Part shown: positions 1 through 64,000 of the stretch, piece by piece
How positions within the stretch are numbered: the stretch's first letter is position 1
Layout: each line of letters opens with the position of its first letter
Source: Halorussus halophilus
GTDB lineage: Archaea > Halobacteriota > Halobacteria > Halobacteriales > Haladaptataceae
Assembly (NCBI RefSeq): GCF_008831545.1
Contig: NZ_CP044523.1
Coordinates: forward strand, 186,001 to 250,000
Direction: 5' to 3'
Length of the DNA: 64,000 nucleotides
Translations under genes and position numbers: made by a program
The notes under the pieces: generated by a model
Database searches by the model: none
What the model was told of the DNA's origin: nothing
What the model saw: only the letters and a program-made list of their open reading frames with translations

Positions 1-56
1 TGCGTCAGCGCGTGGAGTGAGTCGTCGCTCCCGCCGATTCCCAGTAAGACTTTCAT
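1..56 (-). CDS. Universal stress protein (UspA family), N-terminal fragment
   Basis: The window opens inside a gene read leftwards. Only 18 codons are present, starting at an ATG whose complement is at 54-56. The translation MKVLLGIGGSDDSLHALT matches the usual start of UspA-type alpha/beta nucleotide-binding proteins (a hydrophobic first strand followed by a G-x-D/S-x-S loop). Family assignment rests on this short stretch only; the rest of the gene lies outside the window. The partner gene on the right is divergent, and the 106 bp between the two starts probably carries both promoters. Confidence 0.6.
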   Translation of the reverse strand, partial: MKVLLGIGGSDDSLHALT

Positions 57-162
57 ATCCGACCCAACCGTGCGAACCGTGAAAACAGTTGTGTGGGGGA
101 CCGAGGCTTGCGAACCGCCCGCAGACGACACGCTTTTCCACCCTCCCTCGTAACGGCGAGGC

Positions 163-1119
163 ATGGCAGACGACGAGTCGCGTCCGAGTGGGGAGGAACA
201 ACAGGACGCAGAGAGCGAGACCCGAGTGAGCGAAGCGAACGAGGGTCTCGAAAACGCGAGCGGTGAAACCGCGAGCGAGCGAGAGGAAGACATCAACGAA
301 GCGAACGAGGGTCTCGAAAACGCGAGCGGTGAAACCGCGAGCGAGCGAGAGGAAGACCTCAACGAAGCGAACGAGGGTCTCGAAGACCGGAGTGGCATCT
401 CGGAAGACGAGCGAAGCGAGTCTTCCAGCGACGACACCGACGTTTCGGGTGGCGACATCGACGCAGACGCCACCGAGACCGCCACCGCAACCGACAGTGA
501 GGACGCCGTCACGGCGGACGCGGAAGCTACTGAGGAAGCCACCGAAGACGACGAACTCGGCGACGTTCCCGAACCGGACATCCCCGAGGACGTGCGCAAG
601 TACGCCCGGTTCAAGAAGATGGACGGCGCACAGTACGACCGCGTCAACGAGTTCCTGCGCGACCGCACCTACATCACCGCCCGCGAGTGGGCCATCGCGC
701 GCCTCTGTGCGGACTTCCGCACGGAGACGGGCGTCGAGATGACGAAGATCGGGAACAACCTGCCCGAACTCGTCCCGTTCATGACCGACACGTACACGCC
801 CCAAGCAGTCAATCAGGCTCGCTCCTCGTTCGAGGACAAGGTTCGACAGGCGGGCGCGACCTTCCTCTACGGCGCGATGTCTGGCTTCTTCACCGCCGAG
901 GAGTTGGACGACATGATGTACGAGGTGACGGAAGTCGCCAAGTTCCTGCTGGAAGTCGAGGGCGTGGACCTCTCGGTGGACGAGGAACTGGCCGCAGAAG
1001 ACCGAATCTCCGAAGTTATGCGGGAAGTCCAGTCGGCCAGCGAAGGCCTGCGAAAGGACGAACTAGAGTGTCCGAACTGCGGCCACGAGATGGAAGCGGC
1101 CGACGGTGACGACGACTGA
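163..1119 (+). CDS. DUF5806-type haloarchaeal protein with in-frame repeats
   Basis: 318 aa, function unknown. The N-terminal ~130 residues are very acidic and low complexity. They contain two exact copies of a 22-residue unit (NEANEGLEN...SEREED) and the start of a third. From about residue 138 a folded domain begins (ARFKKMDGAQYDRVNEFLR...), which I recognise from memory as the haloarchaeal DUF5806 family. The protein ends with ECPNCGHEM (Cys303, Cys306), a half zinc knuckle. The start is the ATG just upstream of the acidic region. The gene converges on the next one, with a T-rich stretch after the stop. The repeat-bearing tail looks like a recent expansion of a common haloarchaeal hairpin sequence rather than part of the fold. 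Confidence 0.75.
   Translation: MADDESRPSGEEQQDAESETRVSEANEGLENASGETASEREEDINEANEGLENASGETASEREEDLNEANEGLEDRSGISEDERSESSSDDTDVSGGDIDADATETATATDSEDAVTADAEATEEATEDDELGDVPEPDIPEDVRKYARFKKMDGAQYDRVNEFLRDRTYITAREWAIARLCADFRTETGVEMTKIGNNLPELVPFMTDTYTPQAVNQARSSFEDKVRQAGATFLYGAMSGFFTAEELDDMMYEVTEVAKFLLEVEGVDLSVDEELAAEDRISEVMREVQSASEGLRKDELECPNCGHEMEAADGDDD
232..390 (+). repeat. 66-bp tandem repeat inside a coding region (2 copies plus partial third)
   Basis: Units start at 232, 298 and 364 (GAAGCGAACGAGGGTCTCGA...). The first two are 66 bp and almost identical; the third breaks off after about 25 bp. 66 is a multiple of three, so the reading frame is kept. Each full unit contains the hairpin GCGGT-gaa-ACCGC. 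A closely related sequence, with the same GAAAACGCGAGCGGTGA start and a GAGCGAGCGA end, occurs in non-coding DNA just upstream of the Kae1-Bud32 gene (56827-56864). Confidence 0.9.
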
Positions 1120-1131
1120 GTAGTTTTCTCC

Positions 1132-1734
1132 TTATTCTTCTTCCACTGTGTCTCCTTCGCCAGTCTGCGGTTCGAACACCGAGGGGTCCGCGTGCGTGAA
1201 CTCGATGGTCTCCTCTGTCAGCGTCCGCAGGTAGGTGTGCATCTCCCCCGCGGCTCTGGCGGCGTTGAGCATCGCCTCGGAGTTCTGGGCGTCGTAGTAC
1301 GCTGGGTAGAGCAGGGCGAACTCCCCGTCGTGGTCCTCCATGGCGACGACGAGCAGGACGAGCGCGTCGGCCGTCGCGGAGTACACTTCGTAGGCGTCGA
1401 ACGCCGCCCCGCCTTCGAGTCGCTCCTCGACGGCGTCGAACTCGTCGTTCGGGAGGAGTACGTCGAGACCGAAGCGTTCGTCCCCTTCCTCCGGGTCGGG
1501 CGTCAGTGTCGTCACGTCGCCGGGGTGCAACTGGAGCGTCTCCCAGCCCTCGGCCTCGTACTCGGCGGCGGTCGCTTCCATGTCGGCGACCACGTCCTCC
1601 CAGAACTCCATCGCTCGGAGGTGGGTGCCGGGCATGTCGCCCATTCCTTCGAACGCCGCGGCGGGGTCGTCTTCTACCAGTGGTTCGGCGTCCTCTTCGG
1701 GCGCTCCGTCCGTCTCCTCGACATCGTCGCTCAT
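1132..1734 (-). CDS. Conserved haloarchaeal hypothetical protein
   Basis: 200 aa, very acidic, no signal peptide or membrane segment. I chose the ATG at 1734 (MSDDVEET...) rather than earlier in-frame codons because the earlier codons would encode a basic stretch unlike the rest of the protein. After a ~35-residue acidic leader comes an alpha/beta-looking domain (LRAMEFWEDVVADMEATAAEYEAEG... then WETLQLHPGDV and a long strand ALVLLVVAMED). The pattern suits a small soluble cytoplasmic protein. I do not recognise a catalytic motif. It is divergent from the ABC transporter ATPase gene and convergent with the DUF5806-type gene. Confidence 0.7.
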   Translation of the reverse strand: MSDDVEETDGAPEEDAEPLVEDDPAAAFEGMGDMPGTHLRAMEFWEDVVADMEATAAEYEAEGWETLQLHPGDVTTLTPDPEEGDERFGLDVLLPNDEFDAVEERLEGGAAFDAYEVYSATADALVLLVVAMEDHDGEFALLYPAYYDAQNSEAMLNAARAAGEMHTYLRTLTEETIEFTHADPSVFEPQTGEGDTVEEE

Positions 1735-1872
1735 GGGCAATGAGGCGTCCTTTTTAGTGAAAAAGCTTCGCATGACGGGCCTTCGCTGTGCCTGCAGTTG
1801 GTTTCGATGGCGGACGCTCGCCGGTTCCAGTGGAAAGCTATTTGCCTGCCGACGCACCACTTTCGTGTAATT

Positions 1873-4368
1873 GTGAGTGAGTTACTATCAATCTCGAATT
1901 TGCGGACGCAGTTCGACACAGATAGGGGTGTCGTCGAGGCCGTAGACGACTTCGACCTCACTATCGAGGAGGGTGAGACGGTCGGTCTGGTCGGGGAATC
2001 GGGGTCCGGCAAGAGCGTGAGCGCGCTCTCGCTGATGCAACTCGTGGACGACCCCGGTCACATTCCGAGTGGCGAAGCGAAGTTCCACCACGCGGAACTG
2101 ACCGAGCAGTTCGCCAGCCAGTATCCGAAAGGTGTCGGCGAGTTCGTCTTCCCCGACGAGGGGTACGTTGACCTGCTCTCCGCGCCGGAGAACGCCATGC
2201 GAGACATTCGTGGCGGCGAGATGGGGATGATTTTCCAAGACCCCATGACCTCGCTGAATCCCGCGCTGACCGTCGGCGAGCAGGTCGCAGAGAGCCTGCG
2301 ACTCCACCAGTACGGCGGCCAACGAAAGGACTCGTGGTGGAACGCGGTCCGAGAAATTGCGCCGAAACTCGGCGGCAAGGACGTGGACGAAGAGATTCTG
2401 CAGGACACCATCGACATGCTCGAAGAGGTCGGCATTCCCGAACCGACCGCTCGCGTGGAGGAGTATCCCCACGAGTTCTCCGGAGGTATGCGCCAACGCG
2501 TCCTCATCGCCATCGCGCTGGCCTGCCGTCCGAAACTGCTCATCGCCGACGAACCGACGACGGCGCTCGACGTGACGATTCAGGCCCAGATTCTCGACCT
2601 CATCAACGACTTGCAGGACGAACTGGGCATGTCCGTGTTCATGATCACCCACGACCTCGGCGTCGTCGCCGAGACCTGCGACCGCGTGGCCGTGATGTAC
2701 GCAGGCGACATCGTGGAAGTCGGCCCAGTAGACGAGATTTTCCACAACCCGAGTCACCCCTACACGTACGCCCTGCTCGAATCGATTCCGAGCGAGGACA
2801 AGGACCGACTCACGCCCATCACGGGCAACGTTCCCGACCTCATCGACATGCCCCAAGGGTGTCACTTCGCGCCACGCTGTCCGTGGGCGCAACCGGAGTG
2901 TACCGAGGGCGAGATTCCGAACCTCCAGCACGGTCCCGACGACGTGGACCACCGCGCGAAGTGCGTGCTGGAGGACTTCGACAAGGACGCGTACGGCGAG
3001 GACCGCGAGGGAATCGGTACTGGAACTCACGAGACCGGCGAGCAGTTGCTCGCCGTAGACGAGATGAAGAAGCACTTCTCGCGGGCCGACGGCTTGCTGG
3101 ACGAGTGGCTCGACAGCGACCAAAAGAGCGTGAAAGCCGTCGATGGGGTTAGCTTCGACATCTACGAAGGCGAGACGGTCGGTCTCGTCGGTGAGTCTGG
3201 CTGTGGAAAATCGACGGCCGGTCGCACCCTGCTCCGACTCGAAGAACCGACCGACGGGACCATCGTCTTCGCCGGACAGGACCTCTCGGAGCTCGAACGC
3301 GACGAACTGCGCGACACGCGCAAGGACATGCAGATGATCTTCCAGGACCCGCTGTCGAGTCTCGACCCGCGGATGACGGTGGGCCAAATCATCATGGAAC
3401 CGCTGAAGATTCACAACCTGCCCGAGGGGTCGCCAGACGGCGACAAGGGTCGCAAGCAACAGCGGCGCGACCGCGTCGCAGAACTGATGGAAGCAGTCGG
3501 GCTTGAGAAGGGACAGTACGACCGTTATCCGCACGAGATTTCCGGCGGGCAACGCCAGCGCGTCGGCATCGCCCGCGCGCTGGCGGTGGATCCCGACTTC
3601 ATCGTCGCCGACGAACCCGTGAGCGCACTGGACGTGTCCGTGCAGGCCCAGATTCTGAACCTGATGGAGGACCTGCAAGAGGAGTTCGGCCTGACCTACC
3701 TGTTCATCGCTCACGACCTGAGCGTCGTTCGGCACATCTCCGACCGCATCGCGGTGATGTACCTCGGCGAAATCGTGGAGGTCGCCGAAACTGATGAACT
3801 GTTCGCTGACCCGAAACATCCCTACACGCAGGCACTGCTGTCGGCGATTCCGGAACCCGACCCGCGAGCAGACACCGACGACCGCATCATTTTGGAAGGC
3901 GACGTGCCGTCGCCAATCGACCCGCCGTCGGGGTGTCACTTCCGCACTCGCTGTCCGCAGGTCATCCCGCCCGAGGGCCTGAACATCGAGCAGGAAGCCT
4001 ATCGCGAAGTCATGGACTACCGTGAGCGCGTCGAAGACCGGTCCATCGACTTAGACGCCGCGTGGGAGGAGGCGTCGGGTGACAGCGAGAAGGTAACCCA
4101 GACTGCGACGGCAACCGACGGCGGGCACGCTGACGCCTCGCCCGAGGCGTTCCGTGCAGTCCTCTGGGACCATCTGTTCGACACCGAACCGTCGGGTCGG
4201 CCACGAAACGTCGTCGCCGACTCGTTCGACCACCTCGCCGACGGCGACTGGGACGGTGCGGCGTCGCTGCTGGAGGAACACTTCGCGAGCGTCTGCGAGC
4301 AGAAAGACCCGGTATTGCAAGAAGAAGCGCATCCGTCGGCGTGTCATCTGTACGACCAGCCGAACTGA
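1873..4368 (+). CDS. Fused dipeptide/oligopeptide ABC transporter ATPase (DppD-DppF)
   Basis: 831 aa, two complete ABC ATPase domains in one chain. These are normally separate DppD and DppF subunits that power uptake of peptides or related solutes. Domain 1: Walker A GESGSGKS at 41-48, signature FSGG near 202, Walker B LLIADEP near 223. Domain 2: Walker A GESGCGKS at 440-447, SGGQ near 557, ADEP near 580. Each half ends in the oligopeptide-transporter C-terminal domain (CHFAPRCP and CHFRTRCP). A further ~70 residues (from [11 protein letters not shown] to the end) follow and I do not recognise them. The GTG at 1873 is chosen because [10 protein letters not shown] begins the ABC fold directly; the upstream in-frame ATGs would add unrelated sequence. 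It is the first gene of a transporter cluster. Confidence 0.9.
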
Positions 4369-4463
4369 TTCTCTCCGCTCGGACTTCTCGTTCGACCTGA
4401 ATATGGTTCCGTACAGGTCGGTGAATTGAACTAACCGAACCGACCCACGTTCCCCTCCCGTAG

Positions 4464-4473
4464 CCTTATATCC
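4464..4473 (+). promoter_or_regulatory. TATA box of first substrate-binding protein gene
   Basis: CCTTATATCC is centred about 29 bp before the ATG at 4498, the spacing of an archaeal TATA element for a leaderless transcript. It suggests that the binding-protein gene can be transcribed separately from the ATPase gene that ends at 4368. Confidence 0.55.
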
Positions 4474-4497
4474 AGAATGATTGATTAGTAGCGATGG

Positions 4498-6240
4498 ATG
4501 ACTTCAAAAGACACATCCATTTCAAGGCGAAGCTTCCTGAAGGCGGCCGGGGGTGCGGCCGCGACGGCGTCCGTGACCGGCTACGTCGGTAACGATGCGG
4601 AGGCGACGAACGCCACACAACAGGGGGGTGGGTCGGTAACGTATGCCCGCGGGAACGACTCGGGCACACTCGACCCACAGAACACGACGAGCGGTGAGGA
4701 CGTGAAAGTCATCAACCAGATGTACGACACCCTCATCGACTTCGAACCGAATCAGACCTCGTTACAGGAGGGGTTGGCGACCGAATTTTCCCTAAATGGG
4801 ACCACGGCGACGCTCACGCTCCGCGAGGGCGTGACGTTCCACAACGGCGACGAGTTCACCGCGGAGGACTTCGTAGCGACGTTCCGGCGGTTCACGGACG
4901 AAGACTACGAGTACTACCCCGGAGACGACTACATCTCGGCGTACGGCCCGTTCACACTCGGTAACTGGGTGTCGAACGTGAGCGCTGGCGGTGGGGGCGG
5001 TGGCACGGCCACCGGGAACCAGACCGAAACTGCGAACGGAACCCAGACGGCCGGTGGGGGCGGCGGTCAACAACTCACCATCGAACTCAACCAGCAGTAC
5101 GCACCGTTCCTGCGGAACCTGGCGATGTTCGCGTCCAGCGTCCTCTCACAGCAGGCGATTCAGGAACTCGGACAGGACCTGAGTCAACAACCGGTCGGGA
5201 CGAGCGCGTTCCAGTTCGATAGCTGGGACCGGGGCAACCAGCGCATCCGCTTGTCCGCGTACGACGACTACTGGGGCGAAGGACCGTTCGTGGACGAAGT
5301 CGTGTTCACGGCCATCGCCCAGAACACGACGCGCGCTCAGACGCTCATCTCGGGCGGGGCAGACATCATCGACGGTTTGGGTGCCCAATCGTCCCAAATC
5401 GTCCAGAACGCAGACGCGGCCGAGTTGATAGAGACCCAAGGCATCAACATCGGCTACATGGCGTTCAACATGGCGCGGTTCGAACCGTTCCGCGACCGGC
5501 AGGTTCGACAGGCCATTAGCCACGCCATCAACACCCAGGCTATAGTCGAGAACATCTTCCGGGGCATTGCGGTGCAGGCGAGCCAACCGATACCGGAGCA
5601 AGTACTGGGGTACAACGAGGAGTTGGACCCGTATCCGCACGACCCCGAACAGGCACAGCAGTTACTGAACGACGCCGGCTACGGCGACGGGTTCTCGTTC
5701 GAACTGGCGACGTTCCAGAACCCGCGCACGTACAACCCGTCGCCGTTGCAGGCGGCCCAGACGGTCAAGTCGAACCTGAACGAAGTCGGCATCACGGTCA
5801 ACATCAACCAGATGCCGTTTAACCCGTTCCTCGACTACACCGCAGAGGGGCGACACGACGCATGTTTCCTGGGGTGGATGACCGACAACGGCGACCCGGA
5901 CAACTTCTACTACACGCTTCTGCACCCCGGAATCCCGCAGGACCAAGTGCCGGACGGACAGGATTGGGTTAGCTTCGACACCGAGGGGTACAACACGACC
6001 AACGTCGGCGGCTGGGCCAACACCGACTTCATGGACGTGGTCGAACAGGGCCAGAGTACGCTCAACCGAGAACAGCGCGCAGAGCTGTATCGGCAGGCGG
6101 GTCAAATCGCACACGACCAAGCGCCATGGGTGTTTATCGACCACGCGAAAGAGCTTCGCGGCGTCGCCAACCGCGTCGAGAACTTCCAGATCGCGCCGAT
6201 TAGTGGACCGCTACTGAAACAGGTCAGACTGTCGAACTGA
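4498..6240 (+). CDS. ABC transporter substrate-binding protein, family 5 (copy 1), lipobox Cys replaced
   Basis: 580 aa extracellular solute-binding protein of the DppA/OppA family. The Tat signal RRSFLKAAGG (Arg10-Arg11) shows folded export. In the downstream paralogue the signal ends with the lipobox LAGC; here the aligned residues read VTGY, with Tyr29 (codon TAC, 4582-4584) in place of the lipid-anchoring Cys, so this copy may be secreted or anchored another way. The body (VTYARGNDSGTLDPQ..., EGVTFHNGDEFTAEDF, DHAKELRG) is intact. Residues about 163-190 form a Gly/Thr/Asn-rich insert absent from the paralogue. Only 6 lysines in the whole protein by my count. Product and transport role are secure; ligand unknown, peptides likely from the family. 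Confidence 0.9.
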   Translation: MTSKDTSISRRSFLKAAGGAAATASVTGYVGNDAEATNATQQGGGSVTYARGNDSGTLDPQNTTSGEDVKVINQMYDTLIDFEPNQTSLQEGLATEFSLNGTTATLTLREGVTFHNGDEFTAEDFVATFRRFTDEDYEYYPGDDYISAYGPFTLGNWVSNVSAGGGGGGTATGNQTETANGTQTAGGGGGQQLTIELNQQYAPFLRNLAMFASSVLSQQAIQELGQDLSQQPVGTSAFQFDSWDRGNQRIRLSAYDDYWGEGPFVDEVVFTAIAQNTTRAQTLISGGADIIDGLGAQSSQIVQNADAAELIETQGINIGYMAFNMARFEPFRDRQVRQAISHAINTQAIVENIFRGIAVQASQPIPEQVLGYNEELDPYPHDPEQAQQLLNDAGYGDGFSFELATFQNPRTYNPSPLQAAQTVKSNLNEVGITVNINQMPFNPFLDYTAEGRHDACFLGWMTDNGDPDNFYYTLLHPGIPQDQVPDGQDWVSFDTEGYNTTNVGGWANTDFMDVVEQGQSTLNREQRAELYRQAGQIAHDQAPWVFIDHAKELRGVANRVENFQIAPISGPLLKQVRLSN

Positions 6241-6329
6241 CCACCTCCGGACTTCTTTCGAGTACTATCGAGAAGAAATACTCAATGTCGAGTGAGACTT
6301 TTATATTTGTTTCATCTGGGTTCGGCACG

Positions 6330-6338
6330 CTTATATGG
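6330..6338 (+). promoter_or_regulatory. TATA box of second substrate-binding protein gene
   Basis: CTTATATGG is centred about 26 bp before the ATG at 6360. A second TATA-like stretch (ACTTTTATATTTG, 6296-6308) lies further upstream. Both support independent, probably strong, transcription of the second binding protein. Confidence 0.55.
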
Positions 6339-6359
6339 CAGGTATGAGCATGATGCCCT

Positions 6360-8066
6360 ATGGCGTCAAGTGACAACCTAAAACGACGTGGCTTTCTGAA
6401 AGCTGCTGGCGGTGCGACAGTAGCTGCCACGCTCGCTGGCTGTGCAGGAAATACTGGCGAAGGTGACGGAACGACGACTGGCGACACCGGAACGACCTCC
6501 GGCGACTCCTCCGGTTCCGGTGGCACCCTGACCTACGCCCGTGGGACAGACTCCTCCACGCTGGACTTCCAAGCGACGACCAGTGGCGAAGACGCGAAGG
6601 TTACGAACCAGATTTACGAGAGCCTCATCGCGTTCAAGCCCGGCGGCACCTCGCTCGTCGCAGGACTAGCGACGGACTGGAACGTCAACGGTAAGACGGT
6701 CAACCTCACCCTCCGCGAAGGCGTGAAGTTCCACAACGGCGACGAGTTCACCGCAGAGGACTACGTGGCGACGTACCGCCGCTTCGTGGACGAAGACTAC
6801 GAGTACTTCCCCGGTGGCGACTACGTCTCGGCGTACGGTCCGTACTCGCTCGGTAACTGGATCAAGGAAGTCAGCAAAGACGAGAAATACAAGGTTACCA
6901 TCACCCTCAAACAGCAGTACGCGCCGATTCTCGCCAACTTGGCGATGTTCTGTTCGAAGGTCCACTCGCTCAAGGCCATCAAGGAACACGGCAAGAAGCT
7001 CAAGAACAACCCGGTCGGTACCGGTCCGTTCAAGTTCGAAGGCTGGGACACCGGCAACCAGCGCATCCGCCTGAGCAAGAACGAGGACTACTGGGGTGAC
7101 GACAAGGCCAAGGTAGACGAAGTCGTCTTCACGGCCGTCGGTCAGAACTCCTCACGTGCCCAGACGCTCCTCTCGCAGGACGCTCACATCATCGACGGAC
7201 TCGGCGCGCAGTCCTCCCAGATGGTCAAGCAGTCCAACAAGGCCAAACTCGAATCCATCCCCGGCATCAACGTCGGTTACATGGCCTTCAACATGGCGCG
7301 CAAGGAGGCGTTCCAAGACAAGAAGGTCCGACAGGCCATCAACTACGGTATCAACACGAAGTCCATCGTCGAGACCATCTTCAAGGGCATCGCCTCGCAG
7401 GCGAGCCAACCGATTCCGGAGAGCGTCATGGGGTACAACAAGGACCTCGACCCGTACCCGCACAAGCCCGACAAGGCGAAACAGATGCTGAAAGACGCCG
7501 GGCAGGAGAACCTCTCGTTCGAACTCTCCATCTTCAAGAACCCGCGTCCCTACATCCCGTCGCCGCGACAGGCCGCACAGACCATCAAGTCCAACCTCAG
7601 TAACATCGGCGTCGAGGTCACCATCAACACGATGCCGTGGAAGCAGTACCTCACCTACACCGAGAACTACAAACACGACGCGTGTTTCCTCGGGTGGATG
7701 ACGGACAACGGTGACCCGGACAACTTCTACTACGCGCTGCTGCACCCCGGTAGCTCCGTCAAGGCCTCGGACGTGCCGGACGGCCAGAACTGGGTGGACC
7801 CCGACGACTACGACGGCTTCAACACGCTCAACGCGGCCGCGTGGGCCAACACCGAGTTCATGAAGCTCACCGAGGAAGCACAGAAGAGCTACGAGACGAG
7901 CAAGCGCAAGCCGAAGTACAAGAAGGCCGGTCAGATCTTCTACGACGACGCGCCGTGGGTGACCCTCGACCACGCCAAGTCGATGCGAGGCGTCGCCAAC
8001 AGCGTCAGCGGCTTCAAGCTCGCGCCCATCGGCGGTCCGTTCCTCAACCTCGTCTCCATCGAGTAG
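6360..8066 (+). CDS. ABC transporter substrate-binding protein, family 5 (copy 2), Tat lipoprotein
   Basis: 568 aa paralogue of the preceding gene, with closely matching order of motifs (LTYARGTDSSTLDFQ, FHNGDEFTAEDYVATYRRF, GWMTDNGDPDNFYYALLHPG, WVTLDHAKSMRG). Its signal is canonical: twin arginine R9-R10 and lipobox LAGC with Cys28, so it should be a membrane-anchored lipoprotein on the outer face. It carries about 48 lysines, far more than its neighbour (6) and unusual for a haloarchaeal protein. It lacks the Gly-rich insert of copy 1. It delivers substrate to the two permeases encoded just downstream. A T-rich stretch follows the stop. Confidence 0.92.
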   Translation: MASSDNLKRRGFLKAAGGATVAATLAGCAGNTGEGDGTTTGDTGTTSGDSSGSGGTLTYARGTDSSTLDFQATTSGEDAKVTNQIYESLIAFKPGGTSLVAGLATDWNVNGKTVNLTLREGVKFHNGDEFTAEDYVATYRRFVDEDYEYFPGGDYVSAYGPYSLGNWIKEVSKDEKYKVTITLKQQYAPILANLAMFCSKVHSLKAIKEHGKKLKNNPVGTGPFKFEGWDTGNQRIRLSKNEDYWGDDKAKVDEVVFTAVGQNSSRAQTLLSQDAHIIDGLGAQSSQMVKQSNKAKLESIPGINVGYMAFNMARKEAFQDKKVRQAINYGINTKSIVETIFKGIASQASQPIPESVMGYNKDLDPYPHKPDKAKQMLKDAGQENLSFELSIFKNPRPYIPSPRQAAQTIKSNLSNIGVEVTINTMPWKQYLTYTENYKHDACFLGWMTDNGDPDNFYYALLHPGSSVKASDVPDGQNWVDPDDYDGFNTLNAAAWANTEFMKLTEEAQKSYETSKRKPKYKKAGQIFYDDAPWVTLDHAKSMRGVANSVSGFKLAPIGGPFLNLVSIE

Positions 8067-8149
8067 AAAGACGAACGGACTCGGCCGAAAATCGAACTGC
8101 AACCGAACGAAAATCGAAGGCCGCTACGGGGTGACGGCACCGCAGTTGC

Positions 8150-8180
8150 GAGCCTTTTTTCACCCCTCGCGTTTTTTCTC
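8150..8180 (+). terminator. T-rich terminator after substrate-binding protein 2
   Basis: Two T6 runs (8155-8160 and 8172-8177) separated by CACCCCTCGCG lie between the binding-protein stop and the permease start. Archaeal intrinsic termination needs T-runs rather than a hairpin, so partial termination here would give more binding protein than permease. The spacing resembles the double T-run core of the family-2 elements described below. Confidence 0.45.
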
Positions 8181-8187
8181 CGAGTGA

Positions 8188-9201
8188 ATGATTTCCAAGC
8201 GGTTCGTTATCAAACGACTCTTGCTGCTCGTCCCGGTGCTGTTCGGGGTGGCGACGTTCGTCTTCGCCATCCTGCACCTCGCACCGGGCGACCCCGCACG
8301 GGTCATCGCGGGCCAGCGAGCATCCGAGCAGTTCGTCCAGCAGATTCGGGTGGAGCTTGGCTTGAACGACCCGATTTGGGTCCAGTACGGCCGGTTCTTG
8401 CTGGAGACGGTGCAACTCGAACTCGGGAAGTCCTACCAGATTCAGAAGGGCGTCCCGGTCACGGAAGTGCTTCGCTACAAACTCCCCGTCACCATCGAGA
8501 TGGCGCTGTACGGCCAGTTCCTCGGTATCCTCTTCGGGATTCCGCTTGGACTGCTCGGCGCTATCAAACAGGACTCGCTGTCCGACCACCTCACTCGCGT
8601 CGGCGCGCTGACCGGCATCAGCGTCCCTATCTACTGGAGCGGCCCGCTCGTCATTCTGCTGTTCGCGCAGGTGTTCAACGTGCTTCCGGCCAGTGGCCGC
8701 ATCGCGACCACCTTCGACATCCAGCCGATTACTGGCGTCATCACCATCGACACGCTCATCCGTGGTAACTTCGCGGCGTTCCAGTCGGCGGCGGCCCACC
8801 TGCTGTTGCCGTCGATGGTCATCGGCATCTACTCGATGGCGCTCATCTCCCGGATGATGCGTTCCTCGATGCTCGAAGTCATCCGGCAAGACTACATCCG
8901 GACCGCTCGCGCGAAGGGCCAAGGCGCGCGCATCACGATGATGAAACACGGGTTCCGGAACGCGCTCATCCCCGTCGTGACCGTCATCGGTATCCAGTTT
9001 GGCACCCTGCTCGGCGGTGCCGTCCTCACCGAGACAGTGTTTGGCATCGCGGGCATCGGCACCCTACTGGTGAGTGCGATTCAGGTCGGTGACTACCCGG
9101 TCGTGCAAGGCACCGTCCTGATGTTCGCGTTCCTGTTCACGCTCGTGAACCTCGGCGTGGACATCACCTACTCGTACCTCGACCCACGGATCGACCAATG
9201 A
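8188..9201 (+). CDS. ABC transporter permease (DppB type)
   Basis: 337 aa integral membrane protein with about six transmembrane segments, beginning with the family hallmark (FVIKRLLLLVPVLFGVATFVFAILHLAPGDPA). The cytoplasmic EAA loop, which contacts the ATPase, is seen as ARAKGQGARITMMKHGFRNA (around 250-270). It forms half of the membrane channel of the peptide-type transporter. The start is the ATG at 8188 directly before the first hydrophobic helix. The next permease starts 28 bp after the stop, so they are surely cotranscribed. Confidence 0.92.
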   Translation: MISKRFVIKRLLLLVPVLFGVATFVFAILHLAPGDPARVIAGQRASEQFVQQIRVELGLNDPIWVQYGRFLLETVQLELGKSYQIQKGVPVTEVLRYKLPVTIEMALYGQFLGILFGIPLGLLGAIKQDSLSDHLTRVGALTGISVPIYWSGPLVILLFAQVFNVLPASGRIATTFDIQPITGVITIDTLIRGNFAAFQSAAAHLLLPSMVIGIYSMALISRMMRSSMLEVIRQDYIRTARAKGQGARITMMKHGFRNALIPVVTVIGIQFGTLLGGAVLTETVFGIAGIGTLLVSAIQVGDYPVVQGTVLMFAFLFTLVNLGVDITYSYLDPRIDQ

Positions 9202-9229
9202 TTAGTACACTCTCACAGGAGCGATTACA

Positions 9230-10195
9230 ATGAGTACCGAAACCGAAGTCAGTGGCGAGGACGTTGAGTCGCGCGGACTCATCGAGCAGATCCGTGCGTC
9301 CCCGTTCCTCTCGGAACTGTTCTCGAACCGTCTCGCCGTCGCCGGGATGACTATCATCGCCCTGATGGTCATCGTCGCGCTCTACGCGCGACTGTTCATC
9401 GACTTGAGCGCGGTGACGACGAGCCAAATCGGGACGAACCCGAATCTCGCGCCGCCGAGTTGGTGGGGCCAGAAGCAGACCCAACTCGTCACCGACTACG
9501 GGACGTTCGCGTTCCCCTTCGGCACGGACATCCAGTCGCGTGACATCTTCGACCGCGTCCTCTACGGCACGTGGCTGGCGATGAAGTACGGCACCATCAC
9601 GGTCGGTGCATCGACCATTCTGGGCGTCGGTCTCGGTATCCTTGCGGCGTACTACGGCGACATCACGGACAACGTCATCATGCGCACGATGGACGTGCTG
9701 TTGGCGTTCCCGAGTCTCCTGCTCGCGCTGGCGCTCGTCGCTATCTTCGGCACGGGTCTCTGGAAGGTCGTCATCGCGCTGACGCTCGTCTACACGCCGC
9801 GGTTCGCCCGCGTCGTCCGTGGCGCGGCGCTGAAAGTGCTGGAAGACGAGTACATCGAGGCGACGCAGGCGCTCGGTGCGAAGGACCCGCGCGTGCTGGT
9901 TCGCCACATCTTGCCGAACTGCCTCGCGCCGATTACGGTCCAATCGACGCTGAACTTCGGGCTGGCCATCATCGACCTCGCGGCGCTCTCGTTCCTCGGC
10001 TTCGGTGCGGAGGCCGGGACGCCCTCGTGGGGCCTGATGCTCGCCAACGGCGTCAATCAGGGACTGCTCACCGGCGACTGGTGGTGGTCGTTCTTCCCCG
10101 GACTCGCCATCGCCATCACCGTCCTCGGGTTCAATTTGCTCGGTGACGGGATGCGGGACGCCTTGGACCCGCGGATGCGCGAAACGGTCGATTGA
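9230..10195 (+). CDS. ABC transporter permease (DppC type)
   Basis: 321 aa, partner permease of the same transporter. After a hydrophilic N-terminal segment (MSTETEVSGEDVESRG...) comes the first membrane helix (LAVAGMTIIALMVIVALYA), then a periplasmic-side loop and the five-helix permease core with the EAA loop EATQALGAKDPRVLVRHILP. The ending LGDGMRDALDPRMRE is typical of DppC/OppC. The stop codon overlaps the start of the next small gene by one base. Confidence 0.92.
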   Translation: MSTETEVSGEDVESRGLIEQIRASPFLSELFSNRLAVAGMTIIALMVIVALYARLFIDLSAVTTSQIGTNPNLAPPSWWGQKQTQLVTDYGTFAFPFGTDIQSRDIFDRVLYGTWLAMKYGTITVGASTILGVGLGILAAYYGDITDNVIMRTMDVLLAFPSLLLALALVAIFGTGLWKVVIALTLVYTPRFARVVRGAALKVLEDEYIEATQALGAKDPRVLVRHILPNCLAPITVQSTLNFGLAIIDLAALSFLGFGAEAGTPSWGLMLANGVNQGLLTGDWWWSFFPGLAIAITVLGFNLLGDGMRDALDPRMRETVD

Positions 10196-10581
10196 TGGGC
10201 GCGTCAGACGAGACGAACTCCCCGGACGACCGACGCGCGGTCCTCCGCGAGCGCGCCCGAACGACGGGGCGCGCGACGCTCCTCGGAGCTGTTCTCGGCG
10301 TCGTCGGCGTCGCAGTGTTGGTCGCGACCGGCGAGACGCTGTTGTTCGCCAGCGAGAAAGTGTTCGCCGTCGGCGCGCTAATACTCGGCTTTGCTGTACT
10401 GGGCTGGTCCGGGTCTATCTTCGCGGGGCGGGGCATAGAGAACGCACAGGAGTACCTCGACACGAGTTCGAACTGGTCGGAGGCCGCCTCTCGCCGCGCG
10501 ATGGTCGTCCTCACTGGCCTCGGCGCGGGCGTGATGGTCGGGTCGATTGGAGCGACAGTCGTGTTAGACGCGGTGGTGTAA
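10195..10581 (+). CDS. Small membrane protein linked to the peptide transporter
   Basis: 128 aa. The ATG shares its A with the TGA of the permease gene, indicating translational coupling. The first ~30 residues are charged (MGASDETNSPDDRR...), followed by hydrophobic helices at roughly 32-50, 55-75 and 105-125, so about three membrane segments. I do not recognise the family. Position at the end of the transporter operon suggests an accessory or assembly role, which is inference only. Confidence 0.7.
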   Translation: MGASDETNSPDDRRAVLRERARTTGRATLLGAVLGVVGVAVLVATGETLLFASEKVFAVGALILGFAVLGWSGSIFAGRGIENAQEYLDTSSNWSEAASRRAMVVLTGLGAGVMVGSIGATVVLDAVV

Positions 10582-10585
10582 CGAT

Positions 10586-11221
10586 TCAGTTTGCTTCGAG
10601 GTGTTCCTCGAACCAGTCCGCGGCGGCGTCCGCGACCTCGGCCAACTTTCCCGGTTCTTCGAACAGGTGCGACGCGCCTTCGACGACGGTCAACTCCTTC
10701 TCGCAGGTCAGTCGCTCGTACTCCCGCTGGTTGAGTGACAGTACCGCGGTGTCTTTCGACCCGACGAGAAACAGCGTCGGCGCGTTCACGTTCGGAATCG
10801 CGTCGTGTGCCAAATCGACGCGTCCGCCGCGCGAGACGACGGCGTCCACGTCGTCGCGTCTGGCCGCCGCTCGAAGTGCGGCGGCCGCGCCGGTACTCGA
10901 CCCGAAGTAGCCGAGGTGCAACTGCTCCGTCTCAGACTGCTCGCGGAGCCAATCCGTAGCGGCGAGCAGACGCTCGACCAGCAGGTCGATGTCGAATCGT
11001 GTCTCGTACGTTCGGTCCTCCGTCTCGGTCAGTAGGTCGAACAACAGCGTCCCCACGCCTCGCTCGCGGATTCGCTCGGCGACGAAGTTGTTGCGCGGAC
11101 TGAACCGCGAACTGCCGCTTCCGTGTGCGAAGGCGACGACGCCGCTCGCGTTCTCCGGAACGACGAGTTCGCCAGCAAGCGTGACGCTATCAGTTGGTAT
11201 CTCGGCTTCGTGGTCCCCCAT
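10586..11221 (-). CDS. Alpha/beta hydrolase (dienelactone hydrolase-like)
   Basis: 211 aa, cytoplasmic. The nucleophile elbow is GSSTG (Ser109), the acid is Asp157 (VGSKD) and the base is His185 (GASHLF). An oxyanion-side loop AHGSGSS follows strand 3. This is the compact esterase/DLH-like architecture often annotated as phosphoribosyltransferase-linked or dienelactone hydrolase in halophiles. Substrate unknown. I took the ATG at 11221 (MGDHEAEIP...) over an in-frame ATG nine codons earlier. It is convergent with the transporter operon, four bases apart. Confidence 0.82.
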   Translation of the reverse strand: MGDHEAEIPTDSVTLAGELVVPENASGVVAFAHGSGSSRFSPRNNFVAERIRERGVGTLLFDLLTETEDRTYETRFDIDLLVERLLAATDWLREQSETEQLHLGYFGSSTGAAAALRAAARRDDVDAVVSRGGRVDLAHDAIPNVNAPTLFLVGSKDTAVLSLNQREYERLTCEKELTVVEGASHLFEEPGKLAEVADAAADWFEEHLEAN

Positions 11222-11548
11222 GCCAGTAGCCACGCCGTCGGTACGCAAAGTAGTACTGTCGGCCGAATAGGGGACGCCTGACAGGAGTCATCTGGCACTG
11301 GCGGCGTCCCTGCGATGGTTGCCAAATACGGACGAGTACCCGTAGTGTTTGCAGACGGTACGACAGTCGGCGGCGGTGCGCCGACGAATATCTCTTGGAC
11401 GGATGGGGACATAACTGCCGCTTTCGGCGCAATATTCTCACAAAGTCTGGGTAAAGGTGTTCATATGCATTCTGAGTGGCGGAAAAGGTTGAATATCGAC
11501 TCGAAACGAGCGCCGTCGTCGCCGAAGATGCGACGTTTGTCAACTGCC
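11222..11548. other. Intergenic region without recognisable content
   Basis: About 330 bp between the hydrolase start and the dihydroorotase stop. An open frame crossing it on the + strand has no start signal and runs into the antisense of pyrC, so I do not call it. I see no hairpin series, tandem repeat or element copy. Confidence 0.5.
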
Positions 11549-12841
11549 CTACGTGCGAACGTTCCTCCCCTCGGTGTCGCCGAACTCGCCTTGCCCGGCG
11601 TCCGACTCGCGCGCGTCGTACACCACGTTGCCGCGCACCATCGTCAGTTCGGGGAACACGCCGGTCATTCCCTCGAACGGCGTCCACTCGCACTTCGAGT
11701 GGAGGTCTTCCCCGCGAATCTCGCGGGTCGCGTCGGGGTCCACCAGCACGAGGTCGGCCATCAGTCCCTGTTCGACCTTCCCGCGGCGGGTCAACCCGAA
11801 GATGTCTGCTGGGTTCGCCGCCGTCAAGTCACGCACTCGCTCGTAGCTCAGGTTCTCTTTTCGGGCTTGCTCCAACAGGAGCGGGAGTGCGGTTTCGACT
11901 CCCGGGACGCCGCTCGGCGCGTCCCAGATGTTCGCGTCTTTCTCTTCGCGCGTGTGGGGGGCGTGGTCGGTGGCGACGATGTCTACCGTGCCGTCGGCGA
12001 CGCGCTCGAAGAGCTTCTTGCGCCGCTTCTCCGAACGTAGCGGTGGGTTCATCCGACCGAACGGACCCAACCGACTGTAGTCGTCGCGCGAGAGGAAGAT
12101 GTGGTGGGGCGTTACCTCACAGGTAGCGTCGCCCGCTTTCGCCGCATCGACGCCCTCGGGCGTGCTGGTGTGAGCGACGTGAATCCGGGCGTTCTCTTCC
12201 TCGCCGATTTCGACCGCACGCTCGACTGCTGCTTCCTCCGCCTCGGCGGTTCGGTACGCACTCCACGCGTCCGGGTCGTCGCGTGCTCTCGCCTCTCTGT
12301 CGAACAGGTCGGCTTCCTCTGCGTGAACGGTGACGACTCGATAGTTGTCGCTGGCGGCCTGTACGGCCTCGCGGAAGAGGTCTTCCTCGATGCCCATGTC
12401 GCCAGTCGAATCTGCTAAGAAGACCTCCCCGAGCGCGAGCGTCGGCCTGTCGAACAGTTCCTCGGGGTCCCAGTCGGCCGTGACGCCGCCGTTGATGCCG
12501 TAATCGACGTACGACTCCGCGGCGAGTTCGGCCTTCTGGTCGAAGCTCTCGCCGTCGATGGTCGGCGGGTCCGTGTTCGGTTGGTCTACGACGGTCGTCA
12601 CGCCGCCTGCGGCGGCGGACTTGCTCCCCGTCTCCCACGTCTCCTTGTGCGAGAAGCCGGGTTCGCGGAAGTGGACGTGGGCGTCTATCATCCCCGGGAG
12701 GAGCAACTTCCCGCTGGCGTCGATGACCTCGCCGGACTCGGTGAGCGAGGAGCCGATTCCGGTGATTCGCCCCGCGTCGGTGTCGATGCGAACGTCTCGC
12801 TCCCGGCCGTCGGCGAGCGTCGCGTTTCGAATCGTGAGCAT
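11549..12841 (-). CDS. pyrC: Dihydroorotase
   Basis: 430 aa, amidohydrolase superfamily. It cyclises carbamoyl-aspartate to dihydroorotate in de novo pyrimidine synthesis. The metal motif HVHF (His55, His57) sits in the conserved context LPGMIDAHVHFREPG. Further ligands are seen as VTVHAEEAD, RIHVAHTS and DIVATDHAPHT (catalytic Asp). TVVDQPNTDPPT is the substrate-binding Asn segment. Length is normal for the class I enzyme. Allantoinase and hydantoinase belong to the same superfamily, but the HFREPG and ATDHAPHT pattern favours pyrC. No other pyr gene is in the window. Confidence 0.9.
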   Translation of the reverse strand: MLTIRNATLADGRERDVRIDTDAGRITGIGSSLTESGEVIDASGKLLLPGMIDAHVHFREPGFSHKETWETGSKSAAAGGVTTVVDQPNTDPPTIDGESFDQKAELAAESYVDYGINGGVTADWDPEELFDRPTLALGEVFLADSTGDMGIEEDLFREAVQAASDNYRVVTVHAEEADLFDREARARDDPDAWSAYRTAEAEEAAVERAVEIGEEENARIHVAHTSTPEGVDAAKAGDATCEVTPHHIFLSRDDYSRLGPFGRMNPPLRSEKRRKKLFERVADGTVDIVATDHAPHTREEKDANIWDAPSGVPGVETALPLLLEQARKENLSYERVRDLTAANPADIFGLTRRGKVEQGLMADLVLVDPDATREIRGEDLHSKCEWTPFEGMTGVFPELTMVRGNVVYDARESDAGQGEFGDTEGRNVRT

Positions 12842-12958
12842 TTGTTGGATTTTGGAGCGGGGAGCGTCCTAAGCCTCCCGGTTCGCTACGTCGTCTGGAA
12901 TTTGGGACGCGTCCGAATCGGGGACGAAACGACCGCGGTCGTCTGATTCCGGAGAAAG

Positions 12959-12967
12959 TATTTATAG
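12959..12967 (+). promoter_or_regulatory. TATA box of 44-aa membrane protein gene
   Basis: TATTTATAG, centred 26 bp before the ATG at 12989 and preceded by a purine-rich BRE-like GGAGAAAG. This is a good leaderless haloarchaeal promoter and the main argument that the tiny gene is real. Confidence 0.6.
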
Positions 12968-12988
12968 AAATAAAACGAAAATCGTCCT

Positions 12989-13123
12989 ATGAGCAACGAC
13001 CACGTGACGAAGCCGAACGCGAGCGCGTTCGACGAGATGCATCTCGTCTGGAAGCTGTTCTGGGTCGCGTTCGGCGGGTTCTTCGTTCTCTTCTGGAGTG
13101 CCGTGTTCCTCGGCGCGCTGTAG
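12989..13123 (+). CDS. 44-aa single-pass membrane microprotein
   Basis: Begins MSNDHVTKPNASAFDEMH and ends VFLGAL. A polar N-terminus is followed by one hydrophobic helix at about 20-43 (LFWVAFGGFFVLFWSAVF). A strong TATA box is placed for a leaderless transcript. No recognised family; the sequence looks like other small haloarchaeal tail-anchored proteins. Divergent from pyrC. Confidence 0.6.
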   Translation: MSNDHVTKPNASAFDEMHLVWKLFWVAFGGFFVLFWSAVFLGAL

Positions 13124-13154
13124 GGTCGTCCGTTACTCGACTTTTGGACGGGAG

Positions 13155-13259
13155 TCACATCGAACTGAAAACCGACAGCCAGAACGCGAGGAGAAACACG
13201 ACGAGCAGTACCGCGCCGACCTTGACTAGCCACGGGACGACCGCCCACTCCACGTCCAT
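13155..13259 (-). CDS. 34-aa hydrophobic microprotein
   Basis: Begins MDVEWAVVPWLVKVG and ends FSSM. After an amphipathic start it is one membrane helix (VGAVLLVVFLLAFWLSVF). The gene lies directly downstream of the lipoate-ligase-like gene, starting 79 bp after its stop, and may share its transcript. Longer in-frame starts would add a basic, Ser-rich segment that looks non-coding. Function unknown. Confidence 0.45.
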   Translation of the reverse strand: MDVEWAVVPWLVKVGAVLLVVFLLAFWLSVFSSM

Positions 13260-13338
13260 CGCGTCGGTATCTGGTCGCGGATCTACGTCCGTAGTGCCGA
13301 CGAAGGAGATGCTCGGAAAATTCTTTGTGCGTAGTTGA

Positions 13339-14025
13339 CTATTCGTTTCGCTCGACGTCCACGACTTCCGTCCCTTTCTCACCGACCAGCAACTCCTCGA
13401 CGGTTTCGACGACCTCGTCGGGGTCGTCCTTTCCACCCGCCTTGGCGATGCTTCCGACAGAGTTAGTCTCGAAGGGTACGCCGAGCGCAGCGTAGACGGG
13501 GTCCAGCACCTCTGCTATCTCTTCGTGGTCGCGAACGACGACCACGCCCGAGACCAGCGCGGCGTTCTTCCTGACTCGTTGGGCAACCCCGACGAGCTTC
13601 CCGTCGTGGTGGAGCGAGTAGTCGCCCGGACAGAAACTCCCCTCCGGCTCGCCCCGCTGTGCTGGCACGCCGAGCCTCCAGAGCGCGCGTTGGAGGGCGG
13701 TCGTCACCTTGTCGTAGCGTTCGTCCATCCCGACGCGCATGTCCTCCAAGTACGTCGAGTGAGCGAACGCGACGGTGGTGCCGGTGTAGGCGACCGCTCG
13801 CCCGCCGACGGAGCGTTCGACCGGTTCGAACCCGGCCGAGCTAGCGACGCTCGCGGCGGCGTCGTACTGCTCCTCACGAGCGTCTCTGCGGCCGAACGCC
13901 AGTTGTCTGTGGGGTCGCCAGACCCGCACTGCGTCGTCGCCGCTCTCGGCGGTTCGTTCGAGCATCTCGGCGACCAGTTCGCGGTCGGCGTCGATGGTCG
14001 CCGCCCGTCCGCGGAGTACGCGCAT
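13339..14025 (-). CDS. Lipoate-protein ligase-like (BPL/LplA fold) protein
   Basis: 228 aa. It has the biotin/lipoate ligase catalytic domain: VWRPHRQLAFGRRDA, the Gly-rich RSVGGRAVAYTGTTVAF (ligand-binding loop), and GKLVGVAQR with the catalytic-type lysine. SFCPGDYSLHHDGK corresponds to the loop before that lysine. Such proteins transfer lipoate or octanoate to 2-oxoacid dehydrogenase or GcvH lysines. ATG at 14025 chosen because the fold begins there (MRVLRGRAATID). It is shorter than bacterial LplA, as in archaeal LplA-N proteins; no LplB partner gene is adjacent. Divergent from the M23-like gene, 55 bp apart. Confidence 0.8.
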   Translation of the reverse strand: MRVLRGRAATIDADRELVAEMLERTAESGDDAVRVWRPHRQLAFGRRDAREEQYDAAASVASSAGFEPVERSVGGRAVAYTGTTVAFAHSTYLEDMRVGMDERYDKVTTALQRALWRLGVPAQRGEPEGSFCPGDYSLHHDGKLVGVAQRVRKNAALVSGVVVVRDHEEIAEVLDPVYAALGVPFETNSVGSIAKAGGKDDPDEVVETVEELLVGEKGTEVVDVERNE

Positions 14026-14080
14026 ACGAGACCACTCGTAGTCGGAGTACCTAAACGCTCCCGTCTCCGAGAGCCACTCG

Positions 14081-14953
14081 ATGGTCGTCGTTTCCGAGGA
14101 CGTGCTGGCGCAGTTTCCACGATTCTCGCTGTACAACTCGCCGTACGCCGCCCACGAGGCTGGGTGTGCGATAGATTTGTACCCACAGAATGATGCTTCT
14201 CCCTCGCCCCGTGCGACCGCCGCGCCCAGTCCCGTCGCGGGCGAGGTAGTCGCGACGAGGACGGTTTCCGCGCCTTCCCAGCCCTACGCGGTCGAACACG
14301 ACCACTTGATAGTCGTCGATACCGGCGACTACCTCGCGCGAATCTTGCACGTCGAGCCAACGGTCGAACCGGGCGACGAAGTGGCCTTCGGCGACTCGCT
14401 CGGCGAGATGGTCCGCTCGGGGTTCTTCGCGCCATGGGTGGACAACCACCTGCATCTGGGCTTCCGTGAACTGGACGCGAACCCCTACCGGGCCTCAGGG
14501 TCGCTCCCGGTGGAAGTCGGCGTGGAGGTCGAGGCAGTCGCGTGGGACGGCACCGGAACCGTGGTCGAGACAGGCGACACATACGCGATGTTGGACTCGC
14601 CCGAACATCCCGCGCCCGGTGAACGATTCGTAGGCATTTCGGCGGGTCGGGGCGGCGTCGTCCTTGACGGCGGTCTGCCTCACTACGAGGGCGGCGGTGC
14701 GCTTCCGGCGGTTGGGAGAAGCGAGAGCGAAACTGTCTCGCTTGCGGGCCAGCGCGTCGGTGTTTCGAATTCGGATGGCGACGGCCGCACCGTCGCGTGG
14801 GACGACCTGACCGTGCTGGCGAACGGCGAGAAGATAACGGGCATCTCGCTGTGTTGTTCGTCGGGTCCGTTCGGTGCGAAATTGGTCTGTCCGGACGTGG
14901 AGTTCGAGGTGGGTGAGGAGGTTTCGGTGGGTATCGAGCGCGTACACGACTAG
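14081..14953 (+). CDS. M23-like metallopeptidase-fold protein
   Basis: 290 aa, no obvious signal peptide. Residues 22-130 follow the LytM/M23 pattern: His25 and Asp32 (AHEAGCAIDLY), a spacer ending in PVAGEVVA, His90 (ARILHVEPTVEPGDEV) and the HxH pair His123/His125 (NHLHLGF). The rest (130-290) is beta-rich and unrecognised (ISAGRGGVVLDGG, GEKITGISLCC, FGAKLVCPDVEF). M23 enzymes cut peptidoglycan cross-links in bacteria; archaea lack murein, so the substrate must be different or the fold reused. It ends at the shared CTAG with the convergent DUF4385 gene. Confidence 0.65.
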   Translation: MVVVSEDVLAQFPRFSLYNSPYAAHEAGCAIDLYPQNDASPSPRATAAPSPVAGEVVATRTVSAPSQPYAVEHDHLIVVDTGDYLARILHVEPTVEPGDEVAFGDSLGEMVRSGFFAPWVDNHLHLGFRELDANPYRASGSLPVEVGVEVEAVAWDGTGTVVETGDTYAMLDSPEHPAPGERFVGISAGRGGVVLDGGLPHYEGGGALPAVGRSESETVSLAGQRVGVSNSDGDGRTVAWDDLTVLANGEKITGISLCCSSGPFGAKLVCPDVEFEVGEEVSVGIERVHD

Positions 14954-15417
14954 TCGGTTCGCTCGCGGTGGTCGGCCTTCATTTGCTGATACTGCTCGTC
15001 TTCGCGGACCCGATTCAGTGCTTCTTCGAAGACGAGGGCAATTTCGCGCTTCTCCTCGTCGGCCCACTCTTGCGGTTCGCGTTCGGTCTTCTCGTCGCCG
15101 CTCTTTTCGTACTTCTGCCCGCCGGGATACTTCGCGTAGCGCATCGCCCGAGTGTAGCCCATCTGAAGATACTTGCGAGCCATGTCCATCCCCACGAAGT
15201 CGTCGTCTTCTTTGTAGCTCTGGTACTGGTCGTAGATTTTCTCGGCGGAGTCTTCGGCTTCGTCGAGGTTCTTGATGGTCCAGTTCGGGAGCAGTTCGCT
15301 CTTGTACGGTTGGACTTTGAAGACACCCTGTTCGCCGCGGCCGATGTAGTAGGCCTCGGGGTGTTCCCGGAAATCGAGGTCGTATTCTGGGTCCCCGGAT
15401 TCTGTGTCGTCGCTCAC
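14950..15417 (-). CDS. DUF4385 family protein
   Basis: 155 aa. GTG start at 15417 (MSDDTESGDPEYDLDF). The core HPEAYYIGRGEQGVFKVQPY and SELLPNWTIK followed by KYLQMGYTRAMRYAKYPGG is the DUF4385 signature as I remember it. The family is soluble and widespread in bacteria, archaea and viruses, without known function. The C-terminus is a charged helix (EEKREIALVFEEALNRVRED). The stop overlaps that of the M23-like gene (CTAG at 14950-14953). Confidence 0.85.
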   Translation of the reverse strand: MSDDTESGDPEYDLDFREHPEAYYIGRGEQGVFKVQPYKSELLPNWTIKNLDEAEDSAEKIYDQYQSYKEDDDFVGMDMARKYLQMGYTRAMRYAKYPGGQKYEKSGDEKTEREPQEWADEEKREIALVFEEALNRVREDEQYQQMKADHRERTD

Positions 15418-15510
15418 TGTTCTGTGTGTCGGGTTCAAATCAGGTGATTCGTTCGGCTACTGCGCGACGTTGTGGTTCTGTGATTGTGAACGACTGGGTG
15501 GTGACTACGA

Positions 15511-15645
15511 ACGAGCTAGCTACTCCCGACACGACGCCGTGCAAACCCAGCAGACGGGCTGATTCGCTTCGCTCACCAGCCCTGACGCAGTCCCCACGCC
15601 TCCCCGGAAACGGCTCCGCCGTTTCCGCATCCTGTGGTCGATGAC
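15511..15645 (+). repeat. Dispersed element family 1, divergent fragment
   Basis: Part of a 476-bp gap (15418-15893) otherwise without genes. It has the family-1 core GAGCTAGCTACTCCCGA (15513-15529), then a CCCCACGCCTCCCC block (15592-15605) immediately before a perfect hairpin GGAAACGGC-tcc-GCCGTTTCC (15606-15626). A second pairing, GGGCTG (15556-15561) with CAGCCC (15577-15582), precedes it. Blocks and hairpin order match the complete copy at 32634-33037, but the stems differ. Confidence 0.6.
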
Positions 15646-15893
15646 GCAACGCACGACACAGAACCCAGTTTAACCACCTCATAACGCGCATTTTCGCGGG
15701 CACTAATCCGCGCGGCTGCTCGGCGGCCGCGCTCCTGTGGAATGGCAGGGAGCGGGTGACGCGAGAAGTGACCGACCGAAGGGAGGGAACGACGAGCGAG
15801 GGCGCGGCTTTGCACCGGCAATAGCTTGCGTTGCGGTCCTGCCAGTTCTCGTCGTGATTTCACTCGTAGCAACCGTTCCAATCTCCCCAACTC

Positions 15894-16466
15894 CTACTCG
15901 AACTCGATGTCGCCCTTCTTCACGAGTTCCCCGAAGAGCCAATCGGCGTGTTCGACGGCGTACTCTCGGTGTTCTTCCTCGATGTGGCCGATGGCGTCTT
16001 CCACCAGAACGGGCCTAAAGTCCCGCAGTCCGGCGCTCCCCGCAGTGTGGAGCACGCAGACGTTCGCCAGCGTGCCACAGATGAGCAGGTCCTTGAGTCC
16101 GTGGGCGTCGAGATACCCCTCCAAGTTCGTCTGGTAGAAGGCATCGTAGGTGTACTTCTCGACGACGTGGTCGTCCTCGCGCACGTCGAGTTCCTCCACG
16201 AACTCGGCTTCCCACGACCCCTCCACGACGTGTTCGCCCCAGCGGTCGAACTCGTCGTAGTAGTGCTTGTCCTCGAACTGTTCGGGCGGGTGCATATCTT
16301 GGGTGTAGACGATGGACGCGCCAGCATCGCGGGCCATCGAGACGACTTCCGTCACGTCCGCGATAGCGTCCTCGCTGGCGGGTGCGTGCAGACTCCCGTC
16401 CGGATGACAGAAGCCGTTCTGCATGTCTACGACGACGACTGCGGTCGCTTTCGGGTCGAAGTTCAT
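15894..16466 (-). CDS. Isochorismatase-family amidohydrolase, probable nicotinamidase
   Basis: 190 aa. The catalytic triad of the cysteine hydrolase family is visible: Asp14 (VVVVDMQNGF), Lys104 (VEKYTYDAF) and Cys137 (GTLANVCVLHTA, preceded by the cis-peptide turn). Asp57 and His59 (TQDMHPP) fit the metal site of nicotinamidases. The likely reaction is nicotinamide to nicotinate plus ammonia. The nearby nicotinate phosphoribosyltransferase at 18165 supports this, as the two steps are consecutive in NAD salvage. Divergent from the lipoprotein gene between them. Confidence 0.8.
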   Translation of the reverse strand: MNFDPKATAVVVVDMQNGFCHPDGSLHAPASEDAIADVTEVVSMARDAGASIVYTQDMHPPEQFEDKHYYDEFDRWGEHVVEGSWEAEFVEELDVREDDHVVEKYTYDAFYQTNLEGYLDAHGLKDLLICGTLANVCVLHTAGSAGLRDFRPVLVEDAIGHIEEEHREYAVEHADWLFGELVKKGDIEFE

Positions 16467-16560
16467 AGTCGGGCGTACGGCCGTTTCGCTGAAACCTGTT
16501 CCGTCGCGTATCACCTCCCTTGCAAGAGGTTTTTGTCGCTGTAGTCCCACTTTTGAGTGA

Positions 16561-18051
16561 ATGCGCACAGGCATCGCAGTCGCGGTCGTACTGATGCTCG
16601 TCGTCGCGGGCTGTTCGCAGGCCCCCGGCGCGGGTACCTCGACCGCAGGTACGAATACGACAGCACCGACGACTGGTGAGACGCCCGGCGAGAAACCGGT
16701 CGTGAAGCCCGACAACCCAGAAACCGACGTTCTCGGCTGGGAAGGCGGTATCTGGTACAACGAGACGATAGCGGTCAATCCGAACGACGGACTCAACGAG
16801 ACCGAACTGAACAAGACCGTCAAGCGCTCGATGGCACGCGTCGAGCGCGTCCGCGGCCTGGAGTTCGAGTCACAGGTTCCGGTCGAAATCATGACCCGCG
16901 AAGAGTTCCGCAAGAGCCAGAACGACCGTTCGACGCCGCCCAAACGGAAGCTCTTCGACAACGTCAAGTTCGAGGCGTTGATGATGATCAACGAATCGAC
17001 CGACTCCATCGCGGTGCAGAACTCTAACTCCGGGTCGTCGGTCGGTGGCTTCTACAGTCCCTCCGAGAAGCGAATTGTCGTCATCTCCGAGAACGCTTCG
17101 ACGCCACAGCTAGACGAGATTACGCTCTCTCAAGAGCTGTTCCACGCGCTACAGGACCAGAAGTTCAACCTCTCGAAGTTCAACCAATCGACGCGCGAAC
17201 TGCACAACGCCAAGGACGGCGTCATCGAGGGCGACGGCAACCTCGTGGACTACCTCTACGAGAAACGCTGTAAGAACCAGTGGAGCGGCGACTGTCTGAC
17301 GCCCGAATCGAGTTCGGGCGGTGGCGGCGGTCTCGCCAATATCGGTCCGTACCTCCTGAAGTTCCAACCGTACAGCGACGGCCCGCCGTTCGTGCGCGGC
17401 GTCCAACGCCGCGGTGGTTGGGAGGCAGTCAACGAGCTTTACCAGAACCCACCGGCGAGCACCGAACAGGTCATCCACCCACAGAAGTACCCCGACGACA
17501 CGCCGACTGAGTTCACCGTCGGCGACAAGACGAGCGGCGACTGGGAGCGTCTGCGGCCGAAGGGACGCCCGAGTTTCGCCAGCGTCGGCGAAGCGGGCAT
17601 CTTCTCGATGTTCATGTACCCCGCCTACGAGAGCGGCGGACAGACCCAAATCGTCTCCGCCTCCGAGTTCATCAACCGGAACGCCTCGACCGGCGATATG
17701 GCGGAGTTCGACCCGCTGAACTACAACAGTTCGTACTCCGACGGCTGGGACGGTGACAGACTCGTCGTCTACACCAGCGAGAGCGCCGCGAAGAACGAGA
17801 CGGGCTACGTCTGGCAGTCCAAGTGGGACTCCAAACAAGACGCCAACGAGTTCGTCGAGGGCTACACGAAACTGCTCCAGTATCGCGACGCCGAGAAGGT
17901 AGACGGCCGCGCGAACACGTGGGTCGTCGAGGGCAACGGGTTCGCCGACGCCTTCTACGTCACACAGCAGGGCAACACGGTGACCATCGTCAACGCGCCG
18001 ACCGTCGAAGACCTCTCGAAGGTCCGGCAAGGCGCGGCCCCCAAGCAGTAA
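16561..18051 (+). CDS. Hvo_1808-type surface lipoprotein with degenerate protease motif
   Basis: 496 aa. Lipoprotein signal with lipobox VAGC (Cys18), then a Thr/Gly-rich linker and a large extracellular domain. I recognise it, from memory, as the haloarchaeal Hvo_1808 surface protein family. Residues 191-200 read QELFHALQDQ, resembling a gluzincin HExxH helix but with Gln191 where the first zinc His would be. Many NxT/S sequons suggest N-glycosylation. Ends at SKVRQGAAPKQ, without a PGF-CTERM. A T5 run follows the stop. Role unknown; it is sandwiched between two NAD-salvage genes without obvious link. Confidence 0.8.
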   Translation: MRTGIAVAVVLMLVVAGCSQAPGAGTSTAGTNTTAPTTGETPGEKPVVKPDNPETDVLGWEGGIWYNETIAVNPNDGLNETELNKTVKRSMARVERVRGLEFESQVPVEIMTREEFRKSQNDRSTPPKRKLFDNVKFEALMMINESTDSIAVQNSNSGSSVGGFYSPSEKRIVVISENASTPQLDEITLSQELFHALQDQKFNLSKFNQSTRELHNAKDGVIEGDGNLVDYLYEKRCKNQWSGDCLTPESSSGGGGGLANIGPYLLKFQPYSDGPPFVRGVQRRGGWEAVNELYQNPPASTEQVIHPQKYPDDTPTEFTVGDKTSGDWERLRPKGRPSFASVGEAGIFSMFMYPAYESGGQTQIVSASEFINRNASTGDMAEFDPLNYNSSYSDGWDGDRLVVYTSESAAKNETGYVWQSKWDSKQDANEFVEGYTKLLQYRDAEKVDGRANTWVVEGNGFADAFYVTQQGNTVTIVNAPTVEDLSKVRQGAAPKQ

Positions 18052-18080
18052 CGAAACGGACTCGTCCGAAGCGGTAGCGG

Positions 18081-18095
18081 GACCTTTTTCGCTCC
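18081..18095 (+). terminator. T-run after surface lipoprotein gene
   Basis: GACCTTTTTC (T5 at 18085-18089), 34 bp past the stop of the lipoprotein gene and before the nicotinate phosphoribosyltransferase start. Weak candidate based on T-richness alone. Confidence 0.3.
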
Positions 18096-18164
18096 GGCGC
18101 GGGTACTCCCGCGCATGAACGCCGTTTGGAGGCAGGTTGCGAGCGCGACTCGGAGGCGAGGACA

Positions 18165-19310
18165 GTGACCGACCGGTTCGACGTCGTGTCCGAGGAGTCC
18201 ATTCGCGACGGCACTGCCACCGACGCCTACTTTCTGCGCACCGAAGAGACTTTGGATGCGGCCGACCGCAACCCACGCGTCGTCGCCGAAGTTACCCGCG
18301 ACCAGTTCCCGACCGGCGAGTTCGACCTGTTCGCGGGCGTCAAAGACGCCGCCCACCTGCTCGAAGGACTCCCCATCGACGTAGACGCCATGCGCGAGGG
18401 ACAACTGTTCGACGGCGGTCCCGTGATGCGAATCGAGGGCGACTACCTCGACTTCGCGCGGTACGAGACCTCCCTGCTCGGCTTTCTCTCACACGCCAGC
18501 GGTATCGGGACTGCCGCGCTCGAAACGCGGCGGGCCGCCCCCAACTCGAACGTCCTCAGTTTCGGCGCGCGACACGTCCACCCCGCGATGGCCCCGATGG
18601 TCGAGCGCGGCGCGCTCGTCGCTGGACTCGACGGCTTCTCACACGTCGCCGCGGGCGAGATTCTGGGCAAAGAAGCCAGCGGCACGATGCCTCACGCGCT
18701 CGTCATCGCTTTCGGCGACCAAGAGACGGCGTGGACAGCCTTCGACGACGCGGTCGATTCTGACGTGCCGCGTATCGCTATCTGTGACACCTACTCCGAC
18801 GAGAAAGACGAGAGTCTGCGCGCCGCCGAGGCGCTCGGCGACGCGCTCGACGGTGTCCGACTCGACACGACGAGTTCGCGCCGTGGCGATTTCAGACACA
18901 TCGTCAGGGAGGTTCGCTGGGAACTCGACGCGCGCGGGCGAGAAGACGTGGACCTCTTCGTCAGTGGCGGTCTCGGTCCGGCCGACCTGCGAGAACTCCG
19001 CGACGTGGCCGACGGCTTCGGCGTCGGTGGCTACGTGAGCAACGCGAATCCGCTGGACTTCGCGCTCGACATCGTGACTGTAGACGGCGAACTGGTGGCG
19101 AAGCGTGGGAAACTCTCGGGTGAAAAGGCAGTGTTCCGGACGCCCGACGGCGGGCATCACGTCGGACTGGCGGACAGAGCGAATCCCGACGGTGGCGAGA
19201 CACTACTGAAGCCACTCGTGCGGGACGGCACGCTCGTCCGTGAGTTCGACATCGACGAGGCCGCAAAACGCGCTCGTGAGGACGCCAACGTGGTCGGCTT
19301 CCGCGACTAG
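18165..19310 (+). CDS. pncB: Nicotinate phosphoribosyltransferase
   Basis: 381 aa. Converts nicotinate and PRPP to nicotinate mononucleotide. GTG at 18165 (MTDRFDVVSEESIRDG) is preferred over a longer reading because the fold starts there. Visible hallmarks: TDAYFLRTEETL near the start, SFGARHVHPAMAPMVERGA, the GKEASGTMPHALV loop containing the catalytic His, CDTYSDEKDESL, RLDTTSSRRGDFRHIVREVRWELD, and VSGGLGPADLREL for phosphate binding. It is of the short archaeal type. It completes, with the amidohydrolase at 15894-16466, a salvage route from nicotinamide. Confidence 0.9.
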   Translation: MTDRFDVVSEESIRDGTATDAYFLRTEETLDAADRNPRVVAEVTRDQFPTGEFDLFAGVKDAAHLLEGLPIDVDAMREGQLFDGGPVMRIEGDYLDFARYETSLLGFLSHASGIGTAALETRRAAPNSNVLSFGARHVHPAMAPMVERGALVAGLDGFSHVAAGEILGKEASGTMPHALVIAFGDQETAWTAFDDAVDSDVPRIAICDTYSDEKDESLRAAEALGDALDGVRLDTTSSRRGDFRHIVREVRWELDARGREDVDLFVSGGLGPADLRELRDVADGFGVGGYVSNANPLDFALDIVTVDGELVAKRGKLSGEKAVFRTPDGGHHVGLADRANPDGGETLLKPLVRDGTLVREFDIDEAAKRAREDANVVGFRD

Positions 19311-19331
19311 CGTCTGCGAAGTGCGACTCGA

Positions 19332-19934
19332 TTAGATGTTCTCGATGCTGCCTTCCGGTTCGCGCTCGCGGAAGACCTGACCGTCGAACAGCGTCACCAT
19401 CACGTCGTCGTCTTCCCACGCGCCGCGGGGAAGTCCAGCTTTCCGGCAGGTGCGGTCCAAGTACTCGAAGACGCTCCAGTTGTTCTCGCAGGGGAGCGTC
19501 GGGTACATCCACGCCTGATTGCCACGGCCTTCGACGGCGACGCCGTGTTTTCCGAGTTTGATCTCCTCTGCGGGGTCTGTACTCAGATGCGTGTCTTCGA
19601 CGATGCAGACCGAAATCTTGAGGTTCGGTAGCTCCGGTGGTTCGACTTCCGAGCCACAGGAGTTGTCGCTGGCGGCGCTGATGGCCGAATCGACTATCTG
19701 GTGGCCGAGTTGGTCGGTACCTTCGTACGCTCCGTCGCAGCCTCGAAGTTGGCCCCGCCCTCGCGTGGAGCAGAGGCGAACGAAGACGCCCGTTCGGTTG
19801 TAGAACGCCTCACGCATGCTCCCCGGCTGTTCGCGTTGGCCGTTGATTACGTAGGATTCCACGGATTCTCGTGCGAGTTCCACAGCGCGCGTGCCATCCT
19901 GATAAGAGAGAGTTACTGCCTGAGCCTGTGCCAT
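19332..19934 (-). CDS. AMMECR1 domain protein
   Basis: 200 aa. The diagnostic AMMECR1 motif is LRGCDGAYEG (about 68-77), after TGVFVRLCSTRGRGQ. Other family features are LKISVCIVEDTHLS, KHGVAVEGRGNQAWMYPTLP and CRKAGLPRGAWEDDDVMVTLF. Widespread in archaea and eukaryotes; biochemical role unsettled, often linked to MEMO1/radical SAM partners, which are not seen nearby. Start at ATG 19934 (MAQAQAVTLSYQDG). Convergent with pncB; divergent from rnpB across a 22-bp palindrome. Confidence 0.9.
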   Translation of the reverse strand: MAQAQAVTLSYQDGTRAVELARESVESYVINGQREQPGSMREAFYNRTGVFVRLCSTRGRGQLRGCDGAYEGTDQLGHQIVDSAISAASDNSCGSEVEPPELPNLKISVCIVEDTHLSTDPAEEIKLGKHGVAVEGRGNQAWMYPTLPCENNWSVFEYLDRTCRKAGLPRGAWEDDDVMVTLFDGQVFREREPEGSIENI

Positions 19935-20018
19935 ACGTAACACCTTATGGCCGGAACACTCTTCAAGTCTTCCCTTCATATCTTAAATCGGTAAGGTGGC
20001 AATACTTTTCATACGGGA

Positions 20019-20040
20019 GTGCTTACCACGGGGTAAGCAC
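20019..20040. promoter_or_regulatory. 22-bp perfect palindrome between AMMECR1 and rnpB
   Basis: GTGCTTACC-ACGG-GGTAAGCAC: nine-base arms, four-base spacer. It lies about 85 bp upstream of the AMMECR1 start and just upstream of the likely rnpB TATA-like stretch (TTCTTAAAC, 20054-20062). The size suits a dimeric regulator site; an RNA hairpin in a leader is the alternative. Confidence 0.5.
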
Positions 20041-20066
20041 CCCTTGTACCGAACTTCTTAAACGCA

Positions 20067-20566
20067 GGCAGTGGCTACGTTGGGACGGCAGAGGGAGCCG
20101 AGTTCCCGCGAGACGTGTCGCCGACGGCGACACACACGTGAGGAAAGTCCCCCCACCGTTCGGGCAGGCGACCGGACGCAAGCCCGGAGTGGGAGACCAC
20201 TGGCTCTGGAACAGAAACGAGACCACTCGGCCCGACCGATGAGGCACGCGAACCCCGACCGAGCAAAGGAACGGGAAGTTAACCTGCCGAGGGCGCGTTC
20301 CAGCGTAGCTGGAACGTTACAGTGAACCGGTGTAACCGGTGAACGGGTTCTGCCGAAGGCAGAACCGCAAGGCCGAGAATGGATGGAACGGCGAATCCCC
20401 GCCGGTGCAAGTCCGCACTACGCGGCCCTTCGGGCCGCACAGGTAGCCCGAACACACCGCCGAGGCAACTCGGCGAGCTTCCGGACGCAGTCCGGAAACA
20501 GGTGCGGACGCTCAGCCGAATACTCGGACGAACAGAAGGGGGCTTACTCCCCTCAGCCACTTGTCG
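20067..20566 (+). ncRNA. rnpB: RNase P RNA (archaeal type A)
   Basis: Catalytic RNA that removes tRNA 5' leaders. CR-I is GTGAGGAAAGTCC (20138-20150) and CR-V is ACAGAAGGGGGCTTAC (20532-20547), the two universal RNase P signatures in the right order and spacing. P1 can form from GTGGCT (20071-20076) with AGCCAC (20555-20560). The 3' strand of P1 follows CR-V directly, as expected. Internal hairpins such as GGTTCTGCC-gaa-GGCAGAACC (20345-20365) and GCGGCCC-ttc-GGGCCGC (20422-20438) fit the peripheral helices. Exact ends are uncertain by about 15 nt. Confidence 0.92.
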
Positions 20567-20568
20567 TA

Positions 20569-20658
20569 CTATCCAAGAGTGACGACTAGCACTGCGAGGG
20601 CGGCGAACAGTTCCGCGGCGAGCACGGAGACAGCGGCACTGAGCTTGAGCGTTTGCAT
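20569..20658 (-). CDS. 29-aa hydrophobic microprotein antisense beside rnpB
   Basis: Begins MQTLKLSAAVSVLAAE and ends VVTLG: a basic start and a single hydrophobic helix. The stop codon is almost at the 3' end of rnpB, on the opposite strand. The high hydrophobicity and clean small size argue for a real peptide; no homology is known to me and promoter evidence is weak. Confidence 0.35.
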   Translation of the reverse strand: MQTLKLSAAVSVLAAELFAALAVLVVTLG

Positions 20659-20816
20659 TGGAACTCATCTATCCCTTGGACGGCTTCCCAAATAAGTCGG
20701 CGCGACGGTTGTGTTCGATTTTTCGTTCCGCACCGTTCGTAATGGAATGAATTGGCGTGAACGGTATTCAAACCGCGTAAACGGTCCAATAATCTCACCC
20801 AAAACGTGTCTCGTAG

Positions 20817-20833
20817 AGCGGTTAATAATCGCT
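20817..20833. promoter_or_regulatory. Candidate operator 1 upstream of the metal ATPase
   Basis: AGCG-GTTAATAAT-CGCT: 4-bp inverted arms around an AT-rich 9-bp core, 85 bp before the ATPase start. It has the same layout as the site at 20881-20897. Proposed binding site for a metal-responsive repressor; inference from sequence only. Confidence 0.4.
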
Positions 20834-20880
20834 TAGCACTAAGTTATCAATAATAGCTACTCAGAACCGGTTTTCTGACA

Positions 20881-20897
20881 GCAGGGTTAATAACTGC
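20881..20897. promoter_or_regulatory. Candidate operator 2 / TATA region of the metal ATPase
   Basis: GCAG-GGTTAATAA-CTGC: the same 4-9-4 architecture, 64 bp downstream of the first site. The core TTAATAA sits 25-31 bp before the ATG at 20918, so it should also be the TATA box. A protein bound here would block the promoter. Confidence 0.45.
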
Positions 20898-20917
20898 TCG
20901 ACGGCTAGCGTTAGTCA

Positions 20918-23515
20918 ATGACTGCAGACGATATGCGGACGGTTCGACTCTCTGTCCCCGACATGGACTGTCCGTCCTGTGCTGGCAAGGTTACCTCCAG
21001 CGTCGAGCGGTTGGACGGCGTCGGCGACATCGACGCCGTCGCGACCACGGGGACCCTAACCGTCTCCTACGACGCCACCCAGACTGACTCGGAGTCGGTT
21101 CGGAAGCGCGTCGAGGCGGCCGGATACGCCATCGAATCCGACACTCGTACCGAGCGGTTCGGCGTTCCCGAGATGGACTGCCCCTCGTGTGCTGGCAAAG
21201 TCGAATCGGCGCTCGACCTCGCAGGCGTCGAGGAACTCGACACGCGACCGACGACTGGCGAAGTCGTCGTCACCTACGACCCCGAGGCGACGGACCGCGA
21301 CTCGCTCGTGGGCGCAATCGAATCTGCGGGCTACGAAGTCACCGGGACCACCACGGACGAAGGTGGTCCCGACGTAGCCGAGGCGAGCGAGGTCTGGACG
21401 AGCACGCGCGCGTTGAAGACATGGACCGGCGGTATCTTCCTCGTCGTCGGTCTCGTCCTCGAATTTCTCCTCACGAGTGCGAACTCGCTACTCTTCTCTG
21501 CGGTCGGTCGGGAGTTCCACCTCGCGGGCGTCCTCTTCCTGCTGGCCTCCGCGGTCGCTGGACAGGAAGTCCTGCGAAACGGCTACTACTCGGTGAAGAA
21601 TCTCAACCTCGACATCGACCTGCTGATGGGTACTGGCATCGTCAGTGCCGTCGCCGTCGGTCTCTACTTCGAAGCGGCGTCGCTCGCCGTACTCTTCAGC
21701 GTCGCCGAACTCTTAGAGCGGTTCTCGATGGACCGCGCCCGCGAGTCGGTGCGCGCGCTGATGGACCTCTCGCCGGACACGGCGACTGTCAGACGAAGTG
21801 GAAGCGAAGAGACTGTCCCCGTCGAAGAGGTCGCAGTCGGTGAGACCGTCCTCGTCCGACCGGGCGAGAAGATTCCCGTGGACGGGACGGTTACGGAGGG
21901 CGACAGCGCGGTCAACCAAGCGCCCATCACGGGCGAGTCGGTGCCGGTCGAGAAGTCCGCTGGTTCGGAAGTGTTCGCGGGCACGGTCAACGAGGAGGGC
22001 TACCTCGAAGTCGAATCGACCGCGGAGGCAGACGAGACGACGCTCTCTCAAATCGTCGAATCGGTCGGTGACGCGGGCCGCGAACGCACCGACCGCGAGC
22101 AGTTCATCGAACGCTTCGCCAGTTACTACACGCCCGTAGTCGTGGTCGGCGCGCTCCTCACGGCGTTCGTGCCGCCACTCCTGCTCGGCGCGCAGTTCGA
22201 GACGTGGTTCGTGCGCGGGCTAACTCTGCTCGTGGTCGCGTGTCCCTGCGCGTTCGTCATCTCGACGCCCGTCTCCGTGGTGTCTGGGGTTACGAGCGCG
22301 GCGCGCAACGGCGTGCTGGTCAAGAGCGGTCCGAATTTAGAGTCGATGGGCGCAGTCGAAGCAGTGGCGTTCGACAAGACTGGTACCTTGACGAAGGGCG
22401 AACTGGCAGTCACCGACGCCGTACCACTCAACGGCAACGACGAGTCGGACCTACTCCGGTGTGCCCACGACCTCGAACACCGGAGCGAACACCCCATCGC
22501 GGCAGCGATAGTCGAGCGAGCGCACGAGGCAGGGGTGGCGCACGAACACGAGGAAGTTGACGAGGGTTCCGACCACAGCCACGAAGACGAAGCCGACAGT
22601 TGCGGATGCGACGACGGATGCGGCGACGAGAAGCGTGTCGAAGACCACCACGACGAAGCCGACGACCGAACCGTCGAGAACTTCGAGAGTCTGACCGGCA
22701 AAGGAGTCCGGGCCGACATCGACGGCGTGACCCACTACGCGGGCAAGCCCTCGCTGTTCGCTGAACTGGGCTTCGACTTGGAACACGTCCACCTGAGTAC
22801 TGACGGTGGGATAGTGACTGAAGTGGAAGACGCCACCGAAAGTCGCTGTCACGGACGCGACGACTGTCTCGACCTGCTGGCCGACGTGGTGCCGCGGTTC
22901 CAGCGCGAGGGCAAGACGGTCGTCCTCGTCGGCACGGAAGACGAAATCGAAGGCGCGCTCGCAGTCGCTGACGAAGTCCGCCCAGAAGCGAAGAAGGCCG
23001 TCTCCCGCCTCCAGTCGCGGGGCGTCGAAGTCGCCATGCTGACCGGCGACAACGAGCGAACCGCGAACGCAATCGCCGAACAGGTCGGAATCGAGGAGGT
23101 TCGCGCGGAACTCATGCCAGAGGACAAAGCCGAGGCCGTCGGCGAGTTGACCGACGAGTACGGCACGGTGGCGATGGTCGGCGACGGCGTCAACGACGCT
23201 CCGGCACTGGCCGCCGCGACAGTCGGCGTGGCGATGGGTGCGGCCGGAACCGACGCCGCCATCGAGACGGCCGACGTGGCACTGCTCGGCGACGACCTGC
23301 TGAAGATGCCGTACCTCCACCGACTGTCGCGGAAAGCGAACGACGTCATCCGCCAGAACATCTACGCGAGTTTGGCGGTGAAGGCAGTGCTTGCGGTGGG
23401 TGCGCCCCTCGGTCTGGTGCCAGTGTTCGCCGCGATTCTCGTCGGCGACATGGGCATGAGTCTCTCGGTGACGGGCAACGCGATGCGACTAGCGAGGGTC
23501 GAGCCTGAGCGTTGA
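20918..23515 (+). CDS. Heavy-metal P1B-type ATPase (Zn/Cd/Pb type)
   Basis: 865 aa. Exports divalent soft metals using ATP. Two N-terminal HMA domains, each with DCPSCAGKV (Cys18/Cys21 and Cys88/Cys91). Then membrane helices, the CPC motif at 442-444 (VACPCAFVIS), phosphorylation site Asp486 (DKTGTLT), TGDNERTA and GDGVNDAPAL. The last helices carry a Lys (SLAVKAVLAV) and an Asp (GDMGMSL) characteristic of the Zn/Cd/Pb group rather than Cu. The nucleotide-binding domain holds an unusual His/Cys/Asp-rich insert at about 540-590 (HEHEEV, HSHEDE, CGCDDGCGD). A CDF exporter lies downstream. Confidence 0.95.
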   Translation: MTADDMRTVRLSVPDMDCPSCAGKVTSSVERLDGVGDIDAVATTGTLTVSYDATQTDSESVRKRVEAAGYAIESDTRTERFGVPEMDCPSCAGKVESALDLAGVEELDTRPTTGEVVVTYDPEATDRDSLVGAIESAGYEVTGTTTDEGGPDVAEASEVWTSTRALKTWTGGIFLVVGLVLEFLLTSANSLLFSAVGREFHLAGVLFLLASAVAGQEVLRNGYYSVKNLNLDIDLLMGTGIVSAVAVGLYFEAASLAVLFSVAELLERFSMDRARESVRALMDLSPDTATVRRSGSEETVPVEEVAVGETVLVRPGEKIPVDGTVTEGDSAVNQAPITGESVPVEKSAGSEVFAGTVNEEGYLEVESTAEADETTLSQIVESVGDAGRERTDREQFIERFASYYTPVVVVGALLTAFVPPLLLGAQFETWFVRGLTLLVVACPCAFVISTPVSVVSGVTSAARNGVLVKSGPNLESMGAVEAVAFDKTGTLTKGELAVTDAVPLNGNDESDLLRCAHDLEHRSEHPIAAAIVERAHEAGVAHEHEEVDEGSDHSHEDEADSCGCDDGCGDEKRVEDHHDEADDRTVENFESLTGKGVRADIDGVTHYAGKPSLFAELGFDLEHVHLSTDGGIVTEVEDATESRCHGRDDCLDLLADVVPRFQREGKTVVLVGTEDEIEGALAVADEVRPEAKKAVSRLQSRGVEVAMLTGDNERTANAIAEQVGIEEVRAELMPEDKAEAVGELTDEYGTVAMVGDGVNDAPALAAATVGVAMGAAGTDAAIETADVALLGDDLLKMPYLHRLSRKANDVIRQNIYASLAVKAVLAVGAPLGLVPVFAAILVGDMGMSLSVTGNAMRLARVEPER

Positions 23516-23555
23516 ATGTAGTCGGCCGTACTTTCAGCACGTTTTGAGTCGATTG

Positions 23556-23655
23556 GGCAGTGTGGCCGTCGCGGTGCTGTACGATTTCGCGTTGTGACGG
23601 CGATAGCTAGCTTCGACTCGGCAAGCTTCCCAACTACGGTTTCCGCTCGACAGCA
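23556..23655 (-). repeat. Dispersed element family 1, degenerate fragment
   Basis: In minus orientation. GCGGTGCTGT (23571-23580), GATAGCTAGCTTC (23601-23613) and ACTACGGTTTCC occur in the order and roughly the spacing of the blocks in the copy at 51315-51660. Similarity is partial; no hairpin is intact. It occupies most of the 240-bp gap between the metal ATPase and the CDF gene. Confidence 0.4.
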
Positions 23656-23755
23656 GACACCTCCAAACCCACAAATTCACCAAACCACTTCACGTACCTC
23701 CCGAAGCACGAGACCTACCAAACGTACCCAAACGAATACTAGACATCCCCTAACG

Positions 23756-24676
23756 ATGGCACACGACCACGAACACGACCACGGCGACCACACAGAGACC
23801 CCGCTGCGAGCGCTTACCATCGCGCTCGCAATCAACACCGTCTTCCTCGTGGTCGAGTTCGTCGGCGCGCTCTACGCAGACTCGCTCACACTGCTGGCAG
23901 ACGCGGTCCACATGCTGACCGACAGCGCGAGTCTCGGCCTCGCCCTGCTGGCGGCGTGGGTCGCCACCCGGCCCGCCGACGCCAAGCGGACCTACGGCTA
24001 CCAGCGTGCAGAGGTGCTGGGGGCGTTTCTCAACGGCATCTTCCTTCTCGCTACCGTGGCGTACATCCTCTACGACGCAATTCAACGGTTTCAGGACCCG
24101 CGAGCGGTCCGGCCACTCGTCGTCGTGGTCGTCGGCGTCCTCGGACTCGTGGCCAATCTCGCGGCGGCGTGGGTCTTGCGGGGTGACAGAGAACTGCTCA
24201 ACGTCGAGGGTGCCTTCCTGCACTTACTCGCGGATGCACTCGGGAGCGTGGCCGCCATCGTGGTCGGCGTCGCGCTCTACTACACCGACATCCTCGTGTT
24301 GGACCCTCTCTTTGCAGTTCTCGTCGCGGGACTCGTCCTCTACTCTGCCAAAGACTTGCTCGCCGACAGCCTCAACATCCTTCTCCAAGGTACCCCGAGC
24401 GACGTCGCCATCGGCGAGGTGACGCGCTACCTCGGGAACTTAGAGGGCGTCGTCGAGGTCCACGACGTACACGTCTGGGCACTCGATTCGACCCAGACTG
24501 CGCTCTCGGCGCACGTCGTGGTCGCGGACGGCACCGACCCCGACGCGGTTTTGTCGCACTGCCGTCAGGAGTTGGCTCGGAAGTTCGACATCGACCACGC
24601 GACGATACAAGTCGAATCGCCGGAGTTCTCCCACGTCGCTGACTTCGACTGTTATGAATTTGGGGGCAAACATTGA
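23756..24676 (+). CDS. Cation diffusion facilitator (CzcD/ZnT type)
   Basis: 306 aa, six membrane helices. His-rich N-terminus (MAHDHEHDHGDH). TM2 has HxxxD (ADAVHMLTDSASL) and TM5 has HxxxD (HLLADALGSVAA), the zinc site of zinc/cadmium antiporters. The cytoplasmic C-terminal domain (GVVEVHDVHVWALDSTQTALSAHV) is the ferredoxin-like metal-sensing fold. ATG 23756 chosen since earlier in-frame sequence is Thr/Arg/Pro-rich and non-coding in character. Works with the P-type ATPase in metal efflux. Confidence 0.93.
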   Translation: MAHDHEHDHGDHTETPLRALTIALAINTVFLVVEFVGALYADSLTLLADAVHMLTDSASLGLALLAAWVATRPADAKRTYGYQRAEVLGAFLNGIFLLATVAYILYDAIQRFQDPRAVRPLVVVVVGVLGLVANLAAAWVLRGDRELLNVEGAFLHLLADALGSVAAIVVGVALYYTDILVLDPLFAVLVAGLVLYSAKDLLADSLNILLQGTPSDVAIGEVTRYLGNLEGVVEVHDVHVWALDSTQTALSAHVVVADGTDPDAVLSHCRQELARKFDIDHATIQVESPEFSHVADFDCYEFGGKH

Positions 24677-24677
24677 T

Positions 24678-24689
24678 ACGTTCGAACGT
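24678..24689. promoter_or_regulatory. Perfect 12-bp palindrome before the metzincin gene
   Basis: ACGTTCGAACGT, ending 14 bp before the ATG at 24704 and just after the CDF stop. Placement between the expected TATA position and the start fits a repressor site. It may be chance in GC-rich DNA. Confidence 0.3.
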
Positions 24690-24703
24690 TGTCGAATGAA
24701 CTG

Positions 24704-25741
24704 ATGTGGCGTCCAGTTCTCGTCGTCGTTCTCGTCGTCCTCGCGGGGTGTGGAGCCTACGCACCCGGCGTCTCCGATACGACCACGTCTGCGGGTTCGC
24801 AGGCCGACCAGCAGGCGATGTCGGAGTCGCAGGAATCTGGCCCCCGTGCGAACCCGTGGGGCGAGACGACGCTCACGGTCGGAATCAACAACACCGCCAA
24901 CGAGTCGCGGGACTTCCGGCCGCTCGTCCGGGACGCGTTGGCCTACTGGTCGAACAACAGCGAGCAGTACGCCGGGTACGCGATCAACTACGAGTTCGCA
25001 CCCAACGCCACGAATCCTGACCTCGTAATTCACTTCGTCGAGGGCATCGGCGAATGTGCGAACGTCTCCGAACCGGCCGGATGTGCACCGTACGTCACGA
25101 AAGCCGGTCAGGTCTCGCGGCCCATCTCCGTCCGAATCGTCGATAGCTACTCCGACAACTCGACGCGACTCATCCTCAAACACGAACTCGGCCACACACT
25201 GGGGCTGAACCACTCTGCCAAGCCCCAGACTGTCATGTCCCACACGTCGCAGTTGACGACGCTTCCCCAACGCAACGCGACGGAGCGCCGACTCCCGTGG
25301 GCCGACTCGAACTTTACGGTGTATCTCGACGCCGCGAACGTCTCTGACTCCGAGCAGGCGCGCGAGCAGGTCCGGCACGCACTCGACTACTACTCGGACG
25401 GTGCGAACGGCACCGTCCCGACGAACGTCTCCTACGAGTTCACCGACAACCGAACCACGGCCGACGTGATAATCGAGTTCAGCGAACGTCTTCCCTGCCG
25501 AGACGCCGGTAGCGGCTCCTGTGGCCGAGTGCGCGGCATCGACCCTGACGGCGACGGCGCGCTCGAACGCTACGACAAACTCTACGTCACGATGAGCGAC
25601 ATCGACACCGACGCCGCGGGCTGGCACGTCGGCTACTGGCTCGGCTACGGGTTCGGCTTCGAAGAAGAGGGAGAGTGGCCAGCGCCGTTCGAGGACGCCT
25701 CCTACAGCGACCGGCGGAGCGAGTGGTGGACCGATAGCTGA
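24704..25741 (+). CDS. Secreted metzincin (matrixin-like) lipoprotein with a second, dead domain
   Basis: 345 aa. Signal peptide with lipobox VLAGC. The zinc site HELGHTLGLNH (His160, His164, His170) is a complete metzincin HExxHxxGxxH, preceded by a matrixin-like domain (TLTVGINNT, VRDALAYWSNNS, ATNPDLVIHFVE). After the zinc helix and the Met-turn-like QTVMSHTSQL, the pattern restarts (NFTVYLDAA, VRHALDYYSDGA, TTADVIIEFSE, then WHVGYWLGYGFGF), which aligns with the first domain but lacks the zinc ligands. Likely an extracellular protease. Start is the ATG at 24704, 27 bp after the CDF stop. Confidence 0.83.
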   Translation: MWRPVLVVVLVVLAGCGAYAPGVSDTTTSAGSQADQQAMSESQESGPRANPWGETTLTVGINNTANESRDFRPLVRDALAYWSNNSEQYAGYAINYEFAPNATNPDLVIHFVEGIGECANVSEPAGCAPYVTKAGQVSRPISVRIVDSYSDNSTRLILKHELGHTLGLNHSAKPQTVMSHTSQLTTLPQRNATERRLPWADSNFTVYLDAANVSDSEQAREQVRHALDYYSDGANGTVPTNVSYEFTDNRTTADVIIEFSERLPCRDAGSGSCGRVRGIDPDGDGALERYDKLYVTMSDIDTDAAGWHVGYWLGYGFGFEEEGEWPAPFEDASYSDRRSEWWTDS

Positions 25742-25780
25742 CGGTTTTTGTCTCGTCGGTCGCTACGAACGTCCGAGAGT

Positions 25781-26581
25781 ATGTCCTCCAAAGAGTCAAC
25801 CCCCTTCGAGAGCGCCGAGGAGTACTACGCCGAGCACCGACCCGACTACGCCGACGAAATTTTCGATTACCTCCAGCGTAGATTCGACCTGAACGAGTCG
25901 GCCCGCGTCCTCGACTTGGGTTGTGGGGCCGGGCAACTCACGATTCCACTCGCGGCACGTGCGGGCGAAGTCGTCGGAATGGACCCGAACGAGGAGATGC
26001 TTCGACAGGCCCGAGAACGCGTCTCGGCGGCCGATTCGGCTAGTGAGGACGACATCAGGTGGGTTGCTGGGTCCGACGTCGACCTCCACGACGAGATGGG
26101 TCCGTTCCGACTCACGACGATGGGCCGGGCGTTCCACTGGATGGACCAGGAATCGACGCTCGAACAGCTACGGCGAATCACCGAATCTGGGGGCGGCGTT
26201 GCACTCGTCACGGATTCGGAGTGGCTCACGAAGGGGACCGAAGACTGGCAGTCGGAGGTCTACGACCTCGTCGCCGAGTATTTGGACGACGTACCCGAGC
26301 GAACCGGGCCAGCCGAGTACGACGACCCGTGGGACGAACTGTTAGAGACGTTCGAATTCGAGGACGTGGAGCATCGGCAGTTCGCCTTCGCACGCGAGTG
26401 GACCATCGACGGCGTCGTCGGTTACGTCTTCTCGCTGTCGTTCTGCTCGCCAGCGACGTTCGGCGACGACGTCGAGGCGTTCGAGGCGGCACTTCGCTCG
26501 CGTCTACACGAACTGGACGCACTCGACGCAGCGTCGTTCAGGCAGACCGGGAACGTAGACGTGATTTCTGGGCGCGCGTAG
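25781..26581 (+). CDS. Class I SAM-dependent methyltransferase
   Basis: 266 aa. Motif I is VLDLGCGAGQL (about 40-50), followed by GEVVGMDPNEEML (acidic residue binding the ribose of SAM). GRAFHWMDQESTLEQLRRI is typical of the methyltransferase-11/25 group related to trans-aconitate methyltransferase. Substrate unknown. ATG at 25781 is preceded by GAGAGT; the earlier in-frame codons are unlikely. No partner genes suggest the pathway. Confidence 0.85.
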   Translation: MSSKESTPFESAEEYYAEHRPDYADEIFDYLQRRFDLNESARVLDLGCGAGQLTIPLAARAGEVVGMDPNEEMLRQARERVSAADSASEDDIRWVAGSDVDLHDEMGPFRLTTMGRAFHWMDQESTLEQLRRITESGGGVALVTDSEWLTKGTEDWQSEVYDLVAEYLDDVPERTGPAEYDDPWDELLETFEFEDVEHRQFAFAREWTIDGVVGYVFSLSFCSPATFGDDVEAFEAALRSRLHELDALDAASFRQTGNVDVISGRA

Positions 26582-26584
26582 CTT

Positions 26585-26761
26585 TCAGAAACTGGTCTCG
26601 TCCAGCGCGAACTCGAACAGTCCGACTACGACGAGCGCGCCCGCCAAGACTGCACTCTCGACGGTTCCGTACTGGAACGGATAGACGCTGAGCGCGAGGA
26701 AACAGCCTGCGCCGACCAGTGCGACACCGCCGGTCAGGAGGCGTTTCTCGGAGGTCTCCAT
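26585..26761 (-). CDS. Small two-helix membrane protein
   Basis: 58 aa beginning METSEKRLLTGG. Two hydrophobic segments (VALVGAGCFLALSVYPF and SAVLAGALVVVGLFEFAL). ATG 26761 is supported by a T-rich TATA-like stretch (complement of 26788-26796) at leaderless distance. Function unknown. Convergent with the methyltransferase, four bases apart. Confidence 0.6.
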   Translation of the reverse strand: METSEKRLLTGGVALVGAGCFLALSVYPFQYGTVESAVLAGALVVVGLFEFALDETSF

Positions 26762-26811
26762 ACGCTCTACGAGAGCCTCGTTTCGGATAAAAATACGCAC
26801 GCTCGTCTGAA

Positions 26812-27275
26812 TCAGCAGGGCGACACGCTGTCGCCGCTGACTCGCTCGGCACCATCGACGCTGACGAGATACGTCGCGTTCGACGCCGCGTCCGCATGGA
26901 TGTCTCCCGTCGAGTAGGAGTACGGATACTGGACTTCGACGCGGACTGCCACGGCAGTCCTGCTTCCACCGTCGTCTCCTTGCTCGCAGTCGTCGGCGAA
27001 GTGCCCCAGTTTTCGAGGCAGGACGCGTTCTTCAGGTACTTCTTGAGGTAGCCTTTTTCGGCTTCGAGTGCGCGCTCTTCGGCCTCGGCGTCCGACATTT
27101 CCGAAGGTGCGAGGGTCGAGGTCTGGTTGCTGGTCTGGTCAGTCGTCGGCCGTGTGGTGGTCTGGGTGCCTCCTGTGTCGTCGTCCGACGAACCACCGAG
27201 GCAGCCAGCGGTTCCGAGTCCGACGCCGACGCCACAGCAACGAAGTAGCGCTCTGCGGGACCGATTGGAGGACAT
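26812..27275 (-). pseudogene. Tat lipoprotein with a frameshift
   Basis: Starts MSSNRSRRALLRCCG with a lipobox TAGC and an Asp/Thr-rich linker, then an alpha-helical segment (EMSDAEAEERALEAEKGYLKKYL, split here for clarity from NASCLENWG). After NWG the frame turns into a Thr/Arg-rich nonsense tail. One base difference in the C4 run at 27004-27007 (G4 in gene sense) restores WGHFADDCEQGDDGGS, AVAVRVEVQYPYSYS, ATYLVSVDGAERVSG and a stop at 26812. The continued sense-like sequence shows the gene was recently intact or that the read has a one-base error. Function unknown. Confidence 0.7.
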
Positions 27276-27334
27276 CACGTGGCACTGCCCCATCTGCCGG
27301 TAAGTGTTTTCTGCTCACCGAGAGCAACTTGCGC

Positions 27335-27793
27335 TCACTCGCGGTAGACTGGGTCCGATTCGACGCTGGCCCCTGCGGTCGCTCCGGCGGCCAGTGCGCC
27401 CTCCGCGACGAACAGTCCCCACCCGAGCAACGCGACCGCGACGCCGATAGCCGCGTCGTAGCGTGCTGCGAACTCCGTCGGGAGGCCGACGGTCGCCACG
27501 ACGTAGTTGACCGGCCAGAGCGCGCCCCGCGGGGCGGCAGGCTGGAACGACCACCAGACCGCGACCGCGAACGTCGCACCACCGAAGACGCCAGCGAGCA
27601 GTCCGTGGCCCACGCGCCGACGCCACCCGCCACTAGCGAGGCGCGCCGCGACGTGGCCGCCGAGCAGGCCTGCACACGCGACTACCGAGAACACGGGCCA
27701 GCGAGCGTACGGCGGGAGCGGCAGGGTCGCGCCGAGCATTGCCGCCGTCGCATCGACGGCAGTGCCAGCTACGACTGCCCGCCAATCGAGCAT
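27335..27793 (-). CDS. Haloarchaeal membrane protein
   Basis: 152 aa with about four hydrophobic segments (VVAGTAVDATAAMLGATL; WPVFSVVACAGLLGGHVAARL; GHGLLAGVFGGATFAVAVWW; IGVAVALLGWGLFVAEGALA). ATG at 27793 (MLDWRAVVAG). Family not recognised with certainty; it resembles DUF5518-like small halophilic membrane proteins. No functional context. Confidence 0.65.
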   Translation of the reverse strand: MLDWRAVVAGTAVDATAAMLGATLPLPPYARWPVFSVVACAGLLGGHVAARLASGGWRRRVGHGLLAGVFGGATFAVAVWWSFQPAAPRGALWPVNYVVATVGLPTEFAARYDAAIGVAVALLGWGLFVAEGALAAGATAGASVESDPVYRE

Positions 27794-27936
27794 GCTAGCT
27801 ACGCAGAGTTCGAGAAAGTTGAACTCGCCGGTCGGACAGAACTCGACTGCTCGGCGTTCTAAGTCGTCTTCTGTACCGATCTTCTGTCCCGCTCGTCGTT
27901 CCACTCCTCGCTCGCTTTACTCACTGCGGTCACCGT

Positions 27937-27990
27937 CCTTGAAAAACGTCGATGAAAAAGACCGCTCGCTCACTTCGTTCGCTCGCGGAA
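27937..27990 (-). repeat. Dispersed element family 2, short copy at the 3' end of the aminopeptidase gene
   Basis: Read on the minus strand right after the aminopeptidase stop: a CCGCGAGCGA block, a GAGCGAGCGG block, then CTTTTTCATCGACGTTTTTC. These correspond in order to blocks 1, 2 and 3 of the copies at 31051-31347 and 56125-56298. The long hairpin segments are missing. The T-runs make it a plausible terminator for the aminopeptidase transcript. Confidence 0.6.
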
Positions 27991-29088
27991 CTACTCCTCG
28001 AAGCCGTCCTCCCACCGGAACGTGCCGTCACGTTGGACGACCTCCCCGTCGATTTCCATCCACGAATTCTCGCTCATATCGGTGATCATATCGACGTGGA
28101 CGGCCGACTGGTTGCCCTCCTCGCCTTCCGGCAGACAGGACCCGTACGCGCGGCCGACCGCGAGGTGAACCGTGTCGCCCATCTTCTCGTCGAAGAGGAT
28201 GCTGTCGGTGAAGCGGTCGATGCCGCGGTTCATGCCGATGCCCAACTCGCCGAGTCGTCGCGCGCCCTCGTCGGTCGTGAGGACGTCTTCGAGCGCCTGC
28301 TCGCCCGTCTCTGCCGACCAGTCGGTGACTTCGCCGTCCTCGAAGGTGAGGTGAACGCCCTGAATCCGCACGCCGTCGTGAGTCATCGGCACGTCGAAGT
28401 ACACCTCGCCCTCGGGGTTCGCCGGCGCGGTGAACACCTCTCCGCTCGGCAGGTTGTGGCTGCCGTAGGCTACCGAAGCCGCGCTGTTGATCGCACTGCG
28501 GCCCTCGATGGACATCGTGAGGTCCGTGTCCTCCTTGACGAGTCGAACTTCGCTTCCCTCGTCCAGCAGGTCTTTCATGTTCGCCATCTCGTCGGCGAGT
28601 TCCTCCCAGTCGCGCAGGATAGCCTCGTAGACGAAGTCCTTGTACTGCTCGTAGCCCATCCCGGCCTGCTGGGCGTGGGCGCGCGTGGGGTGCAGGGTCG
28701 ATACCCAGTCGGTCGCGAGTCGCGCGGCCCGAGCCTCTTGGCGGGATTTCTTGTACGCCGCGCGCTTGTCGCCCGGTGCGGCGGCCTCCGCGGCGGTGTT
28801 GCACTGTCCGCGCAGCGAGAGGACGCTGTCGGCGCGTTCGAGCATCGCCAACTCGAACTCGGGGTCGGCTTCGAAGTCGCCGTCGTGGCCTCGGATGTAC
28901 GCCGCTTCGACTTCCTTGGAGGGATACGTCGGGAGGACGTTGGCTCCGCGCTCGCCCAACTTCTCGGCGACTGCGACCGCGAGGTCGTGCGCGCCGTCGT
29001 CTACTCGCAGTACTACGTCGTCGCCCGCCTTGATGCGGGCGCTCCAATCGACCAGCACCTCGGCATGCCGGTGAATACGTTCGTCCAT
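27991..29088 (-). CDS. M29-type aminopeptidase
   Basis: 365 aa, thermophilic-aminopeptidase (AmpS/PepS) family, a two-metal exopeptidase of the cytoplasm. Seen: DWSARIKAGDDVVLRVDDGAHDL at the N-terminal domain, SIEGRSAINSAASVAYGSHNLPSGEVFTAP (the conserved N-L-P-x-G-E segment with a metal-binding Glu), and the C-terminal metal ligands in MGDTVHLAVGRAYGS and SAVHVDMITDM. ATG 29088 (MDERIHRHAEVLVDWS). Length is normal. A family-2 element copy follows the stop, and a family-1 fragment lies upstream. Note that motif stretches quoted are fragments of longer conserved regions. Confidence 0.85.
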   Translation of the reverse strand: MDERIHRHAEVLVDWSARIKAGDDVVLRVDDGAHDLAVAVAEKLGERGANVLPTYPSKEVEAAYIRGHDGDFEADPEFELAMLERADSVLSLRGQCNTAAEAAAPGDKRAAYKKSRQEARAARLATDWVSTLHPTRAHAQQAGMGYEQYKDFVYEAILRDWEELADEMANMKDLLDEGSEVRLVKEDTDLTMSIEGRSAINSAASVAYGSHNLPSGEVFTAPANPEGEVYFDVPMTHDGVRIQGVHLTFEDGEVTDWSAETGEQALEDVLTTDEGARRLGELGIGMNRGIDRFTDSILFDEKMGDTVHLAVGRAYGSCLPEGEEGNQSAVHVDMITDMSENSWMEIDGEVVQRDGTFRWEDGFEE

Positions 29089-29220
29089 TGGGTTGAGTGA
29101 GGGGGTTTGGTTTGATAACGACGGTGATTTCGTGAGAGTCGGAGTTGTTTCGTGATGTGGGTGACTTCGTTCGGTGTCTCGTGGCTCGGTCTGCAGTTGT
29201 TGCACGGATTTCTGCGTCGT

Positions 29221-29280
29221 GAAGCTAACTACTGGCCATACAAACGAGAGACCGCACAGCACCGCGCCAGCGCGCGCCGC
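29221..29280 (+). repeat. Dispersed element family 1, internally deleted copy
   Basis: GAAGCTAACTACT (29221-29233), then GAGAGACCGCACAGCACC, then directly CGCCAGCGCGCGCC. In the full copies the second and third blocks are separated by about 115-125 bp containing two hairpins; here that middle part is absent. Lies in the divergent promoter region between the aminopeptidase and AOR genes (264-bp gap). Confidence 0.6.
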
Positions 29281-29352
29281 CCTTAATTTCGCCTCGCGGT
29301 ATCCCACCCCAAACTACACAATTTTATCTTCTGAACCTCCAAACGACCATCT

Positions 29353-31050
29353 ATGATTCACGCCGAAGGTCCGCTACTCACAATCGACGTGGGCGAGCGC
29401 GAAGCGTCCACGACAGACATCGACGACGTACTCGCCGACTTTATCGGGGGGCGCGGGGTCGCCACGAAGTTGGCACACGACCGCATTCCCTTCGATGCCG
29501 CCCCGCTCGGGGCCGACAACAGCCTCTTCTTCTCTACCGGGCCGCTCCAGCACTCTCAGACCAGTTTCACCGGCCGGATGAACTGCACCGGTCTCTCCCC
29601 CCTCACAGGAGGACTGCTCTCCTCGAACGCGGGCGGGTTCCTCTCGCGCAATTTCACTGGGACTGGCTACGCCGCCGTCGAGGTGACGGGCCAGAGCGAG
29701 GAGTTGCTGGCGATTCACGTCACTGACGAGGGCGTCGAGTTCGAGGAAGTCCCAGGACTCGAACAAGCCACCGTGTCAGAGACTGGCGACGCTATGGAGG
29801 AACGCCACGGTTTCGGCGAGGACCAACTCGTCGTCGCAGGCCCGGCAGGCGAGAACGCAATCCGGTTCGCGTCCATCATGACCACCGAGAGCAGGGCGTT
29901 CGGCCGCGGCGGACTCGGCGCAGTGTTGGGCACGAAGGGCGTCAAGTGCATCTCCTTCGAGGGCGACTCCGAGAGAGCGGTCGAACTCGACCTCGGGTCG
30001 GTCGGCACCGACCTCCACCGGGACGCCGCGACTGCGACGGACAACCCCATGAAGGAGGCCGGAACGACCAGCGTCACGGAGTACGCCAACATGGTCGGCG
30101 CGCTCCCGACGCGCTACTTCTCCGAACTCGAATTCGAGGGCGCGGCCGACATCGGCGGCGACGCCGTGAGCGAGAAGAAGTACCAGAAAGGGACCTGCTC
30201 GCAGTGTGCGTTCGCCTGCAAACTCCCGACCCGAGACGAGGAGACCGGCCTCGAAACCGAAGGCCCGGAGTACGAGACGGTAATGGCGTTCGGGTCGAAC
30301 GCGGGCGTGGACGACGTGGTGTCGGTGATGAAGTCCAACGACCTCTGCGACAAACTCGGCATGGACACGATTTCCTGCGGTGACGTGGTCTCGGCCTACC
30401 TCGCCGCCAACGACGAGTTCGGCAACGACGAGTTGATTCACGAGTTGGTCGAGAAGATAGCGTACAGAGAAGACGAGGGGGACCTGCTCGCGGAAGGCGT
30501 CGCGCGCTGTCACGACGAACTCGGCGTCGAGAACTGGACCGTGAAGGGACTGGAATTCTCGGCCCACGACGGTCGGCACCTGAACGGGCAGGGTCTGGCG
30601 TTCGCCACCGCGAACCGCGGTGCGGACCACATGTATGCCGAATTCTACTCGAAGGAGTACCCACTCGTCCCGAAGGAGGAGGCGCTTGACCCCGAGGGGT
30701 TGGAGGGCAAACCGCCGCTCGTCGCGGAGAAAGAGAACCACAGCGCGGTGCTGGACAGCGGCGTCGTCTGTAAGTTCTCCCGGAGCTTCATGACTGAGGA
30801 ACGATTGGAAGGACTACTCGACGCCGACTACGAGGCGTTGCAGGAAATGGGCGCGAAGGTCGTCGAGTTAGAGCGCCACTTCAACAACCAGCGGGGCTTC
30901 GACCGCGAGGACGACACCCTGCCGTACGACCTGCCTGAGTTCGAATCTGCGCTCTCGGAGTACTACGACGTTCGGGGCTGGAACGACGACGGGACGGTGC
31001 CGGAGGGGAGCGTTGCGGGTGGTTCTGGCGCGGCGAGCGCGGACGACTGA
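29353..31050 (+). CDS. Aldehyde ferredoxin oxidoreductase family protein (copy 1, complete)
   Basis: 565 aa. Tungsten/molybdenum bis-pterin enzyme family that oxidises aldehydes to acids with ferredoxin. The N-terminal domain has the expected IGGRGVATKLAHDRI and FFSTGPLQHSQTSFTGRMNC. The [4Fe-4S] ligands are all present: CSQCAFAC (Cys282, Cys285, Cys289) and Cys473 (SGVVCKFSRS). EGPEYETVMAFGSNAGVDD and CDKLGMDTISCG are family signatures. The C-terminal LPEFESALSEYYDVRGWNDDG is typical. Substrate unknown. ATG 29353 lies close after an AT-rich promoter region. Confidence 0.9.
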   Translation: MIHAEGPLLTIDVGEREASTTDIDDVLADFIGGRGVATKLAHDRIPFDAAPLGADNSLFFSTGPLQHSQTSFTGRMNCTGLSPLTGGLLSSNAGGFLSRNFTGTGYAAVEVTGQSEELLAIHVTDEGVEFEEVPGLEQATVSETGDAMEERHGFGEDQLVVAGPAGENAIRFASIMTTESRAFGRGGLGAVLGTKGVKCISFEGDSERAVELDLGSVGTDLHRDAATATDNPMKEAGTTSVTEYANMVGALPTRYFSELEFEGAADIGGDAVSEKKYQKGTCSQCAFACKLPTRDEETGLETEGPEYETVMAFGSNAGVDDVVSVMKSNDLCDKLGMDTISCGDVVSAYLAANDEFGNDELIHELVEKIAYREDEGDLLAEGVARCHDELGVENWTVKGLEFSAHDGRHLNGQGLAFATANRGADHMYAEFYSKEYPLVPKEEALDPEGLEGKPPLVAEKENHSAVLDSGVVCKFSRSFMTEERLEGLLDADYEALQEMGAKVVELERHFNNQRGFDREDDTLPYDLPEFESALSEYYDVRGWNDDGTVPEGSVAGGSGAASADD

Positions 31051-31347
31051 CAACCTTTTGCTGCGCTCAGTTGCCAGAAGCCGAAGGCTTCTGGCTGCTT
31101 CGCTGTCTTCGCGCGGTGTTGCCGCGCGAATGGTCCGAGGGACGGAGTCCCTCGCTAGCAAAACGTTGATGAAAAGCACCGGAAGACAAACAGCGTCTTC
31201 CGAGCCTTCCTTCGCGTCCGCTCAGGAAGACACGTCGTCACCTTCTCTGTTGCGCCAAAGGCGCTCCTCCGAAGGTTCCTTGGCCCGCTCGCTTGGCGAG
31301 GCGCGCACGGCGCGCCTCACCTCGCTCGCGGTAGAAGTTCTCGACCC
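31051..31347 (-). repeat. Dispersed element family 2, long copy with covarying hairpins
   Basis: Fills the gap between the convergent AOR and thiolase genes. Read on the minus strand from the thiolase stop: TTCTACCGCGAGCGA, hairpin, AGCGAGCGGGCCAAGGAACC, hairpins, GTGCTTTTCATCAACGTTTT, hairpins, CGCAGCAAAAGGTTGT. Perfect stems on the plus strand: 31073-31082/31086-31095 (10 bp), 31108-31116/31122-31130 (9), 31136-31143/31147-31154 (8), 31180-31187/31195-31202 (8), 31252-31256/31260-31264 (5), 31298-31306/31310-31318 (9). The blocks are shared with the copy at 56125-56298; the stem sequences are not. Confidence 0.85.
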
Positions 31348-32493
31348 TTAGCGTTCGAACGTAATCGCCGCGCCCTGCCCGAAGCCAACACAGAGCGTCG
31401 CGAGACCCTTGTTCACGTCGCGGCGAATCATCTCGTGAATCAGCGTCACGGGCAGACGCGCGCCGGAGGCACCGAGCGGGTGACCGAAGGCGATTGCGCC
31501 GCCGTTGACGTTGAACTTGTCGTCGTCCACGCCGAGTTCGTTCTTCGAGTAGACCGTCTGACTGGCGAACGCCTCGTTCAGTTCCACGAGGTCGAAGTCC
31601 TCGATAGACTCGCCAGTGCGTTCAAGCAGGCCCTGCGTGGCCGGGACGGGGCCGATACCCATGACGCTCGGGTCCACGCCAGCGACGTTGTTGTCGCCGA
31701 CGGTCGCCATGATTTCGAGGCCGTGGTCCTCGGCGAAGGCCTTGCTCGTGACGAGCGTGGCGGCCGCGCCGTCCGCGATTTGGCTGGAGTTACCTGCCGT
31801 GACGGAGCCGTCGCCGACGAAGACGGAGGGGAGTCCGGCCAGCGTCTCTGGGTCGGTGTCGGGTCGGATGCCTTCGTCTTCCTCCACGACGCCCTCCTCG
31901 GTCTCGATGGGGACGATTTGGCCGTCGAAGTAGCCCTTCTCGGTCGCCTCTGCGGCGCGCTGGTGACTCCGCGCGGCGTACTCGTCCTGTGCTTCGCGGG
32001 GCACGTCGTAGCGGTCGGCGACCTCCTCGGCGGTCATCCCCATCTGGAGCGCCGGGAGGTTGTACTCCTCGGACATCCGTGGGTGGATGGACCGGCCCTG
32101 ATAGCCGCCGCCCATCGGCACGCGGGACATGTTCTCGACGCCACCCGCGATGATTACGTCGCGTTGGCCCGCTCGGATGGCGTCGCTCGCGCTGATGAGT
32201 GCCTGCATCGAGGACGCACACCAGCGATTGATGGACGCCGCCGGAACGCTCTCGCCGAGGTCCGACAGGAGCGCGATGATTCGCGCGACGTTGTTGTCCT
32301 GCTCGTCGCGCTGTTGGGCGACGCCCCACATGAGGTCGTCCACGTGTTCGCCGGTCAGTCCGGTCTCCTCTAAGATGGTGTCCACGAGCGGAATCGAGAG
32401 GTCCTCGCTCCGCACGTCGGCGAAGACGCCGTCCTGCTTGCCCTGCGGCGTTCGGATGGCTTTCGCGATGACTGGAGTGGTGTCGTCTGCCAT
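31348..32493 (-). CDS. Thiolase (acetyl-CoA C-acyltransferase)
   Basis: 381 aa. Catalyses thiolytic cleavage of 3-ketoacyl-CoA or the reverse condensation. The acylated Cys is in NRWCASSMQAL (about 91), the catalytic His is in GHPLGASGAR and the second Cys is in CVGFGQGAA near the C-terminus. GGVENMSRVPMG and VNGGAIAFGHP are family hallmarks. ATG at 32493 (MADDTTPVIAKAIRTP). Full length for the type I/II biosynthetic or degradative thiolases. No neighbouring fatty-acid or PHA genes to decide the direction. Confidence 0.93.
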   Translation of the reverse strand: MADDTTPVIAKAIRTPQGKQDGVFADVRSEDLSIPLVDTILEETGLTGEHVDDLMWGVAQQRDEQDNNVARIIALLSDLGESVPAASINRWCASSMQALISASDAIRAGQRDVIIAGGVENMSRVPMGGGYQGRSIHPRMSEEYNLPALQMGMTAEEVADRYDVPREAQDEYAARSHQRAAEATEKGYFDGQIVPIETEEGVVEEDEGIRPDTDPETLAGLPSVFVGDGSVTAGNSSQIADGAAATLVTSKAFAEDHGLEIMATVGDNNVAGVDPSVMGIGPVPATQGLLERTGESIEDFDLVELNEAFASQTVYSKNELGVDDDKFNVNGGAIAFGHPLGASGARLPVTLIHEMIRRDVNKGLATLCVGFGQGAAITFER

Positions 32494-32633
32494 GGTTCGG
32501 TTTCCGGGCCGGACGGTCTTAAATGGCGGTAGAACCGCTAGCACATCGTCAACTGTTTTTCTGATACTTGAGGGGTCTGGGCGGCGCGATAGCAGATGAA
32601 CTATCCGGCGGGCTATTGCTGGTAAACCATACA

Positions 32634-33037
32634 CAGGGTGGACTGAAAGGGGCCGCCGGGTCGCGTTTATCGTGGTCGGTTCGGCGACCTGCTCGTGAGC
32701 GAAGCGATCAAGGTCCTCGAAAATCGGAGATTTTCGGGATGTGGCGAATCTCCGATTCGCAACAGCTCGTCGGACGCGGTTTGTCCGACGGTGGCGACCG
32801 GCCGGGGGCTTTCGAAGAGAAAACCTCGGTTGTGCTGGCTGCTACGTAGCGACGACACGTTGAAGCTAGCTACTCCCGAAACCGAGGAGCGACCGCACAG
32901 CACCCGCCGAGCCACACCCTCCCCAGCCGACTGCGCGACTCGATTCTGGAAAACACGACCTCGTCGTGTTTTCCACGCTCGTTGCTCGTCCCTCGCGCGG
33001 AATTGACGTGACACGAGGTCACGCCAGCGCGCGCCGC
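32634..33037 (+). repeat. Dispersed element family 1, full copy
   Basis: About 400 bp in the 734-bp gap (32494-33227) upstream of the Agl23-type gene. Blocks in order: CAGGGTGGACTGAAAGGGG, GTCGCGTTTATCGTGGTCGG, GGGGGCTTTCGAAGA, GTGCTGGCTGCTACGTAGCG, AGCTAGCTACTCCCGAAACC, GACCGCACAGCACC, CCCTCGCGCGG, CGCCAGCGCGCGCC. Hairpins: GAAAATC-gga-GATTTTC (32719-32735), GCGAATC-tcc-GATTCGC (32744-32760), CGTCGGAC-N7-GTCCGACG (32768-32790), 12-bp stem 32948-32959/32963-32974, and CGTGAC-acgag-GTCACG (33007-33023). Matching blocks with different stems occur at 51315-51660. Confidence 0.85.
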
Positions 33038-33227
33038 GTTCGAAGGTGAAGCCAGTCCTCAGTACCAAACACGAAGCCAGTCCTAACCACCCACCGAGAG
33101 CGCAAACACACGACTCTCAACGCCGAGGTCCAGAAAGTATTAGTCCGAACCCGCGGCAATTGTGAGTAAGATGAGACCCTCCACGACCGCTCGACGACTG
33201 CATCTCGGGGAGACGACGATCTGATCG

Positions 33228-35018
33228 ATGGCGTCGCAAACGGAAACCTCCATGTCTGGCGCGAGGATTCGTGAGACGGTCACCAGCTACGCGAGTCGCA
33301 CCGCGATTGTCGTGGGTGCGATTACGGTCCTCGCTCTCGCCCTGCGGCTGTTCGCGCTCGGTGCGCGCGTCGCCCATCAGGACGAGGCGCGCGTCGCCTA
33401 CTGGGCGTACCGACTCATGGAGACCGGCGTCAACTGGTACCGACCGTACACGCACGGGCCGTTTCTGACGACCGTGAACAGCTGGATATTCGAGTGGTTC
33501 GGAGCCACGGACTTCACGATGCGAGTCGTCGTCGCAGTCCTCAGCGGTCTGTTTCCGCTGACCGCGCTCCTGTTCCGTGAGCGACTGCGAGAGTCAGAGA
33601 CCATCTTGATGGCGCTCTTCCTCGCGCTGAACCCGCTGTTGCTCTACTTCTCGCGGTTCTACCGCAACGACGTGCTACTCGCAGGGTTCATGCTCGCGGC
33701 GTTCGGCTTCTTCGTCCGGGCGTACGACACCCGACGACCGGCCTACCTCTTCGCCGGCACTGCCATCTTCGCGCTGGCGTTCACGACCAAGGAGAACGCG
33801 CTCGTCTATCCGGTCTGTTGGGCCGGTGCCGCCTTCCTGCTCTGGGACCGCCGGATGCTCTTCCAGCGAGCGGGCGAACGGGGCGTCTTCTCGGCAGTCT
33901 GGGACTCGGCCGCGGGAATCGCCCGCGGTCTCTTCGACTGGGCGCACTACTTCGCGCTCGCCGTCGTGGAGTTTTTCGCCATCATCGTCTTCTTCTACGC
34001 GCCGCGCGGTGACGCGAGTCAGGTGCCGAAACCGACGCTCGGCCAGACAATGAGCGACCCGACCCTGTTTCCCGCGCTCGTCGAAGAGGCGACGATAGGG
34101 TCGTGGCACCGATTCACCGGCGTCTGGGGCGGCGGCAATCAGGAATCGTACCTCGGGGCTGCGAAGGCGCTCTGGCCTGCGTTCCAAGAGGGCGCGATTT
34201 TCCTCTTCGCACTCGCGATTATCGGCTTCGTCGTGGACCGGTACACCGGCGACAGCCCCCGCGATGTGGTCGAATTCACGTTCCTCTGGGGCGCGTTCAG
34301 CATCCTCGGCTACCCCGTCATCGTGGACAATCCGTTCCCGTGGGAGCCGATTCACGCAATCGTGCCGCTGGTGGTTCCCGCCGCCGTCGGACTTGCACTG
34401 GTGGTGCGTTTAGGTCTCGACAGCATCGCCGACGGAGACGCGCTCTCGGCGACTGCGGCCGCGCTCGTGGTACTCGTCCTCGCGGCACAGGTCGGGGCTA
34501 CGGCCGTGAACACGTCCTACATGAACCCCCAGGACCCGGACAACGAGTTCGTCCAGTACGCCCAGTCGTCCAGCGACATGAAGCCGTTGCTTAGTGAGAT
34601 GCAGACGGTAATCGAGTCCAACCCGTCGAGTCGTATCGACGTGATGTACTACGGCAGGGGGCCGGACGATACAAGAGGTAGTGACGACCTGTATGCCCCG
34701 GATCCAAATTCGCATTTGGAGCCTCACGCTGGTGACGGCTGGTTCGCCCGCCTCCCGTTCGCGTGGTACCTCGAAACGTACGAGGCACAGGTCGATAGCG
34801 CCGAAGACCCCCAGATTCTGCGCGACACGAAACCACCGGTCGTCATCGCGTACGGGAACGTGAGCACCTGTGACAAGGAGTACGACAGCGCCAGCGACAT
34901 CGACCAGTTCATGGACGGGTACGAGCGTCACGAAGTGCAGCGGTACAACTACGACAGTGGCTGTACGGTCAGCACGATGGTCATCTACATCAACGAAGAC
35001 GCCACGTCGAGCGAGTAA
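33228..35018 (+). CDS. Agl23-type (TIGR03663) membrane protein, GT-C fold
   Basis: 596 aa with about ten or more membrane helices. I recognise the family as flippase activity-associated protein Agl23 (TIGR03663), a GT-C/PMT-like protein of haloarchaeal and bacterial envelopes. The first extracellular loop carries the acidic motif HQDEARVAYWAYRLMETG and YRPYTHGPFLT, comparable with the DD/DE motif of dolichyl-phosphate-using glycosyltransferases. FSRFYRNDVLLAGFML follows. The C-terminal ~170 residues are a soluble outer domain with two Cys (STCDKEYD, DSGCTVS). Role in glycosylation is inferred from the family name; no agl cluster is nearby. Confidence 0.8.
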   Translation: MASQTETSMSGARIRETVTSYASRTAIVVGAITVLALALRLFALGARVAHQDEARVAYWAYRLMETGVNWYRPYTHGPFLTTVNSWIFEWFGATDFTMRVVVAVLSGLFPLTALLFRERLRESETILMALFLALNPLLLYFSRFYRNDVLLAGFMLAAFGFFVRAYDTRRPAYLFAGTAIFALAFTTKENALVYPVCWAGAAFLLWDRRMLFQRAGERGVFSAVWDSAAGIARGLFDWAHYFALAVVEFFAIIVFFYAPRGDASQVPKPTLGQTMSDPTLFPALVEEATIGSWHRFTGVWGGGNQESYLGAAKALWPAFQEGAIFLFALAIIGFVVDRYTGDSPRDVVEFTFLWGAFSILGYPVIVDNPFPWEPIHAIVPLVVPAAVGLALVVRLGLDSIADGDALSATAAALVVLVLAAQVGATAVNTSYMNPQDPDNEFVQYAQSSSDMKPLLSEMQTVIESNPSSRIDVMYYGRGPDDTRGSDDLYAPDPNSHLEPHAGDGWFARLPFAWYLETYEAQVDSAEDPQILRDTKPPVVIAYGNVSTCDKEYDSASDIDQFMDGYERHEVQRYNYDSGCTVSTMVIYINEDATSSE

Positions 35019-35199
35019 GCTACGCGTGCCGACGCCCACGCCCACGCGCTGGGTACGCGACTAACGCGACTCTCTGAGCGTATGACTCGTCCGAAGTACG
35101 CGTGCAACGACCGAGTATCGTTTCGCGGTAGCAACGCAACGCCCCGTGGTATCGGTCCTTCGACGCGCTTAAGCCCTTCTGGAATCAAATCTCCTGAGA

Positions 35200-36582
35200 A
35201 TGAGCGACGCGGCCATAGACGTCGTCGAGTTTTTGCTCACTGCGAGCCGCTACAACGACAACCGTGAGTTGGACGAAAACGACCTTCTCCCCAGGTATCG
35301 GCAGGTGTTCTGGCCCGACAGGACCGACCAGAGCGACAGCGACCGCCCCGGTAGAGACGAGATACCGGGCATCGAGCGCCCCGTCCGGCCGACCATCGAG
35401 AACGCCCGGCGAGCGACGGGCGTCGAGAACCCGTGGAGCGCGATTTCGGAGTTGATGTTCACCGACCGCGACGAGTTCTCGGGGTCGCTCGAACTCGCGC
35501 AACCGGACATGGCCGAAGAGTGGTTCTTGAGTCGCGCGGAGGACCGCATCATCCACAATCCGGTTCTGGCGGACGCCTTCGAAGAGGAAGTCGAGGGCGC
35601 GGACTACGAGGCTGCGCGGAACGCCAACCGCCCGATTCAGGCCGACCGCGCCTGGATAGACGGCCTGCTCGCGGAGTACTTCGCCGACGAGGAAGAAGAG
35701 GAGATGCTGGACCTCGTGGACATCCGCGCGCCCGAGGAGATAGAGACCACGCTGGACGACCTCGTCCTCACCCACGACCAAGAGGCCGAGATTCACAAAA
35801 TCGTCAAGGCCATCGAACACCGCGAGTATCTGGCGCACATCGGGCTTCGGGAGATTGGAAAGCTCCTCTTTGTGGGGCCACCGGGTACCGGGAAGACTTC
35901 GACAGCACGTGCGCTGGCCTACGACCTCGACCTCCCGTTCGTGGAGGTCAAACTGTCGATGATTACTAGCCAGTATCTCGGCGAGACTGCCAAGAACGTC
36001 GAGAAGGTCTTCGAGGTAGCGAAGCGACTCTCGCCGTGCATCCTCTTCATGGACGAGTTCGACTTCGTGGCGAAGACCCGCGCCAGCGACGAACACGCCG
36101 CCATCAAGCGTGCAGTGAACACCCTGCTCAAATCCATCGACGACATCAGTCTGATTCAGGACGACGTGTTGCTCATCGGCGCGACCAACCACCCCGACCA
36201 ACTCGACGCCGCGGCGTGGCGGCGCTTCGACGAAATCGTCAACTTCCCCAAGCCGGACGAGCAGATGCGAGCGGACATCCTCAAACTCGTGACTCGGCCG
36301 ATGGAAATCGTGGACTTCGACCCCCAAGAACTGGCCCGAGAGACGGAGGGGCTGACCGGGAGCGACCTCCGGATGGTGCTTCGAGAGGCCGTGCTGGACG
36401 CACTCACCGAGGAACGGACGGAACTCACCCAGCAAGACTTCTTGGACGCCGTGAAGGACTTCGAGGAGCGCGACCACCTGAAGGACATGGACATGATAGA
36501 GGGCGACCACGACGCGCTCGTGGCGGGCGGGGATATTTCCGGTAGTGCGAGTGCTGACGGCGGGCACAGCCACGACCACTAA
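35200..36582 (+). CDS. AAA+ ATPase, haloarchaeal type
   Basis: 460 aa. The N-terminal ~190 residues are an acidic helical domain with an unknown partner (MSDAAIDVVEFLLTAS..., DMAEEWFLSRAEDRI). The AAA module has Walker A GPPGTGKT (226-233), Walker B CILFMDEFD, sensor 1 LLIGATNHPDQLD and a C-terminal lid with GLTGSDLRMVLREA. The arginine finger region is AAAWRRFDEIV. The tail is His-rich (GGHSHDH). Related in its core to FtsH/PAN AAA domains but without a protease domain, so likely a remodelling ATPase. Start ATG 35200, TATA-like GCTTAAG about 25-32 bp upstream. Confidence 0.85.
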   Translation: MSDAAIDVVEFLLTASRYNDNRELDENDLLPRYRQVFWPDRTDQSDSDRPGRDEIPGIERPVRPTIENARRATGVENPWSAISELMFTDRDEFSGSLELAQPDMAEEWFLSRAEDRIIHNPVLADAFEEEVEGADYEAARNANRPIQADRAWIDGLLAEYFADEEEEEMLDLVDIRAPEEIETTLDDLVLTHDQEAEIHKIVKAIEHREYLAHIGLREIGKLLFVGPPGTGKTSTARALAYDLDLPFVEVKLSMITSQYLGETAKNVEKVFEVAKRLSPCILFMDEFDFVAKTRASDEHAAIKRAVNTLLKSIDDISLIQDDVLLIGATNHPDQLDAAAWRRFDEIVNFPKPDEQMRADILKLVTRPMEIVDFDPQELARETEGLTGSDLRMVLREAVLDALTEERTELTQQDFLDAVKDFEERDHLKDMDMIEGDHDALVAGGDISGSASADGGHSHDH

Positions 36583-36639
36583 TCGGTCGCGTTTTCGCGC
36601 AGAGTCCACTTCAGTACGTTTCTACGAAGCTGATTTTCG

Positions 36640-36716
36640 AACTCGGCGCGCGCTGGGTCGGCCTGTTGTTTGGGCCGAGCCAAATCCGCAAGAGACGAGG
36701 GCGCGAAGCGCGCCGT
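36640..36716 (-). repeat. Dispersed element family 1, 3' fragment
   Basis: On the plus strand CGGCGCGCGCTGG is followed by the pairing TCGGCC (36658-36663) with GGCCGA (36673-36678), then CCAAATCCGC and GGCGCG-aag-CGCGCC (36700-36714). This is the same order as the start of the copy at 51315 (CGGCGCGCGCTGG, hairpin, CCAAACTACGCG..., hairpin), with different stems. Lies between the AAA ATPase and the hydrolase genes. Confidence 0.5.
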
Positions 36717-36782
36717 CGCCACCCGACGAGAAAAAAGGCGGTCCGGAAATCTTTCTACCCCACATCCCTACCATTCCGACAA

Positions 36783-37607
36783 ATGGAGGTCACGCTACTG
36801 GGGACTGGCGACACCACTGGAACCCCGACGCCGGGGTGCGACTGCGACACCTGCGATGAAGCCAAAGCACGCGACATCGAGCGAACCCGATTCTCGGTTC
36901 ACGTCCGCAACGAGCGCACCGACGAGTGTCTCCTCATCGACGCCAGCCCCGACTTCCGCCACCAGTTCCTCCACCGTGACGTAGCTCTGCCAGACGAAGC
37001 CATCATCACCCACATCCACTTCGACCACCTCGACGGATTGGGCAACGTCTATCGACTGCTGGACGACCTACCAGTTCACGCCGCAGACGAAGTAGACCCC
37101 TTGACCGACGAAAGCGTCGCCGACACGATTCGGAGCAAGTACGACTACCTCGACAGGGTGACTGTCCACGACCACGCGCCACACGAGACGTTTCGGGCCT
37201 GCGGTCTCGACGTGACCTTAGTGCCGGTCGAACATCCGCCGCTACTCTGCTACGGCGTCGTCGTTTCGGACCCCGACACCGGCGCGAAACTCGCGTTGAC
37301 CGGCGACACCTGCTACGACATTTCCGACCGTTCGCGGGCCGCTCTGTCGGACGCAGACCTAATGCTCGCGGACGCAATCGTCCCGGCGTCGCTCTGCGAA
37401 TATCACCCCCTCGGCGGCGACCACCACGGACCAGACGGCGTGGCCCGAACCTTCGGCACCAAGCACATGACTCGTGAGGGGGCGCTCGCGCTGGCCGACG
37501 AGTTGAACGCCGAGGAAGTTCGACTCGTTCACGTCGCGCACTTCTACCCCGTCGAAGAAGCGTTCGAAGAGCCGCTTGCCGTGGACGGCGAGCGGTACCG
37601 GTTGTGA
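36783..37607 (+). CDS. PhnP-like metallo-beta-lactamase fold hydrolase
   Basis: 274 aa. The metal motif THIHFDHLDG (His77, His79, Asp81, His82) is that of the metallo-beta-lactamase superfamily. An extra zinc knuckle GCDCDTC (Cys19, Cys21, Cys24) at the N-terminus is characteristic of PhnP-type phosphodiesterases and their relatives. LTGDTCYD and HVAHFYP supply the remaining ligands. PhnP itself hydrolyses cyclic phosphoribosyl phosphate, but no phn genes are present; the substrate here is unknown. ATG 36783, preceded by a family-1 fragment. Confidence 0.85.
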   Translation: MEVTLLGTGDTTGTPTPGCDCDTCDEAKARDIERTRFSVHVRNERTDECLLIDASPDFRHQFLHRDVALPDEAIITHIHFDHLDGLGNVYRLLDDLPVHAADEVDPLTDESVADTIRSKYDYLDRVTVHDHAPHETFRACGLDVTLVPVEHPPLLCYGVVVSDPDTGAKLALTGDTCYDISDRSRAALSDADLMLADAIVPASLCEYHPLGGDHHGPDGVARTFGTKHMTREGALALADELNAEEVRLVHVAHFYPVEEAFEEPLAVDGERYRL

Positions 37608-37625
37608 GTCGGAGCTATCGGGTAG

Positions 37626-37916
37626 TCAGTCACGAAAGACGGGCCAGCAGTTCCAGAAGCCCCAACTCAGTACGACGACGCCGAGCAGGACTAACAACCC
37701 CGAAACGAACGGTCTGGTCATCGGTGTACAATCGATTACCCCACCTCTCGCCGTGACGAAGCACACCTCTCTGGCCACACCGAGCAGGAGCAGGACTACG
37801 CCAGCACCGACGAGACAGAGGCCACCGAGAAGTCGAGTCGCTAACGCTTGCTTGCGCTCCATAGCGGCCCAGCGTTCACGGACCGCCGACCGCTCCCACT
37901 CCGTCCCCCGCTCCAT
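37626..37916 (-). CDS. Small two-helix membrane protein
   Basis: 96 aa from ATG 37916 (MERGTEWERSAVRERW). A charged N-terminus, then helices LLGGLCLVGAGVVLLLLGVA and FVSGLLVLLGVVVLSWGFW. Two Cys lie in the loop between them (VCFVTARGGVIDC), so a disulfide is possible if this loop is outside. No family recognised. Upstream DNA is AT-rich (37920-37950). Confidence 0.6.
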   Translation of the reverse strand: MERGTEWERSAVRERWAAMERKQALATRLLGGLCLVGAGVVLLLLGVAREVCFVTARGGVIDCTPMTRPFVSGLLVLLGVVVLSWGFWNCWPVFRD

Positions 37917-38008
37917 ATGAACGTTATATGTTACCATACATCATACAACTTTCCGAAGTATCCTCTCGAACGCCTCTTCGAATTATGTTCGAGAAGCTAC
38001 GACAGAGC

Positions 38009-38029
38009 CAGTGAGTTATCGACTCACTG
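38009..38029. terminator. Hairpin at the 3' end of the arylsulfotransferase gene
   Basis: CAGTGAGT-tatcg-ACTCACTG, 8-bp perfect arms, overlapping the stop codon of the minus-strand gene. Could protect the transcript end or aid termination; no T-run follows directly. Confidence 0.35.
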
Positions 38030-39472
38030 CTTCTGACGAGTCAACCCCACTCCCATCGCGAACAGCGCGGCGAGGGCCGCGATTGCCGCCGAGACGCCGA
38101 AACCGGGAATCGTAGACGACGACCCGGTCGAACCACTACCGTCGCTACCCGTGCCGCTTCCGTCGTCGTTTCCGCTGTCGGTGTCGCCGTCCATCGCACC
38201 TTCGGAGGTACCCGCGGTCTGGGTCGGTTGTTGGCCGTCGGCCCAGCCGTCGATGCTCTGGAGTCGCTCGTTGCAGTCCCACATCGCGGACTTGTTATCG
38301 TGCTTGTCGGCGGTTGCGACTTCGTAGGTACCGGTCGCGTTGACGTCGCTCATCGTCGGTCCCTCGCTCTCGTCGGCGTTCGTGACTCGTGCGGCGTCGT
38401 AGACCAGCCACGGCGCGTAGAACTCCCAGACGATGTCACCTTCTGGCGTCACCTCGACCACGCGACTGTGCCGCGAGTCGGTGACGAGCGTGTTGCCGTT
38501 CTGGAGGCGGTCGGCGTCACGCGGCCACGCGAGGTCGCCCTCCAGTGTCCACGCGCGGTTCCAGCCCTGTCCGTTCGTCAGGTCCCCGTCGGGGTTCGTG
38601 TACTCGACGATGCGACCGTTGTCGCTGTCGGCGACGAGAATCGTCGGCGTGCTGTTCTCGCTCTCTAGATAGTCGGGGTTGTGCTGTTCGTTCAGGATGT
38701 CTTTCTGGCCGTCTTCGCCCACCTTCATGACGATGTCGCCCGACTCGCGGTCAACGACGATGGCTTGGTCGAAGTTGCGCGGCGAGAGGAGGTACTTGCC
38801 CTCACCGACTTTGTCAACGTCGTTGACGTGGGTCCAGTCGTCGGTGTAGTTCTCCTCCATGTTCTGGCGGTCGTAGTGGTCGTCGAAGTGCCACTGCCAC
38901 TCGATGTCGTCCGTCTCGCGGTTGTAGACGAAGATTCTGTCGCCGTTCGTCTGGTTGCTCTCGTGGTAGTTGCGCATGTTGGCGACCAGCAGTTCGGTCC
39001 CGTTGTTGATGAGGTCGATGTCGTGGGTGTCGGCGAGGTCGAACGTCTCCACCCAGACGCGCTCCTGCGTGCGAGGGTTGAGTTCGTAGGCGATAGTCTT
39101 GTGGCCCTTCACCGTCGCGGTGACGAAGACGTTCCCGTTCTCCATCGGGTCCACGTCGTAGCCCCAGACGACGTCGTACTTCGCGGCACTCTGGTGGACC
39201 CACTTCACCTCGCCGTTCGGACCGACGCCGACGAGTTTCGCGGGCTTCTTGCCACCCCTGTTGCCCCACTTGTACCCCTGCACGCTGACGACTGTCATTC
39301 CGTCTGCGGGTTCGGAGATGTTACCCGCACAGAGTTTGTCCGGGACGCTCGTCGTGCTCATCGACCTCGTTTCGGCCTGTCCACTCGGGGCCGCCACCGC
39401 TGGCGTCACCACCGAGAGACAGCACAGCACCGCCGCGACGACGGCGAGGTGCTGTCGGGAGGAAATTTGCAT
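38024..39472 (-). CDS. Arylsulfotransferase-like surface protein with PGF-CTERM
   Basis: 482 aa. Sec signal peptide (MQISSRQHLAVVAAVLCC...TPAVAAPSG), then a beta-propeller-like domain of the ASST type with repeated strands ending in NGNVFVTA, NGTELLVAN, GKYLLSPR and NGNTLVTDS. His residues in DTHDIDLI, WTHVNDVD and EQHNPDYL lie where ASST enzymes have catalytic and sulfate-binding His. The C-terminus has a Ser/Gly/Asp-rich spacer and PGFG at 456 followed by a membrane helix and TRQKQ, the archaeosortase PGF-CTERM signal. Displayed on the cell surface. Sulfotransfer activity is inferred; it may be only a propeller-fold surface protein. Confidence 0.8.
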   Translation of the reverse strand: MQISSRQHLAVVAAVLCCLSVVTPAVAAPSGQAETRSMSTTSVPDKLCAGNISEPADGMTVVSVQGYKWGNRGGKKPAKLVGVGPNGEVKWVHQSAAKYDVVWGYDVDPMENGNVFVTATVKGHKTIAYELNPRTQERVWVETFDLADTHDIDLINNGTELLVANMRNYHESNQTNGDRIFVYNRETDDIEWQWHFDDHYDRQNMEENYTDDWTHVNDVDKVGEGKYLLSPRNFDQAIVVDRESGDIVMKVGEDGQKDILNEQHNPDYLESENSTPTILVADSDNGRIVEYTNPDGDLTNGQGWNRAWTLEGDLAWPRDADRLQNGNTLVTDSRHSRVVEVTPEGDIVWEFYAPWLVYDAARVTNADESEGPTMSDVNATGTYEVATADKHDNKSAMWDCNERLQSIDGWADGQQPTQTAGTSEGAMDGDTDSGNDDGSGTGSDGSGSTGSSSTIPGFGVSAAIAALAALFAMGVGLTRQKQ

Positions 39473-39592
39473 GCTACTGCTATCGGCGGTCTGGCTTTTG
39501 AATCTTCACGTTCTACACACACCCTCCCGCAGGTGGCGCGCCTGTTGTCTGGCGACCCTAACCATATGTCTCCGTCGCACGTATCTCGCTCT

Positions 39593-40066
39593 ATGTCTTC
39601 GCGCCTGAAACGACGCTTCGCCGACTCGGAGTTCTTCTGGGGTCGCCACGCGAATCCCGCTAGCGGATGGTCGCGGGTGCCGACCGGACCACTCCTGCTG
39701 TACGCGCTCTATCGGCGCAACTGGAAACTGCTCGCTGGCACGGTGCTGTTCGTCGCCGTCAATCCGATTCTGTTTCCCGCAGACGAGAGCGAGGAAGACG
39801 ACGGACTCGAAGGCTGGATGACGAAGGGCGTTTGCGGTGAGCAACTGTGGTTGCAGGGTACGGACGCAGGTCGAGCGAACTGGCTGAACGTTCTCAACGT
39901 GCCCGTCTTCCTGTACGCGCTCTACTCGGCGTACCGCCAACACCCGCGGGCGACGTTCCTCGCCACTGCGGCGACGATGGCGCTGAAACTGCTGTTCGTG
40001 AACGAGATGGCGAAACTGTACGAGCGAGACCAGTCCCGGCAAATCGAAGCCCCGTTCGCGGACTGA
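39593..40066 (+). CDS. DUF6653-type small membrane protein
   Basis: 157 aa from the ATG at 39593 (MSSRLKRRFADSEFFWGRH). An in-frame ATG at 39566 would add nine residues. Features: HANPASGWSRVPTGPLLLYALYRRNWKL, a helix LLAGTVLFVAVNPILFP, an acidic loop, GWMTKGVCGEQLWL, and another helix pair (VPVFLYALYSAYRQHP; FLATAATMALKLLFVNEM). I recognise it as DUF6653, function unknown. The next gene starts 48 bp later. Confidence 0.75.
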   Translation: MSSRLKRRFADSEFFWGRHANPASGWSRVPTGPLLLYALYRRNWKLLAGTVLFVAVNPILFPADESEEDDGLEGWMTKGVCGEQLWLQGTDAGRANWLNVLNVPVFLYALYSAYRQHPRATFLATAATMALKLLFVNEMAKLYERDQSRQIEAPFAD

Positions 40067-40113
40067 CCGACGAGTGGGACAAGACGAAGTAGCCGCCAGA
40101 CCAATTTCCGACC

Positions 40114-40851
40114 GTGAATCTTTCCGACGCCCTCGAAGCCCGCGGCCTCGTCTGCGTCGTCGGCGCAGGTGGGAAGAAGACGACGCTGTACGCACTGGCC
40201 GACAGACTCGACCGAGCTATCGTCACCGCGACCGTTCGCATCCCCATTTTCGACGAGCAGGTCACCAGCGTCGAAGTGACCGAGAAACCACGCTCGTACA
40301 TCCAAACCGCTTCGTCGTGGCCACTCGGCCTCGTCCCCGAACAGGAGCGCGAGGACCGCTACCGCGGCTACGACCCCCAGACAGTCGCCGAACTCGCAGA
40401 CGCCCACGACGGCCCCACGCTCGTGAAAGCCGACGGTGCGCGCACTCGTTGGCTGAAGGCCCCGAACGAGCGCGAACCCCAACTTCCAGCGACTGTCGAT
40501 ACCGTTCTTCCCATCGCCAGCGCGAAGGTGGTCGGCAAACCGCTCACCGAGGAGTTCGTCCACCGACCGGAGCGCGTGGCGGCACTCACGGACTGCGAAG
40601 TCGGCCACGAACTCGACTGTGAGGCCGTCGCCACCGTCCTCGCCAGCGACGAGGGCGGCCTGAAAGGAGTGCCCGAAGGAGCGACGGCAGTCCCCGTCGT
40701 GAACATGGTAGACGACGATGGTTTAGCGACCACCGCCAAAAAAATCGCACGTCGCGTTCTCGCCCAGACCGCGGACCGCGAGTTCGACGTGCCCCGAGTC
40801 GTTCTGACACAGATGGTTGCGGACGATCCGGTCGTCGCCGTCGTGAAGTGA
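40114..40851 (+). CDS. yqeC: YqeC-like protein (selenium/molybdenum cofactor biosynthesis)
   Basis: 245 aa, GTG start (MNLSDALEARGLVCVVGAGG). P-loop-like GAGGKKTTLYALA at 18-30. VKADGARTRWLKAPNEREP and SAKVVGKPLTEEFVHRPERV are hallmarks of YqeC, a protein linked to maturation of selenium-dependent molybdenum hydroxylases. No other selenium genes are seen in the window, and the formate dehydrogenase here uses Cys, so a general molybdopterin-related role is more likely. mobA and a second AOR-family gene lie just downstream, supporting a cofactor cluster. Confidence 0.8.
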   Translation: MNLSDALEARGLVCVVGAGGKKTTLYALADRLDRAIVTATVRIPIFDEQVTSVEVTEKPRSYIQTASSWPLGLVPEQEREDRYRGYDPQTVAELADAHDGPTLVKADGARTRWLKAPNEREPQLPATVDTVLPIASAKVVGKPLTEEFVHRPERVAALTDCEVGHELDCEAVATVLASDEGGLKGVPEGATAVPVVNMVDDDGLATTAKKIARRVLAQTADREFDVPRVVLTQMVADDPVVAVVK

Positions 40852-40919
40852 GTTGGGATTCCTGTCGAACAGTCGAGTGAACTGTCGTTCGCCAAAGAGC
40901 TTTTCCCGGTCACTTCGAC

Positions 40920-41255
40920 GTGTCGGTCGTGATAGTCGTCCAGACGAGCATTCCAATCGACCCGGACCGGCGCGCCGAAGCACTCGACGAAATTGCGGAG
41001 TTAGCGGAGCAATCACGAGCAGAAGACGGCACACTCGACTATCGAGCGACGACCGACATCGAGAACCCGAACGTCGTCCGGTTCTTCGAGCAGTACGAAG
41101 ACGTGGCGGCACTGGAAGCACACGTCGAGACCGAACACTATGAGGAGTGGACCGAGCAACTCCCGAAATTCGTAGACGGGCGGATGAAGACTACTCAATT
41201 CCGCTCCGACGGCGACCCCAAAACCGTCGAATTCGGCGTCGAGGATTTGGACTGA
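40920..41255 (+). CDS. Antibiotic biosynthesis monooxygenase (ABM) fold protein
   Basis: 111 aa, ferredoxin-like dimeric alpha/beta barrel. The ABM pattern: a first strand VVIVVQTSIPIDPD, helix RRAEALDEIAELAEQSRAED, then GTLDYRATTD, VVRFFEQYEDVAALEAHVET, and HYEEWTEQLP. Family members are quinol monooxygenases or heme-degrading proteins; this one lacks a clear activity call. GTG start at 40920. Convergent with mobA, two bases between stops. Confidence 0.8.
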   Translation: MSVVIVVQTSIPIDPDRRAEALDEIAELAEQSRAEDGTLDYRATTDIENPNVVRFFEQYEDVAALEAHVETEHYEEWTEQLPKFVDGRMKTTQFRSDGDPKTVEFGVEDLD

Positions 41256-41257
41256 AC

Positions 41258-41863
41258 TTACTCGAACTGTGCCGCCGCGGCCTCGAACTCTTCGCGCGTG
41301 TTGACGTTCTCGAAGCTCTGGGCGTCGAAATTCTCTAGGTCTTCCTCGCCGACGACGGCGTAGTCGAGTTCGAACAGCGGTTCGATAATCTTGCCCTCGC
41401 CACGTTCCAGCGCGTCGTCGCAGGCGTCGGCCATCGGTTCGGCGCGATAGACGGCATGGGTCGTCTCGAACCACTCGCCGGGACGGGGAACTGCCGCCCC
41501 TCTCCCTGCCGCACGCTCGAACAGGTACTCGACCAGTTCCGAATCCAGAAACGGCATGTCGCAGGCGACGACGACGGCGTACTCGGCCTCCACTGCGCGG
41601 AGTCCCGTCCGAATCCCGGCCATCGGCCCTTCGTCGGGTTCGGGGTCGATGGCGAATCGGACCGGGCGCTCGTAGTCCGCCAGCGCGTCGGCGATTGCCT
41701 CGCGCTGGTCGGCACGGCAGTTGACGACGAGTTCGTTCACGACGCCCGCGAGTCGGTCGGCGACTCGGCGAATCATTGGCGTGCCTGCGAGGTTCGCGAC
41801 GGCCTTGTCCGATTCGCCGAATCGCGTCGAGCGACCGCCTGCGAGGACGACTCCGGCAACCAT
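41258..41863 (-). CDS. mobA: Molybdenum cofactor guanylyltransferase
   Basis: 201 aa. Adds GMP to molybdopterin to give the MGD form used by formate dehydrogenase and related enzymes. The nucleotide-binding signature VVLAGGRSTRFGESDKAVA is at residues 4-22, followed by DPEPDEGPMAGIRTGL and VVVACDMPFLD (metal-binding Asp). ATG at 41863. Divergent from the second AOR-family gene and a few kb from the MGD-requiring formate dehydrogenase, which explains its placement. Confidence 0.9.
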   Translation of the reverse strand: MVAGVVLAGGRSTRFGESDKAVANLAGTPMIRRVADRLAGVVNELVVNCRADQREAIADALADYERPVRFAIDPEPDEGPMAGIRTGLRAVEAEYAVVVACDMPFLDSELVEYLFERAAGRGAAVPRPGEWFETTHAVYRAEPMADACDDALERGEGKIIEPLFELDYAVVGEEDLENFDAQSFENVNTREEFEAAAAQFE

Positions 41864-41949
41864 ACTTCGACTACGTCTTCCCGAACGAAAAGCCGTCGTC
41901 TTGCCTGCGCCCGAAGCGTTTCCCGACTCGCCGCCGTAGCACGAATCGA

Positions 41950-43707
41950 ATGCAGTACACGCCACCGGACCGACTGCTCCGCGTGGACCTGACGACCCGG
42001 TCGGTCGAGAGCGAACCAGTTCCAGAATCGTGGCGGCGGCGCTACCTCGGCGGGAAGGGTCTCGGCGCGCGCTACCTCTACGACGAACTCGCGCCCGGCA
42101 TCGACCCCCTCAGGTCCGAGAACGTCCTCCTGTTCGCGCTCGGCCCGCTCTCCGGACTGACGCCCGGCGAGCAACGTTACGCGGCGGTCACGAAGTCGCC
42201 GCTGACAGGGGCGTTCCTCGACTCCTACGCGGGCGGAGCGTTCCCCGGCGCGCTCGCTGGCGCGCTGGGCGACCACCTCGTGCTCTTGGTCGAGGGAAAA
42301 GCGAGCGCACCAGTTGCCCTGCACGTCCAAGACGGCGATGCCGAAATTCGCCCGGCAGACGACTGCTGGGGAAGAGACGCAATCGAAGTCGAACAACACT
42401 ACGACCAACCAGTCGCCTGCATCGGTCCCGCAGGCGAGCGTGAAGTTCGCTACGCGACTATCGCCTCGGACGGCGGCGAGCATCAGGCAGGCCGCGGCGG
42501 CGCAGGGGCCGTGATGGGGTCGAAGAATCTGAAGGCGGTCGTCGCCCACGGCGAGTCGCCGGACGGGCTCGCCGACCTCCGTGAGTCCTACGAGCGAACG
42601 TTCGCCGACACCGATACCGGCCGCTGGCAGGGCGCGAGTGAGACGGTCGAGACCGTCGAGTTCGCAGACGAGGTCGGAGTTCTCCCCACGGAAGGCTGGC
42701 AGTCGGGGTCGTTCGACGGCGCGAACGAGGTCGGAATCGAAGCGGTTCGCGCGGCGGCAGTCGCCCGCGAACGCGACGACGAGGCGATTCCCGGCGGCTT
42801 TCGAGTCGAGAGCGAGTCCGAAACGTCGGTCCCCAGAGGTGCCACCGCTATCTCGCTCGGGTCGGGACTCGGCATCGAGGACTTCGACGCCGTGGCCGCG
42901 CTCGGCGCGGCCTGCGACCGTCTCGGCCTCGACGTAATCAGCGCCGGAAACGCCGTCGCGTGGGCGATTCGAGCCAGCGAGGAGGGCCGAATTTCGCGCG
43001 ACCTCGACTTCGGCGACGAGTCGGAGACCCACAAATTGCTCGGCGAAACCGCACGACGAGAGACCGAACTTGGCGACGCGCTCGCAGACGGAGTGGACGC
43101 GGCCGCCGAGCAGTACGGCGGTAGCGAGTTGGTGCCCACGGTGAAGGCGATGGAACTGCCGACCTACGACCCGCGAGGCGCGCCGACGATGGCGCTGGCC
43201 TACGCAACCAGCGACAGAGGAGCGTGTCACCGGCGCGCCCGGCCGGTCGTGGAGGAAGTGTTCGCCACCGAGTCGTGGAGCGACGAGCGACGGGCGGCGG
43301 CCGTCGCGGCCGAGCAGGACCTGCGTTCGCTGCTCTGGTGTCTCGTCGCGGACGACTTCGTTGGCGAAGTGTTCGAAGACTTCGGCGCAGAGTGGCTCTC
43401 GGCGGTTGGCTTAGAGTACTCGCCTGAAGAACTGCGGGAAGTCGGCGAGCGCGTCTGGACGCTGACGCGCCTGTTCAACGTCCGCGAGGGCTTCGACAGG
43501 TCGGACGACGAACTGCCGGAGAAACTTACGGAGCCACTGGAAGGGGGCCCAAAGGAGGGGGAAGCACTCGATTCGTCCGAATTCGAGGAGTCGTTGGATT
43601 CGTACTACGAACTTCGAGGGTGGAACGAGCAAGGGCGGCCGACGCGGACGTTGCGAGAGCGATTGGGGCTTCCGGCGGTGGGGGTTCTGGGGCCTTCTTC
43701 TTCTTGA
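41950..43707 (+). CDS. Aldehyde ferredoxin oxidoreductase family protein (copy 2, cluster ligands missing)
   Basis: 585 aa. N-terminal AOR domain with LGGKGLGARYLYDELAPG and LFALGPLSGLTPGEQRY, and a C-terminal half ending EESLDSYYELRGWNEQG. Where copy 1 has C-x2-C-x3-C, this protein reads ARERDDEAIPGGFRVESE (about 270-287), with no Cys. The motif ACDRLGLDVISAG and a C-terminal Cys (LLWCLVADD) remain. Three of four [4Fe-4S] ligands are therefore gone. It could bind the pterin-metal cofactor without a cluster, or be non-catalytic. ATG 41950; divergent from mobA. GC-rich codon use like its neighbours, frame fully open, so not a decaying gene. Confidence 0.85.
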   Translation: MQYTPPDRLLRVDLTTRSVESEPVPESWRRRYLGGKGLGARYLYDELAPGIDPLRSENVLLFALGPLSGLTPGEQRYAAVTKSPLTGAFLDSYAGGAFPGALAGALGDHLVLLVEGKASAPVALHVQDGDAEIRPADDCWGRDAIEVEQHYDQPVACIGPAGEREVRYATIASDGGEHQAGRGGAGAVMGSKNLKAVVAHGESPDGLADLRESYERTFADTDTGRWQGASETVETVEFADEVGVLPTEGWQSGSFDGANEVGIEAVRAAAVARERDDEAIPGGFRVESESETSVPRGATAISLGSGLGIEDFDAVAALGAACDRLGLDVISAGNAVAWAIRASEEGRISRDLDFGDESETHKLLGETARRETELGDALADGVDAAAEQYGGSELVPTVKAMELPTYDPRGAPTMALAYATSDRGACHRRARPVVEEVFATESWSDERRAAAVAAEQDLRSLLWCLVADDFVGEVFEDFGAEWLSAVGLEYSPEELREVGERVWTLTRLFNVREGFDRSDDELPEKLTEPLEGGPKEGEALDSSEFEESLDSYYELRGWNEQGRPTRTLRERLGLPAVGVLGPSSS

Positions 43708-43784
43708 GAGGTTCTGTTGAAATCCGCAGACCGTGCCAAGAATAGCGCGCTGAATACGGGTGTCTCGGTGCGTGACAGCCTTCG

Positions 43785-44252
43785 TCAACTCGTCGTTGTC
43801 CCCGACAGCGGTTCTACTTTCGACCGTGCGACGCCGGCACCCACGAGCAGGAGGCCGCCAACCGCGAGAAGGAATGGCTCGGCACCGAGGACGACCATGA
43901 CAGTGTACTCTTCGGAACCCGGCGGCCGAAGCGAATGCTCTCGATAGAGCGAGTGTGGTGACTGGAATTGTGCGAGTACCGCTCGGAACACGTAGAAAAG
44001 AACGATACCACCCATCGCGACCGGAATACTTGCCAAGCGCTTCCACTTCCGTGCGGCAACCGTGCCACCGATGCCGACGCCCCCGAGCAGTACGAGCAAT
44101 ACTTCTTCGTGATTGAGTGCTCCGTCCCAACCGGTCACGATAGTCCCCTCGTACCCCGGCGCAACGTGTACTAATCCCTGCTGTATTCCGACTACGATGG
44201 CTCCGAAGCCAACGACAGCCATCACTGCCGGAACGAGTCGGTTATTTTTCAT
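43785..44252 (-). CDS. Four-helix membrane protein
   Basis: 155 aa beginning MKNNRLVPAVMAVVGFG. Hydrophobic segments at about 7-28, 48-64, 76-93 and 118-142. The loop after helix 1 reads QQGLVHVAPGYEGTIVTGWDG. Less acidic and lower in GC than its neighbours. Family not recognised. AT-rich promoter DNA lies upstream (44250-44285). Confidence 0.65.
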   Translation of the reverse strand: MKNNRLVPAVMAVVGFGAIVVGIQQGLVHVAPGYEGTIVTGWDGALNHEEVLLVLLGGVGIGGTVAARKWKRLASIPVAMGGIVLFYVFRAVLAQFQSPHSLYREHSLRPPGSEEYTVMVVLGAEPFLLAVGGLLLVGAGVARSKVEPLSGTTTS

Positions 44253-44387
44253 TGATATACCTCAATCACTGAATGTTATAAAATTGTGCCTCTCCCAGCG
44301 GTGTCGGCGTAGCGTTCCCGTCCAGAATACACTGTCCGTACTGTATCCACCGCAGATTCTCGATTCGGGAACCCCGTATCACCAACG

Positions 44388-44398
44388 GAGATTTATCG
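44388..44398 (+). promoter_or_regulatory. TATA box of zinc-ribbon gene
   Basis: AGATTTATCGG, centred 27 bp before the ATG at 44420, fits a leaderless haloarchaeal promoter. Confidence 0.5.
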
Positions 44399-44419
44399 GC
44401 ACACTGAGTACCCGCCAGT

Positions 44420-44638
44420 ATGCCAACTCAACGGCGATGCCCCGACTGCGGCGTCGAGATGGACGCGACCAAACTCCAGACGCAAGCGTACCAAGACGAG
44501 GTCAAACTCGTCACCGACGAGTCCAAGGGTGGACTCCGCGGTACACTCGGGGCGAAAGAGAAACTGACCCCTATTCCGTACGTCTGCCCGGAGTGCCAGC
44601 GCGTGCTGTTCTACGCCGAGGACGAGGAGAGCGACTGA
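44420..44638 (+). CDS. Small zinc-ribbon protein
   Basis: 72 aa. Two knuckles, CPDCGVEM (Cys7, Cys10) and CPECQRVL (near 57-60), form one zinc ribbon. Between them is a charged helix and PIPYV. Such haloarchaeal mini-proteins are frequent and mostly uncharacterised. Convergent with the formate dehydrogenase gene. Confidence 0.75.
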   Translation: MPTQRRCPDCGVEMDATKLQTQAYQDEVKLVTDESKGGLRGTLGAKEKLTPIPYVCPECQRVLFYAEDEESD

Positions 44639-44660
44639 TTGGGAGGCCAGACGAGCGCGA

Positions 44661-47600
44661 CTAGGTGTCCATCGGCGCGGGGCCGGGGTGGCCGTCGGTG
44701 TCTTCCGTCGGCGGTTCGACCGGCAGTGGTTCTTCGTCGGGGTCCGGACCCAGCGGTTCGATTTTCACGCTCGTCACCTTGTACTCCGGAATCCGACTCG
44801 TCGGGTCGAGTTCGTGCTGGGTGAGTTCGTTGACCGCGCCGTGCATGAAGTGCATCGGGATGAAGACGACGCCGGGGTCCGACATCTCTTCGACGCTGGC
44901 CTTGACCACGATATCGCCGCGCCGCGAGGAGACGCGGACGTACTCACCGTCTTCGATGCCGAGGTCCTCGGCCATCTTCGGGTGAATCGTCACGAAACTC
45001 TCGGGCACGTGGTCCATCAGCGCCCGGATTCGGCGAGTCATCGTCCCCGTGTGCCAGTGATAGAGGACGCGCCCCGAGGTCAGCATCAGTGGATACTCCT
45101 CGTCGGGCATCTCGACCGGCCCGGCGTAGTCGGCCGGGACGAACCGCGCCTTGCCGTCCTCGAAGTTGAATTCGTCTTCGTAGAGGTACGGCGTGCCGGG
45201 GTCCGATTCATCCTCGCAGGGCCACTGGATTCCTTCGGGATTCGCTTCGAGACGGTCGTAGCTGATGCCACTGTAGAGTGGCACGAGTCGGCTGATTTCG
45301 TCCATCACGTCCTCCGCGCCGTCGTACTCCCAGTCTACGCCCCAGCGGCTGGCGAGGTCCGCGAGGATGCTCGCGTCGTCGCGGGCGTCTCCGGGTGGTT
45401 CGACTGCGGGTCGGACCATCTGGACGCGCCGCTCGGTGTTGGTGAAGGTGCCGCGTTTTTCCGCGGCGCTGGCGGCCGGAAGCACCACATCGGCGAATTC
45501 GGCGGTTTCGGTGAGGAAGATGTCTTGGACGGCGAGGAAGTCGAGTTCCTGAATCGACTGCTCCGCGCCGCGGATGTCCGGTTCGGAGAGGACGGGATTC
45601 TCGCCCATGATGAACATCCCGCGAATGTCGCCGTCGTCCATCGCTTCGTACTGCTCGGGAAGTCGGAGGCCGATTTCGTCCGGTGGTCTGACGCCCCACT
45701 CGTCCTCAAACTTGTCCAGAATCTCGTCGTCCGTGGGGTCCTGATAGCCGGGCAGGTTGTGCGGTGCGGGACCCATGTCGCCGCCACCGCCTTGCACGTT
45801 GTTCTGGCCCCTGAAGGGCGAGAGGCCTGCTCTGGGCTTCCCGAGGTTGCCAGTGACGAGCGCGAGGTTCGTGATGGCGATGACGTTCCGCGTCCCGTGG
45901 GCGTGCTGAGTCATGCCCATCGCCCACCCGAAGATGCAGGTGTCGGCGGTGGCGATGGTCTCGGCGGCCTGTTTGAGGTCTTCGGGCGCGACTCCAGCCA
46001 GTTCCTCGACTTTCTCGGGAGTGAAGGGTTCGACCTTCTCTTTCACTTGCTCGAAGTGCTTCGTTCGCTCCTCGATGAACTCCTCGTCGTGGAGATCGTT
46101 CTCGACGATGTAGCGCACCATCCCGTTGAGCCACGCGATGTCTTCGCCGGGATTCGTCTGGACGTACTGGTCTGCGTGTTCGGCAACCCCGACTTTCCGG
46201 GGGTCGAAGACTATGAGGTCCGCGCCGTCGCGTACGTTCTGCTTGATTCGCGTTGCGAGGACCGGGTGGCTCTCCGTCGTGTTCGACCCCGTGATGAGAT
46301 AGCAATCGGTCTCGCCGATGTCCTCGTTGATGCGGTTCGTCATCGCGCCGTAGCCGACCGTCTGCTGGAGGCCCGCGACGGTCGATGAGTGACAGAGGCG
46401 CGCGCAGTTGTCCACGTGCGGGGTCTGCAAGACTTGGCGAGCGAACTTCTGGTTCAGGAAGTTCTCCTCGTTGGTACACTTCGAGGAAGACGTGACTGCC
46501 ACCGAGTCGTTCCCGTGTTCGGTCTGAATCTCGCTCAGTTTCTCGTGAATCAGGTCGATCGCTTCGTCCCAACTCGCCTCGCGGAACTGCTCGTCCTCTC
46601 GGATGAGCGGGGTCGTTAGCCTGTCGTCGCTGTTGACGAACTCGTAGCCGAACTTCCCTTTCACGCAGGTCGAGAAGTCGTTTGCCGGAGTCGCTTCCGC
46701 GTCGGCTGGTCTGACCCCCATCACTTCACCGTCCTTGCCGTACACGTCGAATCGACAGCCGACCGCGCAGTACTGGCAAGTCGTCTCGGCAACGTTCACC
46801 TCCGAGAGGCGGGCGTCGCTGACGACGCCCGCCACGTCGAACATCTGGCCGATGTTCAGCGACTCGGAGGCGACTTCCTCGGAGGCGTGTTCGGCCTGTT
46901 TCAGCAGTTCGTCTTTGGTGCTGTCGGCCGCGGTTCTCGCGTCGTCTGCGACGGCACTAGCTCGCTGTTTCGCGTTCGCCATGAATCGTGCGACGCCGGA
47001 GAGGGCTTCGTCGCCCTCGGACTCCGAGTCGTCGGCAGAAACGCCCGGAACGGTCCGATTCGGCGCGGTCGCGTCGTCCGTCGTCTCGGCGTGGTCGCTC
47101 TCTCTCACTTTGCCAATCGAGTTCTTCTGGGTGAATCCCGGAATCGGAATCGTCGCCGAGTCTTCCAGACCCTTCTCGACTAGCGAGCCAGTCGGGCAGA
47201 CCGTCGCGCAGTGGCCACAGGAGACGCAGGTCGAATCGTCGAACGTGTCGGCGTCGTTCTGGAAGCCGATTTGGGTGTCTTCGCCGTGCCCCTCTATTCG
47301 CAGGACGCCTTCGACCTGCACGTCGTTGCAGGCGTCCACACACCGGTTGCAGAGGATGCACTTGTTGCGGTCGATTTGGATGACCGCGGAGGTGTCGTCT
47401 ATCGGTTCGTACGCCTCGCGGTCCTCGAAGACGCCGTATCTGGGTTCTTCGACACCATGCTCTATCGAAGTGTCCTGTAGTTCACAGCGCCCGTTCTGCC
47501 CGCAGGTCGTGCATCGCAGGTTGTGGTTCGACAGCACCAAATCGAGATTTACGTCGCGGGCCTCTGCGGCGTCCTCGTCGTCAGTTCGAACCGACAGACC

Positions 47601-47972
47601 GTCTTCTGCGGGGAAACTACAGGCCGGAACCTGCCCGTGTTCGTCCGTCTCGACCATGCAGGTGCGACACTCCGAGCGCGGGCCGATGTCCTCTGCCTCG
47701 TCGCTCGGTCTGTCGTAGTAACAGAGCGCGGGCACGTCGGCTTCTGTTTCGGCGGCTTCGATTGCGTCGATGATGGTCGAACCGGGCGGCACGGCAATCG
47801 ACTGGCCGTCCACCGTGAGGTGGGTCAACTCCTCGCCGTCGGTGCCGACTGCTGGGTCGTTGGCGGTCCCAGTGTTGAAATCTTCGGTCAGCGGCGTCCT
47901 CGGCCGTGGGTCCTCCACGTCGGGGACGCCCGGCAGTCGCGTTGGGGGTTCGGTAGAGTTGTCTGTACTCAT
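44661..47972 (-). CDS. fdhF: Formate dehydrogenase, alpha subunit
   Basis: 1103 aa, Mo/W-bisMGD enzyme oxidising formate to CO2. N-terminal NuoG-like region: [2Fe-2S] Cys84/102/105/118, His-Cys cluster His150, Cys154/157/163, then two 4Fe-4S motifs (Cys205/208/211/215 and Cys249/252/255/259). After a ~125-residue acidic helical linker (270-395) comes the molybdopterin domain with Cys399/402/406/436. The active-site residue is Cys527 in CARLCHSS, where some enzymes have selenocysteine, followed by the catalytic His528. The C-terminal MGD-binding domain ends SVKIEPLGPD. It overlaps the NuoF-like gene by four bases (ATGA), so the two subunits are translationally coupled. Confidence 0.93.
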   Translation of the reverse strand: MSTDNSTEPPTRLPGVPDVEDPRPRTPLTEDFNTGTANDPAVGTDGEELTHLTVDGQSIAVPPGSTIIDAIEAAETEADVPALCYYDRPSDEAEDIGPRSECRTCMVETDEHGQVPACSFPAEDGLSVRTDDEDAAEARDVNLDLVLSNHNLRCTTCGQNGRCELQDTSIEHGVEEPRYGVFEDREAYEPIDDTSAVIQIDRNKCILCNRCVDACNDVQVEGVLRIEGHGEDTQIGFQNDADTFDDSTCVSCGHCATVCPTGSLVEKGLEDSATIPIPGFTQKNSIGKVRESDHAETTDDATAPNRTVPGVSADDSESEGDEALSGVARFMANAKQRASAVADDARTAADSTKDELLKQAEHASEEVASESLNIGQMFDVAGVVSDARLSEVNVAETTCQYCAVGCRFDVYGKDGEVMGVRPADAEATPANDFSTCVKGKFGYEFVNSDDRLTTPLIREDEQFREASWDEAIDLIHEKLSEIQTEHGNDSVAVTSSSKCTNEENFLNQKFARQVLQTPHVDNCARLCHSSTVAGLQQTVGYGAMTNRINEDIGETDCYLITGSNTTESHPVLATRIKQNVRDGADLIVFDPRKVGVAEHADQYVQTNPGEDIAWLNGMVRYIVENDLHDEEFIEERTKHFEQVKEKVEPFTPEKVEELAGVAPEDLKQAAETIATADTCIFGWAMGMTQHAHGTRNVIAITNLALVTGNLGKPRAGLSPFRGQNNVQGGGGDMGPAPHNLPGYQDPTDDEILDKFEDEWGVRPPDEIGLRLPEQYEAMDDGDIRGMFIMGENPVLSEPDIRGAEQSIQELDFLAVQDIFLTETAEFADVVLPAASAAEKRGTFTNTERRVQMVRPAVEPPGDARDDASILADLASRWGVDWEYDGAEDVMDEISRLVPLYSGISYDRLEANPEGIQWPCEDESDPGTPYLYEDEFNFEDGKARFVPADYAGPVEMPDEEYPLMLTSGRVLYHWHTGTMTRRIRALMDHVPESFVTIHPKMAEDLGIEDGEYVRVSSRRGDIVVKASVEEMSDPGVVFIPMHFMHGAVNELTQHELDPTSRIPEYKVTSVKIEPLGPDPDEEPLPVEPPTEDTDGHPGPAPMDT

Positions 47973-49510
47973 GGTTTCTCACTCCTGCACGCGCCGCTCG
48001 GACAGCGTCCCTCGGCGTGTGCTTCGAATTCTGTCTCGAACTCGTCCATTGCCGTTGCTACGGTGCGGGCGGCGTCCCGGCCGAACGAACAGGTGCTACT
48101 CGTCTCCATCACGCGGGTCAACTCGGCGAGCTTTCCGGATTTGTACTCGCCGTCGTAGACGTCCCGGAGCAAGTCGGTCAACTGCTTTGACCCCTCGCGG
48201 CAGGGGACACAGCGCCCGCAGTTCTCCGATTTGGCGAAGGCGGCACGCGAACCAGCAGTGGCCACCGCGCACTGCGACTCGCCGAACAGTTCCACGACGC
48301 CGTCGGTGCCCAAGTCTGCCCCAGCGAGCGCGGGAGCACTCGGCGCGAGGTCCAACGAGCGAGTCAGGCCGCCGAACTGCCCGCCGACGACGGCCATCTT
48401 CACTGCGCCTGACCCCGCGAATTCGACTGCCTCGCGTGCGTCGGCGAGCGACCCGCCGGTCGGCAACTCGACAGTCGCCCGGTCCTCCACATCGCCCCCA
48501 ATCGTCACCAGTCGCGTTCCGGGGTCCGAATCCGCAGCATCGAATCGCTCGGGCGAGCGAATCGCCTGTCGAACCTGGGCCAACGTCCGCGGCGTGTGGA
48601 CGACCGTGGGCCGCCCGTAGAGTCCGTGCTTCGCGGGCGACGGCGGTCGAAGCCGCGCTTCCAGTCGGTCGGCTCCTTCCAGTGATTCGAGTGCCATCGT
48701 GGGTTCGCCGGCGATATAGCGGTCCGGCCCGGTGACGACCTGCGGGAGCGTGGGTAGTTCGTGGTCGGCCATCTCTCCGAGCGATTGAATCGTCTCCTGT
48801 AGTCGTCGCTGAGCGAGTACGTCCTCCTCGTTGCAGTAGACGACCACGTCGTCCGCGCCGACGAACTCCGCGACTGCGAGCGCACCGTCGAGAACGTCGG
48901 CGGGCGCGCCTTCGAGTAGAATTTCGTCGGTCTGATTGCGCTCGTCGGCTTCGTTGGCGTTGACGACGACCACTGGGTCGCCCTCTGATTCACGTGCGGT
49001 CTGCCACGCCTCGGCGACTGGCACGTCTGTCGCGCCGTCGCCGCGGCCTCTGCCGAGCAGGCCGAGGTTCGAAATTTCTGCTTCTGCGTCACCTGTCGCT
49101 CTCTCGAATGCGAACGATTCGTAGTCGGCCACGCTCGTGGGGTCCACCCACCCGACGCGTTCGAGGACGTGCCGCTCGCCGACCGCGAGCGGGCCGTCTG
49201 CCGGAACTGGGAGCGTCTTCGTCTCGGAGTCGTGCTCGACGCCCCTGTCTTCTCCCTCCGGTAGCTCACCGTCTTCGAGTGCTTCGACAACACCCCTCGC
49301 TTGCTCGGGCGTGCAGTCAGCGTAGAACGCCGTGTGGCCGTCGTGGGTCGCCAGCACCAGCGGTTCGAGCGCGGAGATTCCGGGCGACCCGACGGTGACG
49401 ACGGGTACCGAGGACGCCGCTTCGAGGGCGGCGTCGAAAACGACGCCGGAAGCACCGTCCGAGACGCGGACGGCGGTCGTCTCAGAAACTACACCGGGTA
49501 CGTCTTCCAT
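47969..49510 (-). CDS. NuoF-like subunit of NAD(P)-linked formate dehydrogenase
   Basis: 513 aa. The C-terminal 4Fe-4S module is complete: CGRCVPC (Cys431, Cys434, Cys437) and Cys474 (STCSFG), as in NuoF/HoxF/FdsB. NANEADERNQTDEILLEGAP corresponds to the FMN-contacting NxDExEP segment but with altered residues, and the Gly-rich loop reads LGRGRGDGATD instead of the usual GRGGAGFPTG. The first ~120 residues fit a degenerate thioredoxin-like region. Probably passes electrons from formate to NAD+, or to another acceptor if flavin or NADH binding has been lost. Upstream of and coupled with fdhF. Confidence 0.82.
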   Translation of the reverse strand: MEDVPGVVSETTAVRVSDGASGVVFDAALEAASSVPVVTVGSPGISALEPLVLATHDGHTAFYADCTPEQARGVVEALEDGELPEGEDRGVEHDSETKTLPVPADGPLAVGERHVLERVGWVDPTSVADYESFAFERATGDAEAEISNLGLLGRGRGDGATDVPVAEAWQTARESEGDPVVVVNANEADERNQTDEILLEGAPADVLDGALAVAEFVGADDVVVYCNEEDVLAQRRLQETIQSLGEMADHELPTLPQVVTGPDRYIAGEPTMALESLEGADRLEARLRPPSPAKHGLYGRPTVVHTPRTLAQVRQAIRSPERFDAADSDPGTRLVTIGGDVEDRATVELPTGGSLADAREAVEFAGSGAVKMAVVGGQFGGLTRSLDLAPSAPALAGADLGTDGVVELFGESQCAVATAGSRAAFAKSENCGRCVPCREGSKQLTDLLRDVYDGEYKSGKLAELTRVMETSSTCSFGRDAARTVATAMDEFETEFEAHAEGRCPSGACRSEKP

Positions 49511-49581
49511 CCTCTAGCTGTTGGACGAATTCGTTCAAAGGAGTTGTGCCCGTCTGCGGATTCTGCTGGATTCGAGTGAGC

Positions 49582-50541
49582 CTACCAGAACTTGTCGAGT
49601 CCCGATTGCCGCCTCGCCTTCCCGTCGGGGTCGGCGACCCACGGAGTGCGGCCGTCGCGGGCCGCTTCTTTGTCGAATTCGAGTGGGTCGGCCGGGTCGT
49701 GCCCCGGACAGTCAGTGCCGCAGTTTGCGGGATTGACGAGTCGGTCTTTCCACGCGCAGTATGGGAGGCCGTCGCTCCCTTCGCGGGCGACTGCGGTCGC
49801 TTCTTCACAGCCCGGAAAGTCGTACGTTCGCCAGCCTTTGCCGTAGGCGCGTTCGGCGATTCGACGGCGCTTTCGGGCCTTCTCTTCGGCACTGACGACC
49901 GATACGTCTGTTCGGCCGGTGTGGCTGTCGAGCAGTTCGATGCCTGCTTCTCGGATCGGCAGTGGCTCGGGTCCTCGAATCACTTCGCGCTCGCCAGATT
50001 CGGGATAGAACCGCCAGACGCCGACCTCTTCGGGGATGCGATTGAGGTGCGCACCAGTGACGTAGCTCTCCGTAGCGAGGACCACTTCGTCCACTAAGCC
50101 GAGACTCACGTCCTTACGGAGTTGCGTTTGGAGGTCGCCGGGCACGTCTAAGTCTGGCTTGTTCTCGATGGCTCGAATGGTTCCGAACCAGTTCTCGGGG
50201 TACCGCGCGACCTGTCGGACCCCGCCGTCGGCACGCTCGAAGAACCCGATCTCCTCCGCGCGCTCGGTGACGCGGCGGGCGTGCTGGGGCGAGCAATCGA
50301 ACGCCTTCACGGGGTCACGGGCGCGCCCGACGCCCACGTCGTTCTCGATTGCCGCCGCGGGAATCGTCTCGCTGGTGAGGGCAGTCCGGGCCTCGATTTC
50401 CGGGCCGGGAGAGACCGTGAGTACGTCCAGCACGCGATTCGAGGGCGCGCGGACGCTCCCACCGATTTGTCTGGCGACGAGTTGGTCTCCAGTGGCTTCG
50501 AGGTGGGCACACAACGCCAACTCGAAGGGAAATTCGCGCAC
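49582..50541 (-). CDS. DUF5787-type protein: putative PD-(D/E)XK nuclease with Cys cluster
   Basis: 319 aa, GTG start. Residues 5-130 follow the PD-(D/E)XK pattern: helix with Glu7 and Glu15 (FPFELALCAHLEA), Asp39 on a strand (RVLDVLTV), and Glu126-x-Lys128 (AIENKPDL). A winged-helix-like stretch (CSPQHARRVTERAEEIGFFERA) lies between. The C-terminus has four Cys (245, 262, 274, 278: FPGCEE, PYCAWKD, NCGTDCPGH), reminiscent of the iron-sulfur clamp of Cas4/AddB-type nucleases. From memory this is haloarchaeal DUF5787. Function not established; DNA cleavage or repair is inference. Confidence 0.75.
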   Translation of the reverse strand: MREFPFELALCAHLEATGDQLVARQIGGSVRAPSNRVLDVLTVSPGPEIEARTALTSETIPAAAIENDVGVGRARDPVKAFDCSPQHARRVTERAEEIGFFERADGGVRQVARYPENWFGTIRAIENKPDLDVPGDLQTQLRKDVSLGLVDEVVLATESYVTGAHLNRIPEEVGVWRFYPESGEREVIRGPEPLPIREAGIELLDSHTGRTDVSVVSAEEKARKRRRIAERAYGKGWRTYDFPGCEEATAVAREGSDGLPYCAWKDRLVNPANCGTDCPGHDPADPLEFDKEAARDGRTPWVADPDGKARRQSGLDKFW

Positions 50542-50590
50542 GGTGGTCGTTGGCAGTGCGGCAAAGAAAAACTTCGCGTGTTCAGTGTCG

Positions 50591-50869
50591 TTACTGGGCT
50601 CTCTCGATTCCCGCGACGACTGCCTTCACGACGAGCACGGGGAGCGCGAACGCCAGTCCGATGCTGGCGACCCAGCCGAGCAGGATGGTTGGGACCGTGT
50701 TCGGCAGGAGGGCCAGCGCGGTAGCCAGCAGGAGACCCGCGGCGAGTGCGGCGGCGACGAGCGTGAGCGCGCCGACGACCGGCACCGCTCGGCGAGCGAG
50801 GTTCGGGAGGGTTCGTCCGTACGGGGCACGGACGGGCGGTGCGGCCTTTCGTGGGTTGTTCGTCTTCAT
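50591..50869 (-). CDS. Small two-helix membrane protein
   Basis: 92 aa. Basic, Pro-rich N-terminus (MKTNNPRKAAPPVRAP) and two hydrophobic segments (VGALTLVAAALAAGLLLATAL; ILLGWVASIGLAFALPVLVV). Its stop lies 49 bp from the start of the nuclease-like gene on the same strand, so a shared transcript is possible. Function unknown. Confidence 0.6.
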   Translation of the reverse strand: MKTNNPRKAAPPVRAPYGRTLPNLARRAVPVVGALTLVAAALAAGLLLATALALLPNTVPTILLGWVASIGLAFALPVLVVKAVVAGIERAQ

Positions 50870-51034
50870 CGGTCTGTCCTCGTCTGTACAGAGGGGCTAG
50901 GGGGCCTAAAGTGTAATCTGAAGGATATTTCTGTACGGTGTGTTACTGGAGTTGACTTCTGTAAAATATTTTGAATATTGTGTGGGGGTCCGTGCCACCA
51001 AACTCATTGTTCAGGAATATGACGTTCCAAACGA

Positions 51035-51304
51035 ATGGAGACGCAAACGAAGGGGCTGTTGGCTAGTTTGGTGCTACTCTCCACGGGAACTATTCTGGTA
51101 AAGTGGCTCACGATGCGCGAGACACTGCTAACAGGCTCCCACTTTTCGGCCGGTTGGATCGGGTACGGGACGGAGTCCAGTGATTTCGTAGTAACCATCC
51201 CGCCGAGCTACATTTTCGCGGGAGGGGGACTACTAGTTCTTCTTGGTCTGCTCCCGTGGGTCTACGTAGAGAAGACGGGTCTCGGTCGTGAACTCAGACC
51301 GTGA
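51035..51304 (+). CDS. Small two-helix membrane protein
   Basis: 89 aa. Helix 1 GLLASLVLLSTGTILVKWLT, helix 2 IFAGGGLLVLLGLLPWVYV, with a short polar loop between. Less acidic than average. Upstream DNA is AT-rich and contains AATATT-ttg-AATATT (50965-50979), a possible promoter or operator. Family not recognised. Confidence 0.55.
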   Translation: METQTKGLLASLVLLSTGTILVKWLTMRETLLTGSHFSAGWIGYGTESSDFVVTIPPSYIFAGGGLLVLLGLLPWVYVEKTGLGRELRP

Positions 51305-51314
51305 ATCAGTCCTC

Positions 51315-51660
51315 CGGCGCGCGCTGGCGCGGCTTCATGCCGCGCCAAACTACGCGCGAGGGATGAGTATCGCAGCGTGAGAGACGGGCCACGGTCCGTC
51401 TCTCGAAACCGAGAAACGCAATCGGGTGGGAGGGCGTGGCTGCTGCGGTGCTGTGCGGTGCGGTCTCTCCTTGGTTTCGGGAGTAGCTAGCTCCTTTCGG
51501 TTCGTCGCCGCTACGTAGCAATCAGCACGACCGTAGTTTCTTCTTCGAAAGCCCTCGCCCGGTCGCGGCCACTCGGCGACATATCCACAAACCGCGCGGA
51601 TAGAGGTCGCCGAGCGACCAAGACGAACGCGACCGGGCGACCCCTTTCAGTCCCACCCTG
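51315..51660 (-). repeat. Dispersed element family 1, full copy
   Basis: Minus orientation; occupies most of the 512-bp gap before the HTH regulator gene. Shares all blocks with the copy at 32634-33037, including GGGCTTTCGAAGA, TGCTACGTAGCG, AGCTAGCTACTCCCGAAACC, and at its 5' end CAGGGTGGGACTGAAAGGGG. Hairpins on the plus strand: TGGCGCGGC-ttcat-GCCGCGCCA (51325-51347), GAGAGACGG-N8-CCGTCTCTC (51379-51404), TATCC (51582-51586) with GGATA (51598-51602), and GGTCGC-cga-GCGACC (51605-51619). The stems differ from those in the other copy at the same positions. Confidence 0.85.
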
Positions 51661-51790
51661 TGGTCTGGTCAGTCAGCTGTTTCCGATGGTCTGGTCAGTC
51701 AGCTGTTTCCGATGGTCTGGTCAGTCAGCTGTTTCCGATGGTCTGGTCAGTCAGCTGTTTCCGATGGTCTGGTCGGCCAGCCGTTTCCAG
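51661..51790 (+). repeat. 26-bp tandem repeat, five units
   Basis: Unit TGGTCTGGTCAGTCAGCTGT followed by TTCCGA, starting at 51661, 51687, 51713, 51739 and 51765. The first four are identical, the fifth has several changes (GGTCGGCCAGCCG). It starts exactly where the family-1 element ends, between that element and the HTH gene's stop region. No unique spacers, so not a CRISPR array. Confidence 0.93.
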
Positions 51791-51816
51791 TGGTTGACCC
51801 CTCGAACTCTATCGTC

Positions 51817-52767
51817 TCAAACCATCTCCACACTCTCACCCGACAACGACTCACCAGAGCGTTCCATCTTGACCACATCCAACTCGCCATCCAAGACCAC
51901 AGTCAGTGTCTCGCAATCAAGCGGAATATCCACCTGCACTTTCCACGGGTCTTCCGACAGCACCGTCGTCCCCTCGTCACTCACGCACCAGTTTAAGTCC
52001 CAGTAGGGTTTCGTGCAGAGGTCGATGCCGTGGTCGCGGTGGAACGTGACGACATCTGACTGGTCGAGCAAGGACAACCCGACCGCGGAGTACAGTTGAT
52101 GATGGCACTGTTCACAGCGGTGGTCCACGCGGACCTCCAGTCCCAGATACTCCTCCGTGTCGGGCCGAATCGTCGTCGTCATTCGGCCGTTGCACTCCGG
52201 ACAGACCCCGTCGGCGGCCAGGCAGTGGAGGTGACGCACGCGCTGGTTGAAGGCATCTGCAATCTCGGCGTTCGTGCGGTCGTTCAGGCCGCCGGGCGGG
52301 AACGGGTAGTGGCCGTGGTTCTTCGCGCAGTCCGTGCAGTCGATGGCGAGCTTTTCTTCGTGGTACGTCGCGCGCAGGTCACCCTCGCAGGCTGCGCAAC
52401 TTCCCTCGACTTCGAACGGTTCCATCTCGGGATGTTCGTTGAACGACCCCGCCAGAATCGCGCGGACGACCTTCTTGCCCGCCTGTCGGAAGTCGTAGCC
52501 GTCGTCGGTCTGGACGACGAAGTGGTCGGTCAGTTGCTTGAGGTGGTAGTTGAACTGCGCGCTGTCGCGCATCCCGACCTCGCGCCGGAGGTCCGAGAAC
52601 CCGACCGGTCGCTCGGGCGCGGCCCAGAGGGCTTCGAGGATGGAGAGGCGCGTCTCGTTGGCGATGACCGAGAACGCTTCGGCGGGGGCCACGCAGTCCT
52701 CGCAGTCCTGCAAGGCGGCCTTCTCGGCCTCGCCCACCTCGGCGTTCGGTTCAGTCGTTCCGCTCAT
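51817..52767 (-). CDS. ArsR-like winged-helix regulator with zinc-binding C-terminal domain
   Basis: 316 aa. Winged helix at about 25-105 (AFSVIANETRLSILEALWAA, VGFSDLRREVGMRDSAQFNYHL, FVVQTDDGYDFRQAGKKVV) as in ArsR/DUF7344-type regulators. The C-terminal region carries three zinc pairs: CAACEGDL, CTDCAKN, CPECNGRM plus CEQCHHQL, typical of the haloarchaeal family later named DUF7351. Regulated target unknown. Divergent from the aIF2-gamma gene. A 26-bp tandem repeat and a family-1 element follow the stop. Confidence 0.85.
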   Translation of the reverse strand: MSGTTEPNAEVGEAEKAALQDCEDCVAPAEAFSVIANETRLSILEALWAAPERPVGFSDLRREVGMRDSAQFNYHLKQLTDHFVVQTDDGYDFRQAGKKVVRAILAGSFNEHPEMEPFEVEGSCAACEGDLRATYHEEKLAIDCTDCAKNHGHYPFPPGGLNDRTNAEIADAFNQRVRHLHCLAADGVCPECNGRMTTTIRPDTEEYLGLEVRVDHRCEQCHHQLYSAVGLSLLDQSDVVTFHRDHGIDLCTKPYWDLNWCVSDEGTTVLSEDPWKVQVDIPLDCETLTVVLDGELDVVKMERSGESLSGESVEMV

Positions 52768-52987
52768 GTGTGAGAGTTCTTACGCCATCGGCTTATGCGT
52801 TTGCTCGATTCGACTTTTGTAAATTTTCTAATAACTTCGCCGGTCGTCACGAGCCTGGGAAACGACGAAATTCGCCGCGCACGTCATCAGGTACCACTGA
52901 ACAGCCGTGTTTTCGACCACCACAGTCCCGAACCAGAACAGTAGGTTTATCAGTCGTTCAGGGCGAAATCCACAACAGAATTACTGT

Positions 52988-52994
52988 AGGAGGT
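52988..52994 (+). promoter_or_regulatory. Shine-Dalgarno site fixing the TTG start of aIF2-gamma
   Basis: AGGAGGT, five bases before the TTG at 53000. Perfect match to the 16S 3' end, uncommon in haloarchaea where leaderless mRNAs dominate. It decides the start, since no ATG is near. Confidence 0.75.
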
Positions 52995-52999
52995 CAACG

Positions 53000-54232
53000 T
53001 TGACAGGAACACACACCCAACCGGAGGTGAACATCGGACTGGTCGGCCACGTCGATCACGGCAAGACGACGTTGGTACAGGCACTCAGCGGCGAGTGGAC
53101 CGACCAGCACTCCGAAGAGATGAAACGTGGCATCTCCATCCGCCTTGGGTACGCCGACGCCACGTTCCGGCACTGTCCCGATATGGACGAGCCGGAATGT
53201 TACACAGTGGACGAAACCTGCCCAGATGGCAGCGAGAGCGAGGTCCTCAGGACCGTCTCGTTCGTGGACGCCCCCGGACACGAGACGCTGATGGCGACGA
53301 TGCTCTCAGGCGCGGCCATCATGGATGGTGCGGTCTTGGTCGTCTCGGCGACCGACCCCGTCCCACAGGCACAGACAGAAGAACACTTGATGGCGCTGGA
53401 CATCATCGGCATCGACAACATCGTCATCGCGCAGAACAAGATCGACCTGGTAGACCGCGACCAGGCCCAGCGCAACTACGAACAGATTCAGGAGTTCGTC
53501 GAGGGCACCGTCGCCGAAGACGCGCCAGTCGTCCCCATCAGCGCACAGCAGGAGGTCAACATCGACCTCCTCATCAACGCTGTCGAAGACGAGATTCCGA
53601 CGCCCGAACGCGACCCGAACGCGGACGCTCGGATGTACGTCGCCCGCAGTTTCGACATCAACCGTCCCGGTACGACGTGGGACGGTCTGATGGGCGGCGT
53701 CCTCGGCGGCAGTCTGGTCGAAGGGAAACTCACTGACGGCGACGAACTCGAACTGCGTCCCGGCCGCGAGGTCGAGGAAGGCGGCGAGACCCGTTGGGAA
53801 TCCATCGAGACCGACGTGCGCTCGCTTCAAGCGGGTGGCGACATGGTAGACGAAGTGACGCCGGGCGGCCTGCTCGGCGTCGGGACCGGTCTCGACCCGA
53901 GCCTCACCAAAGGTGACGCGCTCGCTGGCCAACTCGCTGGCCCGCCGGGCACGCTCCCGCCGACGTGGCGGCAGTTCACCATGGAGGTAGACCTGCTCGA
54001 ACGACTCGTCGGCGTGGACGACCAAGACATCGACGAGATTTCGACCGGCGAACCGCTGATGCTGACCATCGGCACCGCGACGACGGTCGGTTCGGTGACG
54101 AGCGCACGCGACGGCGAGTGCGAAGTCGCACTCAAGCGTCCCGTCTGCGCGCCCGAAGGGTCGAAGATAGCCATCAACCGCCGCGTCGGCGCACGCTGGC
54201 GGCTCATCGGCGTCGGCACCCTCCGGGAGTAG
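53000..54232 (+). CDS. eif2g: Translation initiation factor aIF2 gamma
   Basis: 410 aa GTPase that delivers initiator tRNA to the ribosome. G1 GHVDHGKT, switch [13 protein letters not shown]3 DAPGHE, G4 AQNKIDL, G5 PISAQQE. The zinc knuckle between switch I and G3 is present ([19 protein letters not shown]). Domains II and III follow ([46 protein letters not shown]). TTG start with strong Shine-Dalgarno gives the usual length. SelB and EF-Tu are excluded by the zinc knuckle and domain III. First gene of the conserved archaeal cluster. Confidence 0.96.
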
Positions 54233-54233
54233 G

Positions 54234-54620
54234 ATGACTGCGGTCGTCGCCCTCGATACGAGCGCGCTCATGATGCCAGTCGAATGTGACGTGCGGTTGT
54301 TCGACGAGTTGGAGCGTCTCCTGGGCGAGTACGACTGCGTGGTCCCGCAGGCAATCCACGACGAGTTGGCGAAACTCTCGCAGGGTGCCAGCGAAGAGGC
54401 CGTCGCCGCGAGCGTCGGCGCGGACCTCGCAACCGACCGCTGTCGGACCATCGACGCCGAATCCGAGGCATCGTACGCCGACGACGTGCTGGTCGAACTC
54501 GCAGACGAGTTCGACTACGTCGTGACGAACGACGGTCCCTTACGCCAACGCCTGCTCGACGCGGGCGCGTCGGTAATTCATATAAGGGGCCGGAACAAAC
54601 TCGAAATCAGTCAACCATAG
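54234..54620 (+). CDS. PIN domain protein
   Basis: 128 aa. PIN nuclease signature: Asp8 (VVALDTSALM), PQAIHDELAKL with a conserved Glu, ADDVLVELADEF, and TNDGPLRQRLLDAGASVIHIRGRN. Archaeal homologues in this position resemble Fcf1/Utp24-like rRNA-processing nucleases. One base separates it from aIF2-gamma, and it is followed two bases later by rpo7; this synteny is conserved in archaea and indicates a housekeeping role rather than a toxin. Confidence 0.9.
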   Translation: MTAVVALDTSALMMPVECDVRLFDELERLLGEYDCVVPQAIHDELAKLSQGASEEAVAASVGADLATDRCRTIDAESEASYADDVLVELADEFDYVVTNDGPLRQRLLDAGASVIHIRGRNKLEISQP

Positions 54621-54621
54621 C

Positions 54622-55191
54622 ATGTACAAACGGGCTAGACTCAAAGACACAGTCGAGGTACCACCCGAGCATCTCGCAGAGGTGACGCCGGAACTGGTGA
54701 AGAAGCTGTTGCAGGACAAGTTGGAAGGCCGGATGGACGAAGACGTGGGGAGCGTCGTCAGCGTCGTGAAAGTACACGACATCGGCGACGGTGCAGTGCT
54801 ACCGAACCGACCGGGCGTCTACTACGAGGCGGACTTCGACGCCGTCACGTACGACCCGCAGATGCAGGAAGTCGTGGACGGGGAAGTCGTGGAAGTCGTC
54901 AACTTTGGTGCCTTCGTCGGCATCGGTCCGGTAGACGGCCTGCTCCACGTCTCCCAGATTTCCGACGAGTACCTCGCGTACGACGAAGAGAACCAGCAAC
55001 TCGCTTCGCGCGAATCGAACCGCGTGCTGAGCGTCGGCGACTCCGTGCGAGCGCGCATCGTCACGAAGAGCATCGACGAGCGCAACCCGCGCGAGAGCAA
55101 GATCGGCCTGACCGCCAAACAGCCGGGCCTCGGCAAACTCGGCTGGCTCAAAGAAGAGCGCGAAAAGCAGCAAGCCGCGACTGGTGAATAA
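54622..55191 (+). CDS. rpoE1: RNA polymerase subunit Rpo7 (RpoE')
   Basis: 189 aa. N-terminal RNP-like domain (MYKRARLKDTVEVPPEH, EDVGSVVSVVKV) and C-terminal S1 domain (EVVDGEVVEVVNFGAFVGIGPVDGLLHVSQIS; split by a conserved turn). Forms the stalk of archaeal RNA polymerase with Rpo4. Immediately followed by Spt4, the usual archaeal order. Confidence 0.95.
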   Translation: MYKRARLKDTVEVPPEHLAEVTPELVKKLLQDKLEGRMDEDVGSVVSVVKVHDIGDGAVLPNRPGVYYEADFDAVTYDPQMQEVVDGEVVEVVNFGAFVGIGPVDGLLHVSQISDEYLAYDEENQQLASRESNRVLSVGDSVRARIVTKSIDERNPRESKIGLTAKQPGLGKLGWLKEEREKQQAATGE

Positions 55192-55193
55192 CG

Positions 55194-55391
55194 ATGGCTG
55201 CTGACCGTCTCGCCTGCCGGGAGTGCCACGCCGTCGTCGAACCCGACGAGCAAACGTGCCCGCTCTGTGGGTCGTCCAGTCTGACCGAAGACTGGAGTGG
55301 TTACGTCATCATCGCCCACCCCGACGAGAGCGAGATTGCGACGGAGATGGAAGTGGACAAGCCGGGCAAGTACGCGCTGAAGGTCCGCTAA
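55194..55391 (+). CDS. spt4: Transcription elongation factor Spt4 (RpoE'')
   Basis: 65 aa zinc protein. Two knuckles CRECHAVV and CPLCGSSSL hold one zinc; the ending SGYVIIAHPDESEIATEMEV is the Spt4 beta-sheet that binds the Spt5 NGN domain. Two bases after the rpo7 stop. Confidence 0.94.
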   Translation: MAADRLACRECHAVVEPDEQTCPLCGSSSLTEDWSGYVIIAHPDESEIATEMEVDKPGKYALKVR

Positions 55392-55395
55392 GTTC

Positions 55396-56016
55396 GTGAC
55401 GCGCGACGACGGAGACGTGCCGCCGAACGCGAACGATTCGGCGCACCCGGACGATTCGCCAGACGCGGACGCAGACGTACTCGTTCGGCTTCCACGCGAC
55501 CTGCGCGCGGAACTCAAAGAGCCGATGGGGCCGATTTTCACCGACTCCGAGCGACTGCTCTCTGCAGTCGAGGGACCCCTGATTACGGTCGGCGACGTAG
55601 TGACCTCCCACCTCGAACAGGCTGGACGAACGCCCGACGTGGCGGTCGTAGACGGTTTGACGAAGCGCGAGGAAGTCGGCGGCGAAGTCGCGGAAGTTGT
55701 CGCCGCCCTCATCGAGAACACGAACTGCGTCGAAGTCGAGAATCCCGCCGCCACGCTCACTCGCGAGATGGTGGTCGCGCTCCGGGACGCTCTCAGAAGC
55801 GGGGAGCCGACTACTATCGTCGTCGATGGCGAAGAGGACCTCGTTGCCCTTCCGGCCATCGTCGCCGCGCCAATCGGCGCGAGCGTCGTCTACGGGCAAC
55901 CGAACGAGGGGATGGTTCACGCCGAGGTGACGGCGAAGCTGAAAGAGGAGATGCGCGAGTTGTTGGGGAAGATGGACGGGGACGCCACCGAGCTGTTGGC
56001 AGTTTTCGAAGACTGA
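55396..56016 (+). CDS. GTP-dependent dephospho-CoA kinase (DUF359)
   Basis: 206 aa. The archaeal DUF359 enzyme performs the last step of coenzyme A synthesis using GTP. Recognisable pieces: RLPRDLRAELKEPMGPIFTD, ITVGDVVTSHLEQAGRTPDVAVVDGLTKRE, VENPAATLTREMV, and IVVDGEEDLVALPAIVAAPIGASVVYGQPNEGMV. GTG start four bases after the spt4 stop. The acidic N-terminal extension is a halophile feature. A family-2 element separates it from the S24e gene. Confidence 0.92.
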   Translation: MTRDDGDVPPNANDSAHPDDSPDADADVLVRLPRDLRAELKEPMGPIFTDSERLLSAVEGPLITVGDVVTSHLEQAGRTPDVAVVDGLTKREEVGGEVAEVVAALIENTNCVEVENPAATLTREMVVALRDALRSGEPTTIVVDGEEDLVALPAIVAAPIGASVVYGQPNEGMVHAEVTAKLKEEMRELLGKMDGDATELLAVFED

Positions 56017-56124
56017 CTTTTCGACTTGCGGCTCCGCGCGCGAGACGCTGGCGAACGTTTTTCGTGCTGGTTGGGTGACCACCTTGTTGTAGCAGACTGA
56101 CCTTGTGCGGTAGTCGTCCAGCGA

Positions 56125-56298
56125 TTCTACCGCGAGCGAAGACGAGATTCCGCAGGAATCTCGCTGGAGCGAGCGGGCCAAGGAACCCGCAGAAGAGCGC
56201 GCTTCGCGCGCTCTGTCGCGGGTGACGCCGTGCTTTTCATCAGCGTTTTGCCAGTGGTCGGGCGCGGAACGCGCCCGGCCCGCAGCAAAAGGTTGTTC
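56125..56298 (+). repeat. Dispersed element family 2, long copy with covarying hairpins
   Basis: In the 329-bp gap 56017-56345. Blocks: TTCTACCGCGAGCGA (56125-56139), AGCGAGCGGGCCAAGGAACC (56168-56187), GTGCTTTTCATCAGCGTTTT (56230-56249), CGCAGCAAAAGGTTGT (56281-56296). Perfect hairpins: CGAGATTCC-gca-GGAATCTCG (56143-56163), AGAGCGCGC-ttc-GCGCGCTCT (56194-56214), with outer CCCGC/GCGGG, and CGGGCGCG-gaa-CGCGCCCG (56259-56277). The same blocks with different stems occur on the minus strand at 31051-31347. It lies downstream of the dephospho-CoA kinase gene in the same gene-relative orientation. The remaining 56017-56124 shows only a T-run (CGTTTTTCG, 56056-56064). Confidence 0.85.
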
Positions 56299-56345
56299 GA
56301 AATCCTTTTACAGGCTTCAGGGTGAAGTACAGTACAACTGAAAAC

Positions 56346-56669
56346 ATGGAAGTCGAAATCCTCTCCGAGGAGCAGAACCCGATGCTCCACCGGAACGAAG
56401 TGCGGTTCCAGATCGTTCACGACGAAGCAACCCCCTCGCGCCTCTCCGTGCGCGACAGCCTCGCCGCGAAGCTCGACAAGGACTCCAGCGAGGTCGTCGT
56501 CCACGAGATGAACACGAAGTTCGGCATGCGCAAGACCGTCGGCTACGCGAAGGTCTACGATAGCCCCGAACACGCCCGCGACGTCGAGCAGGACCACATG
56601 CTCGAACGCAACAAGATTTCCGCCGACGCCGAAGCGGAAGGCGAGGCAGAGCCCGAGGAGGCTGAATAA
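56346..56669 (+). CDS. rps24e: Ribosomal protein S24e
   Basis: 107 aa. ATG at 56346 ([19 protein letters not shown]) is preferred over an upstream GTG. The motifs [41 protein letters not shown] are characteristic of S24e. Acidic C-terminal tail typical of halophiles. Stop overlaps the S27ae start (TAATG). Confidence 0.95.
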
Positions 56670-56803
56670 TGGCGCGCTACGAGATGTACGACGACGACGG
56701 CACGACGGACAAGGAAACGTGTACCCGCTGCGGCGACTCGTTCCTCGCCGACCACGGCGACCGCCTCCACTGTGGTCGTTGCGGTTACACCGAGTGGCAG
56801 TAA
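56669..56803 (+). CDS. rps27ae: Ribosomal protein S27ae
   Basis: 44 aa. Begins [16 protein letters not shown] and contains the zinc ribbon CTRCGDSFL...CGRCGY, ending TEWQ. Start overlaps the S24e stop by one base. Position between S24e and Kae1 is the classical archaeal order, which secures the assignment of this very short gene. Confidence 0.93.
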
Positions 56804-56864
56804 GCGATGCGCCTTGCGCGCATCGGAAAACGCGAGCGGTGACGGAGGAACCGTGAGCGAGCGA

Positions 56865-58436
56865 ATGCGAGTCCTCGGCATCGAGGGCACCGCGTGGGCG
56901 GCCAGCGCGGCCATCCACGACACAGAAACCGATTCAACTTTTATTGAGACCGACGCCTACGAACCGGAGAGCGGCGGCATTCACCCGCGCGAGGCCGCAG
57001 AGCACATGAGCGAGGCCATCCCGAAGGTGGTCGAGACCGCGCTGGCGGAAGCGGATGGCCCTATCGACGCAGTGGCGTTCTCGCGCGGGCCCGGTTTGGG
57101 TCCCTGTCTGCGCACCGTCGGCACCGCCGCGCGCGCACTCGCCCAGACGCTCGACGTGCCGCTCGTCGGCGTCAACCACATGGTCGCACACCTCGAAATC
57201 GGCCGCCAGCAATCCGGTTTCGACTCGCCGGTCTGCTTGAACGCCAGCGGTGCGAACGCCCACGTGCTGGGCTACCGCAACGGCCGCTACCGTGTCCTCG
57301 GCGAGACGATGGACACCGGCGTCGGCAACGCCATCGACAAGTTCACCCGGCACGTCGGGTGGTCCCACCCCGGCGGGCCGAAGGTCGAGGAGGCCGCAAG
57401 CGACGGCGAGTACGTCGAACTACCGTACGTCGTGAAGGGGATGGACTTCTCCTTCTCGGGCATCATGAGCGCGGCGAAGCAGGCCTACGACCGAGGTGAA
57501 GCCATCGAGGACGTTTGCTTCTCGCTTCAGGAGAACGTCTTTGCGATGCTCACGGAGGTCGCAGAGCGCGCGCTCTCGCTGACCGGGAGCGACCAACTCG
57601 TACTCGGCGGCGGCGTCGGTCAGAACGAGCGACTCCGAGCGATGCTCGAAGAGATGTGCGACCAGCGCGGTGCGGAGTTTTACGCGCCCGACCCGCGCTT
57701 CCTGCGGGACAACGCGGGCATGATTGCCGCGCTCGGTGCGAAGATGGTGCGCGCTGGCGATACTATCGAGGTCGAAGCGTCGGCGGTGAATCCGAACTTC
57801 CGGCCAGATCAAGTGGCGGTGACGTGGAGAGGCGAGGACGAGTCGGTCGCCGTCTGGCGCGAGGAAGGCACGGAAGTCGTCGGCGCGGAGGCGACCGTCG
57901 AAATCGGCGACGAGCGAGTGACGAAGCGCCGCCTGCCGAAGAGTTACCGCCACCCCGAACTCGACGCGACCTTGCGGCGACACCGGACCGTCCTCGAAGC
58001 GCGCCTCACGAGCGAGGCGCGCAGACACGGCGTGCCGACGCCGGTCGTCTACGACGTGGACCCCCAGGAAGGGACGTTAGTCTTCGAGCGCGTGGGCGAC
58101 GTGGACTTGCGCGAACAACTTACTGTCGAGCGTGTGCAGGATGTGGGGCGATATCTCGCCACGATTCACAACGCTGGGTTCGTCCACGGCGACCCGACCA
58201 CGCGGAATGTTAGGGTAGGAATGCGGACGTATCTCATCGATTTCGGACTCGGCTACAACACCGACGACGCCGAGGACTACGCGATGGACCTCCACGTCTT
58301 CTCCCAGAGCCTCGCGGGCACCTCCGACGACGCAGAACAACTCCAGCGCGAGTTCGAAGACGCGTACGGCGACGTGGGTTCGGAAGCAGTGTTGACCCAA
58401 CTGCGAGAAATCGAAGGTCGCGGTCGATATCAGTAG
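56865..58436 (+). CDS. Kae1-Bud32 fusion (KEOPS tRNA t6A synthesis)
   Basis: 523 aa. Residues 1-330 are Kae1 (TsaD family), which transfers the threonylcarbamoyl group to A37 of ANN-decoding tRNAs: GIEGTAWAASAAI, metal ligands in NHMVAHLEIG, SGANAHVLGYRNGRY, GGGVGQNERLR. Residues 340-523 are the Bud32 kinase/ATPase: KRRLPKSYRHPELD, VHGDPTTRN and LIDFGLGYNT. The fusion is usual in many archaea. I chose ATG 56865 (MRVLGIEG); a GTG four codons upstream is possible. The DNA just before the start carries the GAAAACGCGAGCGGTGA hairpin motif also seen in the gene at 163-1119. Confidence 0.95.
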   Translation: MRVLGIEGTAWAASAAIHDTETDSTFIETDAYEPESGGIHPREAAEHMSEAIPKVVETALAEADGPIDAVAFSRGPGLGPCLRTVGTAARALAQTLDVPLVGVNHMVAHLEIGRQQSGFDSPVCLNASGANAHVLGYRNGRYRVLGETMDTGVGNAIDKFTRHVGWSHPGGPKVEEAASDGEYVELPYVVKGMDFSFSGIMSAAKQAYDRGEAIEDVCFSLQENVFAMLTEVAERALSLTGSDQLVLGGGVGQNERLRAMLEEMCDQRGAEFYAPDPRFLRDNAGMIAALGAKMVRAGDTIEVEASAVNPNFRPDQVAVTWRGEDESVAVWREEGTEVVGAEATVEIGDERVTKRRLPKSYRHPELDATLRRHRTVLEARLTSEARRHGVPTPVVYDVDPQEGTLVFERVGDVDLREQLTVERVQDVGRYLATIHNAGFVHGDPTTRNVRVGMRTYLIDFGLGYNTDDAEDYAMDLHVFSQSLAGTSDDAEQLQREFEDAYGDVGSEAVLTQLREIEGRGRYQ

Positions 58437-58529
58437 TCCTCTTCACGCTTCCGTAGCTGTCAGCCCGATTGCCGATTGATACCGCTCGGAGGCCAAAGCA
58501 CTTTATTCCTCTCTGGCGTACTCTTATCC

Positions 58530-58802
58530 ATGGACGACAAACCTAGCAGCGGGACGCTGTTCGGCATGCCGTACAACTTCGAACGACCGAGCATCGGCCG
58601 GATGCTCTCTGCGTACTGGCAACCCGGCGAGGGAATGCTGGTCGAGAAGCCCTTCGGCATCGGCTACACGCTCAACCTCGCGAGTTGGCGCTCGTGGGTC
58701 GTACTACTCGTCGTGGGCGCGCTGTTCTGGCAGGAGCGACAGGGCAAAGAGGAAGAGGTCGCAGAAGCGGGACCGGTCGAAGTCGTCGTGGACGACGACT
58801 GA
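58530..58802 (+). CDS. DUF5808 domain protein
   Basis: 90 aa. SSGTLFGMPYNFERPSIGRM, AYWQPGEGMLVEKPFGIGYTLNL is the DUF5808 signature (from memory). A single membrane helix follows (SWVVLLVVGALFW) and an acidic tail. TATA-like CTTTATTCC about 25-30 bp upstream supports the start at 58530. Function unknown. Confidence 0.8.
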   Translation: MDDKPSSGTLFGMPYNFERPSIGRMLSAYWQPGEGMLVEKPFGIGYTLNLASWRSWVVLLVVGALFWQERQGKEEEVAEAGPVEVVVDDD

Positions 58803-58901
58803 GCGGTCTATATTACCTGCTTCTCCGAAAATAGCGAACGTAGTAGCAGCGACGACGGCTTCCGAAGGAGAGTGATGTCGCGTCTCCGAAAGCGTTCTCG
58901 G

Positions 58902-60140
58902 TCAGTAGGCGTAACTCGGGAGCGACCCTTCGGTGACGATGCCCGTCTCGGCGTCGTCTTTCTCCATCTTGCCGAGTGCTTCCTCGAAGTCTTGGGTCTC
59001 GACTTCGGTGCGCTCGTCGCGGATGGCGAACATGCCAGCCTCCGTCGTGAGACTCTCTATCTCCGCGCCGCTGAAGCCCGCTGTCTTGTCGGCGAGGTCC
59101 GCGAAGTCCACTTCGTCGGCGAGGTTCATGCCGCGGGTGTGGATTTCGAAGATCTTCTCGCGACCTTCCTGGTTCGGTTCGGGCACTTCGATGAGTCGGT
59201 CGAAGCGGCCCGGGCGTAGAATCGCGCGGTCGAGCATGTCGAAGCGGTTGGTCGCCGCGATGATGCGAATCTCGCCGCGGTCCTCGAAGCCGTCCATCTC
59301 CGAGAGCAACTGCATCATCGTCCGTTGGACTTCGGCGTCGCCGGAAGTCTTCGAGTCGGTACGCTTCGACGCGACGGCGTCGATTTCGTCGATGAAGATG
59401 ATGGCCGGTTCCTCCTGTCCAGCGAGTTCGAAGAGGTCGCGGACTAGCTTCGCACCCTCGCCGATGAACTTCTGGACGAGTTCCGAGCCAGCCATCTTGA
59501 TGAAGGTCGCGTCGGTGTGGTTGGCGACGGCCTTCGCCAGCATCGTCTTGCCCGTGCCCGGCGGACCGTACAGCAGGACGCCGCTCGGCGGGTCGATGCC
59601 GACCGTCGCGAACTGCTCGGGATTCTCTAGCGGTTCTTCGACCGCTTCCCGAACTTCGGTAATCTGCTCTTCGATGCCGCCGATGTCCTCGTAGGTGACC
59701 TCCGGCGAGGCGTCCACTTCCATCGCCTGTGCGCGGGCGTCCTTCTCGGCTTGCAGAATCGTCTGGACGGTAAAGGAGTCGTTGACCGCCACGCGGTCGC
59801 CCGACTCGATTTCCTCGCGCAGACGCGGCGAGACTTCGGTCAGCACTTCTTGGTTGTTGCCGTGCTGTTTGATGATGACGCCGTCGTCGGTCACCTCTTC
59901 GGCGGTGGCGACGTACAGCGACGTCGTCTTCAGCGTCTCGTTCTCGCGTTCGAGTTGGTCGACTTCGGTTTCGAGGTCGTCACGACGCTCGCGGGCCTCT
60001 TCGAGACGGTCTTCGAGGGTCTCGTTCACCTCCAAGATGTCTGCGAAGTGGTCGCGGAGCGCCGCGAGCCGTTCCCTGTCTGTCATCTCGGGGTCGAGTT
60101 CGAGTGTCGGTTGGTCTGGGAGAGGTGGGCTACGCGACAT
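58902..60140 (-). CDS. pan: Proteasome-activating nucleotidase
   Basis: 412 aa AAA+ unfoldase that feeds proteins to the 20S proteasome. N-terminal coiled coil at about 35-75, OB domain 75-135 (SLYVATAEEV, VAVNDSFTVQTIL), AAA core with Walker A GPPGTGKT (192-199), pore loop KFIGEGAKL, Walker B IIFIDEIDAV, arginine fingers RPGRFDR. The C-terminus is SYAY, so the last three residues YAY lack the penultimate Tyr of a standard HbYX proteasome-docking motif. Full length for PAN. Confidence 0.95.
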   Translation of the reverse strand: MSRSPPLPDQPTLELDPEMTDRERLAALRDHFADILEVNETLEDRLEEARERRDDLETEVDQLERENETLKTTSLYVATAEEVTDDGVIIKQHGNNQEVLTEVSPRLREEIESGDRVAVNDSFTVQTILQAEKDARAQAMEVDASPEVTYEDIGGIEEQITEVREAVEEPLENPEQFATVGIDPPSGVLLYGPPGTGKTMLAKAVANHTDATFIKMAGSELVQKFIGEGAKLVRDLFELAGQEEPAIIFIDEIDAVASKRTDSKTSGDAEVQRTMMQLLSEMDGFEDRGEIRIIAATNRFDMLDRAILRPGRFDRLIEVPEPNQEGREKIFEIHTRGMNLADEVDFADLADKTAGFSGAEIESLTTEAGMFAIRDERTEVETQDFEEALGKMEKDDAETGIVTEGSLPSYAY

Positions 60141-60194
60141 CTTTGCTACTACCTCCTAGGTCACCGGCTTAAAAGTGCCTTTGGGTCTCGGTCG

Positions 60195-60225
60195 TTCCAC
60201 CGCAAAAAAGACTTTCGCCGAATCG
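60195..60225 (-). terminator. T-run downstream of pepF
   Basis: A6 at 60204-60209 on the plus strand gives a T6 run on the minus strand about 40 bp after the pepF stop and before pan. Plausible archaeal terminator. Confidence 0.4.
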
Positions 60226-60248
60226 GCCCAAATCGGGTCGTCCGGGCC

Positions 60249-62045
60249 TCAGATGAGCGCCGCCATCTCGTCGAGGTAGTCGTCGTAGACGTTCAGCGCG
60301 CGCTGAATCGGCTCGGGCGAACTCATGTCGAGACCAGCGATTTCCAGCAGGTCGAGCGGGTATTCGCGCGACCCGCTTTCGAGGAATTCGAGGTAGGACT
60401 TGGCGGCCTCGCTATCCGGCCCCTCGTCTAGGATGCCGTCGGCCAGCGCGACGGCCGCACTGATGCCGGTGCTGTACTGGTAGACGTAGTACGCGCGGTA
60501 GAAGTGGGGGATGCGACTCCACTCGCGCTCGATGTGGTCGTCCACCACGGCCGGTTCGTAGAACTCTCGTTTGAGGTCGCCGTAGATTTCGTCTGCCTTC
60601 TGGGGCGTGAGTGCTTCGCCGTCTTCGACCACTTGGTGTGCTTGGTGTTCGAAGTCGGCGAACATCGTCTGGCGGTAGAGCGTCGAGCGGAACCGTTCGA
60701 GGTACTCGTTGAGGACGTGTCGGCGGAAGGTCGGATCTTCGACGGTTTCGAGCAGGTGGTGGGTCAACAGCGTCTCGTTGACGGTGCTGGCGACCTCTGC
60801 GACGAAGATTTCGTAGCTCCCGTAGACGTAGGGCTGGGTCTCGCTGGTGAGTTGGGAGTGCAGCGAGTGGCCCAGTTCGTGGGCGAGCGTGTACATCGAG
60901 GAGATGTCGTCCTGATAGTTCATCAGAATGAACGGCTGGGTGTCGTACGTACCGCCGCTGTACGCGCCCGACTGTTTGTTCTTCGTCTCGTAGACGTCCA
61001 CCCAACGGGACTCCAGTCCCTCCGCGACTCGTTGCTGGTAGTCGTCGCCGAGCGCACCGAGCGCCTCGACCACGTGGTCCGCGGCTTCCTCGTAGCCGAT
61101 TTCCGGCGTCTCGCTGTCGGTCATCGGCATGTAGAGGTCCCACATCTGGAGTTCGTCCACGCCGAGGCTCTCCCGCTTCAACTCGGCGTGTCGGTGGAGT
61201 TTATCGAGGTTGTCCCGCACGGTGTCAACGAGGTTGTCGTAGACTTCCACGGGGACGTTGGGACCGTCGAGTGCCGCTTCGCGGGCGGTGTCGTAGTTGT
61301 GAATCTGGGCCAGTTTCACGTCGGCTTTGACGTTGTTCTTGTAGGCGGTGCCGATGGTGTTGTGCATGTCGCCCATCTGGTCGTAGAACTCCTCGTGGAC
61401 GGTTCGGCGGAACTCTCGGTCCTGGTTCTTCAGGAGCGTCGTCAGGTTGTTCTGCGTGATTTCGACGCGCTCGCCGTCAGGTTTCTCGACGGTGGAGAAC
61501 TCCATGTCGGAGTTCATCAGCATGTTGTAGATGTCGCCGGACGCACCGGTCACTTCACCGAGTTCCGCGAGGACGTTCTCGACTTCCGCCGAGCGAGTGT
61601 GCTCGGCCATCCGGAGTACGTCGTGGAGGTAGTGTTCGTACTGTTCTAACCCCTCCGTGTGGGTCAGCATCTGGTCGATTTCGTCGGCGTCGGCCGACTG
61701 AATCTCCGGTTCGACGAAACTCGCCGCGCTGTTGGCGTCGGAGGCCAGCGACATCCCACGTCCGGCCAGCGCCTGATACTGCTGGTCGGCCGTGTTCTCG
61801 TCTTTCCGCATCCGCGCGTAGGAACTGAGCGTCTCTACTTCCCGCATGATATCTTCGCGGAGTTCGAGGACTTCGAGTAGCGTCTCGCCGTCCTCGGTGA
61901 CTTGTCCCTCGTACGCCGCGAGGTCGTCGAGTCGCTCTTCGACTGCTTCGTACGCCTGCTCCCACTGCTCGTCGGTCTCGTAGACGCTCTCTAAGTCCCA
62001 CTTGTACTTGGTGTCGATATCGGACCGTTCCGGAACTGAACTCAT
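60249..62045 (-). CDS. pepF: Oligoendopeptidase F
   Basis: 598 aa M3B metallopeptidase that degrades peptides of about 7-20 residues in the cytoplasm. Zinc motif HELGHSLH (His389, Glu390, His393) followed by the third ligand region in SYEIFVAEVASTVNETLL. The C-terminal catalytic residues in HFYRAYYVYQYSTGISAA are family hallmarks. The N-terminal domain (KYKWDLESVYETDEQWEQAYE) is also typical. Upstream of pan on the same strand, 108 bp apart. Confidence 0.95.
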   Translation of the reverse strand: MSSVPERSDIDTKYKWDLESVYETDEQWEQAYEAVEERLDDLAAYEGQVTEDGETLLEVLELREDIMREVETLSSYARMRKDENTADQQYQALAGRGMSLASDANSAASFVEPEIQSADADEIDQMLTHTEGLEQYEHYLHDVLRMAEHTRSAEVENVLAELGEVTGASGDIYNMLMNSDMEFSTVEKPDGERVEITQNNLTTLLKNQDREFRRTVHEEFYDQMGDMHNTIGTAYKNNVKADVKLAQIHNYDTAREAALDGPNVPVEVYDNLVDTVRDNLDKLHRHAELKRESLGVDELQMWDLYMPMTDSETPEIGYEEAADHVVEALGALGDDYQQRVAEGLESRWVDVYETKNKQSGAYSGGTYDTQPFILMNYQDDISSMYTLAHELGHSLHSQLTSETQPYVYGSYEIFVAEVASTVNETLLTHHLLETVEDPTFRRHVLNEYLERFRSTLYRQTMFADFEHQAHQVVEDGEALTPQKADEIYGDLKREFYEPAVVDDHIEREWSRIPHFYRAYYVYQYSTGISAAVALADGILDEGPDSEAAKSYLEFLESGSREYPLDLLEIAGLDMSSPEPIQRALNVYDDYLDEMAALI

Positions 62046-62167
62046 ACCACGGGCTAAGCAGAGACTTACTGTAAGTGTTTGTCATTCGGAACCCGCAAGC
62101 AGCGTCCGCTCTGCAGAAAGTAGTACACGCCTGTAGGTTTTTGTCCGTCCGTCACCCACGGACTGCC

Positions 62168-63559
62168 ATGGACGAGGACACGGATGGGCAGACGAGGAAC
62201 GACGCGACTGTCCACGCGAGAAACGACGAAGACGACCACGCGACCAATCTTACTGCGGTCGCGCTCGGCGAAGCGTGGCGCGACGACTACCCGTGGGAGT
62301 TTCTCACGCAACTCACCGAAATCGAGAATCGGCTGGGTGGCCACCCCGGCGAGCGACGCGCGGCCGAGTTAGTCGCCGAGGGGTTCGAGCGGGCGGGCGC
62401 TCGCGAGGTGACAGTAGACCCGTTCGAGATGCAGCGCTGGACCCGCGGCGACGCGGAACTCGGCGTCACCGACCCCGTCGAGCGGACCTTCGAGACGATT
62501 GCGCTCCCCTACTCGCCCGCTGGCGAGGTCCACGGCGAACTCGTAGACGTGGGTCACGGCACGCCCGAGGAGATAGACGAGCAAGACGTAGCCGGAAAAG
62601 TCGTCGTAGCTTCCACGACGACGCCGAAGGGGTCGCGGTTCATCCACCGCATGGAGAAGTTCGGCTACGCCGCGGCCGCTGGCGCGGAGGCGTTCGTCTT
62701 CCGCAACCACGTCCCCGGGCAACTCCCGCCGACCGGGTCGCTCCGGTTCGACGCGAAAGCCGCGATTCCGGGCGTCGGGGTCAGCAAGGAGACCGGCGAC
62801 TGGTTGACCGACTACGCCGAGCGCGGCGCGACGGTTTCGCTCCAAGTCACTGCCGACACCGATCCCGGCACGAGCCACAACACGCACGCGCTCCTCGGCC
62901 CGGACACCGAGGAGGAAGTTCTCGTCGTCGGCCACCACGACGCCCACGACATCGCCGAGGGCGCACTGGACAATGGCTGTGGCATCACGACTGTCGTGAC
63001 GGCAGCCCAACTGCTCGCCGAACTCGATTTAGATACGAAAGTCCGCGTCGTCGGCGTCGGATGCGAGGAAATCGGCCTACTCGGTGCGGACGCACTTGCG
63101 AGCGAACTCGACCTCGACACCGTCCGCGCGGTCGTCAACGTCGATGGCGCGGGGCGATTCCGTGACATGCGCGCCCACACCCACGGTTCGGAGACGATGA
63201 AGGAACTCGTTCAAGCGGTCTCCGACCAAGCGAACCAGCCGATTGCCACGAACGAGCAAGTCCACCCCTTCAGTGACCAGTGGCCGTTCCTGAAACGCGG
63301 CGTACCAGTACTCCAACTCCACAGCGAGAGCGGCGAGCGCGGTAGAGGCTGGGGCCACACCCACGCCGACACCCGCGACAAGGTAGACGACCGAAATCTG
63401 CGCGAACACGCGATGCTGACGGCGTTGCTCGTGCAGGAAGTGGCGAGTACTGACGAGATTCCGCGCCAGAGTGCCGAGAACGTCGCGGACAATCTCCGCG
63501 ACGGCGACTTCGAAGAAGGGATGCGAGCGGCCGGAATCTGGCCGGACGCGTGGGCGTAG
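62168..63559 (+). CDS. M28-family metallopeptidase
   Basis: 463 aa. The two-zinc site is complete: HHDAHDIAEGALDNGCG (His and Asp ligands), CEEIGLLGA (catalytic Glu and Glu ligand), VNVDGAG (Asp) and HTHADTRDKVD (His). A PA insert domain lies at about 120-230 (ALPYSPAGEVHGELVDVG, GKVVVASTTTPKG). Aminopeptidase or carboxypeptidase specificity cannot be told. No signal peptide, so cytoplasmic. ATG 62168 (MDEDTDGQTRND); the longer reading lacks coding character. Confidence 0.9.
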   Translation: MDEDTDGQTRNDATVHARNDEDDHATNLTAVALGEAWRDDYPWEFLTQLTEIENRLGGHPGERRAAELVAEGFERAGAREVTVDPFEMQRWTRGDAELGVTDPVERTFETIALPYSPAGEVHGELVDVGHGTPEEIDEQDVAGKVVVASTTTPKGSRFIHRMEKFGYAAAAGAEAFVFRNHVPGQLPPTGSLRFDAKAAIPGVGVSKETGDWLTDYAERGATVSLQVTADTDPGTSHNTHALLGPDTEEEVLVVGHHDAHDIAEGALDNGCGITTVVTAAQLLAELDLDTKVRVVGVGCEEIGLLGADALASELDLDTVRAVVNVDGAGRFRDMRAHTHGSETMKELVQAVSDQANQPIATNEQVHPFSDQWPFLKRGVPVLQLHSESGERGRGWGHTHADTRDKVDDRNLREHAMLTALLVQEVASTDEIPRQSAENVADNLRDGDFEEGMRAAGIWPDAWA

Positions 63560-63796
63560 CTACGACTTCGAAGGGGTGGATTGGCCTTCGACGGCGTCGT
63601 CGATGAGAATCGAGACCCCGATCAGACCGAGTCTGATGCCGTAGAAGTGGGCCGCCAGCCAAATCGCGGCGAACAGTAACTTACCGATAATTGGCAGTTC
63701 CACGAACAAACTACCGACGAAATTCCCGAGCGCGACGACTACGAAGCCGGAGAGCACCCAGATAGTTGCGTCTGTGAGGGCGTTGTCGGAGACCAT
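63560..63796 (-). CDS. Small membrane protein
   Basis: 78 aa from ATG 63796 (MVSDNALTDATIWVLSG). Two hydrophobic segments (IWVLSGFVVVALGNFVGSLF; IGKLLFAAIWLAAHFYGIRL) and a third weaker one (LGLIGVSILI). Stop abuts that of the M28 peptidase gene. Function unknown. Confidence 0.6.
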   Translation of the reverse strand: MVSDNALTDATIWVLSGFVVVALGNFVGSLFVELPIIGKLLFAAIWLAAHFYGIRLGLIGVSILIDDAVEGQSTPSKS

Positions 63797-63838
63797 ACGC
63801 CCGCGACTCACGTGGAGGTCGAAAACCTTGTCATCTGG

Positions 63839-64000
63839 CTATTCTATTCGCCGTTCTACTTCACTAGCGACCCGCCCGCGGGTCGCTCGCTCTGCTCGCA
63901 ACAGCTCGAAGACGGCCCGCGCGCTCGCTGCCGCTCGCTCGTCTACCGAGAAGTCCAGTTCCGAATACGCCACGTCTGCCAGCACCAACGGATACGCAGG
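63839..64000 (-). CDS. C-terminal fragment of an unidentified gene
   Basis: 53 codons and a stop remain, entering from the right edge. The translation contains LVLADVAYSELDFSVDERAA and an Arg/Ala/Glu helix to the end (FELLRAERATRGRVASE). Coding bias fits the neighbours. Family not recognised. Confidence 0.5.
   Translation of the reverse strand, partial: PAYPLVLADVAYSELDFSVDERAAASARAVFELLRAERATRGRVASEVERRIE

Follow-up and report, generated by a model that had tools for sequence, protein, structure and literature searches.

The window, by which we mean the whole 64,000-nucleotide stretch of Halorussus halophilus DNA that was analysed, contains two full copies of a palindromic intergenic element, one filling the spacer between the convergent AOR and thiolase genes and one lying 5' of rps24e. 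The gap between the AOR stop codon and the 3' end of the first copy is 0 bp, and the 3' end of the second adjoins the rps24e promoter (TTCGAAATCCTTTTAC). An earlier note had counted three copies; the third is a degenerate remnant directly 3' of the stop codon of a gene ending at 27991. The features are:

29353-31050 (+): AOR gene, convergent with the thiolase gene
31348-32634 (-): thiolase gene, convergent with the AOR gene
31051..31333 (-): element copy 1, whole, in the spacer between these two genes
31285..31331 (-): HP1 of copy 1, CCGC-GA-GC-GA[variable hairpin]GC-GA-GCGG (fold and covariation)
31240..31276 (-): HP2 of copy 1, ACC...GGT, with CCAAGGA and GACGACG on either side
31180..31233 (-): optional insert of copy 1, GTGTCTTCCTGAGC..GTCTTCCG
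31158..31179 (-): D block of copy 1, GTGCTTTTCATCAACGTTTTGC, with T-tracts and an internal CAAC pairing with terminal GTTG
31051..31168 (-): HP3 of copy 1, CAAC-G-TTTTGC...GCAAAA-G-GTTG, with extra hairpins within (fold)
56128..56295 (+): element copy 2, whole, 5' of rps24e
56130..56176 (+): HP1 of copy 2 (fold)
56185..56223 (+): HP2 of copy 2 (fold)
56230..56251 (+): D block of copy 2
56241..56295 (+): HP3 of copy 2 (fold)
27934..27990 (-): degenerate remnant, a minimal HP1 joined directly to a D-like block (E = 0.019)

All four blocks that the earlier note had aligned between the regions at 31051 and 56125 are where it had placed them, with 0 mismatches in both copies; in the window search the B block was expected by chance 0.04 times at ≤3 mismatches and the D block 0.00 times, the TTCTACCGCGAGCGA block alone being weak (10 matches vs 4.6 expected). 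The hairpins are likewise real in both copies, the folds of 31050-31336(-) and 56128-56297(+) giving z = -7.4 and z = -5.3 with 0/200 shuffles folding equally well in each case, and the stems between the first two blocks are indeed unrelated. The layout drawn earlier for copy 1 stands for its blocks and is corrected by the extra insert (31233-31180) and by extra hairpins in the third domain; the limits are also revised, the start now being TACCGC, upstream of which there is merely a weak conserved motif. Just past the HP1 end of many elements we observed TGCGGT-rich degenerate direct repeats (window 56090-56127 and the rps24e spacer of genome G003). The optional insert (31180-31233 (-), GTGTCTTCCTGAGC..GGCTCGGAAGACGCGGTTTGTCTTCCG) occupies an identical position in several own-genome copies, recurring in L008, L015, L009 and L016 with a variant in L022 and L024, and part of it lies inside an HP3 from a different species (G016), so that the insert may represent a nested repeat.

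Using pattern and covariance searches, about 35 distinct elements were found in the own genome (4.45 Mb), all on contig C1. A covariance model of 135 positions, made from nine own-genome copies with the variable stem centres trimmed, detected members of the family in 37 out of 59 relatives and, at E ≤ 1e-5, in 89 of 194 Halobacteria genomes, representing 33 of 65 genera. Rfam yielded no match to the family at gathering or permissive thresholds, its sole match in the window lying elsewhere, at RNase P (archaeal RNase P RNA, 20087-20558 (+), 138.7 bits). A literature search with element sequences returned unrelated matches only, no description of the family was found in the literature searched, and no copy was found in plasmid and phage collections. 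Two loci (L012 2945 (+) and L024 659 (-)) carry shorter relatives, in which D-like blocks (GACTTTTTCATCGACGTTTTTC..GCAGAAAAAGGT, TTTTGATCGACATTTT) are preceded by just one long hairpin.

All copies share a skeleton of three hairpins with fixed closing helices and tandem G.A internal loops, within a total size of ~105-290 bp, too short for a transposase, and with the palindromes HP1 and HP3 close to the ends. HP1, with the consensus listed for copy 1, is followed by CGTC (or GGC), C, RAG, GA, ACC[HP2]GGT, GA, C and GACG (or GCC), then by an optional insert, GTGNTTTTCAT and finally HP3 (consensus CRAC-G-TTTTGC[variable]GCAAAA-G-GTYG). Three-base loops occur in 277 of 375 hairpins, the commonest being CGAAG, and 116 copies contain 413 tandem GA/GA internal loops. 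Among 87 copies from the genus and its relatives, 31 of 39 pairs have changed on both sides, and double-changed cells clearly exceed those in shuffles in the own genome (143 vs 46), in the genus and relatives (283 vs 77) and in other genera (126 vs 30), with 0/500 shuffles reaching the observed value in each set. As the alignments were fitted to the model and lean towards structure, the slide control matters here: shifting partners by 1-3 columns abolished the covariation signal. Pairing between the terminal bases and the interior is nearly exceptionless (columns 213-303: CG 55, GC 30; columns 214-302: AU 43, GC 29, CG 13), and stepwise compensatory change inside stems is also present. The earlier proposal of selection on structure, made from two copies, is supported by many further covarying copies in which the hairpins are kept.

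The family has a conserved fold supported by covariation, the property by which structured non-coding RNA families are recognised. Moreover, because G.U exceeds A.C (218 vs 98, p = 1e-11) and G.A exceeds C.U (285 vs 22) in skeleton pairs, it is the strand named by the earlier note that folds, either as RNA or as single-stranded DNA, and the opposite strand folds worse in 114 of 116 copies. A 3' UTR element or small RNA folding on this strand, with a kink-turn-like loop possibly bound by L7Ae, would account for the covariation, the wobble asymmetry and the tandem GA pairs, and the sequence of P2 resembles a k-turn in that two covarying helices are separated by GA/GA and an adjacent 3-nt bulge. 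Nevertheless we consider such an RNA improbable, since in most copies the adjoining gene transcribes the opposite strand, the variable stems contain very few wobble pairs, Rfam holds no match, and no A+T-rich promoter-like peak was found upstream of HP1. The last result also led us to reject an independent sRNA gene. An archaeal C/D box, considered for the TGATGA on the gene strand, was dropped as a matching D box was not seen.

Whole-stem replacement, which the earlier note had read from two copies, proved partly misleading: the stems do differ, and when 113 copies were parsed their hairpins turned up again in other copies. In the own genome, pairs of copies sharing one module never share a second, with inter-module correlations of 0.07-0.16. 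As modules recur and two copies hardly ever have more than one in common, exchange between copies accounts for much of the apparent stem replacement, and the simplest reading is that this exchange runs via the conserved blocks; recombination through these blocks would let copies swap hairpins, so that stems turn over and the fold is kept. Stem turnover, along with near-perfect stems and few G.U or A.C intermediates, would also be expected of functionless palindromes, kept perfect by template switching and left as neutral debris. We regard this explanation as very improbable, as it does not fit the conservation of non-palindromic blocks and of a class-wide skeleton, the almost exceptionless four-base pairing between flank and interior, or the near-complete retention at one gene end described below.

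The elements mostly lie close against gene boundaries. In 66 of the 87 copies facing a gene 3' end, HP3 ends -2 to +4 bp from the stop codon (or tRNA end) of a gene encoded on the opposite strand; distances on the HP1 side are scattered (3-765 bp). In a further 25 copies the HP3 end points at a gene start; for 12 of these the distance is 26-63 bp, which places the end immediately 5' of the core promoter. In other genera, 15 of 29 copies lie ≤5 bp from a gene end. These positions depend on gene calls by a simple codon-usage script and ARAGORN, of which single calls are possibly wrong. The adjoining genes are often housekeeping genes (S24e, NAC and tRNAs, as well as CDC48 and thermosome by reading of translations), and neighbouring element pairs that were inspected stand back to back, HP1 to HP1. 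With the background taken from loci fetched around elements, and hence not independent, convergent spacers are commoner with the element (48/101 vs 25/89, p = 0.007) and divergent spacers rarer (8/101 vs 17/89, p = 0.03); the eight copies between divergent genes lie where a terminator is unneeded, which counts against the reading favoured below.

Of 41 gene ends that have the element, 40 carry a T4 tract within 14 nt past the stop codon, compared with 33 of 217 without it (p = 1e-25), and T-tracts occur on both strands of the element. T stretches that end in C are proven terminators in Haloferax volcanii (PMC7237163). The elements resemble these haloarchaeal T-stretch terminators in having a T4-T6 tract just past the gene, often followed by C, and differ from them in that the tract forms the outer arm of an extensive, conserved hairpin cassette and is located a few nucleotides past the stop (PMC7237163). 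From this arrangement in sequence, we infer a terminator or insulator role and retention for it; beside a gene, the T-tract would end the gene's transcript and shield its neighbours. Two further ideas were set aside. Copying of host flank into the element is rejected for this hairpin family, since flank-interior complementarity is limited to 4-5 nt and none runs on into the host gene. An enrichment of CRACC targets after stop codons, seen in two empty-site sets, is suggestive and is not claimed, the background count being contaminated by unfiltered elements.

Comparison of orthologous sites revealed both stable and changing occupancy. Among 17 congeners, nearly every one has the cassette in tight position after the stop codon of a PAPS-reductase-like gene (Pfam); a single congener retains a remnant only and another lacks the cassette. 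The hairpins at this gene are wholly different between congeners. The copy at the AOR end is found in the own genome only, among 16 genomes with the AOR gene, and the NAC promoter is likewise filled in the own genome alone (1/28). At the rps24e promoter, the site of copy 2, 11 congeners are filled and 6 empty, and no element was seen at this site in sister genera; five of the six empty sites retain a CAC as in sister genera, and this CAC is lost in filled sites. The filled state is scattered on a one-gene tree, which implies repeated gain or recombination, and what looks like repeated gain could instead be inter-species recombination. At the L038-type gene (found with an approximate query, the matches identifying the same gene and the stops being read from DNA), roughly half of the congeners carry this hairpin element in the post-stop slot, and most of the others have a second hairpin family there. 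The second family has the same geometry of a T-tract after the stop ([stop]..CCACCTTTTTTCTTCGTCGGGTG..hairpin..CTCGAAAAAATC) and was observed at loci L244, L246, L247, L248, L251, L252, L253 and L257.

Such a record might be read as that of purely cis-acting terminator or insulator cassettes that were never autonomous or mobilised, with 3' ends exchanged by homologous recombination and selection holding the T-tract at the stop. Boundary placement, the T-tract, the housekeeping neighbours, a second family in the same slot in sister species and the near-complete, genus-wide occupancy at one gene end all agree with this, yet it leaves unexplained the copies between divergent promoters, the new single-species gains beside promoters and a set of near-identical, dispersed, sharp-ended copies away from gene ends, and we consider it rather unlikely. 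This last set comes from a genome taken to be Halobaculum gomorrense (G106), in which four copies are 97-100% identical and end exactly (ATAY|AGGTCGTTCACC..GGTGGGTGGGCAG|, with the left flank ACTC in one). Comparing the ends by eye, we found no terminal inverted repeats in these four copies, nor any flanking repeat of at least 5 nt that would indicate target duplication. In at least one genus the hairpin element thus appears, from these sequences, to have been mobile, and mobility has good support. The four copies are separated from the closest called gene by 55-229 bp. Since these recent copies stand away from genes, an insertion rule alone does not explain the placement at boundaries. Older copies could have come to abut genes by selective retention and later trimming, or through a second, site-specific mode; slow trimming is disfavoured because intermediate distances are rare.

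The enzyme that might move the element was sought among Y1 transposases (PF01797), for which 8 of the 18 genus genomes, all 18 carrying the element, gave no match; eight Y1 loci from carrier genomes are without element-like ends. Mobilisation by resident IS605 Y1 enzymes was rejected, as the Y1 distribution does not fit; past Y1 mobilisation is possible despite the present absence in 8/18 genomes. In IS608, the terminus contains a short sequence that pairs with a guide-like segment in the interior. The elements are similar to IS200/IS605 ends and to bacterial REP/RAYT systems in their single-strand-specific hairpins and terminal-internal pairing, but here the pairing closes the hairpin itself and Y1 is missing in the 8/18 carriers. 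REP/BIME sequences are defined by a 20-40 bp palindrome, a GTAG-/CGTC-type tag and a RAYT gene, whereas the present units are three-hairpin structures of ~105-290 bp and many carriers are without Y1.

The closest likeness is to the palindrome-associated transposable elements (PATEs) of Haloquadratum walsbyi (PMC3119063), which are also non-coding, heterogeneous between copies and dispersed in a haloarchaeon, with palindromes near both ends and neither terminal inverted repeats nor target duplication (PMC3119063). PATEs are marked by ends related to an IS605-type transposon, for which our element showed no counterpart at the eight Y1 loci compared. Tight boundary placement, T-tract, three-hairpin skeleton and class-wide range are not described for PATEs in the part of the source consulted (PMC3119063). 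The SMR-A small mobile repeats of Haloquadratum are comparable in being short, non-coding, dispersed and nested with other palindromic elements, but they have inverted terminal repeats, and none were seen in the element studied here (PMC3119063).

Taken together, we favour a modular, non-autonomous, PATE-like palindromic repeat that folds as a single strand, is mobile and has been kept as a transcription-boundary cassette, a reading to which we assign a probability of about 0.4. The folded DNA strand would move with a recombinase supplied in trans. A bolder version, in which folding DNA cassettes home as mobile terminators to the boundaries of transcription units (stop codons, tRNA 3' ends and the upstream edges of promoters), bringing their own bidirectional terminator, recognising or adapting to the site through the four-base flank-interior pairing and replacing one another in the slot during evolution, seems somewhat doubtful. 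What is new relative to the earlier note is the tight placement at gene boundaries, the flank-internal pairing, the indications of mobility and the T-tracts of terminator type. If the favoured reading is true, interchangeable, mobile hairpin cassettes determine many gene ends in haloarchaea. This would account for terminator turnover across an archaeal class and suggest that an unrecognised recombinase is at work. The absence of the family from Rfam and from the literature searched means that the annotation of many intergenic regions is affected, and two questions become testable, namely how archaeal genes acquire terminators and how perfect palindromes turn over with pairing kept.

In addition, we observed several intact tRNA genes whose own 3' end is repeated (11-25 nt) ~110-165 bp further on, together with an inverted partial copy. 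Such duplicated ends occur in the own genome at L008 (tRNA-Val), L050/L011 (tRNA-Ala) and L005 (tRNA-Pro) and in relatives at L112, L099 and L122, the last with two in a row and a greater distance. Blocks between the tRNA and the duplicated end are shared (CAAGTCGCAYGCCCGGACCGTCTTGC), and the hairpin element adjoins the duplicated end. These duplicated tRNA ends look like mini-elements inserted at tRNA 3' ends.
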